Shown here one piece after another: positions 1-64,000 of a stretch of 64,000 bases of DNA. The notes below the pieces were generated by a model. It saw nothing but the letters and a program-made list of their open reading frames with translations. It was not told the DNA's origin and made no database searches. The DNA lies in NCBI RefSeq assembly GCF_918741295.1, contig NZ_CAKKNB010000001.1, positions 186,001-250,000 of the forward strand. Reading direction: 5' to 3'. Each line of letters starts with the position of its first letter. The stretch's first letter is position 1. The translations under genes were made by a program, and so were the position numbers. Source of the stretch: Aquabacterium sp. CECT 9606 (lineage in GTDB: Bacteria; Pseudomonadota; Gammaproteobacteria; Burkholderiales; Burkholderiaceae_C).

Positions 1-178
1 AAGCCCAGGCCCAGCTCGGCCAGGTTCAAAGGCGTGGCCATCATCACCACGTGCGACACACCATTGAACAGCAAGGCCACGGGGGCCTCCACGGCCACGG
101 CTTCGTCGCCTGCCGTGGTGGCCGCATCCGGGCCGAACCGCAGCACTGGCCGCTCACACCAGCCGGACTTGCTCAAGC

Positions 179-182
<4 letters not shown>
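1..182 (-). CDS. fdhD: Formate dehydrogenase accessory sulfurtransferase FdhD (N-terminal part, cut by window edge)
   Basis: FdhD passes sulfur from IscS to the molybdenum cofactor of formate-dehydrogenase-like enzymes in the cytoplasm. Only about 60 residues are inside the window. They contain the family's early conserved block: ALLFNGVSHVVMMATPLNL followed by AELGLG, matching the NG-x4-VMM-TP-dLe-aLG pattern. The start codon overlaps the stop of the upstream oxidoreductase gene by four bases (ATGA), so the two are probably translationally coupled. This fits FdhD serving that enzyme. The catalytic CxxC lies beyond the window. Identification is firm for the family but rests on a short stretch. 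Confidence 0.85.
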
Positions 183-2539
<2,357 letters not shown>

Positions 2540-2563
2540 GACCGGGGCATGCTTTCAGGAAGG

Positions 2564-3043
2564 TTAGTTGCGCGCCCTCACACGGCCATTGACGACCGAC
2601 ACCTTGGCGCCCACCGCGTGTTGGGTGTTCAAGGTGTATTCATGAACCGTGCCATTGCCCATGCGCACCTTGGTGACGTAGACGGTGTGCTTCTTCACGT
2701 TCTTCTCGACCTCGTGCCCGGCAAAGCCACCGGCCACGGCGCCGCCCACGGTCAAGATGGTGTTGCCATTGCCTTTGCCCAGTTGGTTGCCGACCAGGCC
2801 GCCCAGCACCGCGCCACCCACGGCGCCCACGCCCGAGCCTTCGCCCTTGACCTGGCGAGCCGTGACCGATGTGACTTCACCGCAGGTGGCGGGCGTGCAT
2901 TGCACGGCATTGGAGGTGGCCGCGTGCGCGCGCAGGCCGATGCCCAATCCGCCCACGAGCAGGGCGGCGCCCACCAGCCAGCCGAGGGTACGGGCCACGC
3001 GGCGCTGGTCGGGCAAGGTTTTGGTTTTCAGGACAGTGTTCAT
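2564..3043 (-). CDS. Glycine-zipper 2TM envelope protein
   Basis: Protein of 159 residues with an N-terminal hydrophobic segment (about residues 20-42) that can act as a signal peptide or anchor and ends in AHA. A glycine-rich zipper, GAVGGAVLGGLVGNQLGKG, at about 72-91 is followed by a second glycine-rich stretch, GGAVAGGFAGHEVEK. This is the SlyB/PcP-type glycine zipper 2TM fold found in envelope proteins of unknown exact role. Unlike SlyB there is no lipobox cysteine near residue 20. Two cysteines in QCTPATCGE could form a disulfide. It stands alone, 24 bp from the oxidoreductase start and on the same strand. Confidence 0.75.
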   Translation of the reverse strand: MNTVLKTKTLPDQRRVARTLGWLVGAALLVGGLGIGLRAHAATSNAVQCTPATCGEVTSVTARQVKGEGSGVGAVGGAVLGGLVGNQLGKGNGNTILTVGGAVAGGFAGHEVEKNVKKHTVYVTKVRMGNGTVHEYTLNTQHAVGAKVSVVNGRVRARN

Positions 3044-3114
3044 GCTGGTCTCCTCAGGTGAAAGGGCAGTTTAGACCTCACTGGCCAAGCGCGCTTGAAC
3101 AGGGTTGGCACCCA

Positions 3115-3555
3115 TCAGTCCTTGGGGATGGGGCGCGGCCGGCCTTCGCTGTCCGTGGCCACGTAGGTGACCTTGGCCTCGGTCACCTTGACCAGGTGCG
3201 GATCGGATGGCCGGCGCTCGGCCCAGACCTCGACGTGCACGCTGACCGAGGTCGTGCCAATGCGGTCGACGCGGGCATAGAAGGACAGCAGGTCGCCCAC
3301 CGACACGGCCGAGCGGAACACGAATTCGTTCACCGCCACCGTGGCGATGCGGCCTTTGGCGATGCGCGCCGGCAGCAGGCAACCCGCCAAGTCCACCTGC
3401 GACATGATCCAACCGCCAAAGATGTCGCCGTTGCCGTTGGCATCGCGGGGCATGGGCATCACGCGCATGACCAGTTCCATGTCGGGCGAGAGGTCGGGTG
3501 GGGTCAGGAGGGTATTGCGGGGGGAGGCAGCAGTCATGGGGAATCCGGTCGACAA
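3115..3555 (-). CDS. Acyl-CoA thioesterase, YciA-type hotdog protein
   Basis: Protein of 146 residues that would hydrolyse short to medium acyl-CoA esters in the cytoplasm. The hotdog-fold signature of YciA-like thioesterases is present: the N-terminal block RVMPMPRDANGNGDIFGGW carries the catalytic Asp-x-N-xx-G-xIFGGW pattern, followed by VDLAGCLLPAR and the beta strands ending in VTYVATDSEGRPRPIPKD. The family is usually 130-150 residues. The start may instead be the internal ATG at 3537 (MTAASP), since the first six residues are unlike the family. It is divergent from the ABC exporter, with which it shares a short intergenic region. Confidence 0.85.
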   Translation of the reverse strand: MSTGFPMTAASPRNTLLTPPDLSPDMELVMRVMPMPRDANGNGDIFGGWIMSQVDLAGCLLPARIAKGRIATVAVNEFVFRSAVSVGDLLSFYARVDRIGTTSVSVHVEVWAERRPSDPHLVKVTEAKVTYVATDSEGRPRPIPKD

Positions 3556-3594
3556 TCGACGTCACAGCACATAAGTAGAAACCATTGTTCCAGA

Positions 3595-5433
3595 ATGCGA
3601 CGCACCCCGACCGCCACGGCCCCTGAAAATCCACCTTCCGGCACAGAAATCAAGCGTTCCGATTGGGCCACGCTGTCGCGCCTGTGGCCCTATTTGTGGG
3701 CTTACAAGGGCCGCGTGGTGCTGGCGCTGGGCTTCATGGTGGGCGCCAAGCTGGCCAACGTGGGCGTGCCGCTGCTGCTCAAAACCCTGATTGACCGGCT
3801 GGCCCCCAGCGCGGGCAGTGCGCAGGCCATGATGGTGGTGCCGCTGGGCTTGCTGCTGGCTTATGGCTTGTTGCGCTTGTCCACCTCACTCTTCACCGAG
3901 TTGCGTGAACTGGTGTTCGCCAAGGCCACTGAAGGCGCGGCGCGGCGCATCTCGCTGCAGGTCTTCGCGCACCTGCATGCCTTGAGCTTGCGCTTCCACC
4001 TGGAGCGCCAAACCGGCGGCATGACCCGCGACATCGAGCGCGGCACCCGCGCCGTGCATTCGCTGATCTCCTACTCGTTGTACAGCATCATCCCCACGTT
4101 GATCGAGGTGGTGTTGGTGCTCACCTTGCTGGCCACCAAGTTCGACGTGGCCTTTGCCTGGATCACCTTGGTGGCGCTGGTGATCTACGTGACCTTCACT
4201 GTGACGGTGACGCACTGGCGCACGCGTTTCAGGCGCGAGATGAACGAGCTGGACTCGAAAGCGCACACGCGCGCCATCGACTCGCTGCTGAACTTCGAGA
4301 CCGTGAAATACTTCAACAACGAGGCGTTCGAGACACGCCGCTACGACGAAAGCCTGGACCGCTTGCGCAGCGTGGCCGTGAAGGCGCAGCGCAGCTTGTC
4401 GTTCTTGAATGCGGGACAGCAAACCATCATCGCGACCGGCCTGATCGTGATGCTGTGGCGCGCCACCGAAGGGGTGGTTGCAGGGCGCATGACGGTGGGC
4501 GACCTGGTGATGGTCAACGCCTTCATGATCCAGCTCTACATCCCGCTCAATTTCCTGGGTGTGATCTACCGCGAGATCAAGCAATCGCTCACCGACCTGG
4601 ACAAGATGTTCAACCTGATGGAGCGCGAGCGCGAAGTGGCCGATGCGCCCGATGCCAAGCCGCTGCTGCTCAAAGGGCCGCCTTCGGTGCGGTTCGACCA
4701 CGTCAACTTTGCCTACGATGCCAACCGGCCCATCCTGCACGACCTGAGCTTCGAGATCCCCGCGGGGCAGACGGTGGCGGTGGTGGGGCCCTCGGGCTCG
4801 GGCAAGTCCACCTTGGCGCGTCTGCTCTACCGCTTCTATGACATCCAGCCGGGCCAGGGCCGCATCTCGGTCAATGGCCACGATGTGCGTGGCCTGACGC
4901 AAGACAGCTTGCGCCGCAGCATCGGCATCGTGCCGCAAGACACCGTGCTCTTCAACGACACGGTCGCCTACAACATCGCTTATGGCCGGCCCGAAGCCAC
5001 GCGCGAAGAGGTCGAAGCCGCCGCGCGTTCGGCGCGCATCCACGACTTCATCGCCAATGTGCCCAAGGGTTACGAAACCATCGTGGGGGAACGTGGTTTG
5101 AAATTATCGGGTGGCGAAAAGCAGCGCGTGGCCATTGCCCGCACGCTGTTGAAAGATCCGCCCATCCTGGTGTTCGATGAGGCCACGTCGGCACTTGATT
5201 CGGCCAATGAGCGTGCCATCCAGGCCGAACTCGCGGCCGTGGCGCAAGGCAAAACGGTGCTGATCATCGCGCACCGTTTGTCCACCATCGTGCATGCCCA
5301 CGAGATCCTGGTGATGGAAGCCGGGCGCATCATCGAGCGCGGCACACACGCGCATTTATCAGCGGCCAACGGGCGATACGCGCAAATGTGGCGCTTGCAG
5401 CAAAGCGAGCAGCATGCCGATCTAGGGGGGTGA
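3595..5433 (+). CDS. Atm1/HMT-type ABC exporter (fused permease and ATPase)
   Basis: Inner-membrane half-transporter of 612 residues that would work as a homodimer. Residues about 25-320 form the six-helix ABC exporter domain. The membrane-domain sequence GGMTRDIERGTRAVHS and NFETVKYFNNEAFE is typical of the mitochondrial Atm1 / bacterial AtmA group, which exports glutathione-linked or sulfur compounds and heavy-metal conjugates. The ATPase domain has Walker A (GPSGSGKST), the LSGGEKQRVAIA signature, Walker B (ILVFDEATSALD) and the switch His (IIAHRLSTI). The start ATG at 3595 was chosen because the open frame further upstream is antisense to the thioesterase. The exact substrate cannot be told from sequence. 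Confidence 0.9.
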   Translation: MRRTPTATAPENPPSGTEIKRSDWATLSRLWPYLWAYKGRVVLALGFMVGAKLANVGVPLLLKTLIDRLAPSAGSAQAMMVVPLGLLLAYGLLRLSTSLFTELRELVFAKATEGAARRISLQVFAHLHALSLRFHLERQTGGMTRDIERGTRAVHSLISYSLYSIIPTLIEVVLVLTLLATKFDVAFAWITLVALVIYVTFTVTVTHWRTRFRREMNELDSKAHTRAIDSLLNFETVKYFNNEAFETRRYDESLDRLRSVAVKAQRSLSFLNAGQQTIIATGLIVMLWRATEGVVAGRMTVGDLVMVNAFMIQLYIPLNFLGVIYREIKQSLTDLDKMFNLMEREREVADAPDAKPLLLKGPPSVRFDHVNFAYDANRPILHDLSFEIPAGQTVAVVGPSGSGKSTLARLLYRFYDIQPGQGRISVNGHDVRGLTQDSLRRSIGIVPQDTVLFNDTVAYNIAYGRPEATREEVEAAARSARIHDFIANVPKGYETIVGERGLKLSGGEKQRVAIARTLLKDPPILVFDEATSALDSANERAIQAELAAVAQGKTVLIIAHRLSTIVHAHEILVMEAGRIIERGTHAHLSAANGRYAQMWRLQQSEQHADLGG

Positions 5434-5450
5434 AACCGCCTGCAAAAGGC

Positions 5451-5480
5451 TTGCTGAAATTGCCACCCCGACGCTATACT
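5451..5480 (+). promoter_or_regulatory. Sigma-70-like promoter of dusB-fis-purH
   Basis: A TTGCTG -35 hexamer (5451-5456) and a TATACT -10 hexamer (5475-5480) are separated by 18 bp and lie about 95 bp upstream of dusB. It is the only good promoter-like pair in the 142-bp gap between the ABC exporter and dusB. The long leader matches the habit of dusB-fis operons, whose expression is growth-phase controlled. Inferred from sequence only. Confidence 0.5.
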
Positions 5481-5575
5481 CTGCCTCCTTTTTAAGCAGC
5501 CCTGGCCGCCACTGCAACGTCGCAAGCGCCGGGGCTGCGTCGTCTTGTCTGGCCCTGCGGTTCCACGCCACTTCA

Positions 5576-6649
5576 ATGCACATTGGTCCCATTTCCCTGC
5601 CGAATCGCCTCTTCGTGGCCCCCATGGCAGGGGTCACGGACCGGCCGTTCCGCCAGCTGTGCAAGCGGCTGGGCGCGGGTTACGCCGTGAGCGAAATGGT
5701 GACCAGCCGCAAGGAATTGTGGAACACGCTCAAGACCTCGCGCCGCGCCAACCACGAGGGCGAGACTGCACCCATCGCCGTGCAGATCGCCGGCACCGAG
5801 CCGGGCATGATGGCCGAGGCCGCCGCTTACAACATCGACCGTGGCGCCCAGATCATCGACATCAACATGGGTTGCCCGGCCAAGAAGGTGTGCAACAAAT
5901 GGGCGGGCTCGGCCTTGATGCAGGACGAAGCCCTGGCGTTGCAGATCGTGGAAGCCGTGGTGGCCGCCAGCGCGCCACATGGCGTGCCCGTGACCCTGAA
6001 AATGCGCACCGGCTGGTCGGCCCAGAACAAGAACGCCGAGCGCATTGCCCGTGCCGCCGAAAGCGCGGGCATCGCCATGCTGACCGTGCACGGCCGCACC
6101 CGCGAGCAAGGCTACAAAGGCCTGGCCGAGTACGACACCATCGCCGCCGTCAAGGCTGCGGTGGCCGTGCCGGTGGTGGCCAACGGCGACATCACCAGCC
6201 CCGAAAAAGCGCTGGAAGTGCTGCGCTACACCGGCGCCGACGCCATCATGGTGGGCCGCGCCGCGCAAGGCCGCCCCTGGATCTTCGGTGACATTGCACA
6301 CTTTCTGGCCACCGGTGAGCACCGTGCCCAGCCCTTGACCGAACAGGTCAAACAATGGCTGCTGGAGCACCTGGACGACCACTACGGCCTGTATGGCGAA
6401 TTCATCGGCGTGCGCACCGCGCGCAAGCACATCGGCTGGGCTGTGCGCGCCTTGCCCGGTGGCGAGGCCTTCCGCGACCACATGAACACCCTGGACGTCT
6501 GTTCGGCCCAAGTGCAGGCCGTGACGGATTTTTTTGACCAGCTGAGCCTGAGCCACCGTCGCTTGCCGACCTTGGCCACCGCGCTCGGCGAAGACGATGA
6601 CGACGCCACGCTGCCGGCCGAACAACCGGCGCTGTGCATGGCGAACTGA
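5576..6649 (+). CDS. dusB: tRNA-dihydrouridine synthase B
   Basis: FMN- and NADPH-dependent enzyme that reduces uridine (position 17 in E. coli) of tRNA to dihydrouridine. At 357 residues it is slightly longer than E. coli DusB (321). Visible features: N-terminal VAPMAGVTDRPFRQLCKRLG, the motif DINMGCPAKKVCNKWAGSALM with the catalytic Cys, VTLKMRTGW, LTVHGRTREQGYKG and the FMN phosphate-binding GADAIMVGRAAQGRPW. The start at 5576 gives the expected N-terminus of the TIM barrel. Six bases separate it from fis, reproducing the dusB-fis operon known from enterobacteria and other proteobacteria. An acidic tail after about residue 330 (GEDDDDA) is unusual but not disruptive. Confidence 0.97.
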   Translation: MHIGPISLPNRLFVAPMAGVTDRPFRQLCKRLGAGYAVSEMVTSRKELWNTLKTSRRANHEGETAPIAVQIAGTEPGMMAEAAAYNIDRGAQIIDINMGCPAKKVCNKWAGSALMQDEALALQIVEAVVAASAPHGVPVTLKMRTGWSAQNKNAERIARAAESAGIAMLTVHGRTREQGYKGLAEYDTIAAVKAAVAVPVVANGDITSPEKALEVLRYTGADAIMVGRAAQGRPWIFGDIAHFLATGEHRAQPLTEQVKQWLLEHLDDHYGLYGEFIGVRTARKHIGWAVRALPGGEAFRDHMNTLDVCSAQVQAVTDFFDQLSLSHRRLPTLATALGEDDDDATLPAEQPALCMAN

Positions 6650-6655
6650 AGCACC

Positions 6656-6892
6656 ATGAGCAAGAAGAACATCCAAGACTGCATCAAAGACAACCTGGAA
6701 GGCTACTTCCATGACCTGCGGGGCGCCGAGCCCTTCGCCGTGTACGACATGGTCGTCAACGCGGTGGAGCGGCCCATGCTCGAAGTGGTGATGCAACGCG
6801 CCGAGGGCAACCAGTCGCGCGCCGCCGAATGGCTGGGCATCAACCGCAACACCCTGCGCCGCAAGTTGATCGAGCACAAGCTCATCAAGTGA
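6656..6892 (+). CDS. fis: Fis-family DNA-binding protein
   Basis: Small nucleoid-associated protein of 78 residues, shorter than E. coli Fis (98) but normal for betaproteobacteria. The C-terminal helix-turn-helix reads GNQSRAAEWLGINRNTLRRK (about residues 52-71), the hallmark of Fis. The N-terminal helices that form the dimer core are present, but the long beta-hairpin arms that contact invertases are missing, as in betaproteobacterial Fis. It sits between dusB and purH on the same strand and is most likely transcribed with dusB. Expected role: growth-phase-dependent DNA bending and promoter activation. Confidence 0.95.
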   Translation: MSKKNIQDCIKDNLEGYFHDLRGAEPFAVYDMVVNAVERPMLEVVMQRAEGNQSRAAEWLGINRNTLRRKLIEHKLIK

Positions 6893-6938
6893 ACTCGTTC
6901 CCATTTTTCCCTTTTGATCTTTTGACCTGAACCACCCC

Positions 6939-8522
6939 ATGAGCCAAAACCTCACCGCGCTGTTGTCCGTGTCCGACAAGACCGGCATTGTTGAATTCGC
7001 GCAAGCGCTGCACGCCCAAGGCGTCAAGCTGTTGTCCACCGGCGGCACCGCCAAGCTGCTGGCCGACAAGGGCCTGCCGGTGACGGAGGTGTCTGAGGTG
7101 ACCGGCTTCCCCGAGATGCTCGACGGCCGCGTCAAGACCCTGCACCCGCGCGTGCACGGTGGCCTGCTGGCCCGCCGCGATTTGCCCGAGCACATGGCGG
7201 CGTTGAAGGAACACGGCATCAACACCATCGACATCCTGGTGGTCAACCTGTATCCCTTCGCACAAGCCACGGCCAAGGCCGATTGCACGCTGGAAAACGC
7301 CATCGAGAACATCGACATTGGCGGCCCCACCATGCTGCGCGCCGCCGCCAAGAACTGGCAGGACGTGGCCGTGATCATCGACCCGGTCGACTACACGCAA
7401 GTGCTGTCCGAACTGAAGGGCCAAGGCCTGACCCGTTCCACCAAGTTCATGCTGGCCAAGAAGGTGTTCGCGCACACCGCCGCTTACGACGGCATGATCA
7501 CCAACTACCTGACCGCCCTGGAAGCCGGCAGCGAGTTGAAGACCGAAGCCGTTCCGGTGCGCGAGGCTTACCCTGCCGTCTACAACCTGCAATTGCAGAA
7601 GGTGCAGGGCATGCGCTACGGCGAGAACCCACACCAGTCGGCCGCGTTCTACCGCGAAGCCCAGCCGGTTGAAGGCACGCTGTCGCAATGGACGCAGATC
7701 CAGGGCAAGGAACTGAGCTTCAACAACATCGCCGATGCCGATGCGGCCTGGGAATGCGTGAAGGCCTTTGAAGAATGCGCCTGCGTCATCGTCAAGCACG
7801 CCAACCCCTGCGGCGTGGCCGTGGGCGCCACGCCTTTGGAGGCTTACCAAAAGGCCCTGAAGACCGACCCCACCAGCGCCTTCGGCGGCATCATGGCCTT
7901 CAACCGCCCCATCGACGCCGACGTGGTCGAGGCCATCAACGCCAACAAGCAGTTCGTGGAAGTGGCCATCGCCCCGGCCATCACGCCCGCGGCCCGCGCG
8001 GCCTATGCCGGCAAGCAGAACGTGCGTTTGCTGGAAGTGCCCATCAGCAAGCTGAGCAATGCGCTGGACTTCAAGCGCGTGGGCGGCGGCATGCTGCTGC
8101 AATCGGCCGACAACATCGACCTGGTCGGTGACGTCAAGGTGGTGAGCGAAGTCAAGCCCACCGAGCAGCAGATGAAGGACATGCGCTTTGCCTGGACCGT
8201 GGCCCGCTTCGTCAAGAGCAATGCCATCGTGTTCTGCAAGGATGGCATGACCATGGGCGTGGGTGCCGGCCAGATGAGCCGTTTGGACTCGGCCCGCATC
8301 GCCTCGATCAAGGCCGGTCACGCTGGCTTGACCCTGCAAGGCTCTGCCGTGGCCTCGGATGCGTTCTTCCCCTTCCGAGATGGCCTGGACGTGGTGGTGG
8401 ACGCGGGCGCGACCTGCGTGATCCACCCTGGTGGCAGCATGCGCGATGACGAAGTGATCGCGGCGGCCAACGAGCGTGGCATTGCGATGGTGTTCACGGG
8501 CACGCGCCACTTCCGCCATTGA
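6939..8522 (+). CDS. purH: Bifunctional AICAR transformylase/IMP cyclohydrolase
   Basis: Catalyses the last two steps of de novo IMP synthesis in the cytosol. At 527 residues it has the usual length. The N-terminal IMP cyclohydrolase (MGS-like) domain begins [20 protein letters not shown] with the STGGTA phosphate loop, and [10 protein letters not shown] follows. The C-terminal transformylase has [14 protein letters not shown], the catalytic KHANPCGVA block, the [10 protein letters not shown] strand and the ending [20 protein letters not shown]. It lies 46 bp after fis in the same direction. In many betaproteobacteria ruvC follows next; here ruvC is 13 kb away. A clear hairpin terminator follows the stop codon. 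Confidence 0.98.
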
Positions 8523-8562
8523 TGGTGATGGGGGAATCGGTCTGAGGACCGATGCGATGAGC

Positions 8563-8592
8563 AAACCGGCCTTTGTGCCGGTTTTTTCTTTT
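8563..8592 (+). terminator. Rho-independent terminator of purH
   Basis: An 8-bp perfect stem (AAACCGGC at 8563-8570 with GCCGGTTT at 8577-8584) around a six-base loop is followed by a T-rich tract. It sits 40 bp after the purH stop and marks the end of the dusB-fis-purH unit. Confidence 0.8.
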
Positions 8593-8603
8593 GGGGTGCG
8601 CGA

Positions 8604-8620
8604 TATACTTCGCATGCGAA
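8604..8620 (+). promoter_or_regulatory. -10 box overlapping a 12-bp palindrome upstream of marR gene
   Basis: TATACT (8604-8609) resembles a -10 hexamer. It runs into the perfect palindrome TTCGCATGCGAA (8609-8620), 22 bp before the MarR start. A second short palindrome, ATGCGCAT (8625-8632), follows. MarR proteins normally repress their own promoter by binding such inverted repeats, so this is a good operator candidate. No convincing -35 box was found. Confidence 0.45.
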
Positions 8621-8641
8621 ATAAATGCGCATGCACCCATC

Positions 8642-9094
8642 ATGGCTCAACGTCCTCGCCTCGTCTTCTTGCTCAACAGTGCGCAGCGCCGCCTGCAACA
8701 GTGGATCGGCCTGCAACAGGCCGAGGCCTCGCGTGATGGCATCACGGCGCCCACGCCTGCCCAGGGTGGCGTGCTGTTCTGCCTGGCCCGTGAAGACGGC
8801 GCCACCATGGGGCAATTGGCTGAGACCCTGGACCTGGCCCCGTCGGCCGTCTCGGGCCTGATCCAGCGCATGGAAGCTTTGGATTGGGTGGCCCGCCACC
8901 CCTGCCCGCAGGACGGCCGCACCCAGCGCGTGTGGCTGCGCCCCGCCGGGCTGGCCCAGCAACAGCCATTACGCGAGGCCATGGCCCGCATCAATGCTCG
9001 GCTCACCAAGGGCTTCACCGAGACCGAGCTGCAGACCGTGGCGCGCTGGTTGACGCATGTGCAGCACCTTGACTCGGGACCCCACCATGACTGA
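8642..9094 (+). CDS. MarR-family transcriptional regulator
   Basis: Predicted dimeric winged-helix repressor of 150 residues. The core fits the MarR fold: [40 protein letters not shown] is the recognition region (helix-turn-helix at about residues 53-80), followed by the wing ([19 protein letters not shown]). The ATG at 8642 was preferred over upstream in-frame codons because those read through the putative operator. The gene overlaps the following alpha/beta-hydrolase gene by eight bases, so the pair is probably co-transcribed and the hydrolase is the likely regulated partner. The ligand is unknown. Confidence 0.88.
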
Positions 9095-9977
9095 ACAGAC
9101 CACCGCTTCCAGCCCGACGGAGGGCGCTGCGGAGCGCGTCCAGATCACCTGCGCCGATGGCGCGCGCCTGCAGGGTCACTTCCTGCCCGCCAGTGGTGGC
9201 ACGCCGGGCCTGCCGGTGCTCTTGTGTCCGGCCACCGGCGTGCGCCAGCACTTCTATTTGCGCTTTGCCACCTGGCTGGCGCAGCAGGGGCACGACGTGC
9301 TGGTGTTTGACTACCGGGGCATTGGCCTGTCCTTGCACGGCCCTTTGCGCGCCAGCAAGGCCAGGCTGCAGGACTGGGGTCAGCTGGACCAGGTGGCCGC
9401 GCTCGATTGGCTGCTGCACCGCACGGCCTGCGAGCAGGTGCTGATGCTGGGCCACAGCGCGGGCGGCCAGATGATCGGCTTGTTGCCCAACCACGGCAAG
9501 GTGGCGCGGCTGGTGGGCGTGTCGGCCTCCACCGGTTGGTTCAGCGGCATGCGCCTGGGCTTTCGGCTCAAGGCCCGTTTCGGCCTGCGCGTGGCCATGC
9601 CTTTGAGCATCCTGTTCAAGGGCTATGGCGTGTCATCGGTGCTTGGACTTGGCGAGAACCTGCCTGCGGGGGTTGCCCGCCAATGGGGGCAATGGTGTGC
9701 GGCGGGCGGTTATGCCACCAACGCCATCCGCCGACAGCCCGAGCGCGACTTCCACGCCCAGGTGCGCACGCCCATGACGGTGCTGCACGCGGCCGACGAT
9801 GACATCGCCACACCCGCCACCGTGGCCGACTTGCTGCGCACCTTCCCGGCGGCGCACAAGCAGGCGCTGAGCATCAAGCCTGCACAGCATGGCTTGAAGA
9901 GCATTGGGCACATTGATTGGTTTCGGACTTCGCACCAGGTGCTGTGGCCGGTGATGGCGGGGGCTTTGCGCGGATGA
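9087..9977 (+). CDS. Alpha/beta-hydrolase family protein
   Basis: Cytoplasmic protein of 296 residues with the serine-hydrolase fold of the YheT/YcjY-like 'alpha/beta hydrolase' group. The nucleophile elbow is GHSAGG (Ser at about residue 124). LVFDYRGIGLSLHG precedes it, an Asp-containing HAADDDIATP block comes at about residue 235, and a likely catalytic His follows near the C-terminus (AQHGLKSIGHIDWFR). It overlaps the MarR gene by 8 bp. The last ~70 bases of the gene are repeated imperfectly 1.1 kb downstream, beyond a decayed hipBA module. The substrate cannot be deduced. Confidence 0.82.
   Translation: MTEQTTASSPTEGAAERVQITCADGARLQGHFLPASGGTPGLPVLLCPATGVRQHFYLRFATWLAQQGHDVLVFDYRGIGLSLHGPLRASKARLQDWGQLDQVAALDWLLHRTACEQVLMLGHSAGGQMIGLLPNHGKVARLVGVSASTGWFSGMRLGFRLKARFGLRVAMPLSILFKGYGVSSVLGLGENLPAGVARQWGQWCAAGGYATNAIRRQPERDFHAQVRTPMTVLHAADDDIATPATVADLLRTFPAAHKQALSIKPAQHGLKSIGHIDWFRTSHQVLWPVMAGALRG
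9886..9953 (+). repeat. Direct repeat copy A (3' end of hydrolase gene)
   Basis: About 68 bases inside the end of the hydrolase gene recur in degraded form at 10978-11050. The first 22 bases are identical (starting AGCATGGCTTGAAGAGCATT); later stretches such as CTTCGCACCAGGT and GTGGCCGGT also match, with small indels. The two copies flank the hipBA remnants. Confidence 0.75.
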
Positions 9978-10018
9978 CGTGAGGATTTGGATGATGCTGT
10001 GGTTTTGAGATGCTCAAT

Positions 10019-10335
10019 GTGAATGACAAATACAGCATAGGGACAGCCTTCAATCGTTAGGGCAAGCAGTCGCTGAGTTGAGTCGGGATCGCGGCCTCAC
10101 TCAGAAGCAGCTTGGCGAGCTCAGTGGCCTGGCTCAGTCCACCATTGCCCGGTTTGAGACCGGCAGCGTCGCTGAGTTTGGCGCTCGCAAATTGCTTCGC
10201 CTTCTCGAGATTCTGGGGCATGAGCTGGCGTTCAAACCCAAGAGCGCCAGCTTCACCCTTGACGATGCTTTGGCCGAGCGGCTGCGGCTCGAAGCTGCTG
10301 TGGGCAAGGAACCAAAGTGGAGCAGAGATCTGTGA
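10019..10335 (+). pseudogene. hipB-like antitoxin gene, frameshifted
   Basis: HipB-type antitoxins are helix-turn-helix repressors that neutralise the HipA kinase. A GTG-started frame encodes VNDKYSIGTAFNR and stops at TAG 10058-10060. Dropping to the adjacent frame at that point (one missing T) continues as LGQAVAELSRDRGLTQKQLG and then LSGLAQSTIARFETG, a good XRE/HipB helix-turn-helix. The rest runs to 10335, so a one-base deletion near 10057 breaks an otherwise complete antitoxin gene. A TTG at 10078 could restart translation but would lose the first helix. Its stop overlaps the GTG start of the hipA remnant, the coupling expected for hipBA. Confidence 0.75.
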
Positions 10336-10970
10336 AGCTGCACGTCTATGTTCACGACAAGCCCGTCGCCACTTTGGAGTCGGATCGATGGCTTTCGGCA
10401 TGTGATGACCTATCACCCGGACGTCTCGGCCGAGCAGTTTGTCTCCCTGCTGATGCCCGTGCGCACGGAGTCCTATGTCTACCCAGAACTCCATCCCTTG
10501 TTTCGGATGAACCTGCGCGAAGGTTTCCTGCTGTCGATCCTTCAGTAGCAACTCGGCCCGCATGTCGGGGCGTCTCCATCACGGTCTACGACGACTATGC
10601 GAAGAACCCTCCGGGCATGGCCGTTGAGGGGCGGGCCACCTGGACGCCAGGTAAAGCGCTGGAGCGCTTTCTGCAGACGCGATGCAACCTGGCGCCAGCT
10701 CAGACGCTTGAGCGCGTTGAACGAATTTGCGAGGCCATCGTGCAGGTCACGCCACAGGTTGTTGAAGCAACGCGGCAACACCCGTCGTTCGTGGAGACGG
10801 GCAAGCGGATGCTGCATGCCTGGAACGACGGGATGAACAGCCTGCGCCTTCAAAAGACGTGGAGTCTGCCCAGCTTGGACGCGCCCATCGCTGCGGCCAA
10901 GTTTTCTGACCCGCTTCCCATCAAGGGGCGAAAGGCCGAGAAGATCGGTCGGTCGCCGCTGTTGGGGTAG
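10332..10970 (+). pseudogene. hipA-like toxin gene, frameshifted, stopped and internally deleted
   Basis: HipA toxins are Ser/Thr kinases that inactivate glutamyl-tRNA synthetase. The reading frame begins VKLHVYVHDKPVATLES, then must shift near 10380-10390 to continue GFRHVMTYHPDVSAEQF and VSLLMPVRTESYVYPELHP, the well-conserved HipA N-terminal domain. A TAG at 10546-10548 interrupts ILQ*QLGPHVGAS, where intact relatives usually have Glu. Near 10575 the frame jumps directly to VYDDYAKNPPGMAVEGRATW, a HipA C-terminal block, and runs to 10970. The kinase core of some 250 residues, including the catalytic Asp, is missing. Three independent lesions make this non-functional. Homology is from recall of the family. 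Confidence 0.75.
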
Positions 10971-10977
10971 CGCTTAG

Positions 10978-11050
10978 AGCATGGCTTGAAGAGCATTGGT
11001 ACGTTGATGGGTTTCGGGTTCGGGCTTCGCACCAGGTGTTGTGGCCGGTG
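10978..11050 (+). repeat. Direct repeat copy B (degenerate hydrolase-gene tail)
   Basis: Starts with the same 22 bases as copy A at 9886 and follows it with several substitutions and a few inserted bases, ending at GTTGTGGCCGGTGGATG. It lies just after the end of the hipA remnant and no longer encodes a meaningful peptide. Either it marks a duplication made when hipBA was inserted, or it is the leftover of a second hydrolase gene. Confidence 0.7.
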
Positions 11051-11410
11051 GATGTGTTGGTCAGCAGCGTTGATGCGTGAGCGGGCTCGGCCAGGGGGCA
11101 TGCCAGAGCCCTATCGTGGGTGTCTGGTCAAGGCTGGAGGCGGTCGCAAAGCAGGTACCGTCTGCATGACCGCGTCCTTGAAAACCATCTGAACACCCCC
11201 CGCGAAAGGTCATGCCCGGATCCCTGCAACTAAGGGGGTGCCAGGCACCCCACGCGCCTTCGGCCCGCCTGCGCGGTTAGACTGTGCCCACAAACAGACC
11301 AAGCACAGGCAGGGGGAAAGGAAATGCGAATGAACGCTCCACCGCGTCCCCCTGCGGACTTGGCGACCGTCCTCCCTTTTTCATTCAAACAGCATTTCCA
11401 TCGCATCGAC
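11051..11410. other. Gene-free stretch upstream of the HAF-repeat protein
   Basis: No credible coding sequence is present in these 360 bases. The stretch contains the 17-bp palindrome at 11235-11251 and, beyond it, the presumed promoter and leader of the PEP-CTERM gene at 11411. No clear -35/-10 pair was recognised. Confidence 0.5.
11235..11251. repeat. 17-bp palindrome, REP-like hairpin
   Basis: GGGGTGCC-A-GGCACCCC is a perfect eight-base inverted repeat with a single central base. It resembles the core of REP-type elements that circulate with Y1 (RAYT) transposases, but only one copy is seen in this window. It lies 160 bp upstream of the HAF-repeat gene and could instead act as a terminator or operator. 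Confidence 0.4.
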
Positions 11411-12529
11411 ATGACCAAGAAATACATCCGGGCTGTGGCCATGGCCGCCGCGGCGGTCTCCGCAATGGCCTATGCCGGCCTGACCCAGGCGGCCCCCACG
11501 CCGGCTCTGCAACTGACCCTCCTCGACAGCGCGGGCGCGCGTTTCAGCGAGGCCAACGCCATTGCCAACAGCGGTGCCATCGTCGGCGCGGCGGCCCAGG
11601 ACTGGGGCATCGCCTTCCGCGCCACGGCATGGCAAGGCGGCGCCTTCAACGTCGTGGGCGGCAACGCCTCGCGCGCCCTCGGCGTCAATGACGCAGGGCA
11701 GTCCGTCGGCCTGACCTATTGGCGTTATAACGAGACGCACGCCATGGTGTGGTCCAACGGCACCGCCAAGGATCTGCACACCTTCGGCGCCTACAAGAGC
11801 GAAGCCCGCGACATCAATGCCTCCGGCAAGGTGGCCGGCTGGGCGTTTTACACCGTCATCCCGATCGCCACGGTGTGGGACGCCTCGACCGGCCAGCGCA
11901 CCGACCTGAGCGGCATCGAAAGCGAAGCCTACGCCATCAACGACAGCGGGCAGGTGGCCGGCTGGCAGAACGTGGGCGGTTACATGCACGCCACCGTGTG
12001 GACGGGCACGCAGGCCATCGACCTGGGCATTCCCGGCCAGGGCAGCTTGGCACGCGGCATCAACGAATCCGGTCTGGTGGTGGGCACCAGTTCGGACAGC
12101 AACTGGACCAACTTCGCCACGGTCTGGAACGGCACTGTGGCCACCCGGCTGAGTTCTTTGTCCTACGGCGACAGCCACGCCTGGGACATCAACAACCACG
12201 GTCTGGTCGTCGGCAACTCGCGTGACCCCGGCACGGGGGGCCAACACGCCACCCTGTGGGTCGGTACGGACATCGTCGATCTCAACACCTACCTGGATCC
12301 TGCACTGGCGCTCCAGGGTTGGGTGTTGACCACTGCCACTGGCGTCAACGACCAGGGCTGGATCGTCGGCATGGCCGAGCAATCGATCAACGGCGACCTC
12401 AAGCGCAGCGCCTTCCTGCTCTCGCCCATTCCCGAGCCCTCGGCCTATGGCATGGCCCTGGCGGGCCTGGGCGTGACGGCCCTCATGTCCCGCCGCCGGC
12501 AGCGCCGGAACGTCACCCAGACCTGCTGA
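11411..12529 (+). CDS. HAF-repeat secreted protein with PEP-CTERM sorting signal
   Basis: Protein of 372 residues. An N-terminal signal peptide (about 1-29, ending in LTQAA) is followed by at least six HAF-type repeats of 35-40 residues built on a G/A-x-IN-x-sG-x-VVG core; examples are ARDINASGKVAGW, AYAINDSGQVAGW, ARGINESGLVVGT and AWDINNHGLVVGN. The C-terminus is a textbook PEP-CTERM tripartite signal: PEPSAYGMALAGLG, a hydrophobic helix, then the basic cluster SRRRQRR. Exosortase would cleave this and hand the protein to the cell surface or extracellular matrix. The ATG at 11411 was chosen because it directly precedes the signal peptide. The function of HAF proteins is unknown. Confidence 0.88.
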   Translation: MTKKYIRAVAMAAAAVSAMAYAGLTQAAPTPALQLTLLDSAGARFSEANAIANSGAIVGAAAQDWGIAFRATAWQGGAFNVVGGNASRALGVNDAGQSVGLTYWRYNETHAMVWSNGTAKDLHTFGAYKSEARDINASGKVAGWAFYTVIPIATVWDASTGQRTDLSGIESEAYAINDSGQVAGWQNVGGYMHATVWTGTQAIDLGIPGQGSLARGINESGLVVGTSSDSNWTNFATVWNGTVATRLSSLSYGDSHAWDINNHGLVVGNSRDPGTGGQHATLWVGTDIVDLNTYLDPALALQGWVLTTATGVNDQGWIVGMAEQSINGDLKRSAFLLSPIPEPSAYGMALAGLGVTALMSRRRQRRNVTQTC

Positions 12530-12556
12530 GCAACAGCAGGCCCCACGGCGGGATCG

Positions 12557-12580
12557 GCGGCCGGGCATGATGCCGGCCGC
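12557..12580 (+). terminator. GC-rich stem-loop after the HAF-repeat gene
   Basis: GCGGCCGG (12557-12564) pairs with CCGGCCGC (12573-12580) and the stem can be extended across a single bulged G. It lies 28 bp after the stop codon. No T tract follows, so it may only slow or protect the 3' end of the mRNA. Confidence 0.4.
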
Positions 12581-13153
12581 TGCCCCCAGGGCGCTTCAAC
12601 GCGCGGCGTCCGCCACCGCGCCGACATGCGCGAGCAGGCGCTCGACGCAGAAGCCGGTAGCCTGCCAGACGTCCGACGCGCCATAGGATAAAGGCCTGCC
12701 CCGCATGCGGGAAGTCTCACGCGCACATCGTCTGGCCATCCCGCGACCTTTACCAGCGTGTCGGCCGGGTCGCCTTCCAGGCCGTCTGTCACCTGGCTGG
12801 AGAAACCCCCAGATGGGCTGCTGCGCAGAAGGGCTCCATCCACAGATGTGCAATTGAAACACCAGCGGGATGCTCGGCGGCAAGGTTCGACAGCAAGATG
12901 TGTCTTTTCTCGAAAGACACGGTTACCCGTCACCTAGTGCACGACGCGCGGCGCTGACCGTCCGAGATCGCTGCGAAGCCGTCATTGGGGCTGGTGCGCT
13001 GAATGATCTCAACGGGTCGTTATGAGCAACCCAGCGCGCAGGCCCGAGAACATTGGAACAAATAGATGGTTCATGGCAATGAGCCTGCAATTGAATCCAT
13101 GGACAGTTCGCCGGTACCTTGGTACTGCTGGACATCCAACGCCCAGCTACCCG
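12581..13153. other. Gene-free stretch of about 570 bp
   Basis: Nothing recognisable was found. Short open frames exist on both strands (for example 12596-12883 minus), but their compositions show no domain, signal peptide or ribosome-binding site. It separates the HAF-repeat gene from the convergent end of the biosynthetic operon and may hold degraded DNA. Confidence 0.5.
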
Positions 13154-14308
13154 TCAAACCCGGTCAGTGTGAACCTCGCTCAATGTCCAGTCCGCCCGGG
13201 CTTCAACCAAAGCCTTGAAACCGTCATCCCCGCAAGTCCAGCCCAGCGTCTCGAACTGGTGGGCTTGCTGGCGAAAACCAGCTCTACGCAACTCACGCTC
13301 CACATCCTGCCGGTACGAGGTCATGGTCACGTACTCGACCTGGTGGCGCCAGGCTTCTTCCAGCGCGGTCCACAACAAAGCTCGCAAGGCGGGCCGGCCG
13401 ATGGGCAATGGCACCACCAGGTCCACGATGGTCAGTGCCTGGCGCCCGTCGTCCAGTGGCGTCAGTTGCGTGGCCATGTAGCCGACCAAGCGGCCTTTTG
13501 ACCAAGCACCCCACACCTGCGATGCGCCACGTGGGTTGTCGAGCAGGCGCCAGTTCAACTGCGCCGGTGTGCGTTCGGCATGCACCACCTCGTTGGTCTC
13601 CAGCTGGGCATTCAGCGCATTCAAAGCATCGTCCAGGCGAGCCCATGGCTTGATCTGGATGGACGATGGCAACCAGGGCGCCAACAGCAGCGCGCGGCCC
13701 AGCCGCATCATGGTTTCCAGGCCCATCGCCATGAGTTGCGGCAAGCCTGGCACCGGCAACCGCTTGCGCAGAAAGTGGCCCAGCTTCACGGGGTGCACAA
13801 AGCTGCGCCGATTGGGCAGGGTGTCGAACAGGCGGCTGACCATGCCGATGGAGTTGGCGTTCGCGCCGATGGCCAAGGTGGCTGTGGTTTGCGCTTGAAT
13901 GAACAGGTTGAGCCAGACGCCCAAGCCCACGCTTTCCAGCTCGGGTTGGATCAGGATGTCCATCAGGGACAGAGCCGGGCAGGACTGGCCGCCGCACTGC
14001 AGCACCAGGTCTTGCGTGCCTACCATGCCCAGCAACGCACCATCGCGCACCAGCACCCAGCATTCGCCACCCCCGGCTTGGGGGCGGCCAAGTCGATAGC
14101 GCCAGGCCATGTAGGCCTGGTCATCCCAGTCGATGTCGGTGCCGATCACGCGGGTGCGCAAGGCCAGAATGGCGGGCAGGTCTGACCAGACCGCGTGGCG
14201 AACGCTGGCCGTCAACTCTTCGGCGCTCATGCCCAAGGCCCGCGACACCAGGCGGGTGGTTTGGGCCAGTGAGGGGCGGGGTCGTGGGCGGGTACTGCTG
14301 TTGCTCAC
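13154..14308 (-). CDS. GNAT-type acyltransferase with two related domains
   Basis: Protein of 384 residues, last gene of the eight-gene operon. Residues about 35-180 look like one GNAT domain (VRHAVWSDLPAILALRTRVIG; SLMDILIQPELESVGLGVWL, where a beta strand precedes the acyl-CoA pyrophosphate loop region). Residues about 230-370 look like a second, more diverged one ending in AGFRQQAHQFETLGW. Such enzymes transfer acyl groups from acyl-CoA or acyl-ACP to an amine. In the context of two ACPs and a KAS III-like protein, an N-acylation step using an ACP-bound chain is a reasonable guess. The canonical R-GxG-A loop is weak, so family membership is moderate and the substrate unknown. Confidence 0.65.
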   Translation of the reverse strand: MSNSSTRPRPRPSLAQTTRLVSRALGMSAEELTASVRHAVWSDLPAILALRTRVIGTDIDWDDQAYMAWRYRLGRPQAGGGECWVLVRDGALLGMVGTQDLVLQCGGQSCPALSLMDILIQPELESVGLGVWLNLFIQAQTTATLAIGANANSIGMVSRLFDTLPNRRSFVHPVKLGHFLRKRLPVPGLPQLMAMGLETMMRLGRALLLAPWLPSSIQIKPWARLDDALNALNAQLETNEVVHAERTPAQLNWRLLDNPRGASQVWGAWSKGRLVGYMATQLTPLDDGRQALTIVDLVVPLPIGRPALRALLWTALEEAWRHQVEYVTMTSYRQDVERELRRAGFRQQAHQFETLGWTCGDDGFKALVEARADWTLSEVHTDRV

Positions 14309-14315
14309 GACGACT

Positions 14316-14564
14316 TCAGTCGCTCAGCGCGCCATGCCGCTTCAGAAAAACCAGGGCGTCGCCAATGCTTTGCATGCCGCGGGATTCTTCAGCGCTCAAC
14401 TCCAGCTGAAAACGCTCATCGATCTCGGCGATCAGCATCAGCGCGCCCATCGAGTCCCAACCGGGGATGCTTTCGCGCAGGACGTCCGGGCTCAGCTTGT
14501 CAACGGGCTCCATGAAGCATTCCGAGAACATGGCCAATGCCTCGGTGGTGGAGATGGGGTTCAA
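14316..14564 (-). CDS. Acyl carrier protein (operon copy 2)
   Basis: Small acidic four-helix carrier of 82 residues. The phosphopantetheine attachment serine is Ser38 in IPGWDSMGALML. The protein begins with TTG at 14564 (rc of CAA), which overlaps the stop of the KAS III-like gene as TTGA; no in-frame ATG gives the first helix. The overlap implies coupled translation. It is not the housekeeping fatty-acid AcpP, which has the DSLD motif and lies in the fab cluster elsewhere. It probably carries the acyl group handled by the neighbouring KAS III-like enzyme and GNAT. Confidence 0.85.
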   Translation of the reverse strand: MNPISTTEALAMFSECFMEPVDKLSPDVLRESIPGWDSMGALMLIAEIDERFQLELSAEESRGMQSIGDALVFLKRHGALSD

Positions 14565-15619
14565 AGGGGACTCCTTGGGGAGGGCGCGCCTGGCGCCTGG
14601 TAGGTGTGGTGAAGCAAGGGGGTGTCAGGGTGCAGGGTCATGATCGTGGCGCCCCAAGACAGGCCCACGCCGTAGCCCAGCAGCATCAGGCGCATGGGCT
14701 GGTCGCCGCGCTGGGCCAGTGAGCGGGTCAGCGTCAAAGGCACCGAGGGGCCGCCGCAATTGCCCATGTCCTCCAGGATGAATGGCACCCGGTCTTCAGG
14801 CAGTTCGCACTTCTTGATCAGGTGCTTCATGATGAAGCGGTTGGATTGGTGGAAGATGTATGAATCGATGTCGGCCACCTGCAGGCCAGCATAGGCCAGG
14901 GTGTCGTTGATCAGGGCGGGCACGCGCTTGATGGTGAAGTTGAAGACGCTGGCGCCATCCATGCGCAGGCGCAGATCGCGCGGGTCGGCGGGCCGTGGGT
15001 CGCGGAAAGCGCCGCCTTTGATGATCAGGCTGTCGGCGCCGCTGCCATCGGTGAACAGGCTGAACCAGGCTTCGTCTTGCGCATCGCCGGTGTGTTCCAA
15101 CGCCGTGGCCGAGCCGGCATCGCCAAACAGCAAACTGGTGGCCTGGTCTTGCGGGTCGATGAATAGGCTGGGCGTTTCGCCGTGCAGCACCAGGATGCGC
15201 TGGTGACCACCGCCGCGCAACATGGTGGCCGCCAAGTACAAGCCATAGGGGTAGCCCGAGCAGCCCAGCCCCACGTCGAAGGCCGCGCACTGGTCGCCGA
15301 GGCCCAGGCGCGCATGGACCACGCAACTGGACGAGGGCAGGAAGTAGTCGGGCGATTGGGTGACCATGATCAGGCCGGTGACCGATTCGGGGGCCCAGCC
15401 CAATGTGTTCAGCAGGCGCCGTGCGGCGTCGGTGCACAGATCGACGGCGGTGACGTCAGGCGTCACGACGTGGCGGTGGCGCACACCGGCCATGGAGACC
15501 ACCTTGCGCACTTCAACCGCGCCAAAGTCTTTGCCAGCTTCCAGGTTGTCGACGCGGTTCGGTGGCACGCAGGTGCTGACCCCAGCCACCTTGAAGCCAT
15601 GCAGGTGCGAAAAACTCAT
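14561..15619 (-). CDS. 3-oxoacyl-ACP synthase III-like enzyme (KAS III/CerJ type)
   Basis: Thiolase-fold enzyme of 352 residues. The catalytic triad of the FabH family is visible: Cys120 in DVGLGCSGYPYG, His257 in SYIFHQSNRFIM, and Asn287 in DMGNCGGPSVPLTL. The first residues, HLHGFKVAGVSTCVPPNRVD, are typical of FabH-like proteins in secondary metabolism. Such enzymes either condense acyl-CoA with malonyl-ACP or, as in CerJ, transfer an acyl group to oxygen or nitrogen. ATG at 15619 was preferred because the upstream frame runs into the methyltransferase gene, with which it overlaps by ATGA. It is followed by an overlapping ACP, its likely partner. Confidence 0.88.
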   Translation of the reverse strand: MSFSHLHGFKVAGVSTCVPPNRVDNLEAGKDFGAVEVRKVVSMAGVRHRHVVTPDVTAVDLCTDAARRLLNTLGWAPESVTGLIMVTQSPDYFLPSSSCVVHARLGLGDQCAAFDVGLGCSGYPYGLYLAATMLRGGGHQRILVLHGETPSLFIDPQDQATSLLFGDAGSATALEHTGDAQDEAWFSLFTDGSGADSLIIKGGAFRDPRPADPRDLRLRMDGASVFNFTIKRVPALINDTLAYAGLQVADIDSYIFHQSNRFIMKHLIKKCELPEDRVPFILEDMGNCGGPSVPLTLTRSLAQRGDQPMRLMLLGYGVGLSWGATIMTLHPDTPLLHHTYQAPGAPSPRSPL

Positions 15620-16533
15620 GCGGTGTCCTTGTGGCGGGCCAGGAAAGCGCGGGGCTGGCCTTCGGCATCCAGCACGCTGTCGATGGTGTCGTAATGACCG
15701 GTTTTGTTCAGCCACTGCAGCACCGCGGGGCCTTGGCCCAAGCCCACTTCAAAGGCCAGCCAACCGCCCGGGCGCAGGAAGCGTGGTGCTTCGCGCATCA
15801 GGCGCTGCAGGATGCGGATGCCGAAGGGGCCGCCGTCAAAGGCCAGCCGGGGCTCGAAGCCGACGATTTCGGTGGGCATGGTTTCCAGCTTGCCGGACGA
15901 GATGTAGGGCGGGTTGCACACCAGCAGGTCCACCTGCCCATGGAAGTTGGGCTCGTCAAAAGGGGCCAGCAAATCGCCGCTGCGCAGTTGCACGCGGTCT
16001 TGCAGGTCCAGGTGGTTGGCGTTGCGCTGGGCCAGGCTGACGGCGTCTTCTGACAGGTCGGCCGCGAAGACTTGCGCACGTGGCACGCCATGGGCCAAGG
16101 CCAGTGCCAGGTTGCCTGAGCCGGTGCAGACATCGATGACCATCACGGGGTCGTTGCCGCGTTCGGCAGCCAGGAGACGCAGCTTGTTCAGCGCGGCGTT
16201 GGCCAGCAGTTCCGTCTCGCTGCGGGGGATCAGGGCTTGTGGACCGGCCAGCAGTTCCAGGCCCATGAAGTGCTGGCGTCCGGTCAGGTGTGCCAGGGGC
16301 GTGCCGCCCAGGCGTTGGGCGGTCAGCTCGTCCAGCTTGAGGAACTGCGGGGCGGTCAATCCGGGCAAGGGTTGCCGCGTGGCGGCCTCGATGGACAAAG
16401 CTTGTCCGGCGGCCAGGTGCCACAGCGTTTGCAAGGCCGAGGCGCTGGTCTCTTCCGGCTTGTCGGGCAGGGTGCGCAGGGCCTCGTCCAGGCGGGCCAG
16501 GCGGTCGGTGAACAAGGGATGGTTCGTGTCCAT
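15616..16533 (-). CDS. HemK-like class I SAM methyltransferase
   Basis: Protein of 305 residues related to the glutamine N5-methyltransferases PrmC and PrmB. The SAM-binding loop is DVCTGSGN (residues 134-141) and the catalytic NPPY motif is at 207-210. The N-terminal helical domain that binds release factor in PrmC is present in outline but diverged. A real prmC normally sits next to prfA. Here the gene is inside an acyl-biosynthesis operon, 7 bp after the NAD-synthase-like gene and overlapping the KAS III-like gene, so it is more likely a paralogue that methylates the amide or another nitrogen of the operon's product. That role is inference. Confidence 0.8.
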   Translation of the reverse strand: MDTNHPLFTDRLARLDEALRTLPDKPEETSASALQTLWHLAAGQALSIEAATRQPLPGLTAPQFLKLDELTAQRLGGTPLAHLTGRQHFMGLELLAGPQALIPRSETELLANAALNKLRLLAAERGNDPVMVIDVCTGSGNLALALAHGVPRAQVFAADLSEDAVSLAQRNANHLDLQDRVQLRSGDLLAPFDEPNFHGQVDLLVCNPPYISSGKLETMPTEIVGFEPRLAFDGGPFGIRILQRLMREAPRFLRPGGWLAFEVGLGQGPAVLQWLNKTGHYDTIDSVLDAEGQPRAFLARHKDTA

Positions 16534-16540
16534 GTCGGGT

Positions 16541-17527
16541 TCAGTCAGACACCTGGGGGATGGGATCGACCAGGGCGGGGCGAGCGTGCAGGTAGTGCGT
16601 GGCGCGGCGCTTGGCCTCGATGTCGGTGTAGAGGTGGGTGGCCTGCGCTTCACTCAGGTTCAAGGCTTGCGCCAGTTCGGCGGCAGGGCGCTGGTGGTTG
16701 TGGGCCCACAAGGCCAGGTCCATCTGCGGGTAGGGCAGGGCGAAGTAGAACTCGTCCTGGCCTTGTTGCAGGCTGTAGGTGTCGGTGGTGGGCATGGCTG
16801 AGCACACCACCTCGGGCAGGCCCAGGTGCCGGGCCAGCGCGTACACCTGCGTCTTGTACAGGTGGGCGATGGGCTTGATGTCGGCGGCGCCATCGCCGTT
16901 CTTCACGAAGAAGCCCTGGTCGTATTCAAGCCGGTTGGGCGTGCCGATCACGGCGTAGTTCAGACGGTCGGCGTGGAAGTACTCCACGGTCTTGCGGATG
17001 CGCTGCTTGTGGTTCGTGGCGGCCACGATCTGCAGGTACTCGCGCAAGGGCAGGCGGGCTTCGTGCTGCAGGCCATCAGGCGATTGCACGATGAGTTTGA
17101 AGAAGTTGATGCGGCCCTCCACGCCGCCCGCGATGGCGATCTTGCTCTTCCACGCATCGTTGTAATCGGGGAAGACGGCGCGCATGGCCTCATCGCGCCA
17201 GCGGTAGCAGCCGATGGCCTCGACCGTGGGGCCGATGTTCTCAAGCAGGTAGGTGATGCCCAGCTGCTCGGCCACCAGTTGGCCCTGATCGGCGCTGCCG
17301 GCGCTGGAGTCGCGCTCGGGCATCAAGAGACCGAAGACCTTCTTGGGCCCCAGGGCGCGCACGGCCAGGGCGGCGCACACCGAGCTGTCCACGCCGCCCG
17401 ACAGGCCCAGCACCACGCCGCGTTTGTGAAAGCCACGCAGCGAATCGACCATGTGGCGGCCGATGCGATCGACCTCGGCCGTGCAGTCCAGCGCCAGCAC
17501 ATCGGGGGTGAGGGGGGGCGTGCTCAT
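16541..17527 (-). CDS. NAD-synthase-like ATP-pyrophosphatase (NadE family, ammonia type)
   Basis: Protein of 328 residues with the adenine-nucleotide alpha-hydrolase P-loop SGGVDSS at 43-49, GTPNRLEYDQGFFVKNGDG and KTQVYALARHLGLP, all typical of NadE. There is no glutaminase domain. NadE adenylates a carboxyl group and replaces AMP with ammonia. In this operon, together with a glutamine amidotransferase-like gene, it may make an amide of the pathway intermediate rather than NAD. Compared with E. coli NadE (275 residues) it has an insert around residues 95-150 (GCYRWRDEAMRAVFPDYNDA). If it turned out to be the only nadE in the genome, it could be housekeeping. Confidence 0.8.
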   Translation of the reverse strand: MSTPPLTPDVLALDCTAEVDRIGRHMVDSLRGFHKRGVVLGLSGGVDSSVCAALAVRALGPKKVFGLLMPERDSSAGSADQGQLVAEQLGITYLLENIGPTVEAIGCYRWRDEAMRAVFPDYNDAWKSKIAIAGGVEGRINFFKLIVQSPDGLQHEARLPLREYLQIVAATNHKQRIRKTVEYFHADRLNYAVIGTPNRLEYDQGFFVKNGDGAADIKPIAHLYKTQVYALARHLGLPEVVCSAMPTTDTYSLQQGQDEFYFALPYPQMDLALWAHNHQRPAAELAQALNLSEAQATHLYTDIEAKRRATHYLHARPALVDPIPQVSD

Positions 17528-17531
17528 GAAC

Positions 17532-17783
17532 TCAGGCGGCCTTCTTGCGGTTGACGTAGGCCTCGATGGCGTTCAGGCCGTCCAGGTTCTCGGGCACCAT
17601 GTCTTCGTCGGCCACCTGGATGCCGAAGGTGTCTTCGATGAAGACGATGAGTTCGAGGAAGCCGGTGGAGTCGACGATGTGCAGTTCCAGCAGCGAGTCG
17701 GCGTCGCTGAAAGGTTGTTCGTCGGACCCCATGATGAAGTTGTCGACGATGTACTGGCGGACCTGGTCTTTGATGCTGGACAT
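17532..17783 (-). CDS. Acyl carrier protein (operon copy 1)
   Basis: Carrier protein of 83 residues. Ser39 in LHIVDSTGFLELIVFIED is the phosphopantetheine site (DST in place of the usual DSL). Strongly acidic helix II and the usual four-helix pattern are present. It lies 36 bp after the AMP-dependent ligase and 4 bp before the NAD-synthase-like gene. This places it as the acceptor for the ligase, as seen in loading modules where a stand-alone ligase charges a free-standing ACP. Clearly different in sequence from the second ACP of the operon. Confidence 0.87.
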   Translation of the reverse strand: MSSIKDQVRQYIVDNFIMGSDEQPFSDADSLLELHIVDSTGFLELIVFIEDTFGIQVADEDMVPENLDGLNAIEAYVNRKKAA

Positions 17784-17819
17784 GTTGCTTCGCTTGAATG
17801 ATGGTGTCGGTGGGTGGGC

Positions 17820-19346
17820 TCAGTTCAGCCCGGTCTTCTTGATCTTGCCGGTGTCGGTGGTGGGCAGTGATTCGACGAACTCGACGTGCTTGGGTGCCAT
17901 GAAACTTTCCAGGCGGCTCAAGCAGTGCTTGATCACGTCGCGCTCGCTCAAGGTGATGCCGGCTTTCAGCACCACGAAGGCCTTGACGGCCTGGCCCAGC
18001 AGCTCGTCGGGCACGCCCACCACGGCGGCTTCGTAGACGCCTTCATGCGCGTACAGGGCGTTCTCGACTTCGCGTGGGCTGACCTTCTCGCCGCGGCTCT
18101 TGATGATGTCGTCCTTGCGTGACACAAAGTAGAGGTAGCCCTCGGCGTCGGTGCGGAACAGGTCGCCGGAGTACAGCACCATTTCGCCCGGCAGCGGGCC
18201 GGGCTTGAGGCGCTTGGCGGTTTCCAGCGGCTTTTCCCAATAGCCGCGCATGACGTTGCTGCCGCGGATCACCAGCTCGCCCGCGCTGCCGTGGGGCAGA
18301 CGCTGGCCATCTTCATCGACCAGCCAGACTTCTTCATTGGGCATGCCCCGGCCCACGCTGGTGGGGCGGATGTCGAGTTGATCCGGTGGCAGGTAGGTGA
18401 CGCGCTTGCACTCGGTCAGCCCGTACATCGAGAACAGCAAGGCTTGCGGGAACAGCTCGCGCAACTGGCGGATGCGTTCCTCAGGCAGGGCGGCGGCCGT
18501 GTTGGTGATCATGCGCAGGCTGGCCAATTCGTGCGTGGCCAGGGTCTTCAGGCCCATCAGCATGGAGAACATGGTGGGCACGCCGGGGAAGACGGTGACG
18601 CGTTCGCGCGCCATCACTTCAAGCACCTTGACGGGGAAGGTGAAGGAGCGCTCCAGCACCACCGTGGCGCCCACCGCGAAGGCCATCAGCACCTGGTACA
18701 GGCCGTAGTCAAAGGCCAAGGGCAAGGCGCACAAGATGATGTCGTTCTCGACCAGGCCCAGGTAGGTGCTGACCGAGCGCATGGCCGAGACCATGTTGAG
18801 GTGGCTGAGCATCACGCCCTTGGGGTCGCCGGTGGAGCCCGAGGTGTAGATGATGCTGGCCAGGTCCTGGTCAATGAGTGCAGGCTCTTGCCACGGGGCA
18901 CCACCAGGCAGGCCAGTGAAGGGGCGGGTGCGTTCATCCAGGGCCTCGCTTGGGCCAATGACCAGCACCGTGTGCACGCTCTCATTGAGCGCCAGGGCCG
19001 CCTGGTAGCAGGATGCCAGCGAGGTCTGCGTGATCAAGGCGCTGGCCCGCGCATCGTTCAACAGGTAGGCCAGCTTGTCTTGCTTGGTCAAGGGGTTGAT
19101 GGGCATGAACACCGCGCCCGCCTTCAGGGCCGCGAAGATGCCCACCACCATCTCGACCGTGTTGTCCATGAACAGCGCCACGCGGTCGCCACGCTGGATG
19201 CCACGGCGTTGCAAGGCCAAGGCCAGTTGCTCGACCTGATCGCGCAACTGCGCGTAGCTGTGGCGTTGCTCACCGCAGACCAGCGCGGTTTTGTCGGGCA
19301 GGCGCGCTGCGGTCTGGTCAAAAAAGTGGTGCAGCAGCATGCTCAT
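17820..19346 (-). CDS. Acyl-CoA/acyl-ACP ligase (AMP-forming)
   Basis: ANL-superfamily adenylating enzyme of 508 residues. Motifs in order: the ATP-binding P-loop YTSGSTGDPKG (167-177), FSMYGLTECKRVTYLP, the YSGDLFRTDAEGYLYFVSRKDD-type hinge with the conserved Asp (LYSGDLF), and the C-terminal catalytic lysine in DTGKIKK (about 501). It resembles acyl-CoA ligases found beside exosortase-A genes and in small acyl-ACP pathways. The ATG at 19346 overlaps the stop of the amidotransferase gene (ATGA). Upstream in-frame codons would extend the protein into that gene. With an ACP gene directly behind it, it most likely loads an acid onto that ACP; the acid is unknown. Confidence 0.88.
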   Translation of the reverse strand: MSMLLHHFFDQTAARLPDKTALVCGEQRHSYAQLRDQVEQLALALQRRGIQRGDRVALFMDNTVEMVVGIFAALKAGAVFMPINPLTKQDKLAYLLNDARASALITQTSLASCYQAALALNESVHTVLVIGPSEALDERTRPFTGLPGGAPWQEPALIDQDLASIIYTSGSTGDPKGVMLSHLNMVSAMRSVSTYLGLVENDIILCALPLAFDYGLYQVLMAFAVGATVVLERSFTFPVKVLEVMARERVTVFPGVPTMFSMLMGLKTLATHELASLRMITNTAAALPEERIRQLRELFPQALLFSMYGLTECKRVTYLPPDQLDIRPTSVGRGMPNEEVWLVDEDGQRLPHGSAGELVIRGSNVMRGYWEKPLETAKRLKPGPLPGEMVLYSGDLFRTDAEGYLYFVSRKDDIIKSRGEKVSPREVENALYAHEGVYEAAVVGVPDELLGQAVKAFVVLKAGITLSERDVIKHCLSRLESFMAPKHVEFVESLPTTDTGKIKKTGLN

Positions 19347-21280
19347 TGAAATGCTTGGCCTTGGATGAACTGCTCGTGCAGCAGCATGGTCGACAGGATG
19401 CCGACGAAAGCCATGTTGTCGCCAAAACCGATGGCCCGGCCTGCACGGCATTTCTCGAACAGCTTGCTGACGGCCTTGGGATCGAAGTAACCGGCATCGG
19501 CGACGCGCGCTGGGCTGAGCAGGTCGGCCACGTAGTCCACCGGTTGGCCGCCCTCAAAAAAGCTGGCGCTGTCGGGCGCGCGGTAAGGCTGCTTGGTGCG
19601 GGTGCGGATGCCCTCGGGCAGCAGGCCGGTCATGGACCGCTTGAGCAGGTACTTCTCGGTCAGGCCCATCAGCTTGTAGCGGGGTGGCAAGCGGTTGGCG
19701 AACTCGATCACGCGGTGGTCCAGGAAAGGGAAGCGCCCTTCGATGGAATGGGCCATGGCGGGCCGGTCACCTTGCGAGCTGAGCAGGTAGCCCGACATCA
19801 GGGTGTGCGCTTCGATGTACTGGTCCTGGCTGAGTGCGGCCCACTGGCCGATGTCCGGCGGCAAGTGCGGGGCGATGGCGGCCAGGTGGTCCACGCCCGC
19901 CAGGCTTTGCCGGACTTCGGGCGTGAAGAACTGCCACATGCGGCGCGTGGTGGCCCAGCGTGGGCCGTGGGCGAAGTGCGGCTGGCCCAGGTGCTCCGAG
20001 CCTTCGCTGAAGAAGCGCTGCGCCATCACGCGGTTGGCGGCTGGCGAGTGGCGCAGATAGGGGTAGAGGCGCTCCATCAGGGCGGGCCGCATTTTGGAGG
20101 TGGGCTGGCGCGCCATGAAGCGGCGCACGCTGGCTTCCTTGAAGAGGTCGTAGCCGCCAAAGACTTCGTCGGCGCCTTCGCCGGTCAGCACCACCTTGAA
20201 GCCGGCCTCACGCACGCTGCCGGCCAGCATCATCATGGGCGCCGGCGCGGTGCGCACGAGGGGGCTCTCGGCGTGCCAGACCGCGCGTGGAAACGCGGCG
20301 GCGATGTCAGACCGTTTGCAGCGCAGGGCGGTGTGCTCGGTGCCCAGGTAACGGGCCATGTCTTGCTGATAGGCGCTTTCGTCGAACTCTTCGTCTTCAA
20401 ACGCCAGCGAGAAGGTGCGCAGCGGTGTGTCGGTGAAATGCTTGATCAGGCTGGTGATGATGGACGAATCCAGCCCACCGCTCAGGTAGGCGCCCACAGG
20501 CACATCGGCGCGCAGTTGCAGGCGCACGGCGTCGATCAGCAGCTCGCGCAGTTCATCGGCCAGGTCATCGGCGCTGCGCCGGGTTTCCATGCCAACTGCC
20601 GGGAAAGCCCAGTCCCAGTAGCGCTCGGTGCGCGCGCCGGATTGGCCGCGTTCGTCGATCACCATCAGATGCCCGGGCGGCAAGGCCTGGATACCTTCGA
20701 ACACGGTGTGGCCAGGCAGGGGCGCCCAGTAGGTGAAGGTTTCGCCCAGCGCTGGCAGGTTCAACTGGCGAGGGGTGTCGGGCAGCGCCATCAGCGCTTT
20801 GACCTCGGAGGCAAAGGCCAGCCGCTGGCTTGACCAGTGGTAGAACAGGGGGCGGATGCCGGTGCGGTCTCGGGCCAGGATCAGGCGCTGCTGTCGGGCA
20901 TCCCACAGGGCGATGGCGAACTGGCCGTTCAGGTGATCGACAAAGCGATCGCCGTGCTGCTCGTACAGGTGCACGATGACTTCCGTGTCGGAGAGCGTGT
21001 AGAAGCGGTGCCCGGCCTGCTCCAGGGTCTGGCGCAGTTCGATGTGGTTGAAGATTTCGCCGTTGAAGACGACCCACACGCTGCGGTCTTCGTTGTGGAT
21101 GGGTTGGTCGCCACCCGCCAGGTCGATGATGCTCAAGCGAGCATGGGCCAGGCCCAGGGGGCCATCGGTGTGGAAGCCCTGGCCGTCGGGCCCGCGGTGG
21201 TGCAGGCGGCGGATCATGTCCTCCAGCGGGGCGCGCGCGACTTGGCCGTGGCTTCTCAAAATCCCAGCAATGCCGCACAT
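19343..21280 (-). CDS. Asparagine-synthase-like glutamine amidotransferase
   Basis: Protein of 645 residues, first gene of the operon. The N-terminal glutaminase domain begins MCGIAGILRS with catalytic Cys2 and has RLSIIDL, FNGEIFNH and GQFAIALWD. The synthetase domain has the PP-loop SGGLDSS (267-273), LTGEGADEVFGGYD and LLSSQGDRPAMAHSIEGRFP. It converts a carboxylate to an amide using glutamine nitrogen and ATP. At this length and with this neighbourhood (acyl ligase and ACP), it resembles the amidotransferase associated with PEP-CTERM/exosortase A systems more than a housekeeping AsnB. However, no exosortase gene is in the window. The substrate is unknown. Confidence 0.88.
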   Translation of the reverse strand: MCGIAGILRSHGQVARAPLEDMIRRLHHRGPDGQGFHTDGPLGLAHARLSIIDLAGGDQPIHNEDRSVWVVFNGEIFNHIELRQTLEQAGHRFYTLSDTEVIVHLYEQHGDRFVDHLNGQFAIALWDARQQRLILARDRTGIRPLFYHWSSQRLAFASEVKALMALPDTPRQLNLPALGETFTYWAPLPGHTVFEGIQALPPGHLMVIDERGQSGARTERYWDWAFPAVGMETRRSADDLADELRELLIDAVRLQLRADVPVGAYLSGGLDSSIITSLIKHFTDTPLRTFSLAFEDEEFDESAYQQDMARYLGTEHTALRCKRSDIAAAFPRAVWHAESPLVRTAPAPMMMLAGSVREAGFKVVLTGEGADEVFGGYDLFKEASVRRFMARQPTSKMRPALMERLYPYLRHSPAANRVMAQRFFSEGSEHLGQPHFAHGPRWATTRRMWQFFTPEVRQSLAGVDHLAAIAPHLPPDIGQWAALSQDQYIEAHTLMSGYLLSSQGDRPAMAHSIEGRFPFLDHRVIEFANRLPPRYKLMGLTEKYLLKRSMTGLLPEGIRTRTKQPYRAPDSASFFEGGQPVDYVADLLSPARVADAGYFDPKAVSKLFEKCRAGRAIGFGDNMAFVGILSTMLLHEQFIQGQAFQ

Positions 21281-21346
21281 ACTTCGCGAAACACCTTCCA
21301 GATGTGGCGCTGGTATTGCATTGATCGCACGGTGGGGTGCGAAGCT

Positions 21347-21385
21347 CCAGGCCAGCGATGATCCTAACGAGGATCGCTGGCCTGG
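21347..21385. repeat. Strong stem-loop in the leader of the biosynthetic operon
   Basis: CCAGGCCAGCG (21347-21357) pairs with CGCTGGCCTGG (21375-21385), and an inner five-base stem (ATCCT/AGGAT) with an AACG tetraloop is separated from it by a three-base bulge. It sits 67 bp upstream of the amidotransferase start, inside its untranslated leader when read on the minus strand. No T tract follows on either strand. It may be an attenuator or mRNA-stabilising element. Confidence 0.55.
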
Positions 21386-21413
21386 CCTAGTCCCAATTCA
21401 TGGGGGTTTGCTT

Positions 21414-21429
21414 CAAATGTGCACATTTG
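21414..21429. promoter_or_regulatory. Perfect 16-bp palindrome between biosynthetic operon and ruvC
   Basis: CAAATGTGCACATTTG reads the same on both strands. It is AT-rich compared with its surroundings and lies in the 360-bp divergent region 21281-21640, 134 bp before the amidotransferase start. Its symmetry and location suggest an operator for a dimeric regulator of the operon. The regulator is not identified. Apart from this and the hairpin at 21347, the divergent region shows no gene. Confidence 0.55.
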
Positions 21430-21640
21430 GCAGGCTTTGGTCTCGCCGCTCAAGCCATTGGCAGGCGGCACATGGCTTTGGATCTGCGAAGGCAAGGCAT
21501 TGGCAGCGTGGCGGTGCCGGGCGACAAGGGCGCGGCCAGACCGCTGTCAAAATCGGTGTTGAACACCGTGGTTCGCGAATGCCATCAGAATGATGGTTGC
21601 GCGGCGTCGAATGCACTATCCCTAGTTTGGAAAATCATCC

Positions 21641-22192
21641 ATGAGAATTCTGGGCATCGACCCTGGCTTGCAGACGACCGGCTTTGGCGTGATCGATGTC
21701 GATGGGCCTCGGCTGTCGTATGTGGCCAGTGGCACGATCCGCACCAAGGAGGCTGCGCTGGGCGATTTGCCCGGCCGCCTGAAGCTGATCTTTGATGGTG
21801 TGCGCGAGGTCATGGCGCGCTATGAGCCGCAGCAGTCCTCGGTCGAAATCGTGTTCGTCAACGTCAACCCGCAGTCCACTTTGCTGCTGGGGCAGGCCCG
21901 CGGTGCCGCCCTGGCCGCCTTGGTCAGCGGGGGCGAGATGGCCGTCTCCGAGTACACGGCGCTGCAAATGAAAAAGGCCGTGGTGGGCCACGGCCATGCG
22001 CGCAAGGAGCAGGTTCAGCACATGGTGATGCGCTTGCTGCAGTTGCCGTCAGAGCCCAACAAGGACGCGGCCGATGCCCTGGGCCTGGCCATTTGCCACG
22101 CGCACGCCGGGCATTCGATGGCCGCGATGGCGCGCGCCACAGGCCTGACCCGCCGCACCCACGCGCAACTCAAGGGCGGTCGGGTTTACTGA
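21641..22192 (+). CDS. ruvC: Crossover junction endodeoxyribonuclease RuvC
   Basis: Resolves Holliday junctions as a homodimer together with RuvAB. Length of 183 residues matches the family. The first catalytic Asp is in [15 protein letters not shown] (Asp7), the Glu is in [12 protein letters not shown] (about residue 68), and the C-terminal [14 protein letters not shown] carries the last acidic residues. It starts after a divergent region with the biosynthetic operon and ends 7 bp into the convergent carbonic anhydrase gene. ruvA and ruvB are not in the window. In related genomes ruvC often follows purH directly; here they are 13 kb apart. Confidence 0.97.
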
Positions 22193-23295
22193 CCTTCTTT
22201 GATCATGCGACCCGAGGCCGACTGAACCGGCCTGGCGTTGTTGGCATAAAGGCGGCTGAATACCGACAACTGGTAAGGCGACAAGGTGGCCGGCTGCTTG
22301 AGCACCAGCCACAGCACGCCTTCCGTGCACGGGGGCGTGGTCAGCGATCCCATGTAGGTGTAGTACTGGCGTTGCTCGGGCAGCATCAGGTTCATGTCCA
22401 GCATCACGGGCGAGGCCTGTTCGATCTCCTTTTCCAGTGGCAGGCTGTTCCACACCAGTTGCACCATCGGGTGCTCCTTGCCCTGGTCCAGCAGCACGGC
22501 CACCACGGCCAGTCGGCCTTGCGCGTCTTTGTGCACCAGGTGCGCCACCATGTCGTACTGGCGGCCATTGATGCGTTCTTCGCTGGGGCGGTGAAAGTGG
22601 AACTGCACCAGCTCATACCGGCGCCCTGACACGGTGATGTTGTTGCCCGGGTCCAGGTTCACCTGCACCGTGTGGCCGTTGTCGATCACGCGGAAGGGGG
22701 TGGGGCGGTAGTCGAACTGGATAGGCTCCAGTTGCACCTTGATGCCGTCGCGGATGTCGATGGGACTTTGGCGCGTGCCGCTGCTGCAGGTTTTGAACTC
22801 GGGCTTGAGCTGACCCCAGCTTTGCGGGCCAGCAGTGCCGGTGTATTCCCAGTGCAGGTCGTGGCCCGCGGGCAGGCCTGGCACGGCGGCGGCGCCATAG
22901 GCGGCCATGGACTGTTTGACTTGGCCACTCATGGCCACCGCACGGGGTTTGGGTGACTTGTTGACGACCTTGACGGCAGGGGCCGCGGCCTGCTTGGCAC
23001 GCACCTCGGCAATCTTCTGGTCGATCAGATCGCGCAGTTCCGCCATGGAGACCGAGGTGGGCTCGGCCTTCGGGTCCGATTTCTCGGCTTTGGCTGCCGC
23101 CTTGCCCGCCGCCATCTTCTGCTTGAGCGAATCCTTGGCGATGACCTTGGGCTCCTCTTGCGACGAGGCAGCGCCATGGGCACCGCTGGCGTGTTCGTCG
23201 TCATGGCTGGCAGCTTGGGCTCCCAGCGCCAGGCCGAATCCGGCGGTGATGAGGATCAAAAGGCGCGAGGCGGAATGGGAGGGCGTGGGCGACAT
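22186..23295 (-). CDS. Periplasmic alpha-type carbonic anhydrase with long N-terminal linker
   Basis: Zinc enzyme that interconverts CO2 and bicarbonate outside the cytoplasm. A signal peptide covers about residues 1-29 (ending GAQAA). A charged Ala/Lys/Glu-rich segment of roughly 110 residues follows, and then the alpha-CA domain starts at [22 protein letters not shown], the first two zinc His in [12 protein letters not shown] and the third in [10 protein letters not shown] are all visible, as is [11 protein letters not shown] near the end. The catalytic domain is complete at about 230 residues. The linker is longer than in most bacterial alpha-CAs and may be a coiled coil (the stretch with [16 protein letters not shown]). 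The gene is downstream of rnpB on the same strand. Confidence 0.92.
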
Positions 23296-23352
23296 GGCGG
23301 TTTTCCTGAGATTTCAGGAAGCATTTCGACCGCCAGGCCCTCCAACTTGAGC

Positions 23353-23390
23353 TTCGCGCCGCTTTCAAGGCGCGAAAAAACGAAAAAAGT
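23353..23390 (-). terminator. Possible terminator behind rnpB
   Basis: Read on the minus strand, the RNase P RNA is followed at once by two T tracts (T6-CG-T6) and then by an eight-base inverted repeat (TTCGCGCC 23353-23360 with GGCGCGAA 23369-23376). The T-runs right after the terminal P1 helix of the RNA are the likely termination or processing point. The hairpin then lies in the leader of the carbonic anhydrase gene. Confidence 0.45.
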
Positions 23391-23730
23391 GTGAAGTCAG
23401 CCGATAGGCCGGATTCTGTGCAGCCTGCCACCTTGCGATACCAGACCGTGACCGCCATTCCTCTGGGCCGCCTGTCGCCAGAACGGCTCGGTGCCACCTA
23501 CCCGCACACTCCCCGGGCCAGGTCAACGTGTGCCTATTTGGTGTTGCTGCGCGTAGAGATTGCCCGTTTCACCCGGTGCCTTCCGAAGAAAACACCGACT
23601 CGTCTCTGTTGCTCTGATCCTCACCTCGCGGTGGAGAGGTGTTACCTCCTACGCTGCCCTGTGCAGTCCGGACCTTCCTCCAGTGCCACCTTTCGATGAT
23701 TGCACCAGCGGCGGTCTGGCCGACTTCACC
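23391..23730 (-). ncRNA. rnpB: RNase P RNA, bacterial class A
   Basis: Catalytic RNA that removes 5' leaders from tRNA precursors. On the minus strand the conserved core reads GGAGGAAGGTCCGGACT, CAGGGCAGCG, then ACAGAGACGAG and, near the 3' end, GGCAGGCTGCACAGAATCCG followed by GGCCTATCGGCTGACTTCAC. The 5' end, GTGAAGTCGGCC, pairs with the 3' GCTGACTTCAC to form helix P1, which fixes both ends within a few bases. Length about 340 nt is normal for class A. Its -10 box GATAAT (23741-23736) overlaps the stop codon of the bcr-type gene, whose coding sequence therefore holds the rnpB promoter. Confidence 0.93.
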
Positions 23731-23736
23731 CGCGCA

Positions 23737-24936
23737 TTATCGCCTCTGTAACCAGGCCCACGCCAACAATCCCACCGACATCAGCGCCAGCGAGGCCGCG
23801 GCCAGGTACTGCGTGCTGTGCATGACCAGTGGCGAGATGACGCCGGCCACCACGCCATTGGCCGCCGCGCTCACGAAAGCCTGCAGCGATGCGGCCATGC
23901 CGCGCCGGTGCGGGAACAAATCGAGCACCATCAAAGTGACCACCGGGGTCATCATGGCCCAGCCAAAAGCGTACAGGCTGATGGGGATCAGCGCCCAGGA
24001 CACGTGGGCCGGGAACAGCAGGTTGGCGACCAGGTTGAGCACCGACACCACCAGCATCACGGTGAAGCCCAACTTGATCTGCCGTGCGCGGTCGATGCGG
24101 CCTGCCAGGCGGCCGCTGGTCCAGGCGCCGCCCATGATGCCGCCGATGGTGCACAGGAAGAACCAGAAGAACTGCGTGGGCTGCAGGTGCAGCAAATCGC
24201 CCAGGAAGGCGGGGGCCGACAGCACGTACAAAAACATGCCGTTGAAGGGCACGCCGCTGGCCAGGGCCAGCAGCAGGAAGCGCGGGTTCAGGCCCAGCTC
24301 CAGGTAGCCTTGCATCAGGCCCTTGACGGCGAAGGGCTGGCGCTGCGAGGTGTGCAGGGTTTCGGGCAGCAGCCACCAGTTGGCCAGCCACAGCAACACG
24401 CCCACACCGGTCAGGAACCAGAACACCGCGTGCCAGCCCGCGTGGGTGAACAGCAGGCCACCCACGATGGGCGCGATTGCCGGTGCCGCGCCAAAGAACA
24501 AGGTGACCTGAGCCATCACACGTTGCGCCTGGTCGGGCGGGTACATGTCGCGGATCACCGCGCGCGACACCACGATGCCGGCACCCGTCGACAGGCCCTG
24601 CAGCGCGCGAAAGAAAATGAGTTGCCCGATGGTGCTGGACAGCGCACAGCCGGCCGAGGCCACGGTGAACATCGCCACGCCCGCCAGCACCACGGGGCGG
24701 CGCCCGAAGCTGTCGGAGAGCGCGCCATGGAACAGGCTCATCAACGCGAACGAGAACAGGTAGGCCGACAGCGTTTGCTGGATCTGCAGCGGCGTGGCGT
24801 CCAGCGAGGTGGCGATGCCCGCAAAAGCAGGCAGGTAGGTGTCGATCGCGAAGGGGCCCAGCATGCCCAGGCACGCCAGCAGCACGGCCAGCATCCAGGC
24901 AGGGGCGCGCCAAAGGCTTTGGGCGTCGGGGTTCAT
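23737..24936 (-). CDS. Bcr/CflA-type multidrug efflux MFS transporter
   Basis: Inner-membrane proton antiporter of 399 residues with twelve predicted helices. GPFAIDTYLPAF in helix 1, GALSDSFGRRPVVLAG (the MFS motif A loop between helices 2 and 3) and RALQGLSTGAGIVVSRAVIRD in helices 4-5 are signatures of the Bcr/CflA subfamily, which exports bicyclomycin, chloramphenicol and similar compounds. It begins one base before the end of dsbD (same strand), so the two are probably co-transcribed. It ends 6 bp before the 5' end of rnpB, and its terminal codons form part of the rnpB promoter. Confidence 0.93.
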   Translation of the reverse strand: MNPDAQSLWRAPAWMLAVLLACLGMLGPFAIDTYLPAFAGIATSLDATPLQIQQTLSAYLFSFALMSLFHGALSDSFGRRPVVLAGVAMFTVASAGCALSSTIGQLIFFRALQGLSTGAGIVVSRAVIRDMYPPDQAQRVMAQVTLFFGAAPAIAPIVGGLLFTHAGWHAVFWFLTGVGVLLWLANWWLLPETLHTSQRQPFAVKGLMQGYLELGLNPRFLLLALASGVPFNGMFLYVLSAPAFLGDLLHLQPTQFFWFFLCTIGGIMGGAWTSGRLAGRIDRARQIKLGFTVMLVVSVLNLVANLLFPAHVSWALIPISLYAFGWAMMTPVVTLMVLDLFPHRRGMAASLQAFVSAAANGVVAGVISPLVMHSTQYLAAASLALMSVGLLAWAWLQRR

Positions 24937-24937
24937 G

Positions 24938-26782
24938 TCAAAGACCGGCGTTTTGCAGGCTCTTGAGGAACTGCTCGGCGTTCTGGAAGCCGATCACGCG
25001 GGCCTGGCTGAGGAGCTGGCCTTGCGCATCGAAGAACAGAATGCCGGGTGGGCCGAACAGGCCAAAGCGCTTGAGCAAAGCCTTGTGGTCGGCATTGTTC
25101 GCGGTGACGTCGGCCTGCAGCAGCACGGTGTTCTTGAGCCGATCCTGAACGCGCGCGTCCGAGAAGGTGAAGTGCTCCATCTCCTTGCACGACACGCACC
25201 AGTCGGCGTAGAAATCCAGCATCACCGATTGGCCGGCCTGGGCGGCGGCGGCCACGGCGTCGTCCAGCTCCTGCACGCTGGACACGGGCTTGAATGGCAA
25301 GGCCTGGGTGGCTGCTTCACCCGCCTGGGCGACGCCAGCCCGGGCCACGAAGGGACGCAGTGGATCCCAGGGACTTTGCGCGCCCGCCAGCCCGCCTATG
25401 ATCTGCACCGCCGACAACAAGGCCAGCACCAGGCCCAAGGCCAGCGCAGAGCGGTGCTTCAGGCTGACGTGCGTGGTCAGGGTGTCGAAGCCCCCGGTGA
25501 AGGCCGCTGCCAGGGCCAGCAAAGCGCCGAGCGACAAGGTGGCGGCCAGGGGTGGCAGCACCGGGTAGACCAGCCACCACGCCACGCCCAGCAGCATCAC
25601 GCCAAACAAGGTCCGGACCGATTCCATCCAGCGGCCCGCGCGTGGTAGCAGGCTGCCTGCCGACAGGCCCAGCAACAGCAGCGGCAGGCTCATGCCGCAG
25701 GCCAGCGCGTACAAGGCCAGGCCGCCCAGCACCACGTCTTTGGTCTGGCTCAGGTACACCAATGCGCCGGCCAAAGGGGCGCTCACGCAGGGCCCCACGA
25801 TCAGGGCCGAGACCACGCCCATGAGGAACACGCCCAACAAGCTGCCCCCCTGCAGCTTGCCCGAAGTCTTGCTGAGGTGGCTTTGGATGAAGCCGGGCAT
25901 TTGCAGTTCATAGACACCGAACATCGACAAGGACAGCAGCACCATCAGCGCGCTGAAGCTGCCCAGCACCCAAGGGTTCTGCAGCGAGGCGGCCAGGCCT
26001 TCGCCCAGCAAGCCGGCGGCCACGCCCAGCAGCGTGTAGACCAGCGCCATGCCTTGCGAATAGCTCAGTGCCAGGATGAAGCCGCGCAAGCGCCCGACCT
26101 TGCCCTGGCCAATGATCACCGCCGACAGGATCGGCATCATGGGCAACACGCAGGGCGTGAAAGACAAGAGCAGGCCGGCCACCAGGAACACGCCAACGAT
26201 GGTGGGCAGGTTGCCGGAGGCCAAGGCAGTTTCGATGCGACTGCCGCCGTTCACCGACGTGACGGGCGTGCTGTTGTTACGGGGCTTGGACGCGCTGCCA
26301 TCGGCGTTGTCAATGGCCGTGACCTGGCCAGCCTGGCCCACGGTCAACTTGAAGTGCCTGGTTTGCGGTGGGTAGCACAGGCCGGCATCGGCGCAGCCTT
26401 GGTAGCCCACATCCACCGAGACCGAGGTGCCGGCGGGCGTGGTGGGCACCACGCCAAACTGCAGGGCCACCAGGCCGTGGTACACCTCCACCTCTTTGCC
26501 AAAGGTCTCGTCGAACTTGCGCTGGCCGGGTGGCAAGTTGATCGGCGTGAGCGTGACCGAGGGCGTTCTGGATTCGATGCGGAAGCGATCACGGTACAGA
26601 TACGTCTTGGGCGCCAGGCTGAACTCGACCTGCACCTGGCCCTTGGGCGTGGTGCTGGCCTGCAGAGTGAATGCCTGGTCGACCGGCAGAAATTCAGCGG
26701 CCTGGCAAGGTGTGGCCAGCAGCCAGCCGGCCACACCAGCCAGCAAGATTCGAAATACCATTCGCCAGACGAACATCATCAT
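24938..26782 (-). CDS. dsbD: Thiol:disulfide interchange protein DsbD
   Basis: Transfers electrons from cytoplasmic thioredoxin across the inner membrane to periplasmic DsbC/DsbG-type proteins and cytochrome c maturation. Length 614 residues. A signal peptide (to about residue 23, CQAAEF) is followed by the alpha domain with redox cysteines in [11 protein letters not shown]. Eight hydrophobic helices in the beta domain carry the [12 protein letters not shown] and [16 protein letters not shown] cysteine motifs ([14 protein letters not shown]). The C-terminal thioredoxin-like gamma domain has [10 protein letters not shown]. Three consecutive ATG codons (26782, 26779, 26776) are possible starts behind an AAGG Shine-Dalgarno. 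Divergent from cysK. Confidence 0.96.
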
Positions 26783-26821
26783 CCTTGTTACCTTGTCTTG
26801 ACCATTGTCCTGGAGACTCGC

Positions 26822-27739
26822 ATGAAAGCCGCCACCATTCTCGACACGATCGGAAATACCCCTCACATCCGCGCCCAGCGTTTGTTCGGCCCGGGGCATG
26901 AAGTCTGGATCAAATCCGAGCGCAGCAATCCTGGGGGCTCCATCAAGGACCGCATCGCACTGTCCATGGTGGAAGACGCCGAACGCTCGGGGGCACTCAA
27001 GCCCGGCGGCACCATCATCGAGCCCACTTCGGGCAACACGGGCATCGGCCTGGCCATGGTGGCCGCCGTCAAAGGCTACAAGCTGGTCCTGGTCATGCCC
27101 GACAGCATGTCGATCGAGCGCCGTCGTTTGATGTCGGCCTATGGCGCCACCTTTGATCTGACGCCGCGCGAGAAGGGCATGAAGGGCGCCATCGCCCGTG
27201 CGCAAGAGTTGGCGGCGGGCATCGAAGGCGCATGGATCCCCCAACAGTTCGAGAACCCCGCCAACATCGAGGCGCATGTGCGCACCACGGCCCAGGAGAT
27301 CCTGGCCGACTTTCCTGATGGCCTGGATGCGCTGATCACCGGCGTGGGCACGGGCGGCCATTTGACCGGCTGCGCCCGCGTGCTCAAGAAAGCCTGGCCA
27401 CAACTCAAGGTCTACGCGGTGGAGCCCACGGCCTCGCCGGTCATCTCGGGTGGCAGCCCCGCGCCGCACCCCATCCAGGGCATTGGCGCGGGCTTCATCC
27501 CAGCCAACCTCGACACCAGCGTGCTGGACGGCGTGATCCAGGTCGAGGCCGAGGCGGCCCGCGAGATGGGCCGCCGCGCCGCACGCGAAGAAGGGCTCCT
27601 GGTCGGCATCTCGTCAGGTGCCACCTTGGCGGCCATCGCGCAAAAGCTGCCCGAGTTGCCTGCCGGCGCCAAGGTGCTGGGCTTCTGCTACGACACGGGC
27701 GAGCGCTACCTGTCGGTGGAAGGTTTCCTGCCGGTTTGA
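26822..27739 (+). CDS. cysK: Cysteine synthase A
   Basis: PLP enzyme forming cysteine from O-acetylserine and sulfide. Length 305 residues. The N-terminus [17 protein letters not shown] is characteristic, as are the PLP lysine in [13 protein letters not shown] (about residue 42), the phosphate and substrate loop [42 protein letters not shown] and the closing block [14 protein letters not shown]. Asn in PTSGNTG and Ser in GISSGAT bind the cofactor. ATG at 26822 leaves only 39 bp to the divergent dsbD. It has no serine acetyltransferase neighbour here. Confidence 0.95.
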
Positions 27740-27746
27740 GCTCAGC

Positions 27747-29249
27747 TCACTTGAAGGTGTAGGCCTTGGTCGTGGACGAACCACCCACACCTTGCACCTT
27801 GACATCGACCACGCCGGTCGGCGACGCGGGTGTCACGGCTGAAATCAGCGTGCTGCTCACCACGCTGAAGCTGGTGGCGGGCAGACTGCCGAAGTACACA
27901 TTGCGGGCGCTGGTGAAATTGCTGCCCGTGATGTAGACCGTTTTGCCGCCGGCGGGCGAGCCACTGCTGGGCAACACGCCGCTGACCGTGGCCGGCACGA
28001 CGGCCTTGCCACCGATCGTGACCGAGACCAAGGTGGTGCGGGGGGTGGGTTCGTCACAAGCCACCGCGCGGGTGTCGATGACTTGACCCGAGGCGTTCTT
28101 CAGGTCCACGGTGGCGTTGGTGCGGCCCACGTACATGGCCGTGTCGGTGCCCGTGGTCAAGGCCTTCCACTTGCCGATGGTCAGGAAGCCCGAAGCGGGG
28201 ATGCGCGATGCCGCACGTTGGCCGGCCACCAGGGGGATGTCTGCACCGACGATGGGGCTGGAGGCGGCCATGTCGATTTGCGCAGGCGCGGTGTTGGTGG
28301 AGTTGAATTCCAGGCGGGTCACAGCGAAACTGGCCGACTTGGCCGCTGGCACTTGACCGACCAGTTCGCTGATGGTGTCACCCGACAGCACGATGTTGCC
28401 GTAGCCACTGGTGGCCGAGTCAAACACTTCACCCGGGGCGTACAAAGCCGGGGCGATGCCGGTGAAGGTGCCATCCACTTCACGGCGGCCCAGGCCCGAG
28501 ATGTTGCACGACAGCGGGAAGCGCAGGCTGCCAGCTTGCGTCATGAAAGGCGCGTCCAGATCTTCGGTGCGAATGTTGGTGTGCGGGGCCGACACTTCAT
28601 CGGAGTGCGTGCCAGCGACCGTCATGCCCAGCACGATGATTTCAGGGGAGGGGGCGGCGCAGGCCACGCCCAGGTCCCACAAAATGGTTTTGCCAGACTT
28701 GGTCAGCAAGCGCAACACGCCCTTGGCCGAGCTCATCTTCACCAGCACCTGGCTGGGCACGGTGTTGGTGGCGGTCAGTGGGCCGATCTGGATGAAGCCC
28801 GTGGGCGGCAGGGCCATGCGCACGGGCTGCCCAGCCACGATGGGCAGGTTCTCGACCACGATGGGGGCGGTCAGGCCATTGATGATGGCCGGTGTGCCAT
28901 TGGCGATCGCGAAATTCAGTTCGCTGATGGTGCCGTTACCGAAGCGGGCGCCCAGCAGGTTGTAGGACAGGTCCACCAAGCCTTGGGGCAGCTCCAGGAT
29001 GCCGCTGCCATCGGTCATGTAGAACTGCTGCCCCGGCGTCACCGTGGTGGCCATCGAACCCGTCAGCTTGATGTTCAGGGTCTGCTTGCCAATGATCGGG
29101 AAGGTGCACGACAGCGGGATGCGCAGGCTGCCGATCTGGCTGTTCAGCGGGATGTTGGTGGGGTCGACGCCAGCGGCCTGGGCGGACAGCTGGGTGCCCA
29201 GCAGGCAGGCGGTGGTGATGGCGGACAGCCAGAAACGTGGATGGCTCAT
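27747..29249 (-). CDS. Secreted protein with two homologous modules and a C-terminal IPT/TIG domain
   Basis: Exported protein of 500 residues of unknown function. A signal peptide (about 1-26, ending SAQAA) precedes two related beta-rich modules. Module 1 starts GSLRIPLSCTFPIIGKQTLN near residue 41 and module 2 starts GSLRFPLSCNISGLGRREVD near residue 242. Both then have a TvTPGqqF/aLYAPGEVF block and an L-G-x-isEL stretch, and both finish with a G-F-i-xIG strand and a conserved Cys (GVACAAPSPE, AVACDEPTPR). Residues about 410-500 form an Ig-like IPT/TIG domain (VSGVLPSSGSPAGGKTVYIT). It is divergent from a TetR-type regulator with an inverted repeat between them. Confidence 0.75.
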   Translation of the reverse strand: MSHPRFWLSAITTACLLGTQLSAQAAGVDPTNIPLNSQIGSLRIPLSCTFPIIGKQTLNIKLTGSMATTVTPGQQFYMTDGSGILELPQGLVDLSYNLLGARFGNGTISELNFAIANGTPAIINGLTAPIVVENLPIVAGQPVRMALPPTGFIQIGPLTATNTVPSQVLVKMSSAKGVLRLLTKSGKTILWDLGVACAAPSPEIIVLGMTVAGTHSDEVSAPHTNIRTEDLDAPFMTQAGSLRFPLSCNISGLGRREVDGTFTGIAPALYAPGEVFDSATSGYGNIVLSGDTISELVGQVPAAKSASFAVTRLEFNSTNTAPAQIDMAASSPIVGADIPLVAGQRAASRIPASGFLTIGKWKALTTGTDTAMYVGRTNATVDLKNASGQVIDTRAVACDEPTPRTTLVSVTIGGKAVVPATVSGVLPSSGSPAGGKTVYITGSNFTSARNVYFGSLPATSFSVVSSTLISAVTPASPTGVVDVKVQGVGGSSTTKAYTFK

Positions 29250-29279
29250 GGGGGCTCCTTGCGCAACAGCGCTGGTTCA

Positions 29280-29311
29280 TTAAATTGGAAATGATGTGTT
29301 GTCCAATTTAA
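29280..29311. promoter_or_regulatory. Inverted repeat operator between the IPT gene and the TetR gene
   Basis: TTAAATTGGA (29280-29289) and TCCAATTTAA (29302-29311) are perfect ten-base inverted half-sites separated by 12 bp, in an AT-rich pocket of an otherwise GC-rich region. It lies 30 bp before the IPT-gene start and 92 bp before the TetR start. It is the best operator candidate for that regulator. Confidence 0.6.
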
Positions 29312-29403
29312 AGATTACGCTCATCATTCAATGAGCGGCATCGGTGACAACCCGAGCCAGGGGCCCCTCATCTAATGGGTGGGCCTGCATGGACAATGGC
29401 GCC

Positions 29404-30153
29404 ATGAGTACCGCCAGTTCCCCGCCCGTCAAACGCCGTCGATCGAACAATGTGACCCGTCCCTACGGCGGTGTACACGCCGAGACGCGCAAGCAGGAGC
29501 GCCGCACACGACTGATCGCGGCGGGGTTGGAAGTGATCGGGACGCGGGGCTACCACCTGTCGACCGTGCGCGACATCTGCGCCCAGTCGGGCCTGAGCGA
29601 GCGCTATTTCTACGAATCGTTCAAGGGCATGGGCCTGCTGTTCGAGGCCGTGTACGCCGAGTTGCACGCCGAGTTGCAGCGCCGCGTGATGGGCGCTTTC
29701 CTGGGGGCGGATGCCTTGCAGGCCGACCCCATGAAGCTGGCCGAGGCGGCCGTGGTCGCGTGGCTAAGCTTCCTCAAGGAAGATGTGCGCCGCGCCCGCA
29801 TCCTGCTGGTCGACGCAGTCACCGTCAACGATTCAAGTCAGCGCAATGCGAAGGCCGCGATCCAGGATTTCGCGGGCATCATCCGCGCCTTCGTCGACAT
29901 GCTGCACCCCAAGGTGGACAAGCTGGGCTACGACACCGCGTTGATGTCGTCCATCCTCACGGGCGCCTGTGTGCAGGCGGCCAAGTCCTGGATGTGGGGC
30001 GACTTCCAGCAGCCGGTGCCTGAAGTCGCCAAGCACCTGACCCTGGTGTTCGGCAGCCTGCACGATTTCTACGTGCGCGAAACCGCGCTGCTGGTCACTT
30101 CGCCAGTGGAAGAAGACGCCAAGCCAAAGTCTCGCCGCCGCGCAGGGGCTTGA
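29404..30153 (+). CDS. TetR/AcrR-family transcriptional regulator
   Basis: Repressor of 249 residues. The N-terminal helix-turn-helix reads [20 protein letters not shown] followed by [20 protein letters not shown] (about residues 38-78), as in the TetR family. The longer C-terminal ligand domain ends with a basic tail (KSRRRAG). An upstream ATG at 29389 is also in frame, but 29404 is closer to the domain start. The gene is divergent from the duplicated-module secreted protein and probably represses it through the inverted repeat at 29280-29311. Its 3' end overlaps the convergent pyrC gene by 59 bp. Confidence 0.88.
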
Positions 30154-31141
30154 TGCTGGCCTGATCGCCAAAGGGCAGGGACTCGGGCACGACCCAGGGC
30201 TCGCGCTTCAAGATGACCTTGTCCACATTGCGGGGTAGCTTGTAGAAGTCGGGCCCGTGGAAGCTGGCAAAGGCTTCCAGCTTGTCCAAAGCGCCCGCGT
30301 TTTCAAAAGCCTCTGCGTACAGCTCCAATGCGCAGGGCGCTGAATAGCAGCCCGCGCAACCGCTGGCGTGCTCCTTCAGGTTGGCCGCGTGCGGTGCGCT
30401 GTCGGTGCCCAGGAAGAACTTGGGCGAGCCGCTGGTGGCCACTTGCACCAGGGCCACGCGGTGCTCTTCGCGCTTGAGGATGGGCAGGCAGTAGTAGTGC
30501 GGCCGGATGCCGCCCATGAAGATGGCGTTGCGGTTGTAGAGCAGGTGCTGCGGCGTGATGGTGGCGCCCACGAAGTGGTCGGCTTCGCTCACGTACTGCG
30601 CGGCTTCCTTGGTGGTGATGTGCTCGAACACGATCTTCAACTCGGGGAAGTCGCGGCGCAGCGGGATCAGCTTCTCATCGATGAACGCCTTCTCGCGGTC
30701 AAACACATCGACCTCGTTGTCGGTCACTTCGCCATGCACGCAGAACACCAGGCCTTCGCGCTGCATGGCCTCCAGCACCGGGTAGGTTTTGCGCAGATCG
30801 GTCACGCCCGCGTCGCTGTTGGTGGTGGCGCCGGCCGGGTAAAGCTTGAACGCGACAGCGCCCATGGCCTTGGCACGCGCCACTTCTTCTGCGGGCGTGT
30901 TGTCGGTCAGGTACAGCACCATCAAGGGCTCGAACTTCACGCCAGCTGGCACGGCGGCGCGGATGCGGTCGCGGTAGCCCATGGCTTGCTCGGCCGTGGT
31001 CACGGGCGGGCGCAGGTTGGGCATGACGATGGCGCGTGCGAATTGCCGCGCGGTCGCGGGCACCACGCTGGCCATGGCGGCGCCATCGCGCACATGCAGG
31101 TGCCAGTCGTCGGGTCGGGTGAGGGTCAAGGTATTGCTCAT
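30095..31141 (-). CDS. pyrC: Dihydroorotase (E. coli PyrC type)
   Basis: Zinc-dependent amidohydrolase that closes carbamoyl-aspartate to dihydroorotate in pyrimidine synthesis. The 348 residues equal the E. coli class. The metal-binding DWHLHVRDG is at about residues 11-19, the carboxylated lysine is in [15 protein letters not shown] (about 103), His residues are in FCVHGEVTD and FEHITTKEA, and the catalytic Asp is in [13 protein letters not shown] at 31141 is immediately followed by [11 protein letters not shown] as in relatives. Its downstream end overlaps the convergent TetR gene by 59 bp. Confidence 0.96.
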
Positions 31142-31199
31142 GCCGTGATTGTTGCATTGAGGCGTCACAGGGGTCCCAAAACCCCCTAAGCCTTGGGCC

Positions 31200-31289
31200 C
31201 TAGTTCTAGGTTCCCCCCTAGCTTGACCGTCCCCAACCCTAGGGGCTTGGGGCCTTGGCACCCTTGTGGCGCTTGTCCGGCATCCCTAG
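31200..31289. repeat. Cluster of five CTAG tetranucleotides
   Basis: CTAG occurs at 31200, 31206, 31218, 31239 and 31286, several times in the larger contexts CCCTAG and CCTAGG. CTAG is a rare word in proteobacterial DNA, so five in 90 bp is striking. The cluster lies 70-160 bp before the C25 peptidase start, in the 218-bp gap between pyrC and that gene, and may be a binding array or a structural element. Confidence 0.5.
31255..31271 (+). promoter_or_regulatory. Sigma-54-like -24/-12 promoter for the peptidase gene
   Basis: TTGGCACCCTTGTGGCG carries the invariant GG (31257-31258) and GC (31269-31270) separated by ten bases, with TTGGCAC matching the -24 consensus exactly; the -12 part (TGGC instead of TTGC) is weaker. 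It lies 88 bp upstream of the peptidase start. Sigma-54 control by PrsK/PrsR is known for PEP-CTERM genes in related bacteria, which makes the site plausible, but the match is imperfect. Confidence 0.35.
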
Positions 31290-31359
31290 TCTCCGCTCCA
31301 CACCACGCCATCCAGGCCCGGTGCCTGTTTATCCCCTTCGGAGTTTTTTGGAGACGACC

Positions 31360-34053
31360 ATGCTGATTCACTCAATTTCCAACCGGCGGCGCGCGCTGTC
31401 CACCACCGCGCAAGCCGCTGCGGCCATGCTGGCCATGACCTCGATGGCCTGGGCCCAGACCGCCCCGACCTTGCACGTTGAAACCGTGTCTTCATCTCCC
31501 GATGCCACCGTGCTGCGCGTGGTCGTGCCCGTGCCCAAGCTGGACAGTGTTGAGACGCCCAGTGGCGTGTTCCAGCGCTTCTCGCTGGCCAACGGCGGCA
31601 GTGCCATCAATGACGTCCGCGAAATCGGCCTGCCTGAAGTGCCCTTGAGCGGCTTCTCGCTGGCCTTGCCTGTCGATGGCAAAGGCGACCCTTCGGTGGA
31701 AGTGATCCCCGAAGGTTCGATCAAGCGCTTGCAGGCCCGTCTTTACCCAGTGCAGCCGCCTGACAGCGCCGTCGCTGGCGATCGCAGTGCGCCCAAGTTC
31801 GAGTTCGATGCCGACCGCTGGTCCAAGGGCGTGAAGGCGCCTGGCCAGGACCAAGGCACCTTGCCCGTGTTCAAAGGCGATGCCAATGTGAACGGCTACC
31901 GGATCTCGCCCTACGGCTACAACCCGGCAGAGCAACTCATCACCTACTACTCCAGCTACCTGATCACCATCAAGCACCCTGGCAATTGCTTTGTCTACGA
32001 TCGCCTCCTGCTCAAAGGCGTGGTCGGATCGCAGAAGCTTGGCTTTGACGGCATCGACCAGCGCATCGAAAAACTGCCCCTGCCGGCCACGCAGTTCACC
32101 TTGAACAAGGACCTGCTCACCAAGCTGCGTTGCGCCCCGCCCATCACCATCAATCCCGCCATCCTGGGCGCGCGTTTCCTGATCGTCACGCACCCCAATT
32201 TCAAAGCTGCGGCCGACACCCTCAAGGTGCACAAGCAGGCCTTGGGCATCACCACCCGCGTGGTCACCACCGCGGAGATCACCGGCGCGGGCCCCAACGC
32301 GACCGAGGCCCAGATCCGCGCCTGGATCGCCAACTACTACAACACGCACCTGATTCGCCCGAAGTGGGTTCTGTTTGTGGGTGACGCCGAGTTCGTGCCC
32401 ACCCACTACGACCAGCCCAACATCTGGGACTCGGCCAAGAACGCCGGCGACATGTGGTACGGCCAATTCCTGCCGGGCGCCACCGCCACCACCATCCCGC
32501 CTTTCGGCATCGGCCGTTTCCCGGTGGACACGCTGGCGCAGGCCAACACCATCGTCTCCAAGGTGATGGCGTTCGAGAACTCGCCACCGGCCAACCCGAT
32601 CTTTGGGCAGGACTTCTACAGCCGACTCACGTTCGCGTCCTTCTTCCAGATCACCGAGAACGGCAACACCACCACCACCAAGGACAAGCGCTGGTTCGTG
32701 GAAACCTCTGAGAAGGTGCGTGACCATGCCGTGGGCAAGGGCTACAGCGTGGCTCGGCTGTACACGGCGGACGCCGCGGCCAATCCCCTGTTCTACAACA
32801 GCGGCGCGTCGATTCCCGCATCCCTGAAGAAGCCCGGCTTTGCTTGGGATTCGGATGTCAACGACGTGGCCGCCGCTGTCAACCAGGGCACGGCCATCCT
32901 GTACCACCGTGACCATGGCTGGTGGAACGGTTGGGGTGATCCGTCCTTCGGCACGGGCAACCTGGGCCTGATCTCGGTGACCAACAACGAGTTCCCGGTT
33001 GTGTTCAGCATCAACTGCGCCAGCGGTGTGTTCGACAACGAGACCGTGGACCTGGCCGGCAACAAGGTCGGTGCCGGTTACAAGACACCGGGCAGCGGCA
33101 CGCCCATCGCATCGGGCTCCACCTACTGGGCCGAGTCCTTCCTGCGCAAGGCCGATGGCGCATTGGCGGTGATTGGCGATTCGCGCCAGAGCAGCACCGT
33201 CGACAACAACCACCTGACCTTTGGTTTGTTCGATGCGGTTTTCCCTGGCCTGGTCCCGAGTTTCGGTTCCAACGTCAAGATCCAGCGCCTGGGTGACCTG
33301 TTGAACCACGCCAAGACCTACATCTCCGATGTGAGTACCGGCGCACAGGCCAACATCCACCCGTTCAACAGCGGCGGCACCCGCCCGGCCGTCGGAAACC
33401 TGCGTCAGGAACTCAACATCTACAACCTGTTGGGTGATCCGACCGTGAAGCTGCGCACCAGCCCACCCTGGAAGTTCAGCCTGCCCATCTTCACCCTCGA
33501 GAAGACGCTGGTGAAGATCAAGGTGCCCGTGCAACCTGGTTGCCTGACCTGCCCGCCCGAGCTGGAGCAGCCCGAGTGGGTCACCGTGGTGGCGTTCGAG
33601 CCCAAGACGGGCCGTGAACTGGGCCGCACCCTGCTCAACGTCGATGGCGTGGGCGAGATCGACCTGGGCGACAGCTTCACGGGCGACAACGTGCTGGTGC
33701 GCGTGGCCTCGCCCGATGGCAGCAGCACACAAGCGGCCATCAAGGAGACCGACGCCGATGGCGATGGCGTGCCGGACAGCCGTGACAACTGCGTGGCCGT
33801 GCCCAACAAGGAGCAGCAGGACACCGACGGTGACGGCTACGGCAACGCTTGCGATGCCGACCTGAACAACGACGGCTTCGTCAATGCCCTGGACCTGTCG
33901 ACCCTGCGTGCCCAGTTCGGCAAGCGCGGCGTGGCGGGTGACCTGAACGGCGATGGCCTGGTCAATTCGCTGGACGTCAGCCGCTTCAGCAAGCTGTTCG
34001 GCAAGGCCCCTGGCCCTTCTGCCCTGCACCTGCCCGTGGCCACCGCCAAGTGA
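31360..34053 (+). CDS. Secreted gingipain-like C25 cysteine peptidase with thrombospondin-3 and type I dockerin repeats
   Basis: Protein of 897 residues. A signal peptide covers residues 1-34 (ending AMTSMAWAQ). A propeptide-like region follows, and then the C25 peptidase domain (about 265-690). The catalytic pair is visible as His519 in LYHRDHGWWNGWG and Cys553 in VFSINCASGVFD; their 34-residue spacing is close to that of gingipain R. An Ig-like region follows, then thrombospondin-type-3 calcium repeats (DADGDGVPDSRDNC, DTDGDGYGNACD, about 800-833). The end is a type I dockerin of two EF-hand-like repeats, DLNNDGFVNALD and DLNGDGLVNSLD (about 834-885). It has no PEP-CTERM of its own. The cohesin gene is 48 bp downstream, so the peptidase is probably surface-attached by docking. 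Confidence 0.88.
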   Translation: MLIHSISNRRRALSTTAQAAAAMLAMTSMAWAQTAPTLHVETVSSSPDATVLRVVVPVPKLDSVETPSGVFQRFSLANGGSAINDVREIGLPEVPLSGFSLALPVDGKGDPSVEVIPEGSIKRLQARLYPVQPPDSAVAGDRSAPKFEFDADRWSKGVKAPGQDQGTLPVFKGDANVNGYRISPYGYNPAEQLITYYSSYLITIKHPGNCFVYDRLLLKGVVGSQKLGFDGIDQRIEKLPLPATQFTLNKDLLTKLRCAPPITINPAILGARFLIVTHPNFKAAADTLKVHKQALGITTRVVTTAEITGAGPNATEAQIRAWIANYYNTHLIRPKWVLFVGDAEFVPTHYDQPNIWDSAKNAGDMWYGQFLPGATATTIPPFGIGRFPVDTLAQANTIVSKVMAFENSPPANPIFGQDFYSRLTFASFFQITENGNTTTTKDKRWFVETSEKVRDHAVGKGYSVARLYTADAAANPLFYNSGASIPASLKKPGFAWDSDVNDVAAAVNQGTAILYHRDHGWWNGWGDPSFGTGNLGLISVTNNEFPVVFSINCASGVFDNETVDLAGNKVGAGYKTPGSGTPIASGSTYWAESFLRKADGALAVIGDSRQSSTVDNNHLTFGLFDAVFPGLVPSFGSNVKIQRLGDLLNHAKTYISDVSTGAQANIHPFNSGGTRPAVGNLRQELNIYNLLGDPTVKLRTSPPWKFSLPIFTLEKTLVKIKVPVQPGCLTCPPELEQPEWVTVVAFEPKTGRELGRTLLNVDGVGEIDLGDSFTGDNVLVRVASPDGSSTQAAIKETDADGDGVPDSRDNCVAVPNKEQQDTDGDGYGNACDADLNNDGFVNALDLSTLRAQFGKRGVAGDLNGDGLVNSLDVSRFSKLFGKAPGPSALHLPVATAK

Positions 34054-34101
34054 TCTTTCTTTTTTCTCAACCCTTTGTGATCTGAACCTCAAGGAATTCT
34101 C

Positions 34102-34650
34102 ATGAAACTGCATCAAACCCTCATCGCCGCCGCCGTGACCCTCGCTGCCTTCGCCACGCAAGCGCAAACGGTGTCCGTCATCGCCCCGGTGACCAACGTC
34201 AACATCGGCGACAGCTTCACCGTGGACCTCATGGCCACAGGCTTCCCCGACAAGATCTTTGGTGGCGGCTACAACATCGCCTTCGACGCCAGCATGCTCC
34301 AGCTGGACGACATCAGCTTCCCGGCCAACTGGGAGTTCCTGGTGGACAAGGGCACCCAGGTGGGCGGCACCGTGAGCGATGTGTTCTTCAACACCTTCTC
34401 GGCCCCCATCAAAGGTGACTTCCTGACCTCGACCCTGAAGTTCACGGCCATTGGCTCGGGCAGCTCGGCGATCACCCTGAGCGAATCGCCCTCCTTCCCC
34501 TTTGGCGATGAGTTCTCCAACGCCGTCAACGTGACTTACGTGGGTGGCACCGTGAACGTGGCGGCCGTGCCCGAGCCAGGGTCAGTGGCCCTGATGCTGG
34601 CCGGCCTGGGCGCCGTCGGCTTCGTGGCCTCGCGCCGCCGCCAAGGCTGA
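34102..34650 (+). CDS. Cohesin-domain protein with PEP-CTERM anchor
   Basis: Protein of 182 residues. A signal peptide (about 1-21, TQAQ) is followed by one cohesin-like jelly-roll domain (about 22-152): NVNIGDSFTVDLMATGFP, then GGGYNIAFDASMLQLDDI, then LTSTLKFTAIGSGSSAITL and the closing strand VGGTVNV all fit the cohesin pattern. The C-terminal signal is PEPGSVALMLAGLG, a hydrophobic helix and the basic SRRRQG. Cohesins bind dockerins, and the gene just upstream encodes a dockerin-bearing peptidase, so the two most likely form a pair with this protein as the membrane or surface anchor. A strong terminator follows. Cohesin assignment is from pattern; the pairing is inference. Confidence 0.85.
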   Translation: MKLHQTLIAAAVTLAAFATQAQTVSVIAPVTNVNIGDSFTVDLMATGFPDKIFGGGYNIAFDASMLQLDDISFPANWEFLVDKGTQVGGTVSDVFFNTFSAPIKGDFLTSTLKFTAIGSGSSAITLSESPSFPFGDEFSNAVNVTYVGGTVNVAAVPEPGSVALMLAGLGAVGFVASRRRQG

Positions 34651-34690
34651 CACTGGCCCACGCTGGCGTGATGCCGGCGTGACGCCATTG

Positions 34691-34727
34691 GCGATGCACC
34701 GCCTGGGCGGGGTGCATCGCTTTTTTG
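34691..34727 (+). terminator. Rho-independent terminator after the cohesin gene
   Basis: A perfect ten-base stem (GCGATGCACC 34691-34700 with GGTGCATCGC 34711-34720) is followed by TTTTTTG. It lies 40 bp after the cohesin stop and ends the peptidase-cohesin transcription unit before the phytase-like gene. Confidence 0.9.
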
Positions 34728-34792
34728 TTTGTCAAACGCCTGTCATCAAAGCGGACCATCCTTCGGCGCTTCTCACCTCAGGAGTACCCGAA

Positions 34793-36220
34793 ATGCGTTT
34801 GCACCGACTTGCCCATGCCGCTGCTGTTGCGGCCTTCCTGGTGGCCACCGTGCCATCCCACGCCAGCGTTGACCTGATCGCCGTGGGCTCCTTGGGCGGC
34901 ACCGCAGACCTGTCGGGCTTGTCGGGTGTGCTGGAAAGCGGTTTGCGCGCCGACGTCCTGGGCGGCATCGGATCAGGCCTGGCCTGGGCGGGCGGCGACA
35001 CCTTCCTGGTGCTGCCCGATCGCGGCCCCAACGCCACCAGCTACCTGGGTGGCGCGGCCGTGGACAACACCACCGCCTTCATCCCACGCTTTCACACCGT
35101 GACCCTGGACCTGACGGCCTCGGCGTCGGGTGGCTTGCCCTACACCCTGACCCCGACCCTCAAGGCCACGACCTTGTTGTACAGCCCCACGCCGCTGTCA
35201 TACGGCTCCACGGCCGGCCTGCCCAGCGGCACGCCCAGCCAGAACAAAGCGGGCCAGTACTTCTTCACCGGCCGGTCAGATGGGTTCTCGACCGGCAATT
35301 CGCTAATGCCCAGCAATGCCCGCCTCGACCCTGAAGCACTGCGCGTGTCCCGCGATGGCAAGAGCGTGTTCGTGTCCGACGAATACGGCCCTTACGTCTA
35401 CCAGTTCAACCGCGCCACCGGCGAGCGCATCAAGACCTTCACCTTGCCGGACCACTTCGCCGCACCGAACCAGAACGCGCTGGGGGCGGCCGAGATCAGC
35501 GGCAACAGCACGGGACGCGTGGCCAACAAAGGCATGGAAGGCCTGGCCATCAGCCCCGATGGCAAGACGCTGGTGGGCTTCATGCAAAGCCCGCTGGCGC
35601 AAGATGGCGGCGACGGTGGCCGTGCCAACCGCATCGTCAGCATCGACGTGGCCACCGGCGCCACCCATGAGTACGCGTACGACAACGTCATCAACGGCAA
35701 GGCTTACAACAGCAGCGAGATCCTGGCGCTGAACGACCACCAGTTCCTCATCCTGGAGCGCGATGGCAAAGGCCAGGGCGATGGATCGTCCGCCAAGGTC
35801 AAGCAAGTGTGGGCCGTGGACATCAGCGGCGCGCAGGACGTGAGCAGCTTGTCGGGTGAGGCCGCCCTGCTGGCCAAGGCGCCGACCAAGACCTTGTTCC
35901 TGGACATTGCCGGCGCCCTCAAAGCTTTTGGGGTGGCCGACACCGCCATCCCCGCCAAGCTCGAAGGCATGGCCTTTGGCCAGGACATCGTTGAAAACGG
36001 CGTGACCAAGCACACCTTGTACATCGCCAACGACAACGACTTCGTGCCAGGTGTGGCCGGCAGCAGCCGCTTCTACATCTTTGCATTCACCGATGCGGAG
36101 CTGGCCTCCAAAGGCCTGGCCTACACGCCCCAATCGATCACCTCGGTGCCCGAGCCTGAATCGTTCGCCTTGCTGGGCGCGGGCCTGGCCGTGATGACCT
36201 GGGTGCGTCGCCGTCGCTGA
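34793..36220 (+). CDS. Phytase-like esterase-domain protein with PEP-CTERM signal
   Basis: Secreted protein of 475 residues. The signal peptide is about 1-24 (VPSHA). A six-bladed-propeller domain of the 'esterase-like activity of phytase' family fills most of the rest: GSGLAWAGGDTFLVLPDRGPN, LDPEALRVSRDGKSVFVSDE, GMEGLAISPDGKTLVG and the KLEGMAFGQD / YIANDNDF stretches are typical. The C-terminus is PEPESFALLGAGLAVMTWVRRRR, where the PEP motif, helix and arginine cluster form an exosortase signal. A GGAG ribosome-binding site precedes the ATG at 34793. Behind its own terminator-separated promoter region, it is the third secreted protein of this locus. Confidence 0.88.
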   Translation: MRLHRLAHAAAVAAFLVATVPSHASVDLIAVGSLGGTADLSGLSGVLESGLRADVLGGIGSGLAWAGGDTFLVLPDRGPNATSYLGGAAVDNTTAFIPRFHTVTLDLTASASGGLPYTLTPTLKATTLLYSPTPLSYGSTAGLPSGTPSQNKAGQYFFTGRSDGFSTGNSLMPSNARLDPEALRVSRDGKSVFVSDEYGPYVYQFNRATGERIKTFTLPDHFAAPNQNALGAAEISGNSTGRVANKGMEGLAISPDGKTLVGFMQSPLAQDGGDGGRANRIVSIDVATGATHEYAYDNVINGKAYNSSEILALNDHQFLILERDGKGQGDGSSAKVKQVWAVDISGAQDVSSLSGEAALLAKAPTKTLFLDIAGALKAFGVADTAIPAKLEGMAFGQDIVENGVTKHTLYIANDNDFVPGVAGSSRFYIFAFTDAELASKGLAYTPQSITSVPEPESFALLGAGLAVMTWVRRRR

Positions 36221-36256
36221 TCCAGCGCCGGGTGGGAACCCCCCGACAATCCAGGC

Positions 36257-36739
36257 ATGGAAGCTTGGATGGTCGCGGGGGTTTCTTCGTTTTTAGCGTG
36301 GTTGGCATTGCCCCAGGTCGGGCTGGGCGCGGTGTTCGTGGTCGCTTTCGTGTCGGCCACGCTGCTGCCTTTGGGGTCCGAGCCGGCCCTCTTCGCCTTC
36401 ATCAAGCTTCACCCCGAGATGCTCGGGCCGGCGTTGCTGGTGGCCACATTGGGCAACACCTTGGGCGGCGTCGTGACCTGGTGGTTGGGCTGGCTGGCCC
36501 GCCGCGGCACTGAAAAAGTCACCCACCACCCCGCCAACACCGATGGCCGAGCCTTGCGCTGGCTTCAGCGCTTTGGCCCGAAGGCTTGCTTGCTGTCGTG
36601 GTTGCCCATCGTGGGTGACCCGCTGTGCGCGGTGGCCGGTTGGCTCAACTTGCCGTTTTGGCCCTGCGTGGCCTGGATGGCCGCAGGCAAGTGTGCCCGC
36701 TACATCACCACCACCGCTTTCATGCTGTGGGTGGTTTGA
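36257..36739 (+). CDS. YqaA/DedA-like membrane protein
   Basis: Small integral membrane protein of 160 residues of the YqaA group within the SNARE-associated/DedA superfamily. It has four to five hydrophobic segments. FVSATLLPLGSEPALFAF and GNTLGGVVTWWLGWLARRG match the family core, as does PKACLLSWLPIVGDPLCAVAGWL, which resembles the R-x-P-G/ P-x2-G-D re-entrant-loop motif. DedA-family proteins are lipid transporters or scramblase-like; the YqaA subgroup has no assigned role. It starts 37 bp after the phytase-like gene in the same direction and may be transcribed with it. Confidence 0.85.
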   Translation: MEAWMVAGVSSFLAWLALPQVGLGAVFVVAFVSATLLPLGSEPALFAFIKLHPEMLGPALLVATLGNTLGGVVTWWLGWLARRGTEKVTHHPANTDGRALRWLQRFGPKACLLSWLPIVGDPLCAVAGWLNLPFWPCVAWMAAGKCARYITTTAFMLWVV

Positions 36740-36961
36740 ATTTCACCATGCGCTATCCCATGTTCATGGGATGCATTTTGTAACGAATTTGTTTCCGTGG
36801 CTGGATTAATCCGTGACTTGCGACACTAAGATCGACCCAATCGCGAGCAAAAAACAGCTTCATACCAATCGCGACGATCCAACGCTGTCATCAAAAAAAA
36901 GTCCGGGGAGGACTGATGGATGACAAGCCCCGGGGGTGCAAACCTCCGGGGCTTTTTTATG
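36740..36961 (+). other. Intergenic region with possible small RNA and terminator
   Basis: This 222-bp gap holds no reading frame. It contains the palindrome GGATTAATCC (36803-36812), an A8 run at 36893-36900 and a GC-rich hairpin with a T6 tract at its end. The terminator is nearly 190 bp from the yqaA stop, more than needed for that gene. This leaves room for a small non-coding RNA of about 100-150 nt on the plus strand. No family was recognised. Confidence 0.35.
36926..36957 (+). terminator. Rho-independent terminator
   Basis: AGCCCCGGGG (36926-36935) pairs with CTCCGGGGCT (36944-36953), a ten-pair stem with one G-T pair, followed by six T residues. On the plus strand it terminates whatever transcript enters from yqaA or from a local small RNA. 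It lies just past the stop of the convergent CusF-like gene. Confidence 0.8.
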
Positions 36962-37249
36962 TCATTTCTTGACTTCGAGCGTGGTGATGGTGAACTGGCC
37001 TCCCACCTTGTCGGCCGTGAAGTTGACCTTGTCGCCCACCTGCACTGATTTGAGCCAGGCGGGGTTGGCCACCCGGAAGGCCATTTGCATGGCAGGCAGG
37101 TCCAGGCTCTTGATCTCGCCGTGCTTGAGCGTGATCTTGCCGGCGTCGGTGTCGATCTTTTTGACTTCGCCATCCACGGCCAGGGCCGAGGCCGACAGGC
37201 TCAGGCCCACGATCAGGGCTGCGGTGGTGGCGAACAATGACTTCTTCAC
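36962..37249 (-). CDS. CusF-like periplasmic copper-binding protein
   Basis: Exported protein of 95 residues. The signal peptide is about residues 1-24 (ASALA) and the mature part has the CusF OB-like barrel: VKKIDTDAGKITLKHGEIKS followed by LDLPAMQMAFRV. The metal ligands of CusF, one His and two Met, are seen as KHGEI and MQM; the Trp in NPAWLKSVQVGDKV is further along than in CusF. It would bind Cu(I) or Ag(I) in the periplasm. No efflux pump genes are adjacent, so it may act as a stand-alone chaperone. It converges with yqaA. Confidence 0.85.
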   Translation of the reverse strand: MKKSLFATTAALIVGLSLSASALAVDGEVKKIDTDAGKITLKHGEIKSLDLPAMQMAFRVANPAWLKSVQVGDKVNFTADKVGGQFTITTLEVKK

Positions 37250-37391
37250 TGAGGGCTCCTTGAAGGATGCAATGGCATCCAGTATGACGCGAGGCGCGCC
37301 AGTGCGCGATCCTCACCCTATCTAGACGCGCGGGAAGGTGCGGGGGTTGACAAGTTTTTCATCAACTGGCCGCTCAGTGTCCCTAAAATGA

Positions 37392-38339
<948 letters not shown>

Positions 38340-39293
38340 TCAGGGCTTCAGCTTAATTGGCGTGGGCTGCCCGGTGGGGTGCGGCGTGCCGTGCCGGTCA
38401 ATGCGCCCGACCTGGATGTGGGCTTCGCGCACGCCGTTGCGGTCCACTTGCAGGCGCAGCACCCAGGCGGTGTTGTTGTCGGCATCGTCAAAGCCATCAA
38501 AGATGAAATTGCCCAGGCTGTAGACGATGGGCTTGCCCTGGTACAGCTCGGTGTCCTGCACCACATGTGGGTGCGTGCCCACCACGGCATCGGCGCCCGC
38601 GTCGATCATCAGGCGGGCCAGTTCGCGCTGGCGGTCATTGGCGCGGGGCTGGTGTTCCTCGCCCCAGTGCATGAAGGGGATGACGATGTCGGCACGGTGC
38701 ACGCTGCGGGCGCGCCGGATGTCCAGCACTACCTGCTCGTCCTCGCTCCACGCCACGCCGGGGTGCTGGTGGCCGGCTTCAAAACTGCGGGGAAAGAACT
38801 CGTCGTAGCCCAGCAAGGCGATGCGCAGGCCTTTGCGTTCGATCAGCAGCGGGGTGTGTGCCTGGTTCAGATCACGGCCGCCACCAAAGTAGGGCAGCCT
38901 GACGCCGTCAAGCCGTCCCAGCATCTCGGCAAAGGCTGATCGGCCAAAATCGCCCGAGTGGTTGTTGGCCACCGACACCGCGTCCACATGGCGCTTGAGC
39001 AGCTTCAAGACGCGCGGGTGGGCCCGGAAGGTGTAGGGCTTGTCCTCGGCTTTGCCGCCGCGCGCAATCACGCATTCCAGGTTGGCCACGCGCACGTCCG
39101 CGCTGTCCAGGATGCTGGCAAAGGGCGTGAAGGGATCGTGGCCTTGCTGGATCCGTTGGCCCGGGTGGTCGGCCAGCATCACGTCGCCCATGAACACGAT
39201 GGACACGGTCGGATCGGCCTCGGCCGCCGCAGCGCACAGGGCGCTTGCACTCAGCAGCAGGGCGGTCAACCAGCGGCGCATCATTGTCATCAT
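38340..39293 (-). CDS. CapA-family metallophosphatase-like protein
   Basis: Exported protein of 317 residues (signal peptide about 1-25, ALCAAAA). The calcineurin-like fold of the CapA/PgsA family is recognisable by FMGDVMLADHPG, NLECVIARGG, VSVANNHSGDFG, VIPFMHWGEE and VVGTHPHVVQDTE, which together give the expected Asp/Asn/His metal ligands. CapA is needed for poly-gamma-glutamate capsule synthesis in Bacillus, but the family is broad and no capB/capC genes lie nearby. It overlaps the upstream small secreted-protein gene by ATGA, suggesting a two-gene operon. Confidence 0.85.
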   Translation of the reverse strand: MMTMMRRWLTALLLSASALCAAAAEADPTVSIVFMGDVMLADHPGQRIQQGHDPFTPFASILDSADVRVANLECVIARGGKAEDKPYTFRAHPRVLKLLKRHVDAVSVANNHSGDFGRSAFAEMLGRLDGVRLPYFGGGRDLNQAHTPLLIERKGLRIALLGYDEFFPRSFEAGHQHPGVAWSEDEQVVLDIRRARSVHRADIVIPFMHWGEEHQPRANDRQRELARLMIDAGADAVVGTHPHVVQDTELYQGKPIVYSLGNFIFDGFDDADNNTAWVLRLQVDRNGVREAHIQVGRIDRHGTPHPTGQPTPIKLKP

Positions 39294-39715
39294 GGTGTGG
39301 CCTCGGTGTTCAGGGCGCAGCCGTAGACCATTTCGCGGCCCAGTTGCGCTGAATAGACATGGTTCCAGCCGGTCAGGCCGGGCACGGTCTGGTTGCTGGA
39401 AAACGGCGGCAAGTGCACCACTTCGTGGATGAGCAGCGGCGCGCCGGGCATCTCCATGTCATAGGCGTACAGGGCGATGTGGTCAACGCGCTGGTCCTGG
39501 CCCACCACCACCGCCTTGAACTGAAAACGCCCACCGATGTCTTGCGCGGCCACGGTGTAAGGATCGGCCGTGGGCCGCGCTTCGATGTGAATGGTGTCGC
39601 TGGCGTAGCGCACCTGGCAGCGCAGCACCGCAGTCTGCGCTTGTGCGAGCGCGGGCAGGGCGGTGCAGGCCATGGCGATCAGGGCCAGTTGGCCGGGTTT
39701 GCCGATGTGTTTCAT
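39290..39715 (-). CDS. Small secreted protein of unknown function
   Basis: Protein of 141 residues with a clear signal peptide (about 1-26, ALAQAQ). The mature part is beta-rich, with two cysteines (LRCQVRYASD, VYGCALNTE) that could form a disulfide, and no family was recognised. ATG at 39715 was preferred to an upstream in-frame codon because the signal peptide starts there. Its end overlaps the CapA-family gene, so both are probably made together. Function unknown. Confidence 0.65.
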   Translation of the reverse strand: MKHIGKPGQLALIAMACTALPALAQAQTAVLRCQVRYASDTIHIEARPTADPYTVAAQDIGGRFQFKAVVVGQDQRVDHIALYAYDMEMPGAPLLIHEVVHLPPFSSNQTVPGLTGWNHVYSAQLGREMVYGCALNTEATP

Positions 39716-39775
39716 GCCTGCAATGTACAGGTGGGAGGGGCCGCTTTTGGCGGGCGCCCCCACTACACTGGGGCC

Positions 39776-40489
39776 GTGAACCTACCGCACTCAAAACAGT
39801 CGCCCATCTGGTTGTTTGACCTGGACAACACCTTGCACGATGCCTCTGGCGCGGTGTTCTGGCGGCTCAACAACTCGATGACCGACTACATCCAGGAGCA
39901 CCTGGGCCTGCCTCGCGACGAAGCCAATCAGTTGCGCGTGCAGTATTGGCGGCGCCATGGCGCCACCTTGCTGGGCCTGGAAAAGCACCATGGCATCCGC
40001 GCCGCGCATTTCCTGGCCCAGACCCACCAGTTGCCTGGCTTGGAGCGCGACCTGCGCATGCCCGCCAGCGACCGGGCGGCGCTCAAACGATTGCCCGGCC
40101 GCAAGTTCATCCTCACCAACGCCCCGGCCGAATACGCCAAACGCGTGGTCACCGCGCTGGACCTGGCCAGTTGCTTCGAAGGGATCATCTCGATCGAAGG
40201 CATGCGCGTGTTCGGTGACCTGCGCCCCAAACCAGATGCCCGCATGCTTCGCGTGGTGCTGGCTCGCCACCGCTTGCCGGCCCACCGCTGTGTGCTGGTC
40301 GAAGACACCTTGGCGAACTTGAAAACCGCGCGCGCGGCGCACTTGCGCACGGTGTGGATGCAGAGCTACCTCAAGCACAATCCGCACGGCCCCGAAGCAG
40401 GTGCACACTTGCATCGCCGGCCGGCGTGGGTGTGTGCCAGAATCCGTCGGCTGCGTGCGCTTCACGCCGCATTCATCCCCAGCCCTTGA
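39776..40489 (+). CDS. Pyrimidine 5'-nucleotidase-like HAD hydrolase
   Basis: Cytoplasmic HAD-family phosphatase of 237 residues. Motif I is FDLDNTLHD with the Asp nucleophile (about residues 14-22), motif II is ILTNAP, and motif III/IV is KPDARMLR and VEDTLANLKTA. This pattern matches the SDT1/YjjG-like pyrimidine 5'-nucleotidases of betaproteobacteria. The start is taken as GTG at 39776, because no ATG precedes the first motif closely. It is transcribed divergently from the small secreted protein and is followed 19 bp later by slmA, a neighbourhood common in this group. Confidence 0.88.
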   Translation: MNLPHSKQSPIWLFDLDNTLHDASGAVFWRLNNSMTDYIQEHLGLPRDEANQLRVQYWRRHGATLLGLEKHHGIRAAHFLAQTHQLPGLERDLRMPASDRAALKRLPGRKFILTNAPAEYAKRVVTALDLASCFEGIISIEGMRVFGDLRPKPDARMLRVVLARHRLPAHRCVLVEDTLANLKTARAAHLRTVWMQSYLKHNPHGPEAGAHLHRRPAWVCARIRRLRALHAAFIPSP

Positions 40490-40508
40490 TGCTGCACGCC
40501 ATGACGCG

Positions 40509-41132
40509 ATGAACGACGAACTCATCCCTGCCGCCGTTGAGCCTGCGCCCCGCAAACGTCCCAAGCCGGGCGAGCGCCGCGTGCAAATCCTGCAGGCCCT
40601 GGCCACCATGCTGGAACAACCCGGCGCCGACCGCATCACCACCGCGGCGTTGGCCGCGCGGCTGGAGGTCAGCGAAGCGGCCTTGTACCGGCACTTCGCC
40701 AGCAAAGCGCAGATGTTCGAAGGCCTGATCGACTTCATCGAGCAAAGCCTGTTCACGCTGGCCAACCAGATCATGGAGCGCGAAGCCGATCCCGCCGTGC
40801 AGATCACGCGCATCCTGGGCCTGGTGCTGCAATTCGCTGAAAAGAATCCCGGCATGGCCCGCGTGATGGTGGGCGATGCCCTGGTGTTTGAGCACGACCG
40901 CCTGGCGGTGCGCATGAACCAGGCCTTTGAGCGGTTGGAGTCCCTGCTGCGCCAGAGCTACAAGGTGCGCGCCGAGGCGCGCGGTTCGGCCACGCCCACG
41001 GTGGACGGGCAAACCGGCGCCTCGCTGGCCATCAGTGTGGTGCTGGGCCGCTTACACCGCTTCACGCGCACGGGCTTCAAACGCCTGCCCACCGAGCACC
41101 TCGACGCCACCTTGCGGCAGTTATTGGCCTGA
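40509..41132 (+). CDS. slmA: Nucleoid occlusion factor SlmA
   Basis: TetR-like DNA-binding protein of 207 residues that binds specific chromosomal sites and blocks FtsZ ring assembly over the nucleoid. The basic N-terminus (RKRPKPGERRVQILQALATM) and the helix-turn-helix ITTAALAARLEVSEAALYRHF, with FASKAQMFEGLIDFIE after it, are diagnostic. It starts 19 bp after the nucleotidase gene and overlaps the convergent PEP-CTERM gene by 12 bp. Confidence 0.93.
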   Translation: MNDELIPAAVEPAPRKRPKPGERRVQILQALATMLEQPGADRITTAALAARLEVSEAALYRHFASKAQMFEGLIDFIEQSLFTLANQIMEREADPAVQITRILGLVLQFAEKNPGMARVMVGDALVFEHDRLAVRMNQAFERLESLLRQSYKVRAEARGSATPTVDGQTGASLAISVVLGRLHRFTRTGFKRLPTEHLDATLRQLLA

Positions 41133-41717
41133 CCCTTTGCGGCGAAGCAGAGGCAGCAAGCCCAGGCCCGCCAGCAGCATGAGGTAAGCGCTGGGTTCCG
41201 GCACCGCGGTCAGATTGATGTTGTCGACGTTGAAGGAGCCCGGCCCGCCGCTTGAGATGTCGAAGGTCAGGGTGTCGATGACCATCGAGCCGCCGCCGGT
41301 CAAGGTTTGGAACCCCGGGCTGGGGGCCTGGCTGTTGGGCAGGCTGAACAGCACGGTGCCGCCGAGCGAGCCTCGGATCTCATAGCCCACGCCTGAATTG
41401 AAGGCCTGCAGGTCGAGCGCATTGAACACGAACAAGCCCCCGCCCGCGGTGATCTGCAGGTTGCCGAACGGCGTGTCCGGGCCCAGGTCTGAGACATAGA
41501 TGCTGGGCAGCGGGTTGCCAAAGACATGGGCTTCCTTCCACTCGCCCAGCGTGGGTGTGACGGTAAAGCCATCTTCGGTGTAGGCGCTCAGTGGATCGGC
41601 GGTGGCGCCAGTCAAGCCGTCGAAGGTGATGACGGCGGCCGAAGCGTTGGATGACATCAAGGTCAGGGCGAGCAGGCCGGTGGTCAGGGTCGCGGCGGAT
41701 TGCTTGAAAGGTGGCAT
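41121..41717 (-). CDS. PEP-CTERM sorting-domain protein of unknown function
   Basis: Exported protein of 198 residues. The signal peptide is about 1-28 (SNASA). The mature domain starts VITFDGLTGATADPLSAYTE and continues as a beta-sandwich of the kind seen in many small PEP-CTERM proteins, with GTVLFSLPNSQAPSPGFQTL and DTLTFDISSGGPGSFNVDNI strands. The C-terminal signal is VPEPSAYLMLLAGLGLLPLL with the basic end RRKGSG. Probably an extracellular-matrix or surface protein. It is a single gene, divergent from the DUF815 ATPase. Confidence 0.85.
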   Translation of the reverse strand: MPPFKQSAATLTTGLLALTLMSSNASAAVITFDGLTGATADPLSAYTEDGFTVTPTLGEWKEAHVFGNPLPSIYVSDLGPDTPFGNLQITAGGGLFVFNALDLQAFNSGVGYEIRGSLGGTVLFSLPNSQAPSPGFQTLTGGGSMVIDTLTFDISSGGPGSFNVDNINLTAVPEPSAYLMLLAGLGLLPLLRRKGSGQ

Positions 41718-41866
41718 GGTGTTTTCTCCGGTTGGAACTTCAGGTTGAGGGATTCGCCCGAGGACAGCATGGACGGGATGATTTTGTTCGGCCTTGCGCC
41801 ATGCGACAAGCGCTTGGGGGCTTCAAGTTAGGGGGCGCAGGCCTGCCACCCTCTACACTGAGCACC

Positions 41867-42742
41867 ATGAGCACGCCCGACCTGACCTCCCTGATCAGCC
41901 GCGCCGAACACCTGATGGCCCGGCTCGAAAACGTCCTTCCGCATCCCTTGAATGAACCCGAGTGGGCGGTCTCGGTGGCCTGGCGCTACCGCAAGCGCGG
42001 CAGTGGCGGCGCCACGCTGGAGCCTATCCGCCACATCGGCCGCATCCAGCTGTCCGATCTGCAGGAGGTGGACACGCAAAAAGAGCGCTTCACCCGCAAC
42101 CTGGCTCAGTTCGTGGCCGGCCGCACGGCCAACAATGTGTTGTTGACCGGCGCGCGCGGCACAGGCAAGTCCTCGCTGGTGAAGGCGGGGCTGAACGAGT
42201 TCGCGGACCAAGGCCTGCGCCTGATCGAGGTCGACAAGGCCGATCTGGTGGACCTGGCCGACCTGGTGGACCTGGTCGATGGCCGGCCTGAGCGCTTCAT
42301 CGTGTTCAGCGATGACCTCTCGTTCGACGAAGGCGAGCCCGGCTACAAGGCGCTCAAGTCGGTGCTCGATGGCTCGGTGTCAGCCGCGGGCGACAACGTG
42401 CTCATCGTGGCCACCTCCAACCGGCGCCACCTGCTGCCCGAGTACCACGCCGACAACAAGAGCTACCACCGCAGTGATGATGGCGAACTGCACCCCGGCG
42501 AGGTCGTCGAGGAAAAGATCTCGCTGTCCGAACGCTTCGGCCTGTGGATCAGCTTCTACCCCTTCACACAAGACGAGTACCTGGCCATCGTGGCGCAATG
42601 GTTGAGCCACTACCACGTGCCTGCCCAGGCCATTGAAGCGGCCCGGCCGCAGGCCCTGGTGTGGGCGATCGAACGCGGTTCACGCTCGGGCCGGGTGGCC
42701 TACCAGTTCGCCCGCGACTACTCGGGGCGCGAGCATGGCTGA
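41867..42742 (+). CDS. AAA+ ATPase of the DUF815 family
   Basis: Cytoplasmic protein of 291 residues. Walker A is GARGTGKSS (about residues 99-107), Walker B is FIVFSDDLSFDEGEPGYKAL, and a sensor-like stretch NVLIVATSNRRHLLPEY is followed by the LSERFGLWISFYPFTQ block typical of this family. ATP-binding DUF815 proteins are widespread in proteobacteria and often neighbour a Nudix gene, as here; the function is not established. The start at 41867 is the first ATG that fits the domain. It overlaps the Nudix gene by eight bases. Confidence 0.88.
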   Translation: MSTPDLTSLISRAEHLMARLENVLPHPLNEPEWAVSVAWRYRKRGSGGATLEPIRHIGRIQLSDLQEVDTQKERFTRNLAQFVAGRTANNVLLTGARGTGKSSLVKAGLNEFADQGLRLIEVDKADLVDLADLVDLVDGRPERFIVFSDDLSFDEGEPGYKALKSVLDGSVSAAGDNVLIVATSNRRHLLPEYHADNKSYHRSDDGELHPGEVVEEKISLSERFGLWISFYPFTQDEYLAIVAQWLSHYHVPAQAIEAARPQALVWAIERGSRSGRVAYQFARDYSGREHG

Positions 42743-43208
42743 GCCCAAGTCCTACCACGTGATGGCAGAGACGGACCGCGTGCCCGTCGAGGTGGCGGTG
42801 GGCGTGCTGATCGAGCGTGATGCTGCGGGGCGCGAAACCCGTTTTTTGATGACCTCGCGCCCCCCGGGCAAGGTCTACGAAGGCCACTGGGAGTTTCCGG
42901 GCGGCAAAGTGGAGCAGGGCGAGACCATCGAGCAGGCCCTGCGCCGCGAGCTGGTCGAAGAGCTGGGCATCACCATCGGCCAAGCCCACCCTTGGCAGAC
43001 CGAGGTGATGGACTACCCCCACGCCAAGGTGCGCCTGAACTTTTGCAAGGTCTACGACTGGCGCGGTGTGCTGGAGATGCGCGAGGGCCAGCAAATGGCC
43101 TGGCAGACCTTGCCGGTCGAGGTGGTGCCCGTCCTCCCCGGCACCGTCCCGGTGTTGTTGTGGCTGGCCGCCGAACGCGGTCACGAAGGTGTCACGCACA
43201 GCGGATAA
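42735..43208 (+). CDS. mutT: MutT-type Nudix hydrolase
   Basis: Pyrophosphohydrolase of 157 residues that would remove oxidised nucleotides such as 8-oxo-dGTP. The Nudix box is complete: GGKVEQGETIEQALRREL continuing VEELGI (about residues 58-81), matching GX5EX7REUXEEXGU. It begins VPVEVAVGVLIERDAAGRET as in MutT. The ATG overlaps the end of the DUF815 gene, indicating a shared transcript. Substrate specificity is inferred from family similarity only. Confidence 0.88.
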   Translation: MAEPKSYHVMAETDRVPVEVAVGVLIERDAAGRETRFLMTSRPPGKVYEGHWEFPGGKVEQGETIEQALRRELVEELGITIGQAHPWQTEVMDYPHAKVRLNFCKVYDWRGVLEMREGQQMAWQTLPVEVVPVLPGTVPVLLWLAAERGHEGVTHSG

Positions 43209-43257
43209 TGGGGGTCGCCCCAAAAATCCACAGGCCCCCCGCTGGAGGAGACATCCC

Positions 43258-44136
43258 ATGACCTACAAGACCCTGGACTACGCGGTCGATGACGACGGCG
43301 TGTTGCTGCTCAAGCTCAACCGCCCTGAACAGCTCAACTCCTTCACCGTCGAGATGGCCAACGAACTGGTCGACGCTTTCACGCGCGCCAGCAATGACGA
43401 CGCCGTGCGCGCCATTGTGGTCACCGGCGCGGGCAAGGCCTTTTGCGCGGGCATGGATTTGACGGCCGAAGGCAATGTGTTCGGCCTGGACGAACGCCAG
43501 TGGCCCACCATGGACGACATGCGCCAGCGCCTGAACGATCCAGACATCTTCAACGGCGTGCGCGACACCGGTGGCCGCGTGGTGCTGGCCATCTACGATT
43601 GCAAGAAGCCTGTGATTGGCGCCATCAACGGCGCGGCCGTGGGCATTGGCGCCACCATGACCTTGCCCATGGACATCCGCCTGGCCTCCGACAAGGCCCG
43701 CATCGGCTTTGTCTTTGGCCGCATCGGCATCGTGCCCGAGGCCTGTTCCAGCTGGTTCCTGCCGCGCGTGGTCGGCATCTCACAAGCCTTGGAATGGACC
43801 TACCTGGCCGATGTGTTCGACGCGCAAGAGGCCTTGCGCGGCCGCCTGGTCAAGGCCGTGGTGCCGCATGACCAACTGCTGGACGAGGCGCTCAAGATCG
43901 CCCGCCGCATCGCCACCGAACGCTCGCCCGTGGGCATCGCGCTGACGCGCCAGATGATGTACCGCAACTCGGCCCAGCCGCATCCACTGGCGGCCCACCA
44001 GGTCGATTCGCTGGCCATGTTCTACACCAGCATCGGCGATGGCAAGGAGGGTGTGAAGGCCTTCCTGGAGAAGCGCCCCGCGCAATTCGAGGGCAAGACC
44101 TCCGAGATGCCTTCTTTCTACCCATGGTGGGAATGA
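43258..44136 (+). CDS. Enoyl-CoA hydratase/isomerase (crotonase) family protein
   Basis: Protein of 292 residues with the crotonase fold. The oxyanion-hole motifs are AFCAGMDLTAEG and NGAAVGIGATMTLPMDIRLAS, and the catalytic Glu region is FVFGRIGIVPEACSSWFLPR (Glu in VPEA). KKPVIGAINGA is conserved. The second half continues through EWTYLADVFDAQEAL into the family's C-terminal helices. A GGAGG ribosome-binding site stands eight bases before the ATG. It likely acts on an acyl-CoA in fatty-acid or aromatic-acid breakdown; the substrate is not evident. It is followed four bases later by the SNF2 gene. Confidence 0.92.
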   Translation: MTYKTLDYAVDDDGVLLLKLNRPEQLNSFTVEMANELVDAFTRASNDDAVRAIVVTGAGKAFCAGMDLTAEGNVFGLDERQWPTMDDMRQRLNDPDIFNGVRDTGGRVVLAIYDCKKPVIGAINGAAVGIGATMTLPMDIRLASDKARIGFVFGRIGIVPEACSSWFLPRVVGISQALEWTYLADVFDAQEALRGRLVKAVVPHDQLLDEALKIARRIATERSPVGIALTRQMMYRNSAQPHPLAAHQVDSLAMFYTSIGDGKEGVKAFLEKRPAQFEGKTSEMPSFYPWWE

Positions 44137-44140
44137 GCTC

Positions 44141-47002
<2,862 letters not shown>

Positions 47003-47005
47003 ATG

Positions 47006-47042
47006 AAAAAAGCCCGGCCGTTCAAAAGAACACCGGGCTTTT
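47006..47042. terminator. Bidirectional terminator between SNF2 and SWIB genes
   Basis: AAAAAGCCCGG (47007-47017) pairs with CCGGGCTTTT (47033-47042). The A run on the left becomes a T run for minus-strand transcripts, and the T run on the right serves plus-strand transcripts, so the hairpin can end both convergent genes. Confidence 0.85.
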
Positions 47043-47084
47043 CAATCAAGTTGCAAGGCGGGCTCGTCAGCCCGCCAGGCTCAA

Positions 47085-47432
47085 TCACTTCAGTTGATCG
47101 CTGATCAGCTTGGTCATCTCGAACATCGAGACTTGAGCCTTCTTGAAGATCACCTTCAGCTTGTCGTCTGCATTGATGTTGCGCCGATTGGCGGCATCTT
47201 GCAGATTGTGCTTCTTGATGTATTCCCAAACCTTCTTGGTGACTTCCGTACGCGGCAGTGGCTCAGCGCCAATGACTGCGGCCAGAGCCGGGCTCGGTGT
47301 GAGAGCCTTCATGAAGGCGGCATTCGGGGTGCGCTTGACAGCGACCTTCTTGGCTGCAGGTGCAGCCTTCTTTGCCGGGACTTTCGCAGGTGCCGCAGCC
47401 TTCTTGGCCGGGACTTTCTTCGCAGTTGCCAT
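47085..47432 (-). CDS. SWIB/MDM2-domain protein with histone-H1-like tail
   Basis: Protein of 115 residues. Residues 1-36 form a Lys/Ala/Pro-rich tail with repeated PAKKAA units like histone H1 and bacterial H1-like proteins, suited to DNA binding. Residues about 40-115 form a SWIB domain: FMKALTPSPALAAVIGAEPL, RTEVTKKVWEYIKKHNLQD and NRRNINADDKLKVIF are characteristic. SWIB domains come from eukaryotic SWI/SNF remodelling complexes and also occur in chlamydiae and some proteobacteria. Here the gene faces a SNF2 ATPase across one shared terminator. A chromatin-organising role is inferred. Confidence 0.9.
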   Translation of the reverse strand: MATAKKVPAKKAAAPAKVPAKKAAPAAKKVAVKRTPNAAFMKALTPSPALAAVIGAEPLPRTEVTKKVWEYIKKHNLQDAANRRNINADDKLKVIFKKAQVSMFEMTKLISDQLK

Positions 47433-47689
47433 GTGAATTCACTCCAATCTAGGGTCAGATCTGATGCCTTGCCTCGGGCACATGCTGAGTTCGCATGTGT
47501 TCCTCAAGGGTATTGCGCCTGCGATGGTAATGCCACTTCCCTCTGAAAAACAGTGTTTATGAATGTTTGTGGCCCCTCAACGTCAATGAAATGTGCATTG
47601 GAGCCGGCCGTGCGGGCCCTCAGGCGCTGCAGACATTCGAGTTTCAGTGTTCAATCGCGTCTTTGTTGGTGTTTTCAGGAGTACGTTGG

Positions 47690-48955
47690 ATGACGCCCCA
47701 AGCCGTTTTGGCCCAACCGTTCACGCTGCCCAATGGCGTAGTGATCAAGAACCGCCTGTTCAAATCGGCGATGTCCGAAGCCCTGGGCAATCGTGAACGC
47801 GCACCGACGCCTGAGCTGGTGCGCCTGTACCAGGCCTGGGCCGACGGCGGTGTGGGTTTGTGTGTCACCGGTAACGTGATGATCGACCGACGTGCTTTGG
47901 GCGAGCCCGGCAATGTGGTCATCGAAGACGATCGCCACTTGGCCGAGCTGAAAGCCTGGGCACAGGCCGCCACGCGTGGCGGCACGCGGTGCTGGGTGCA
48001 ACTCAACCACCCGGGCAAGCAATCGCCCAAGGGCCTGAACAAGGAAACCGTGGCGCCATCGGCCGTGCCGTTTCGTGATGACATGAAGGCCTTCTTCGCC
48101 ACGCCGCGCGAGTTGACCGATGCCGAGATCCATGCCTTGGTCGAGCGTTATGGACGTGCCGCGGGCATCGTCAAGCAGGCGGGTTTTTCGGGCGTGCAGA
48201 TCCATGGTGCGCATGGCTACCTGGTCAGCCAGTTCTTGTCGCCGCACCACAACCGCCGCACCGACGACTGGGGCGGCACGGCCGAGAAGCGCCGCCGCTT
48301 CGTGTTGGCCGTTTACCGCTCCATGCGTGAACACGTGGGACCTGATTTCCCGGTGGGTATCAAACTGAACTCGGCCGATTTTCAGCGCGGTGGCTTCACC
48401 GAAGAAGAATCGCTGGACACCATCCGTGCGTTGGCCGAGGCCGGCATCGACCTGATCGAGGTGTCGGGCGGCACGTACGAAGCGCCTGCCATGACGGGCA
48501 TCAAGGCCGACAAGGCCCCGGTGAAGGACAGCACGCGCCAGCGCGAGGCTTACTTCATGGCCTTTGCCGAGAAGGCGCGCCAGGCCGTCAAAACGCCTTT
48601 GGTGGTGACGGGGGGCTTCCGCTCGTCGCAGGGCATGGCCGAGGCCATCAGCTCGGGCGCGGTGGACATGGTGGGCCTGGCGCGGGCACTGGCGGTGGAG
48701 CCTGCGCTGCCTCAGCGCTTGTTGAACGGGCAGGAACCGACGCACGTGATCAAGCCGATCAAGACGGGCATCAAGTTCATCGACAAAATGGGCCTGCTGG
48801 AGGTGACCTGGTACACCGGCCAGCTCAAGCGCATTGGCAAAGGCGAGCCACCCAAGCCGACTGAATCGGCCTTGTGGGTGTTTGCCAAGTTCATTGCCCA
48901 CCAGCTGGGGGTGGGCCAGAAGAAGCGCTCGCCCACGAAGTTGCGGGCGAGCTGA
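47690..48955 (+). CDS. NADH:flavin oxidoreductase of the old yellow enzyme family
   Basis: FMN enzyme of 421 residues. TIM-barrel signatures: FTLPNGVVIKNRLFKSAMSE, QLNHPGKQSP, the active-site block IHGAHGYLVSQFLSPHHN with HxxH-like ligands and the Tyr, RRTDDWGGTAEKRRRF, GIKLNSADFQRGGF and VVTGGFRSSQGMAEAI near the phosphate site. It is longer than YqjM-type enzymes (about 340) through a C-terminal extension of roughly 70 residues after GLARALAVEP. A GGAG ribosome-binding site precedes the ATG at 47690. The substrate is unknown; such enzymes reduce activated alkenes. Confidence 0.88.
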   Translation: MTPQAVLAQPFTLPNGVVIKNRLFKSAMSEALGNRERAPTPELVRLYQAWADGGVGLCVTGNVMIDRRALGEPGNVVIEDDRHLAELKAWAQAATRGGTRCWVQLNHPGKQSPKGLNKETVAPSAVPFRDDMKAFFATPRELTDAEIHALVERYGRAAGIVKQAGFSGVQIHGAHGYLVSQFLSPHHNRRTDDWGGTAEKRRRFVLAVYRSMREHVGPDFPVGIKLNSADFQRGGFTEEESLDTIRALAEAGIDLIEVSGGTYEAPAMTGIKADKAPVKDSTRQREAYFMAFAEKARQAVKTPLVVTGGFRSSQGMAEAISSGAVDMVGLARALAVEPALPQRLLNGQEPTHVIKPIKTGIKFIDKMGLLEVTWYTGQLKRIGKGEPPKPTESALWVFAKFIAHQLGVGQKKRSPTKLRAS

Positions 48956-48977
48956 TGACTCGGTGCTGCTGAGTTGC

Positions 48978-49670
48978 TTACAGCGACAGCAAGGCGCCAG
49001 TGACCAATGCGGTCAGTGGAATGCTGAACAAGGTCAGCGCCACCAGGCGCCGGCCATGCAGGCGAGACCACATCAGCACGCCAGTGATGGACAGCACCAC
49101 CAGGCACCCGGCGATCGAGTCAGCGGCCAATATCCACAATGGATGCACGCTCTGCGCCATGTGCAAGCGCGTCAACAGGTAAAAGCCGTTGCCTTCCTTG
49201 CGCTTGACCGTGACGAGTTGGTTGCCGCGCCAGTACTCCGCCACCACGCTGCCTTTGGGGCCGGAGTGGCTGAACTCCCAACGCTCGGGTTGTTGTAATG
49301 ATTGGTTGCCCCAGCTGACCGGCCTGGCCGGCTCACGCTGCAAACGCAACTGCTCAGGTCGCACATGCAAGGAGGCGGCCAACCATTGCGCCATGGCCTG
49401 AGGGTCAGCGCGTTGGTTGGGCTCAACCGGGATGGTGAAGTTGCTGGGGGTCGTCTCCACCAAAGGCAGCTTCATCACCGCGCGATGATTGAGCAGGATG
49501 CCCGTGGCTCCGAACAGCAAGCCAAACACGCCGCCCCACAATCCACACCAGGCGTGGGTGCGCTTCAGCCATTTCAGAACGGCAGCTCGGCGCCAGCCCA
49601 CTGGCAGGAACAAAGGGCCGCCAGGACGGCTGACCGGGGCAGCCGCTTGGCCTGGCAGCACGGCGCTCAT
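48978..49670 (-). CDS. PepSY-associated TM-helix protein
   Basis: Membrane protein of 230 residues. A first helix (about 38-60, THAWCGLWGGVFGLLFGATG) carries the HxWxG-like start of PepSY-TM proteins, with the conserved LLNHRAV after it. A soluble periplasmic region of about 110 residues follows, and two further helices lie at about 183-205 and 210-229. Such proteins are commonly encoded next to TonB-dependent siderophore receptors and are thought to take part in ferric-siderophore reduction. It overlaps the upstream DUF4198 gene by four bases and is the last gene of that operon. Confidence 0.85.
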   Translation of the reverse strand: MSAVLPGQAAAPVSRPGGPLFLPVGWRRAAVLKWLKRTHAWCGLWGGVFGLLFGATGILLNHRAVMKLPLVETTPSNFTIPVEPNQRADPQAMAQWLAASLHVRPEQLRLQREPARPVSWGNQSLQQPERWEFSHSGPKGSVVAEYWRGNQLVTVKRKEGNGFYLLTRLHMAQSVHPLWILAADSIAGCLVVLSITGVLMWSRLHGRRLVALTLFSIPLTALVTGALLSL

Positions 49671-50416
49671 GGTTGACTTGAGCGTGAAGGCGAGAAGGTG
49701 GGCTCGCCTTGCCCCGTCGTCAAAGTCAAGGTGGCCCGGTGCCGCTGGGCTTGGTAAGGCTTGCCTTCAAACTCGCCAGCGCCTTGCTCCAGGTGGATCA
49801 CTTGCAAAATGTATTGCCCCTTCCAGGGCATGGGCAGGCGCACAGCGCCCTCCTTGTCCGTTCGTGCTTCCTGGGCCCAAGTGTTCTGGGCCACGATCTT
49901 CACATCGGCCTTGGGCAGAGGTTTGCCGCGGAAGTACACCTTGAAGTTGCCCGCTTCAGGCGATGGCACGATGTCCAGCGTCAAGCCGGGCTGGGCCGCC
50001 GAGGTGGGGAGCGTGCCTTGATGGCGAGCGTAGAAAAATGGTTTGACGATGCCGATGCCCGACATGCTCCAGTCTTTCACACCCACGGCCAACTCTTCTA
50101 CCAGGATTGTTGCTGGAGCAGGAACCGGTGATGCCAGGGCAAAACCTTCGGCGCGTTTGCTCAACTTGACGGGCTTGGCCACGGCGTCGGGGGCATTCAA
50201 CCAACGGGCTTGCGGCCCGGGGATTTCATCAAGCCGCCCTGGTGAGCGCTCACGGGCTGACTCTTCGTACTCGCCGAAGAACACGGTGGCCTGGGGGCCT
50301 TCATGCTCGATCCAAAGGTAGTGGGCACGTGCGGTGCTCATCGACAAGAAGGCCAATGCCGAGGCCACGCAGGCTTTGAAGTGATGTGGTTTCATGGTGG
50401 GTTTCCGATGGCTCAT
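49667..50416 (-). CDS. DUF4198-family periplasmic protein
   Basis: Exported protein of 249 residues (signal peptide ending TARAHYLWIEHE; HYLW is typical of DUF4198). Immunoglobulin-like strands follow, including GNFKVYFRGKPLPKADVKIV and GAVRLPMPWKGQYILQVIHL. The family is found with iron, nickel or cobalt uptake genes, where it is thought to bind metal in the periplasm. The ATG at 50416 overlaps the receptor's stop codon (TGATG) and was chosen for that coupling; a second ATG at 50395 just before the hydrophobic segment is also possible. The gene lies between the receptor and the PepSY-TM gene. Confidence 0.8.
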   Translation of the reverse strand: MSHRKPTMKPHHFKACVASALAFLSMSTARAHYLWIEHEGPQATVFFGEYEESARERSPGRLDEIPGPQARWLNAPDAVAKPVKLSKRAEGFALASPVPAPATILVEELAVGVKDWSMSGIGIVKPFFYARHQGTLPTSAAQPGLTLDIVPSPEAGNFKVYFRGKPLPKADVKIVAQNTWAQEARTDKEGAVRLPMPWKGQYILQVIHLEQGAGEFEGKPYQAQRHRATLTLTTGQGEPTFSPSRSSQP

Positions 50417-52605
50417 CAGTTGAAACGCAAGCGTGCTGTCAGGAAGGCGGAGCGCTCTTCGCCAGGCAAGGCGCCGCTGAAGGTGGCGTTGGTGAAATAA
50501 CGGCGGTCGGTCAGGTTGCGCAGGTTCAAGCCGATGTCCCACGATTTTGTCTCGTAGAAGACGCTGGCATCCAGCACCGTGTAAGAAGGCACCCGGTACA
50601 GGTTCAGGCTGTCGGCGTAGGTATCGCCACGGTAGGTGAACCCACCGCCCACACCCCAGCCGCGCAGCGACTCGGCCTGCAAGCGGTAGGCGGCCCAGAG
50701 GCGGGCGCCTGTCTTGGCCACGGCGGCGGGCCGCTTGCCATTGATGCTGGCGGTGACACCTAACTGCGTGTTCGTGGCGCTGGCATTGGAGGTCGTTTTG
50801 GCATCTTGCCAAACCAGGTTGGCCGTGGTGGTCAAGCCAGTCATCGGGCTGCCTGACAAGTCAAGCTCAAAGCCTCGCGTCCTGTCTTTGCCATCGGGCG
50901 TCGGGTCCAGGTTGCCTGGCAGCGTGATGTAGTAGTCCTGGCGCCGGGTTTCAAACAAGGCGGTGGTCAGGTCAAGCTTGTTGTTCAGCAAGGACAGTTT
51001 GGCGCCGACTTCCAACTGCGATGAGCTTTCCGGAATCACGGTGCGCCCGTCGGCCGATGCACTGACGCGGCCAGCCTCGGTGGCCAGGTTGACGAATTTG
51101 CCGTTGGACCAACCCGCGTAGAACGAGGTCTGGCTGGAGGGTTGCCACACGCCGCCCAAAGAGCCTGTGGTCCAGGTGACCGTGTCCTTCACGGTGCGCG
51201 GCACAACGGAGGCTCCTTGCAGTCCCTGGTCGGTGACCTTGGCGCTGTCTGTGCGCAGGCCGGCTCGCAGCTTGAATTGCTCGCCGAACGCAATCTGATC
51301 CTGGGCGTACAGGCCCCATGCCTGTGAACTGATGTGGCGGTTGAAGCCCTGAGAGGGCACTGGCGACAAGCCAGCCAACGAGGTCTCTGGTACCACGGGC
51401 TGGTTGATGTTGGTGATGCTTGGCAGGTTGTAGCCGATGCGGACGGTGTCAGCCCGGGTGTGGTTGAACTCGATGCCGGCCAAAACGGTGTGCCGCGCGG
51501 TGGGTTCGCCAAATTTCCAGACGATTTCGTTCTGCAGGCTGAGGTAGCGGGCATCGTCGTTCTGGGTTCGAACATTGCGGCCGGTCATGGCGTTGTTGAT
51601 GTCGCCCGGGTTGCCTCCGGCATTGCGCAACATGTCCAGCGAGCGCCAGTCCTGGATCAATGCCGTTCGCAATAACAGATCGCTGGAGAACTGCCATTCG
51701 TGGCCCAGTGTCAAACGGTCAATGGTTTGGTCGCTGTAATTGAAGGGGCTGTAGTACTTGGCCTCAAGGTGCACCGGCACGATCTGGCGGTTGATGTTGA
51801 AGGGCAGGCCATAGTTGTCGGGCTTGACCTTCAGTTCGCGGTGGTCGTAGTCAATGGTGAAGGTGCTGTTGTCATTGACCCACCATGTCAGCGAAGGCAG
51901 AACCTCGTTGATCTCGCGAGACAGGCTGCGCCAACCGTCGGTTTTCTCGGTGTTGACGATCAGCCGTGCGGCAACATTGTTCGACAAGGGGCCGGTGATG
52001 TCCGCGCTGCCCTGAACGGTGCCAAAGCTGCCCAGGGTGGTGGACAGCTCCGCGCCAAATCGACGCTGAGGCTGTTTGGTCACCACGTTCAAGCTACCGC
52101 CGGGTTGACCTGCACCGTACAAGGCCGACCCTGGTCCTTTCAGCACTTCGACCCGCTCCACATCAGCGAAGGTGCGCCAATAACCGTTTTGAGTGGTGCC
52201 ATCGAAGTAGCCATCGCGCAGAAAACGCATGGCCTGGCCTCGAATCACGTAGTTGTTGGCAAAGCCGTAGCCGCCACCCATGACCGGTTGCACACCACTC
52301 ACGTTTTCAACCGCCTGGTTCATCGTCAAGGTGCCTTGGTCGTGCAGCACCTCTTTGGGCACCACGACGACAGAAGCGGGCAGGTCGCGGAGGGGGGTGT
52401 CGGTCTTGCTGCCTGTCTGAGTCTGGCTTCGCAAGCTGCCCGACCGTGCGCGCGCGCCCTGGACTGTGATGCTTGGCAATGAAGATTCAGCCGTTGTGTC
52501 GCTGTTGGCGTTCTGCGCCAAGGCGGGGGTGGTGGCGACAGCCGCCCCTATCAGGCTGGCCAATGCGGCCAGTGAGGTGGCGGTTCGGGGAAGGGGGTGG
52601 CACAC
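50416..52605 (-). CDS. TonB-dependent siderophore receptor
   Basis: Outer-membrane receptor of 729 residues. A signal peptide (to about residue 31, ALAQN) is followed by the plug domain: SLPSITVQGARA, LRDLPASVVVVPKEVLHDQG, YVIRGQAMRFLRDGYFDG and RVEVLKGPGSALYGAGQPGG. The 22-stranded barrel ends in the aromatic FLTARLRFN. The plug features place it in the siderophore class (FhuE/FpvA-like). A Fur-box-like sequence is just upstream, so it should be iron-repressed. It is the first gene of a three-gene unit with DUF4198 and PepSY-TM. The siderophore is not known, and no biosynthesis genes are in the window. Confidence 0.93.
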   Translation of the reverse strand: MCHPLPRTATSLAALASLIGAAVATTPALAQNANSDTTAESSLPSITVQGARARSGSLRSQTQTGSKTDTPLRDLPASVVVVPKEVLHDQGTLTMNQAVENVSGVQPVMGGGYGFANNYVIRGQAMRFLRDGYFDGTTQNGYWRTFADVERVEVLKGPGSALYGAGQPGGSLNVVTKQPQRRFGAELSTTLGSFGTVQGSADITGPLSNNVAARLIVNTEKTDGWRSLSREINEVLPSLTWWVNDNSTFTIDYDHRELKVKPDNYGLPFNINRQIVPVHLEAKYYSPFNYSDQTIDRLTLGHEWQFSSDLLLRTALIQDWRSLDMLRNAGGNPGDINNAMTGRNVRTQNDDARYLSLQNEIVWKFGEPTARHTVLAGIEFNHTRADTVRIGYNLPSITNINQPVVPETSLAGLSPVPSQGFNRHISSQAWGLYAQDQIAFGEQFKLRAGLRTDSAKVTDQGLQGASVVPRTVKDTVTWTTGSLGGVWQPSSQTSFYAGWSNGKFVNLATEAGRVSASADGRTVIPESSSQLEVGAKLSLLNNKLDLTTALFETRRQDYYITLPGNLDPTPDGKDRTRGFELDLSGSPMTGLTTTANLVWQDAKTTSNASATNTQLGVTASINGKRPAAVAKTGARLWAAYRLQAESLRGWGVGGGFTYRGDTYADSLNLYRVPSYTVLDASVFYETKSWDIGLNLRNLTDRRYFTNATFSGALPGEERSAFLTARLRFN

Positions 52606-52630
52606 TCGAATGACTCCTTAACAATAACCG

Positions 52631-52650
52631 TAATGATAACGATTATTATT
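52631..52650 (-). promoter_or_regulatory. Fur-box-like site upstream of the siderophore receptor
   Basis: The minus strand carries AATAATAATCGTTATCATTA, which agrees with most positions of the 19-bp Fur consensus (GATAATGATAATCATTATC). It sits 26 bp upstream of the receptor ATG in an AT-rich island. Iron repression is inferred. Confidence 0.7.
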
Positions 52651-52699
52651 AAGTTTTGAAAAGTTAGTGTGACGACGCGCTCGCTCACCCGTGTATGGG

Positions 52700-53821
52700 T
52701 CAAGCCCTTTGAAACAAGACGGCGGGAGTGATGTCGTGCAAGGTGGCGCAACCGGTGAGCGCCATGGCGATCTCCAGCTCATCGCGCAGCAGGCGGATGA
52801 CATGGGCCACGCCCAAGGCGCCCGCGGTGGCCAGCGCATGCACATAAGGGCGGCCGATCAGCACTGCACGGGCGCCCAGTGCGATGGCCTTGAGCACATC
52901 GGTGCCGCGCCGGATGCCACCGTCCACCAGCAAGGGCATGTCGGGGCCGACGGCTTGCGCGATGCGCGGCAAGGCCCAGGCGGTGGGGATGGCCGTGTCC
53001 AGGGTGCGGCCGCCGTGGTTGGACACGATCAGGCCGGCCACGCCCATCTGGGCCGCTTGCCGCGCATCGTCTTCATGCAGGATGCCTTTGAGCAGGATGG
53101 GCAGGCGGGTGACGCTTTGCAGCCAGGCGATGTCGGACCAGGTGGGGGCCGCACTCAGCAGGCCGTCGAACATGGCGCTTTGCCCGACGGACAAGGACAT
53201 GGGCGGTGCATCTGGCAGGCCCGCCAGATTGACGGCCGAGATGCCCGGCGGCAGTTTGAAGCCGGCGCGTCGTTCGCGGTCGCGGGCGCCGCTGGCGGGG
53301 GCATCGACGGTGATGACCAGGGCTTCGTAACCGGCGGCTTCGGCGCGTTGCACCAACGCCTGCGTGAAGGCCCGGTCGTGCTGCAGGTAGAGCTGGAACC
53401 ACAGGGGGCCACGGCCTGGGTCGGCCAGGATCGCTTGGGAGATATGCTCCAGCGAGGTGCTGGCTTGTGTGCTCAACACGAGGCCAGCACCTTGGGCCGC
53501 AGCAGCATAGGCGGTGCCCAGTTCGCCATCGGGGTGGGCCATGCGCTGAAAGGCCACGGGCGCCAGCAGGATGGGGTGGTCCAGCGTGCGGCCCAACAAG
53601 GTTTGGCGCGTGTGGCCACCGGTCAGGGCACGCAGCACGCGAGGGTGCAGCTGAAGTTGATCCCACGCGGTGCGGTTGGCTTGCAGGGTGAGCTCGTCGG
53701 CGGCACCGCCACTGAAATAGGCCCAGGCGTTGTCGTCAAGCCGTTCGCGTGCGTGGGTGGTGTAGTCGGTCAGATTGACCGTGCCAGGCGGGATCGCACC
53801 GAGTTCGGGGATGGAGCTCAT
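52700..53821 (-). CDS. FMN-dependent alpha-hydroxy-acid oxidase/dehydrogenase
   Basis: TIM-barrel flavoenzyme of 373 residues of the lactate oxidase/glycolate oxidase/LldD family. It has the start NLTDYTTHARERLDDNAWAY, LLAPVAFQRMAHPDGE, the FMN-binding WFQLYLQHD and VDAP, the catalytic histidine in VSNHGGRTLD, and DGGIRRGTDVLKAIALGA plus IGRPYVHALA at the phosphate end. The start is uncertain: ATG at 53821 (used), or ATGs at 53845 and 53851 that would overlap the cytochrome gene. It lies in the iron island just after cytochrome b561, and may feed electrons from lactate-like acids to that reductase or simply be a passenger. Confidence 0.88.
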   Translation of the reverse strand: MSSIPELGAIPPGTVNLTDYTTHARERLDDNAWAYFSGGAADELTLQANRTAWDQLQLHPRVLRALTGGHTRQTLLGRTLDHPILLAPVAFQRMAHPDGELGTAYAAAAQGAGLVLSTQASTSLEHISQAILADPGRGPLWFQLYLQHDRAFTQALVQRAEAAGYEALVITVDAPASGARDRERRAGFKLPPGISAVNLAGLPDAPPMSLSVGQSAMFDGLLSAAPTWSDIAWLQSVTRLPILLKGILHEDDARQAAQMGVAGLIVSNHGGRTLDTAIPTAWALPRIAQAVGPDMPLLVDGGIRRGTDVLKAIALGARAVLIGRPYVHALATAGALGVAHVIRLLRDELEIAMALTGCATLHDITPAVLFQRA

Positions 53822-53831
53822 GGTCGGGTGC

Positions 53832-54368
53832 TCAGGCGACGTCATCGCCATGGGGAGCCGCTTTTCGCCCGGTGATCATGGCCAGAGCCAGGTTTTCCCG
53901 GTGACGCAAGCTGGTGAACACGACGCCGACCAGGTGAAGGGCGATGAGGCCCAGCAAACCCCAAGCCATCCAAGTGTGGATGATCTCCAAGGGCTCGGAA
54001 CCCCAGTAGCGATCGGTGGTTTGCAGCCATCCTGTGAAGGCGGTACCGCCCACACAGGTCAGTAAGGCTACCACCATCCAGCCGCCGAGGGGGTTGTGCC
54101 CGATGTGCCGCGGCTCCACGTGACGCCACAACTGCCGGCTGTAGTCCATGACAACGGAAGGGCGGTGCACGAACTGGGCAAAGCGAGCGTATCGTCGACC
54201 TGCCCAGCCCCACATCAAGCGGATCGATACTGCCGCTGCGGCCACGTAGCCGGAACGTTCATGTGCCCATCCAATGCCCAAGTCCAGGGTGCTCAGCCAT
54301 GCCGTGGCAATGGAGGCCACCAGTGCCCAGTGCAGAAGGCGGACGAGTCGATCCCAGACTTGAATCAC
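53832..54368 (-). CDS. Cytochrome b561-type membrane cytochrome
   Basis: Four-helix di-haem membrane protein of 178 residues. It begins VWDRLVRLLHWALVASIATA, where the His starts helix 1. GHNPLGGWMVVALLTCVGG supports helix 3, and IIHTWMAWGLLGLIALHLVGV carries the helix-4 histidines. Family members pass electrons across the inner membrane. It overlaps the small PepSY gene by four bases and precedes the alpha-hydroxy-acid oxidase gene. Together with a PepSY protein this is a common reductase pair beside siderophore receptors, so a ferric-reductase role is likely but not proven. Confidence 0.88.
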   Translation of the reverse strand: MIQVWDRLVRLLHWALVASIATAWLSTLDLGIGWAHERSGYVAAAAVSIRLMWGWAGRRYARFAQFVHRPSVVMDYSRQLWRHVEPRHIGHNPLGGWMVVALLTCVGGTAFTGWLQTTDRYWGSEPLEIIHTWMAWGLLGLIALHLVGVVFTSLRHRENLALAMITGRKAAPHGDDVA

Positions 54369-54637
54369 TGCACCACGTTGCCGATCAACTCAAGGGTCTT
54401 GGGATTGAAGTAGGACTCCTTCTTGTTGCCTTGCTTGTCAAAGCCATAGACCTCGTAGCAGCCGTTGTCCACCTTGATCTTGCGGATCTGCCAACCTTCT
54501 TTTTCAAGCTTGCTGACCAGCTCGTCACGTTTTTTCCATTCCGCGGCGGGCTCATTGCATTTGAAATCACCGTGAGCGTGGACCAGCGTTGGCACGGCGG
54601 CAAACAGCGCCAGGGAGAGGACTACGGATGCTTTCAT
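54365..54637 (-). CDS. Small periplasmic PepSY-domain protein
   Basis: Exported protein of 90 residues. The signal peptide is about 1-22 (LVHAHG). The single PepSY domain is recognisable by the stretch WKKRDELVSKLEKEGWQIRK and then VDNGCYEVYGFDKQGNKKES. Two cysteines (KCNEP, NGCYE) may pair. It overlaps the cytochrome b561 gene (ATGA). PepSY-b561 pairs are often found with iron-uptake genes. The ATG at 54637 was chosen because it directly starts the signal peptide. Confidence 0.85.
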   Translation of the reverse strand: MKASVVLSLALFAAVPTLVHAHGDFKCNEPAAEWKKRDELVSKLEKEGWQIRKIKVDNGCYEVYGFDKQGNKKESYFNPKTLELIGNVVQ

Positions 54638-54678
54638 GGGAATGCTTTCTTTCTGTCTGTGCGCTTGATGTTGAGGCC

Positions 54679-55362
54679 TCAGGTGTCGGCCCACATCCGC
54701 AAAAGATTATGGTACAGGCCGGTCAATCCGACCACGGAGGGGTCTTCGCCGTGCTGGGTGCGCAGGCGCAGAAGGTCCATGTCCATGTCGAAGAGCAGTC
54801 GGCGCTGATCGTCTCGGCGCACCATGCTTTCAACCCAGAAAAAACTGGCCACGCGCTGACCACGTGTCACGGGCTCGACCCGGTGCACGCTGCTGGATGG
54901 GTAGATCACCATGTGGCCGGCCGGCAGCTTGACGGTCTGGACACCGAAGGTATCGTTGATGACCAGTTCGCCGCCATCGTAGTCACTTGGCTCGGACAAG
55001 AATAAGGTGCAGCTGACGTCAGTGCGAACTCTTTCGCCAGTCGTGGCGGAGTGCATGACAGCACCATCGACGTGATCGTCGTAGCGGTTGGTGTCATTGC
55101 CGTAGCGGTTGAACTGCGGCGGGAATGTCTTCTTGGGCAGGGTGGCCGAGAAAAACAGGGCATGGCGGTTAAGGGCTTGCAGGACCAGAGTTTGCGCGGC
55201 CTTGGCCTGCTCGCTGCCAGGAATCACCTGCTCATTGTTTTTGGCATGCACCGCTTGCGTGCCAGCCGTAGCCCGACCGTCGCGCCATGCTGCTTCACCC
55301 AAGGTGGCGTGCAAGGCACGCAACTCGTCAGGGGTCAGGACATCCGGGATGTGAAGCAGCAT
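54679..55362 (-). CDS. Fe(II)/2-oxoglutarate-dependent hydroxylase, PiuC/YbiX type
   Basis: PKHD-type oxygenase of 227 residues. The iron ligands are His and Asp in [10 protein letters not shown] (HxD) and a distal His in [15 protein letters not shown], where the Arg binds 2-oxoglutarate. [16 protein letters not shown] and [18 protein letters not shown] segments ([16 protein letters not shown]) identify the PiuC/YbiX family. These genes typically accompany a Fiu/PiuA-type receptor, as here (33 bp after it). The substrate is not known. Confidence 0.92.
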
Positions 55363-55395
55363 GGCGGCAAAGTCGGGTAACAGACGACACGCAGT

Positions 55396-57636
55396 TTAGA
55401 ACGTCGTTTTCAACGTCAACTGAGCGGAGCGAGCTGCGCCAGGTGTGTAGAAGCCGCGATACAGGCCATCGGCATACAACTCGTCGGTCACGTTGTTGAT
55501 GTTCAAGCGCAAGGACATACGCCAGTCGATGGTGTATTCGACCATCAGATCTGCCGTGGTGAAGTCGGCGGCCTTAGCTGCGCGGTTGCCTTCTGGATTC
55601 TGCGAGCCGCGGTGGTTCAGGCCAGCGCCGAAGCGCCATTGCGGATTCAACTGGTAGGTGCTCCACAGGCTGGCGCTGTGCTTGGGGGTCAAGCCGGGGC
55701 GGTCGCCTTGCTGTTGAGCATTGTTGGCGCTGCAGACGCCGGTGTTGGCATTGCAGGTGGTGGCAGGAACGTTGCTTTTGTCGATCTTGGCTTCTGGGAT
55801 CCAGGTGTAGGACAGGTAGGCCTCCCAATCCTTGGTGATCTTTCCTGCGATGTCCAGGTCCAGGCCGGCGGCGTGCCGTTTCCCTGACAGCAGTTGCTGA
55901 GCCGATGCACTGTCTGGATCGGTATTGCGTTCGTTGTACTTCTCGGAATAGAACAGCGAGGTGTTGAGCGACAGGCGCTGATCCAGCAGGTTGAGCTTGG
56001 AGCCAATTTCAAAGTTGCGGCTTTTCTCGGGTGCGGTGTTGGCATCCTTGGAAGCAGGGCCCTGCACGGCGAATTGGTAGGTGTCGCCTGACACGTTGAA
56101 GGACGTGCCGTAAGAGGCGTGGAAAGAGGTCGATTCGCTGGGTTGGAACAGCACGCCCAGGCGCTCACTCCACAGGCTGTCATCCCGGGCAAAGCTGGCA
56201 CCCGTGGTGGTGTGGTAAGACGCACTGAACTGGTCGTTGCGCAGTCCGGCGATCAGCTTGAATGCCGGGGTGATGGCCAGCGTGTTCTGAACGTACAGGC
56301 CCAAGTTGCGTGCCGTGTAGTGATTGTAGGGAACCGCTCCGCGCAGATCAGGGACCCAGGCGCCGTTGTCAGGTGTGCCCACCGTGGTGTCTGGCCGAGT
56401 GGCGGTGTTGGCAAAATTGTTGGCCCGTGCCGCTTTGTCCCATGACAAGTCCGCCCCCGTGATCAGGGTGTCGGTCATGGAGCCGAGCTTGAAGGTCTGG
56501 TTGTAGTCACTTTGCAGCAATGTGCCGCGCGTGGCCGCCATCCTGCCTTTGGACCCGTTTCGTTGCAGAACTGTGCTGTCGTTGAGGTTGTCCGGCGTAG
56601 TAGCCGGCACTGTGTTGCTGGCAGGGACGAAGCGGATCGTGGAGGCCAACAGATCGCGTTTGTAATAGCCTTGGCGCAGCGTGGTTTTGAGTTCGCCGCC
56701 GCTGGAAAACTTGTGCAGGTGGCTCAAGGTGCCGTAGGTGACATTGCCTTTGTTGTGGTCGCTGTCCAGCCCGTAGAAATGATCGGCTTGCAATGAGGGA
56801 ACGATTTTTCCGTTCACCAGGAACCAGGGGTGGTTATAGGTGGGGTTGTTGTCGTACTGCAAGTGATAAAGGCTGGCGGTGAACTCATCAGCGGTGCCAA
56901 TGCCCCAGCGGTAAGTGGGCGCGATGCCACGTTTGGATACGCTGGCGCCCTTGTTGTCGGCCTCGTGCACCAAGGCGTTGATGCGCAACGCCGAGGTGTC
57001 GCTGGTCTGGATGTTGAAGTCGCCAGTCAGGCGGAACATCTTGCCGGTGCCCACGGTGGTTTCAACCTCGTGCTGCGTCATCAAGTAGGGTTGCTTGTTG
57101 ACTTGGTTGACCACGCCGCCCGTGGAGCCTCGGCCAAACAACATCGAGGCTGAGCCACGCAGGACTTCGATCCGGTCGTTATTGAAGGTGTCGCGCTCGT
57201 ACAGTGAGGGGTCGCGCAGCCCATCAATGTAGATGTCGCCCGACTGGCTCAGCGAGAAGCCGCGCAGGCGCACGTCTTCCTCGCCAGTTTCGCCTGCTTG
57301 AAAGGTGACGCCAGCCGTGGTGTGCAGCACGTCCTTGATGTCGGTGAGGCTGCGGTCTTGCATCAGCTTTTGAGTGACCACGGTTACCGATTGAGGAATG
57401 TCTCGCAGCTCCTGCTTGCCTTTGCCGATGGTGGTCGTGGTGGCTTGGTAAGAGTTTTTAGAAGGCGGAGTGCGATCGACTGTCCCTTTCACTGTCACTT
57501 CGGGCAAGGCCGTGTCGGCTTGCTTAGGGGCGCCGTCTGTTGTCTGCGCCAGGACGGGTAAGCCCATCAAGCTCAAGCCGAAGCCGGCAGCGAGGGCACC
57601 CAGGGGCAGGGCGGAATTGGTGCGAGGGCGGGACAT
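55396..57636 (-). CDS. TonB-dependent catecholate siderophore receptor (Fiu/PiuA-like)
   Basis: Outer-membrane receptor of 746 residues. The signal peptide is about 1-31 (VLAQ). Plug features are LPEVTVKGT, RDIPQSVTVVTQKLMQDRS, VRLRGFSLSQSGDIYIDGLR and RIEVLRGSASMLFGRGSTGG. The barrel closes with TLKTTF. The plug motifs and the following piuC-type gene place it with Fiu/PiuA receptors, which take up monomeric catechol-iron complexes. A Fur-box-like site lies upstream. ATG at 57636 was chosen because it begins the signal peptide. Confidence 0.92.
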   Translation of the reverse strand: MSRPRTNSALPLGALAAGFGLSLMGLPVLAQTTDGAPKQADTALPEVTVKGTVDRTPPSKNSYQATTTTIGKGKQELRDIPQSVTVVTQKLMQDRSLTDIKDVLHTTAGVTFQAGETGEEDVRLRGFSLSQSGDIYIDGLRDPSLYERDTFNNDRIEVLRGSASMLFGRGSTGGVVNQVNKQPYLMTQHEVETTVGTGKMFRLTGDFNIQTSDTSALRINALVHEADNKGASVSKRGIAPTYRWGIGTADEFTASLYHLQYDNNPTYNHPWFLVNGKIVPSLQADHFYGLDSDHNKGNVTYGTLSHLHKFSSGGELKTTLRQGYYKRDLLASTIRFVPASNTVPATTPDNLNDSTVLQRNGSKGRMAATRGTLLQSDYNQTFKLGSMTDTLITGADLSWDKAARANNFANTATRPDTTVGTPDNGAWVPDLRGAVPYNHYTARNLGLYVQNTLAITPAFKLIAGLRNDQFSASYHTTTGASFARDDSLWSERLGVLFQPSESTSFHASYGTSFNVSGDTYQFAVQGPASKDANTAPEKSRNFEIGSKLNLLDQRLSLNTSLFYSEKYNERNTDPDSASAQQLLSGKRHAAGLDLDIAGKITKDWEAYLSYTWIPEAKIDKSNVPATTCNANTGVCSANNAQQQGDRPGLTPKHSASLWSTYQLNPQWRFGAGLNHRGSQNPEGNRAAKAADFTTADLMVEYTIDWRMSLRLNINNVTDELYADGLYRGFYTPGAARSAQLTLKTTF

Positions 57637-57683
57637 GACAACTGCTCCGAAATGAAAGGCAAACCCAAAACGGGATAACCTTG

Positions 57684-57704
57684 CAAATGATAACAATTCG
57701 CAAT
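57684..57704 (-). promoter_or_regulatory. Fur-box-like site upstream of the Fiu-like receptor
   Basis: The stretch CAAATGATAACAATTCGCAA (plus strand) contains the ATGATAAC core and an imperfect palindromic partner. It lies 48 bp upstream of the receptor start, and is one of the few AT-rich spots in this area. It resembles the site before the other receptor. Confidence 0.6.
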
Positions 57705-57791
57705 ACGTTTCGTTTCCCCGCTGATCCCTGAAACCGGGGGTGCCCAGAAGCTGTTGCGCATCAACAACGTCCTCTTTGTGCCCTCATCGCC

Positions 57792-58577
57792 TCACGAGAA
57801 CGCCAGCCAGCCCCGTCCCGCCTGATCCCGCCTGGGCAAGCTTTCGCACACCACGCCCCACACCCTTTCCACCAACGAAGGCTGCAAGACCTGTTCGCAA
57901 TCGCCCATGGTGTCGATGCGCCCCTGGCTCATCACCAGCACCTGGTCCGCATAAGCCCCCGCCAGATTGATGTCGTGCAGCACCGCGATCACGCCCACCC
58001 CTTGCCGCGTGAGCTCGCGCAGCAGTCGCATCACAGTGTGCTGGTGGGCCAGATCCAGCGCGGCCGTGGGTTCGTCCAGCAGCAGCCAGCGTTCCCTGGG
58101 GTGGTCGGGGTGCGCCCACACTTGCGCCAGCACGCGCGCCAGGTGCACGCGCGCTTTCTCGCCGCCAGACAGCAGTTCGTAGCGCTGGTGAACCAGGTGC
58201 AGGGCCCCAGCCATCTGGAGGGCATCGTCCACCAGTTGCGCTTCACGGGGATGGGGCTGGTCGCGGTGGGGGTAGCGGCCCATGTGCACGATGTCGCGCA
58301 CATTGAAGTCAAACGGCACGGGGTTGTCCTGCGGCAGCAGGGCGCGGGCACGGGCCAGGTCCAGCGTGTCCCAGTGCGACAGGGGTTGGCCCAGCAGCCG
58401 CACTTGGCGCAGCACGCTGTGCTCCAGGCCGGCCAGGGCGCCCAGCAAGGTGGATTTGCCCGCGCCATTGGGGCCGAGCAGGGCGTGCAGGCGGCCCGCG
58501 GCCAAGCTCAGGTGGGGGATGTCGAGCAGGGTGCGCTGGCTTTTGACCAGGCGCAGGTCTTCGGCAGTCAGGCTCAT
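57792..58577 (-). CDS. hmuV: Haem ABC transporter ATP-binding protein HmuV
   Basis: Cytoplasmic ATPase of 261 residues that powers HmuTU. Walker A is GPNGAGKST, then LPQDNPVPFDFNVRDIVHMG (Q-loop area), the signature LLSGGEKARVHLARVLAQ, Walker B WLLLDEPTAALDLAH and the switch His in AVLHDINLAG. It closes the hmu operon, 13 bp after hmuU. The ATG at 58577 starts the normal N-terminus. HmuV is the usual last gene in haem-uptake operons of this type. Confidence 0.94.
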   Translation of the reverse strand: MSLTAEDLRLVKSQRTLLDIPHLSLAAGRLHALLGPNGAGKSTLLGALAGLEHSVLRQVRLLGQPLSHWDTLDLARARALLPQDNPVPFDFNVRDIVHMGRYPHRDQPHPREAQLVDDALQMAGALHLVHQRYELLSGGEKARVHLARVLAQVWAHPDHPRERWLLLDEPTAALDLAHQHTVMRLLRELTRQGVGVIAVLHDINLAGAYADQVLVMSQGRIDTMGDCEQVLQPSLVERVWGVVCESLPRRDQAGRGWLAFS

Positions 58578-58590
58578 GATCCGTTTCCTT

Positions 58591-59661
58591 TCAGACAGAG
58601 GCGTGCCGCTGTCGCAGCATCCACAAGAACAAGGGCGCACCCAACAGGCCGGTGAGCACCCCCAAGGGCAACTCGATGGGGGCCACGACGGTGCGGGCGG
58701 CGGTGTCGGCCAGGATCAGCAAGATGGCGCCCAGCAAGGCCGAGCCGGGCAGCACCACGCGGTGGTCGGCCCCGGCCAGCAGGCGCACGCCATGGGGTGC
58801 AATCAGGCCGACGAAACCGACCATGCCGATGTGCGCGGTGAGCACGCCCACCACCAAGGCCGACCACCACACGCCGTGCTGTTTAAGCCGATCAACGGCC
58901 ACGCCCATCAAGCGGGCTTGGGCCTCGCCCAGGGCCAGTGCATTGAACTGCGGCGCCAGCCGCCAGGTGAGCCACAGCGCCAGCAGCACGGGTGGCGCAG
59001 CCCACGCCACGCTGGTCCAGCGCGTGCCGCTGAGGCTGCCCAGCAGCCAGAAGGTCAGCGAGCGCAGTTGCGTGTCGTTGGCCATGAAGCTGAGCCAGCC
59101 CAGGCCCGAGGCGGCCAGTGCGTTGACGGCCACGCCCATCAACAATAGCAAGGGCAGGCGCACCTGGCCCTGGATGCTGGACCAGCGCCAGACCAGCGCC
59201 GTCACCGCCAGGCCGCCCAGGAAGGCCGTGAGCAAAGGCAGTGATGAACCGAGGAATTGCCACCAGACCACGGGCATGGTTGTGCCCAGCACGATGGCCA
59301 GCCCCGCGCCCAAAGCGGCGCCACTGGTGACGCCGATCAGGCTGGGGTCGGCCAAGGGGTTGCGGTACAGGCCTTGGACCAGGGCGCCGGTCAGGCCCAG
59401 CCCCGCGCCCGACAGCAAGGCCATCAACAAGCGTGGTGCGCGGATGTGGAAGAAGACCTGGGCATCGGGGTGCGTGGCCCATTGAGCTGGCGAGGTCATG
59501 AGCGCCCACAAGCTGCGGACGGAGATGGCGTAAGCGCCTTGCGTGGCCCCCCAAGCCAAGGCCAGCACCAGCGTGGTCAGGCCGATCAGTGCCAGCGATG
59601 GCGCTGACAGGCGTTGCGGCTGCGGGCCCGTGCCTGACCAAGCCGCGGTGGCTGTGCTCAT
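58591..59661 (-). CDS. hmuU: Haem ABC transporter permease HmuU
   Basis: FecCD-family inner-membrane permease of 356 residues with about ten helices. RAPRLLMALLSGAGLGLTGA is the family's RLPR block, followed by RNPLADPSLIGVTSGAALGA and, near the cytoplasmic coupling loop, GFVGLIAPHGVRLLAGADHR. It starts at ATG 59661, overlapping the hmuT stop (ATGA). It works with HmuV and HmuT to move haem from periplasm to cytosol. Confidence 0.94.
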   Translation of the reverse strand: MSTATAAWSGTGPQPQRLSAPSLALIGLTTLVLALAWGATQGAYAISVRSLWALMTSPAQWATHPDAQVFFHIRAPRLLMALLSGAGLGLTGALVQGLYRNPLADPSLIGVTSGAALGAGLAIVLGTTMPVVWWQFLGSSLPLLTAFLGGLAVTALVWRWSSIQGQVRLPLLLLMGVAVNALAASGLGWLSFMANDTQLRSLTFWLLGSLSGTRWTSVAWAAPPVLLALWLTWRLAPQFNALALGEAQARLMGVAVDRLKQHGVWWSALVVGVLTAHIGMVGFVGLIAPHGVRLLAGADHRVVLPGSALLGAILLILADTAARTVVAPIELPLGVLTGLLGAPLFLWMLRQRHASV

Positions 59662-60551
59662 GCCGGGATCGTGCCGAGTTGCCTGGCCAGGGAGTCGACC
59701 GCTTGCGGCAGACGCGTGCCAAAGCCGAGCAGGTATTGCGCGTCCATGACCACCAGCCGTTTGGCGCGGCCGGCGGGCGTGAAGGCCAGGCCGGGCTGCG
59801 CCCAGAACTGTTCAAGGCCGCCGCTGGCCTGGATGGAGTCGGCCGTGGTCAGCACCACGTCGGGGGCGGCGGTGGCGGCGGCTTCGGGTGTCAGGCTCTT
59901 GTAGCCGGTGGACTCGAACAGCGGGTTGCGGGCGCCAGCGAACGTCAGCATGGCGTGCGCGGCCGTGGCCTGGCCCGCCACCTGGGCCTTGCCGCCATGG
60001 GCCATCACGAACAGCACGCGCGGCGCATGCGGTGTTCTTTCCACCCGTTGCTGCAGAGCCTGCCATTGCTGCGTCAACTCTGTGATCAGCGCCTGGCCTA
60101 GCGCCACTTGCTGGCTGGCCTGGGCCGCGACCTTGACCTTGGCCACCAGCTCTTCAAAGGTGTGATCAGCGCGCACCAGTTGCAAGGCCACGCCGGCATC
60201 ACGCAGTTGATCCAGCACGGCAGGCGGGCCGACCTCGTGCGTGCCCAGCACGGCCGTGGGTTTGAGCGACAGCACGCCTTCGGCCGACAGCGCGCGCATG
60301 TAGCCGATCTTGGGCGTGTGCAAGGCGGCTTCGGGGAAGACGCTGGTGGTGTCGGTGGCCACCAGCCAGCGTTCGGCTTTCAGGCGGTAGATCACTTCGG
60401 TCATGCCGCCGGTCAGGCTGATCAGGCGCGGTGGGCTGGCTGGCTTGGCTTGTGCCCAAGCAGATGGTGACATGGCCAGAGCGGCCACCGAGGCCGAGGT
60501 CCAGCGCAAGCAGTCGCGGCGGGTCTTCTGATGCCCTTGATGGTCGTTCAT
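59658..60551 (-). CDS. hmuT: Periplasmic haem-binding protein HmuT
   Basis: Substrate-binding protein of 297 residues, helical-backbone type. A twin-arginine-like N-terminus (KTRRDCLRWTSASVAALAM) runs into AWAQA, so export may be by Tat or Sec. PPRLISLTGGMTEVIYRLKA, VGPPAVLDQLRDAGVALQLV and GYKSLTPEAAATAAPDVVL are typical of HmuT/ShuT. ATG at 60551 overlaps the hmuS stop. It hands haem to HmuUV. Confidence 0.92.
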   Translation of the reverse strand: MNDHQGHQKTRRDCLRWTSASVAALAMSPSAWAQAKPASPPRLISLTGGMTEVIYRLKAERWLVATDTTSVFPEAALHTPKIGYMRALSAEGVLSLKPTAVLGTHEVGPPAVLDQLRDAGVALQLVRADHTFEELVAKVKVAAQASQQVALGQALITELTQQWQALQQRVERTPHAPRVLFVMAHGGKAQVAGQATAAHAMLTFAGARNPLFESTGYKSLTPEAAATAAPDVVLTTADSIQASGGLEQFWAQPGLAFTPAGRAKRLVVMDAQYLLGFGTRLPQAVDSLARQLGTIPA

Positions 60552-61648
60552 GCGGCCTCCGTCTGCACAACTGGCCCGTGCACCATTTGGTGGGCCAGGG
60601 CACGCCAAGCCGGCAATTCAGCCTTGCCGGGCTTGCGTTCGCCAAAGAACATGGCGATCACCTGGCCTTGCTCGTCGAACAGCTCCACCGAGGTCACCGG
60701 GCCGTCTTCGGTGGGCTTGGTGACCAGCCAGCTTTCGGCGACATGGTCATGGCGCAGGTGCAGGTTGAAGCCTTCGTCCAGCACGTTCAACCAAGGGCCC
60801 ATGAGTTCGATGCGGTGCACCGCGCCGGTGTGGATCTGCAGGCAACCTTCATTGCCGGCGAACACCATGATCGGCACGCCGCTGCTGGCCGCGGCTTCCA
60901 GCAACCACTGCACGCTGACCAAAGGTGTGCGGCGCGTGTGGATGCCTTCCATGAGCCTGAAGCTTTGGGCGCGGTCCACCTCGAACTTGCGCAGCAGCGA
61001 GAAGAACTGGTGCGTGTCGGTCATCGCCGACCAGGCATCGCCCAGGCCCAATGCATCGATCGCATCGTCGGGGCGGATGGGCGCGCGCAAAGGGGCGCCC
61101 GGCATGAACACGGGCCGGGCTTCTGGCCGGGCGTGGCGTTGCACCAGGGCTTCCAGCGCGGTGATGTCGGTCTGCGGCCGAGCGTGAACCTTGTGCACGG
61201 CGCGGCCATGCACATCGAAGAACTGCAGGCTGTGTTGTTCGCCCTTGGCGCTGTGCTCGATCACATGGAAGCCCGCGTGCCACTTGGACAGGAACAGCCT
61301 CAGGTCGATCTCCGGGCCCAGAGCCATGCCCATCAGGCCGGTGGCGCTGACGTTGCGGTACACACCGACCTTCTCATGCACCACGCTTTCGTTGCGCGTC
61401 AGCGCCATCACGGGTCCGCAGTTTTCCAGGCCCTGCAGCAGGTTGACCCAATCCGAGTCGAGCGGCATGGTGGTGTACAGGCTGTGCTCGGCCACGTCGG
61501 GGTGCATCTGGCTGGCAGCGTGTGCGGCCATCACGTCACCCTCGCTCAGGTCCAGCTTGCGCGCGGCATCGCGGGCGCGCAGGCCTTGGGCACGCAAGGC
61601 GGCGAACTGCTCGCGCAGCAAGGTCAGATGGGAGGTGTCGGTGATCAT
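60548..61648 (-). CDS. hmuS: Hemin-degrading/haem-trafficking factor HmuS
   Basis: Cytoplasmic protein of 366 residues with the duplicated HemS/ChuX fold. It has ARDAARKLDLSEGDVMAAHA near the start, GLENCGPVMALTRNESVVHE, then MGMALGPEIDLRLFLSKWHA and, in the second half, the TRRTPLVSVQWLLEAAASSG and GCLQIHTGAVHRIELMGPW blocks. It binds haem delivered by HmuTUV and may degrade it or pass it on. It follows the receptor by 42 bp and overlaps hmuT. Confidence 0.93.
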   Translation of the reverse strand: MITDTSHLTLLREQFAALRAQGLRARDAARKLDLSEGDVMAAHAASQMHPDVAEHSLYTTMPLDSDWVNLLQGLENCGPVMALTRNESVVHEKVGVYRNVSATGLMGMALGPEIDLRLFLSKWHAGFHVIEHSAKGEQHSLQFFDVHGRAVHKVHARPQTDITALEALVQRHARPEARPVFMPGAPLRAPIRPDDAIDALGLGDAWSAMTDTHQFFSLLRKFEVDRAQSFRLMEGIHTRRTPLVSVQWLLEAAASSGVPIMVFAGNEGCLQIHTGAVHRIELMGPWLNVLDEGFNLHLRHDHVAESWLVTKPTEDGPVTSVELFDEQGQVIAMFFGERKPGKAELPAWRALAHQMVHGPVVQTEAA

Positions 61649-61690
61649 GGTCAGGCTCCATCAAGGGGTGGTGAGGAAGAAATCAATCAA

Positions 61691-63916
61691 TCAGTAGATG
61701 GCGGTGACGGCCACGCGCACATTGCGGCCCGGGGCTTCGGTGCCCAGGCCGCCGCCAAAGCCATTGCTCAAGTGGTAGCTGGCATTGCGCAGGTTGTCGC
61801 CACTGAGGTTCAGGATCAGGTGCGGGCTCACGTTCCAACGCAGGCTCATGCCCAGCAGGTGGTAGCCGGCTTGGGTGCCCACGGTGTTGCTGTTGTCGAT
61901 GATGGTCAGGCGGCTGCGCACGTGCTGCCAACGCACCATGGCTTCGACGGCGCTCCAGCGCCAGCCCAGGCTCCAGTGCAGGCTGTCGGCCGGGGCGGTG
62001 GTCAATGGCTGGGGCCGGCGGCCATCGAAGGCATCGCCCCGGATGCGGCTGGCGGCCAGGCTGGAGAAGGCCGGGCCGATGTCCAGCACGGCTTCCAGCT
62101 CGGTGCCATGGCGTCGCTCCCAGCCGTCTTGCACGATGAGGCCGCTGCCGCCCGCTTGCGCCAGGATCGATTCCAGCAAGTGGTCGGTGCGGTTGCGGAA
62201 GAAGGTCAGCTTGGCGCTCAGGCTGTGCTTGAGTTTGAAGCCGTCGCCCAGGAATTGAGGCTGGCGCGTGCTCAAGCCCCACTCCACGCTGCGCGAAGTC
62301 TCGGGTTGGTAAAGATCGCCACAGATGCGGGACGAGGGGCCGACCACGCTCGCATCGGTGTAGCCAGGCACCAAGTTGCTGCCGGAGCCGCGCAACAAGG
62401 AATCCACGCAGCGGCCAAAGCCCCCTTGTGTGAATGCTTCGTCAATCAGCGGTGGCCTGAAGGCCTGGCCCCATTGTGTGAAGGCGGTCCAGCGTTGGGG
62501 CACCAGCTCGAACGCCAGGTGCAGGCTGGGCGTGGTGCGCTGGTAGGTCACGTTCGAGGCTTGCCCAGCCTCAGTCAGCTCGGACACGGTCTTGCCTTGG
62601 GCTTGCACTTCGACCTGGTCCCAGCGCAGGCCGGGCAGCACTTGCAGCCGGCCCCAGCGCCAGTCTGGCTGCAGGTACACGCCCAGGGTGTCTTTGCGGC
62701 CTGGGGGTTGCGCGCCATTGAAGCCACCCGGGTAGAGGGTGTCTGTGTTGGGGCTGTCGATCAGGCGGCGAACGGTGCGCTGCTGTTGCCCCCATTGCAG
62801 GCCCAGGTGCAGGTCCATCTGGCTGGCGGGGCCTGTCAGCAGGCGCCAGCTGCCCTGGGTGTCGACGGTGTTGTTCTGGTAGCGGAAGGCATCGTCCACG
62901 GCATAGGCCATCGAGAAGATGGACTGGCCCTTGGCCATGTGGTCGTGCACCTCGGTGTGCGATTGGCCCATGGTCAGGCTCCAGCGGTTGACGCGTGCGG
63001 CGTCCTGCCACTGGGCGCGCAAAGACACGGTGTCGTCGTTGATGCGGCGCACCACCTGGCCGAAGCTGCCAGGCACGCCTGCGGTCGCGTCATAGGCCTG
63101 CAAGCCTTGGTCTGCAAAGCGCATGTAGGAGGCCGTGACCTGCCATTCATCGTTGGGAAACCAGCGGGCCTTGATCAGGCTGCTGTCGGCATCGGTGGCC
63201 GACAGGTCCAGACGTTGGCCACTGGGCAGCATCAGGTCGCGGCCTGCGCGTTGCGAGTGCGCGGCGAGCCAATCCGCGTTGTCGCCAGCCAGGCCGTACA
63301 AGGCGGTGAAGCTGTGGCGTTCGTCGTTGTTGCTGGCCCAACTGGCGCGCACGCGTCCGCCCACGCGCTGGCCGGGGCGCAGCAGGTCTGATCCATCCTT
63401 GGTGGTGGCCGACACGGTGCCACCCAAGGCGCTGGCATTTTCGATGCTGGCGCCGCGTCGCACTTCGATGGTCTTGATCAGATCGGGTTCAATGAAGGTG
63501 CCGCCAAAGCGGTATTTTTCAAAGCCTTTGGCGATGCCATCCACCTTGACGGTCACGTCTTCGCTGTCGGTGTAGCCACGGATGTTGAAGCTCATGCCGC
63601 TGGCGCGCGGGCCGCCATTCACGCTCACGCCGGGCACCTCGTCCAGCAGCTGGAAGACGTTGTCGGGCTGGCGCCGATCGAGCGTCTGCGGGCCCACGGT
63701 GGTGATGGGGCGCGTCGGGTCTGGCTGGCTTTCTCGCGAACGTGTCATCGGGGCAGTGCCTTGCACGGTGATGGTGGGCAGCGGGGTGTCGCTGGTCGGG
63801 GTGGGATCGGCGGGCGCGGTCTGGGCGAGGGCCATCCATGGCGCGGCGACCGGCCACCACAGAGCCCCTCTGGAAAAGCGCAAGCTCGGGAAACGCAACA
63901 ACAACAGCAAGGGCAT
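61691..63916 (-). CDS. hmuR: TonB-dependent haem receptor HmuR
   Basis: Outer-membrane receptor of 741 residues. The signal peptide runs to about residue 30 (MALAQ). Plug features are LPTITVQGTAPM, RQPDNVFQLLDEVPGVSVNG, SFNIRGYTDSEDVTVKVDG and IKTIEVRRGASIENASALGG. The barrel has the haem-receptor FRPPLIDEAFTQGG segment (FRAP-like) and ends VAVTAIY. The position just before hmuS identifies it. ATG at 63916 was taken; an upstream GTG at 63925 is also in frame. No clear Fur box was seen in the short leader inside the window. Confidence 0.9.
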   Translation of the reverse strand: MPLLLLLRFPSLRFSRGALWWPVAAPWMALAQTAPADPTPTSDTPLPTITVQGTAPMTRSRESQPDPTRPITTVGPQTLDRRQPDNVFQLLDEVPGVSVNGGPRASGMSFNIRGYTDSEDVTVKVDGIAKGFEKYRFGGTFIEPDLIKTIEVRRGASIENASALGGTVSATTKDGSDLLRPGQRVGGRVRASWASNNDERHSFTALYGLAGDNADWLAAHSQRAGRDLMLPSGQRLDLSATDADSSLIKARWFPNDEWQVTASYMRFADQGLQAYDATAGVPGSFGQVVRRINDDTVSLRAQWQDAARVNRWSLTMGQSHTEVHDHMAKGQSIFSMAYAVDDAFRYQNNTVDTQGSWRLLTGPASQMDLHLGLQWGQQQRTVRRLIDSPNTDTLYPGGFNGAQPPGRKDTLGVYLQPDWRWGRLQVLPGLRWDQVEVQAQGKTVSELTEAGQASNVTYQRTTPSLHLAFELVPQRWTAFTQWGQAFRPPLIDEAFTQGGFGRCVDSLLRGSGSNLVPGYTDASVVGPSSRICGDLYQPETSRSVEWGLSTRQPQFLGDGFKLKHSLSAKLTFFRNRTDHLLESILAQAGGSGLIVQDGWERRHGTELEAVLDIGPAFSSLAASRIRGDAFDGRRPQPLTTAPADSLHWSLGWRWSAVEAMVRWQHVRSRLTIIDNSNTVGTQAGYHLLGMSLRWNVSPHLILNLSGDNLRNASYHLSNGFGGGLGTEAPGRNVRVAVTAIY

Positions 63917-63940
63917 GGCAAGCACTCGGGGGCACGCGGG

Positions 63941-63978
63941 CCCCGGGCCCTTACTTTTCTTCAGTCAAGGGCCCGGGG
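63941..63978. repeat. Ten-base inverted repeat in the hmuR leader
   Basis: CCCCGGGCCC (63941-63950) and GGGCCCGGGG (63969-63978) form a perfect stem with an 18-base AT-richer loop. Seen 25 bp upstream of the hmuR start on its leader, it may be a terminator of an upstream gene outside the window or a regulatory RNA hairpin in the haem operon leader. Confidence 0.5.
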
Positions 63979-64000
63979 AGTCGTCAAGCAAGCTGCTTGG

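Follow-up and report, generated by a model that had tools for sequence, protein, structure and literature searches.

The window (the whole 64,000-nucleotide stretch of Aquabacterium sp. CECT 9606 DNA that was analysed) carries two consecutive genes on the same strand, which we refer to as gene A and gene B (Table 1). Gene A encodes a C25-family cysteine peptidase (the cargo) ending in a dockerin (the plug), and gene B encodes a small protein (the tether) with a predicted cohesin domain (the socket) and a PEP-CTERM tail.

Table 1. Positions of the gene pair and its features in the window
Feature	Position	Strand	Details
Gene A, C25-family cysteine peptidase (cargo)	31360..34053	+	897 aa; TSP3 repeats and C-terminal type I dockerin
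C25 peptidase domain, residues 273-698	32176..33453	+	PF01364, 161.6 bits
His519	32914-32916	+	catalytic
Cys553	33016-33018	+	catalytic
Thrombospondin type 3 (TSP3) repeats, ~residues 796-832	33745..33855	+	PF02412, 35.9 bits; COMP/thrombospondin matches
Type I dockerin (plug), ~residues 834-882	33859..34005	+	PF00404, 33.2 bits (cut-off 22.9); two calcium loops
Short post-dockerin tail with PGPSA motif	34006..34050	+	motif in 112 of 121 relatives
Gap between gene A and gene B	34054..34101	+	48 bp; no terminator-like site reported within
Gene B, single predicted cohesin with PEP-CTERM tail (tether)	34102..34650	+	182 aa
Predicted cohesin domain (socket), ~residues 23-153	34168..34560	+	cohesin fold
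PEP-CTERM sorting signal, residues 155-180	34564..34641	+	PF07589, 31.5 bits (cut-off 20.7); TIGR02595 above cut-off

Domain architecture of the two proteins

Inspection by eye indicated a signal peptide at the N-terminus of gene A, and a profile scan detected a propeptide-like region (PF08126, 22.5 bits; cut-off 22). The catalytic residues His519 and Cys553 were invariant in all 121 aligned sequences and were paired with the H and C residues of gingipain R when the two proteins were aligned. Judged from its sequence, i.e. from a profile match above cut-off together with the catalytic His/Cys pair, gene A belongs to peptidase family C25. Its C-terminal domain matched PF00404 above the curated cut-off and comprises two calcium loops with a helix after each, as in type I dockerins; in either loop, the opening D, the N at position 9, and the closing D were retained in 120 of 121 aligned sequences. 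Solved structures related to gene A by sequence were COMP and thrombospondins (for the TSP3 part), cellulosomal dockerins, and gingipain R. The TSP3 repeats have the character of a calcium-type linker ahead of the dockerin. Gene A is the only protein above the PF00404 cut-off in the host genome and thus faces no competing dockerin above that cut-off there.

Gene B also begins with a signal peptide, again recognized by eye, and its C-terminal signal consists of the PEP motif, a hydrophobic stretch, and arginines. Four exosortases scored above cut-off in the host genome, which together with the tail marks gene B as a putative exosortase substrate whose processing would follow from what is known of the family. 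The modelled domain has a cohesin fold, and gene B is a single predicted cohesin. The cohesin profile PF00963 gave no match to gene B at E up to 1, but it was found in 24 of the 96 relatives listed, and some relatives already bear the public name "cohesin domain-containing".

The initial annotation had described a C25 peptidase with a His519/Cys553 pair and a dockerin C-terminus, followed 48 bp downstream by a gene for one cohesin-like domain with a PEP-CTERM tail. The residue conservation and the profile scores in Table 1, including that of the dockerin profile it had proposed to search, confirm this description. The PF00963 search proposed for gene B gave no match; the cohesin assignment is by fold.

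Terminator-like sites around the pair were not more frequent than expected (six found, against a shuffle background with mean 4.1 and sd 2.1). Because gene A and gene B share a reading frame, the dockerin, linker, and cohesin could be modelled with AlphaFold2 as one chain in which the inter-gene stops were read as Trp. With an alignment of 37 rows, the dockerin was predicted at low confidence (pLDDT blocks 37-64; pTM 0.58), whereas with 59 rows it was well folded (pLDDT blocks 89-94 over residues 11-50; pTM 0.56) and displayed two helices at chain residues 15-23 and 42-51. The placement of dockerin and cohesin relative to each other was not confident in either model. We make no claim about an interface, because the pTM stayed at 0.56, about the value expected from the cohesin alone.

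Conservation of the gene pair

Contigs of named genomes were scanned with the cohesin family, which yielded 12 loci, eight of them labelled Aquabacterium. C25 protein, dockerin tail, and cohesin followed in that order at all 12, with the C25 part cut by a contig edge in two, and the stop-to-start distance was 29-50 bp in the 10 loci measured. A second sample comprised 299 genomes of the host's taxonomic family. Here, gene A was matched in 10 genomes at E 1e-20 (eight with a full-length C25 protein and two with the dockerin tail only), and in each of the eight genomes with a full-length C25 protein the cohesin was located directly downstream on the same strand. The search of other genomes that the initial annotation had suggested thus recovered the pair in both samples. 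In one genome of the same genus (G033), gene A had no match, and the matches listed include no near-full-length cohesin from it.

At five loci (L042-L045 and L047), none of nine other window genes was detected in the 11 kb fetched (E 1e-15); therefore, the C25-cohesin pair is retained even without the neighbourhood it has in the window. The gene at 30095-31261, which we take to be PyrC, was present at those 10 named loci for which upstream sequence is included, as well as at L046 and L048 (E 1e-15). A downstream gene for a phytase-like PEP-CTERM protein was considered as a further member of the unit and rejected: at the same threshold it was found at L004-L007 and not at L008, L009, and L011-L014, while the sequence of L010 and L015 stops too early to be informative. 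Going by these gene neighbourhoods, the conserved unit is the two genes, gene A and gene B.

Tailed cohesins and their neighbours in the family

The 299 genomes contain at least 12 near-full-length cohesin-family matches, and all 12 listed adjoin a dockerin gene. Eight of these neighbours encode C25 proteins; the other four (L036-L039) encode a GSDH-like protein with TSP3 repeats (dockerin 45.0 bits), a metallophosphoesterase (26.2 bits), a VWA7-like protein (16.9 bits, below cut-off), and, at L037, a 761-aa protein without family assignment (42.5 bits). A reading of the L037 cargo as PI-PLC was dropped, as it rested on a motif seen by eye and no profile matched.

A census with PF00963 in the same genomes returned 44 entries in 34 genomes. 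By open-frame length, 22 were small (up to 682 aa, stop to stop), 17 large (798-1058 aa), and five giant (more than 3000 aa). Only the 22 small frames were taken as candidate tethers (the 19 loci L051-L069 plus L037, L044, and L046). The large frames were discarded as further anchors; the four that were scanned are secretins with a C-terminal cohesin. A PEP-CTERM-type tail was present in 21 of the 22 small frames, the exception (L060) lying at a contig edge.

For the neighbouring genes we used a dockerin profile of our own; its source alignment of 120 C25-type tails plus six further dockerins contained no sequence from L051-L069. With this profile, a dockerin frame was found next to 19 of the 21 tailed cohesins, and no dockerin gene was found within the roughly 6 kb searched on either side of the remaining two (L061 and L063). 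Fourteen of the 19 neighbouring dockerins also exceeded the Pfam cut-off (11 in protein scans, as well as those of L037, L044, and L046). The dockerins of L058, L059, L064, and L067 scored lower in the Pfam protein scan, with L058 and L059 above cut-off in the genome scan, and that of L055 was recognized by our own profile alone. By comparison, 20 hand-picked control loci with PEP-CTERM matches and no cohesin part contained no dockerin (0/20) by the same profile and no cohesin by our own cohesin profile. The difference between 19/21 and 0/20 corresponds to a Fisher p of 9e-10 with kinship ignored; because the genomes sampled are related, the census counts are not independent events.

The cargo at these 19 loci comprised (i) reprolysin-like M12B metallopeptidases (L051, L052, L054, L059, and L068); (ii) GH10 hydrolases, enzymes that typically work extracellularly (L056, L057, L058, L062, and L069); (iii) C25 peptidases (L044 and L046); (iv) an M20 protein (L053); (v) a protein of metallo-beta-lactamase fold (L055); (vi) a PKD protein with an internal dockerin (L066); and (vii) proteins without family assignment (L037, L064, L065, and L067). 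From the coordinates, cargo came first at eight loci, the tether came first at six, and the two genes were divergent at five. Gene order followed cargo class: the reprolysin-like loci were all divergent (5/5), the GH10 loci all had the tether first (5/5), and C25 genes preceded the tether. The initial annotation had envisaged a "minimal protease-some", distinct from systems that degrade polysaccharides. This proved too narrow, since the same arrangement occurs with GH10 glycoside hydrolases at five loci, and, beside the reprolysin-like peptidases at five, also with M20, metallo-beta-lactamase-fold, metallophosphoesterase, GSDH-like, and VWA7-like cargo.

The variety of cargo bears on what the cohesin might do. 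It might bind the dockerin as a partner in folding, export, or self-protection, keeping the protease inactive or helping it across the envelope, with no lasting surface anchor. On general grounds, a dedicated partner gene next door suits an inhibitor or chaperone as well as it suits an anchor. However, tailed cohesins also stand beside cargo that would need no inhibitor, such as the GH10 hydrolases, the metallophosphoesterase, and the VWA7-like protein; the C25 protein has a propeptide-like region of its own; and the PEP-CTERM tail is a sorting signal. We therefore regard a folding or inhibitory role as unlikely and favour an anchoring one.

The relationship was also viewed from the side of the dockerins. 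PF00404 gave 69 entries in 53 of the 299 genomes; the window's own dockerin fell just above the E limit of this genome scan and is absent from them. Twenty-three entries lay beside cohesins already known, and one was L040, a dockerin without an adjacent tailed cohesin. Of the remaining 45, 20 were looked at. In five (L099, L101, L104, L106, and L113) a PEP-CTERM-tailed cohesin was adjacent to the dockerin, in one (L105) the neighbouring cohesin frame had no PEP match, in three (L096, L097, and L100) a cohesin frame without PEP-CTERM tail lay more than 1 kb away, in one (L095) dockerin and cohesin shared a single frame, and in 10 no cohesin was seen near the dockerin. Most tailed cohesins thus adjoin a dockerin on present sequence evidence, while many dockerins have no tailed cohesin adjacent; the anchor of the latter may be encoded elsewhere, or there may be none.

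These unaccompanied dockerins (10 of the 20 looked at, in addition to L040 and L041) and the two tailed cohesins without a dockerin neighbour (L061 and L063) would fit a reading in which the dockerin is a mere calcium-stabilised terminal module, or binds a partner elsewhere, the cohesin-like protein has a role of its own, and adjacency is inherited rather than functional. Against it, the two genes are found side by side for at least seven types of cargo and in three gene orders, their adjacency distinguishes the tailed cohesins from the control loci and survives where other window genes are not nearby, and the host genome offers no second dockerin above cut-off. Adjacency by inheritance alone consequently appears improbable to us, and we retain the reading of plug and socket as partners.

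At class level, 274 genomes were sampled, 15 of which had PF00963 entries; the 13 small-frame entries lay in 11 loci, all of which were fetched. At three of these (L123-L125), a cohesin with an exosortase-like tail, judged by eye, stood beside a dockerin-like frame detected with our own profile and without Pfam confirmation. L118 and L122 had cohesin- and dockerin-like frames without an exosortase-like tail, and no cohesin-dockerin pairing was seen at five others. The neighbour at L121 was rejected as a dockerin protein: our own profile matched, but Pfam reported RHS and PASTA repeats and no dockerin. We limit the tether claim to the host family, because in the class sample the arrangement was seen at only three of the 11 loci, each time with a dockerin lacking Pfam support.

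Proposed tethering and comparison with known systems

We consider it probable that the dockerin of the C25 peptidase plugs into the adjacent exosortase-sorted cohesin, and that the peptidase is held at the cell surface or its polymer matrix. It would likely be tethered rather than free because its dockerin would plug into a cohesin sorted by exosortase. Every step past the gene pair itself is one that we infer: both proteins would leave the cytoplasm via their signal peptides, the peptidase would cross the outer membrane, one of the four exosortases would process the PEP-CTERM tail of gene B and place the cohesin on the cell surface or in the cell's polymer matrix, and the exported peptidase would bind it through its dockerin in a calcium-dependent manner. 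A two-component docking system had been suggested by the initial annotation; conservation of the pair and the dockerin genes with different cargo beside tailed cohesins lend this idea strong comparative support, and its "protease-some" is given up. Docking in the periplasm or at the inner membrane instead is very improbable: in its favour, no outer-membrane route for gene A was identified in this analysis, but the cargo includes GH10 hydrolases, and PMC9850573 connects a PEP-CTERM protein of Aquincola with bound extracellular polymers.

The C25 pair would be one case of a general two-gene module of cargo plus tether, in which the cargo changes and plug and socket stay together. In related bacteria, socket genes are retained next to a wide range of plug-bearing proteins; the socket-plug pair is therefore likely an interchangeable means of holding secreted enzymes at the cell surface. 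With somewhat less assurance than for the C25 pair itself, we lean towards a modular surface display general to exosortase-bearing Gram-negatives, in which single-cohesin PEP-CTERM anchors each stand beside their own dockerin-tagged exoprotein, cargo is freely swapped (peptidases, GH10 hydrolases, phosphoesterases, dehydrogenases), and dockerin flavours (PGPSA-tailed, Cys-clasped, and CT...C-tailed) represent separate plug-socket pairs.

Attachment by cohesin and dockerin is already known. Like the cellulosomes of Clostridium, Acetivibrio, and Ruminococcus, the pair has an enzyme-borne type I dockerin and a type I-like cohesin fold, and an extracellular enzyme would dock on a partner held at the surface. 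Unlike in cellulosomes, there is one cohesin per protein and no scaffoldin is seen in the two proteins, the cohesin bears a PEP-CTERM tail in a Gram-negative, and the cargo is a peptidase. A profile scan found no carbohydrate-binding module in genes A and B. PF00963, which also misses gene B, found no multi-cohesin scaffoldin or other cohesin in the host genome, where one near-full-length cohesin-family match was listed. The pair is not a cellulosome, as there is a single cohesin, neither protein has a carbohydrate-binding module, and one dockerin protein in the genome exceeds the cut-off; in its working, it would resemble a minimal form of cellulosome attachment.

Gingipains and PorU (family C25, type IX secretion) share the C25 catalytic domain with its His/Cys pair, and their C-terminus is a type IX secretion signal, whereas that of gene A consists of TSP3 repeats and dockerin; against the PorU NCBIfam model, gene A remained below cut-off (51 bits against 420). 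PepA of the Burkholderiales bacterium Aquincola tertiaricarbonis has the same kind of C-terminal sorting tail as gene B, which differs in its cohesin domain and dockerin-bearing neighbour and scores far below the cut-off of the PepA model (31 bits against 80). According to PMC9850573, overexpression of PepA lowered the released soluble exopolysaccharides and raised the bound polymers.

In the literature searched, the scope of which did not extend to the Peer et al. 2009 survey of non-cellulosomal modules, we did not find an exosortase-type single-cohesin tether with swappable dockerin cargo. Nor did we find a link between cohesin or dockerin and PEP-CTERM; cohesin, dockerin, and exosortase occurred together only in work on ANME archaea, as far as its available text goes. 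To our knowledge, most PEP-CTERM proteins have no known job. The pairing gives these proteins and the non-cellulosomal cohesins and dockerins, whose roles outside cellulosomes are called unknown in PMC5244752, a concrete and testable role, i.e. a minimal two-protein tether by which Gram-negatives would retain secreted enzymes at the cell or in its polymer matrix. Should the binding be confirmed, enzyme display on proteobacteria could draw on these loci as a natural source of cohesin-dockerin pairs of different flavours.

The GH33 and GH84 cohesin modules of C. perfringens (2vo8, 2jh2, and 2w1n) are built into the enzymes themselves. In the pair described here, by contrast, the enzyme has the dockerin, and the cohesin is made as a small protein of its own that ends in a sorting tail. 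Archaeoglobus fulgidus 2xdh was a further non-cellulosomal cohesin compared.

Neighbourhood and copy number of the pair

The gene directly downstream of the C25 peptidase-cohesin pair in the window encodes a phytase-like esterase (listed below with the other features). Among the named contigs with a pair that were compared, such a gene was also present in L004-L007; it did not adjoin the pair in L008, L009, and L011-L014. Two C25-cohesin pairs were detected on separate contigs (L014 and L015) of the Burkholderiales assembly JR-MC-A-240519-37; therefore, either the pair can duplicate as a unit, or this bin is mixed. In the window's genome, two of the four exosortase genes lie approximately 3 kb or less apart on opposite strands (G000:C2:1012048-1016232).

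Features in the window and at loci of other genomes or contigs
Feature	Locus	Position	Strand	Basis
Phytase-like esterase with PEP-CTERM tail	window	34793-36220	+	PF13449, 178 bits
Cohesin-profile ORF, no PEP-CTERM tail	L096	8134-9102	-	profile search
Same	L097	8321-9295	-	profile search
Same	L100	8317-9513	-	profile search
Secretin with C-terminal PF00963 cohesin domain	L090	3905-6445	-	profile scan
Same	L091	1217-4114	+	profile scan
Same	L092	951-3407	+	profile scan
Same	L094	3381-6110	-	profile scan
DUF11-repeat protein; C-terminus TSP3, dockerin-like tail, PGPSG	L040	6618-9635	-	
Same	L041	6637-9678	-	

Cohesins in other contexts

The secretins in the table are the four that were domain-scanned among 17 large cohesin ORFs of comparable length, which the PF00963 search of the 299-genome sample yielded. 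Secretins are outer-membrane pore proteins. One large cohesin ORF of secretin-like length was present in a genome of the same genus as the window's (G033), but the PF00404 scan of the 299 genomes gave no dockerin match there. The untailed cohesin ORFs, found in three genomes, each share their strand with a gene for a 613-aa dockerin protein more than 1 kb away, and possibly represent another anchor type. On a 6.4-kb contig (L118) from a different family of the same class, four cohesin-profile ORFs follow one another, and two of these additionally contain dockerin-like repeats.

Dockerin C-termini

Dockerin C-termini from L051-L069, L099, L104, L106, and L113 were sorted by eye into three flavours: (i) a PGPSA tail, the C25 type; (ii) a pair of Cys residues, one within or close to loop 1 and the other C-terminal, on reprolysin, GH10, M20, and metallo-beta-lactamase fold cargo; and (iii) a CT...C ending (L064, L065, L067, L099, L104, L106, and L113). 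Judged from sequence, the two Cys of the second flavour could form a disulfide clasp. No cohesin was found near either DUF11-repeat gene; the genome of L040 (G034) also has a C25-cohesin pair.
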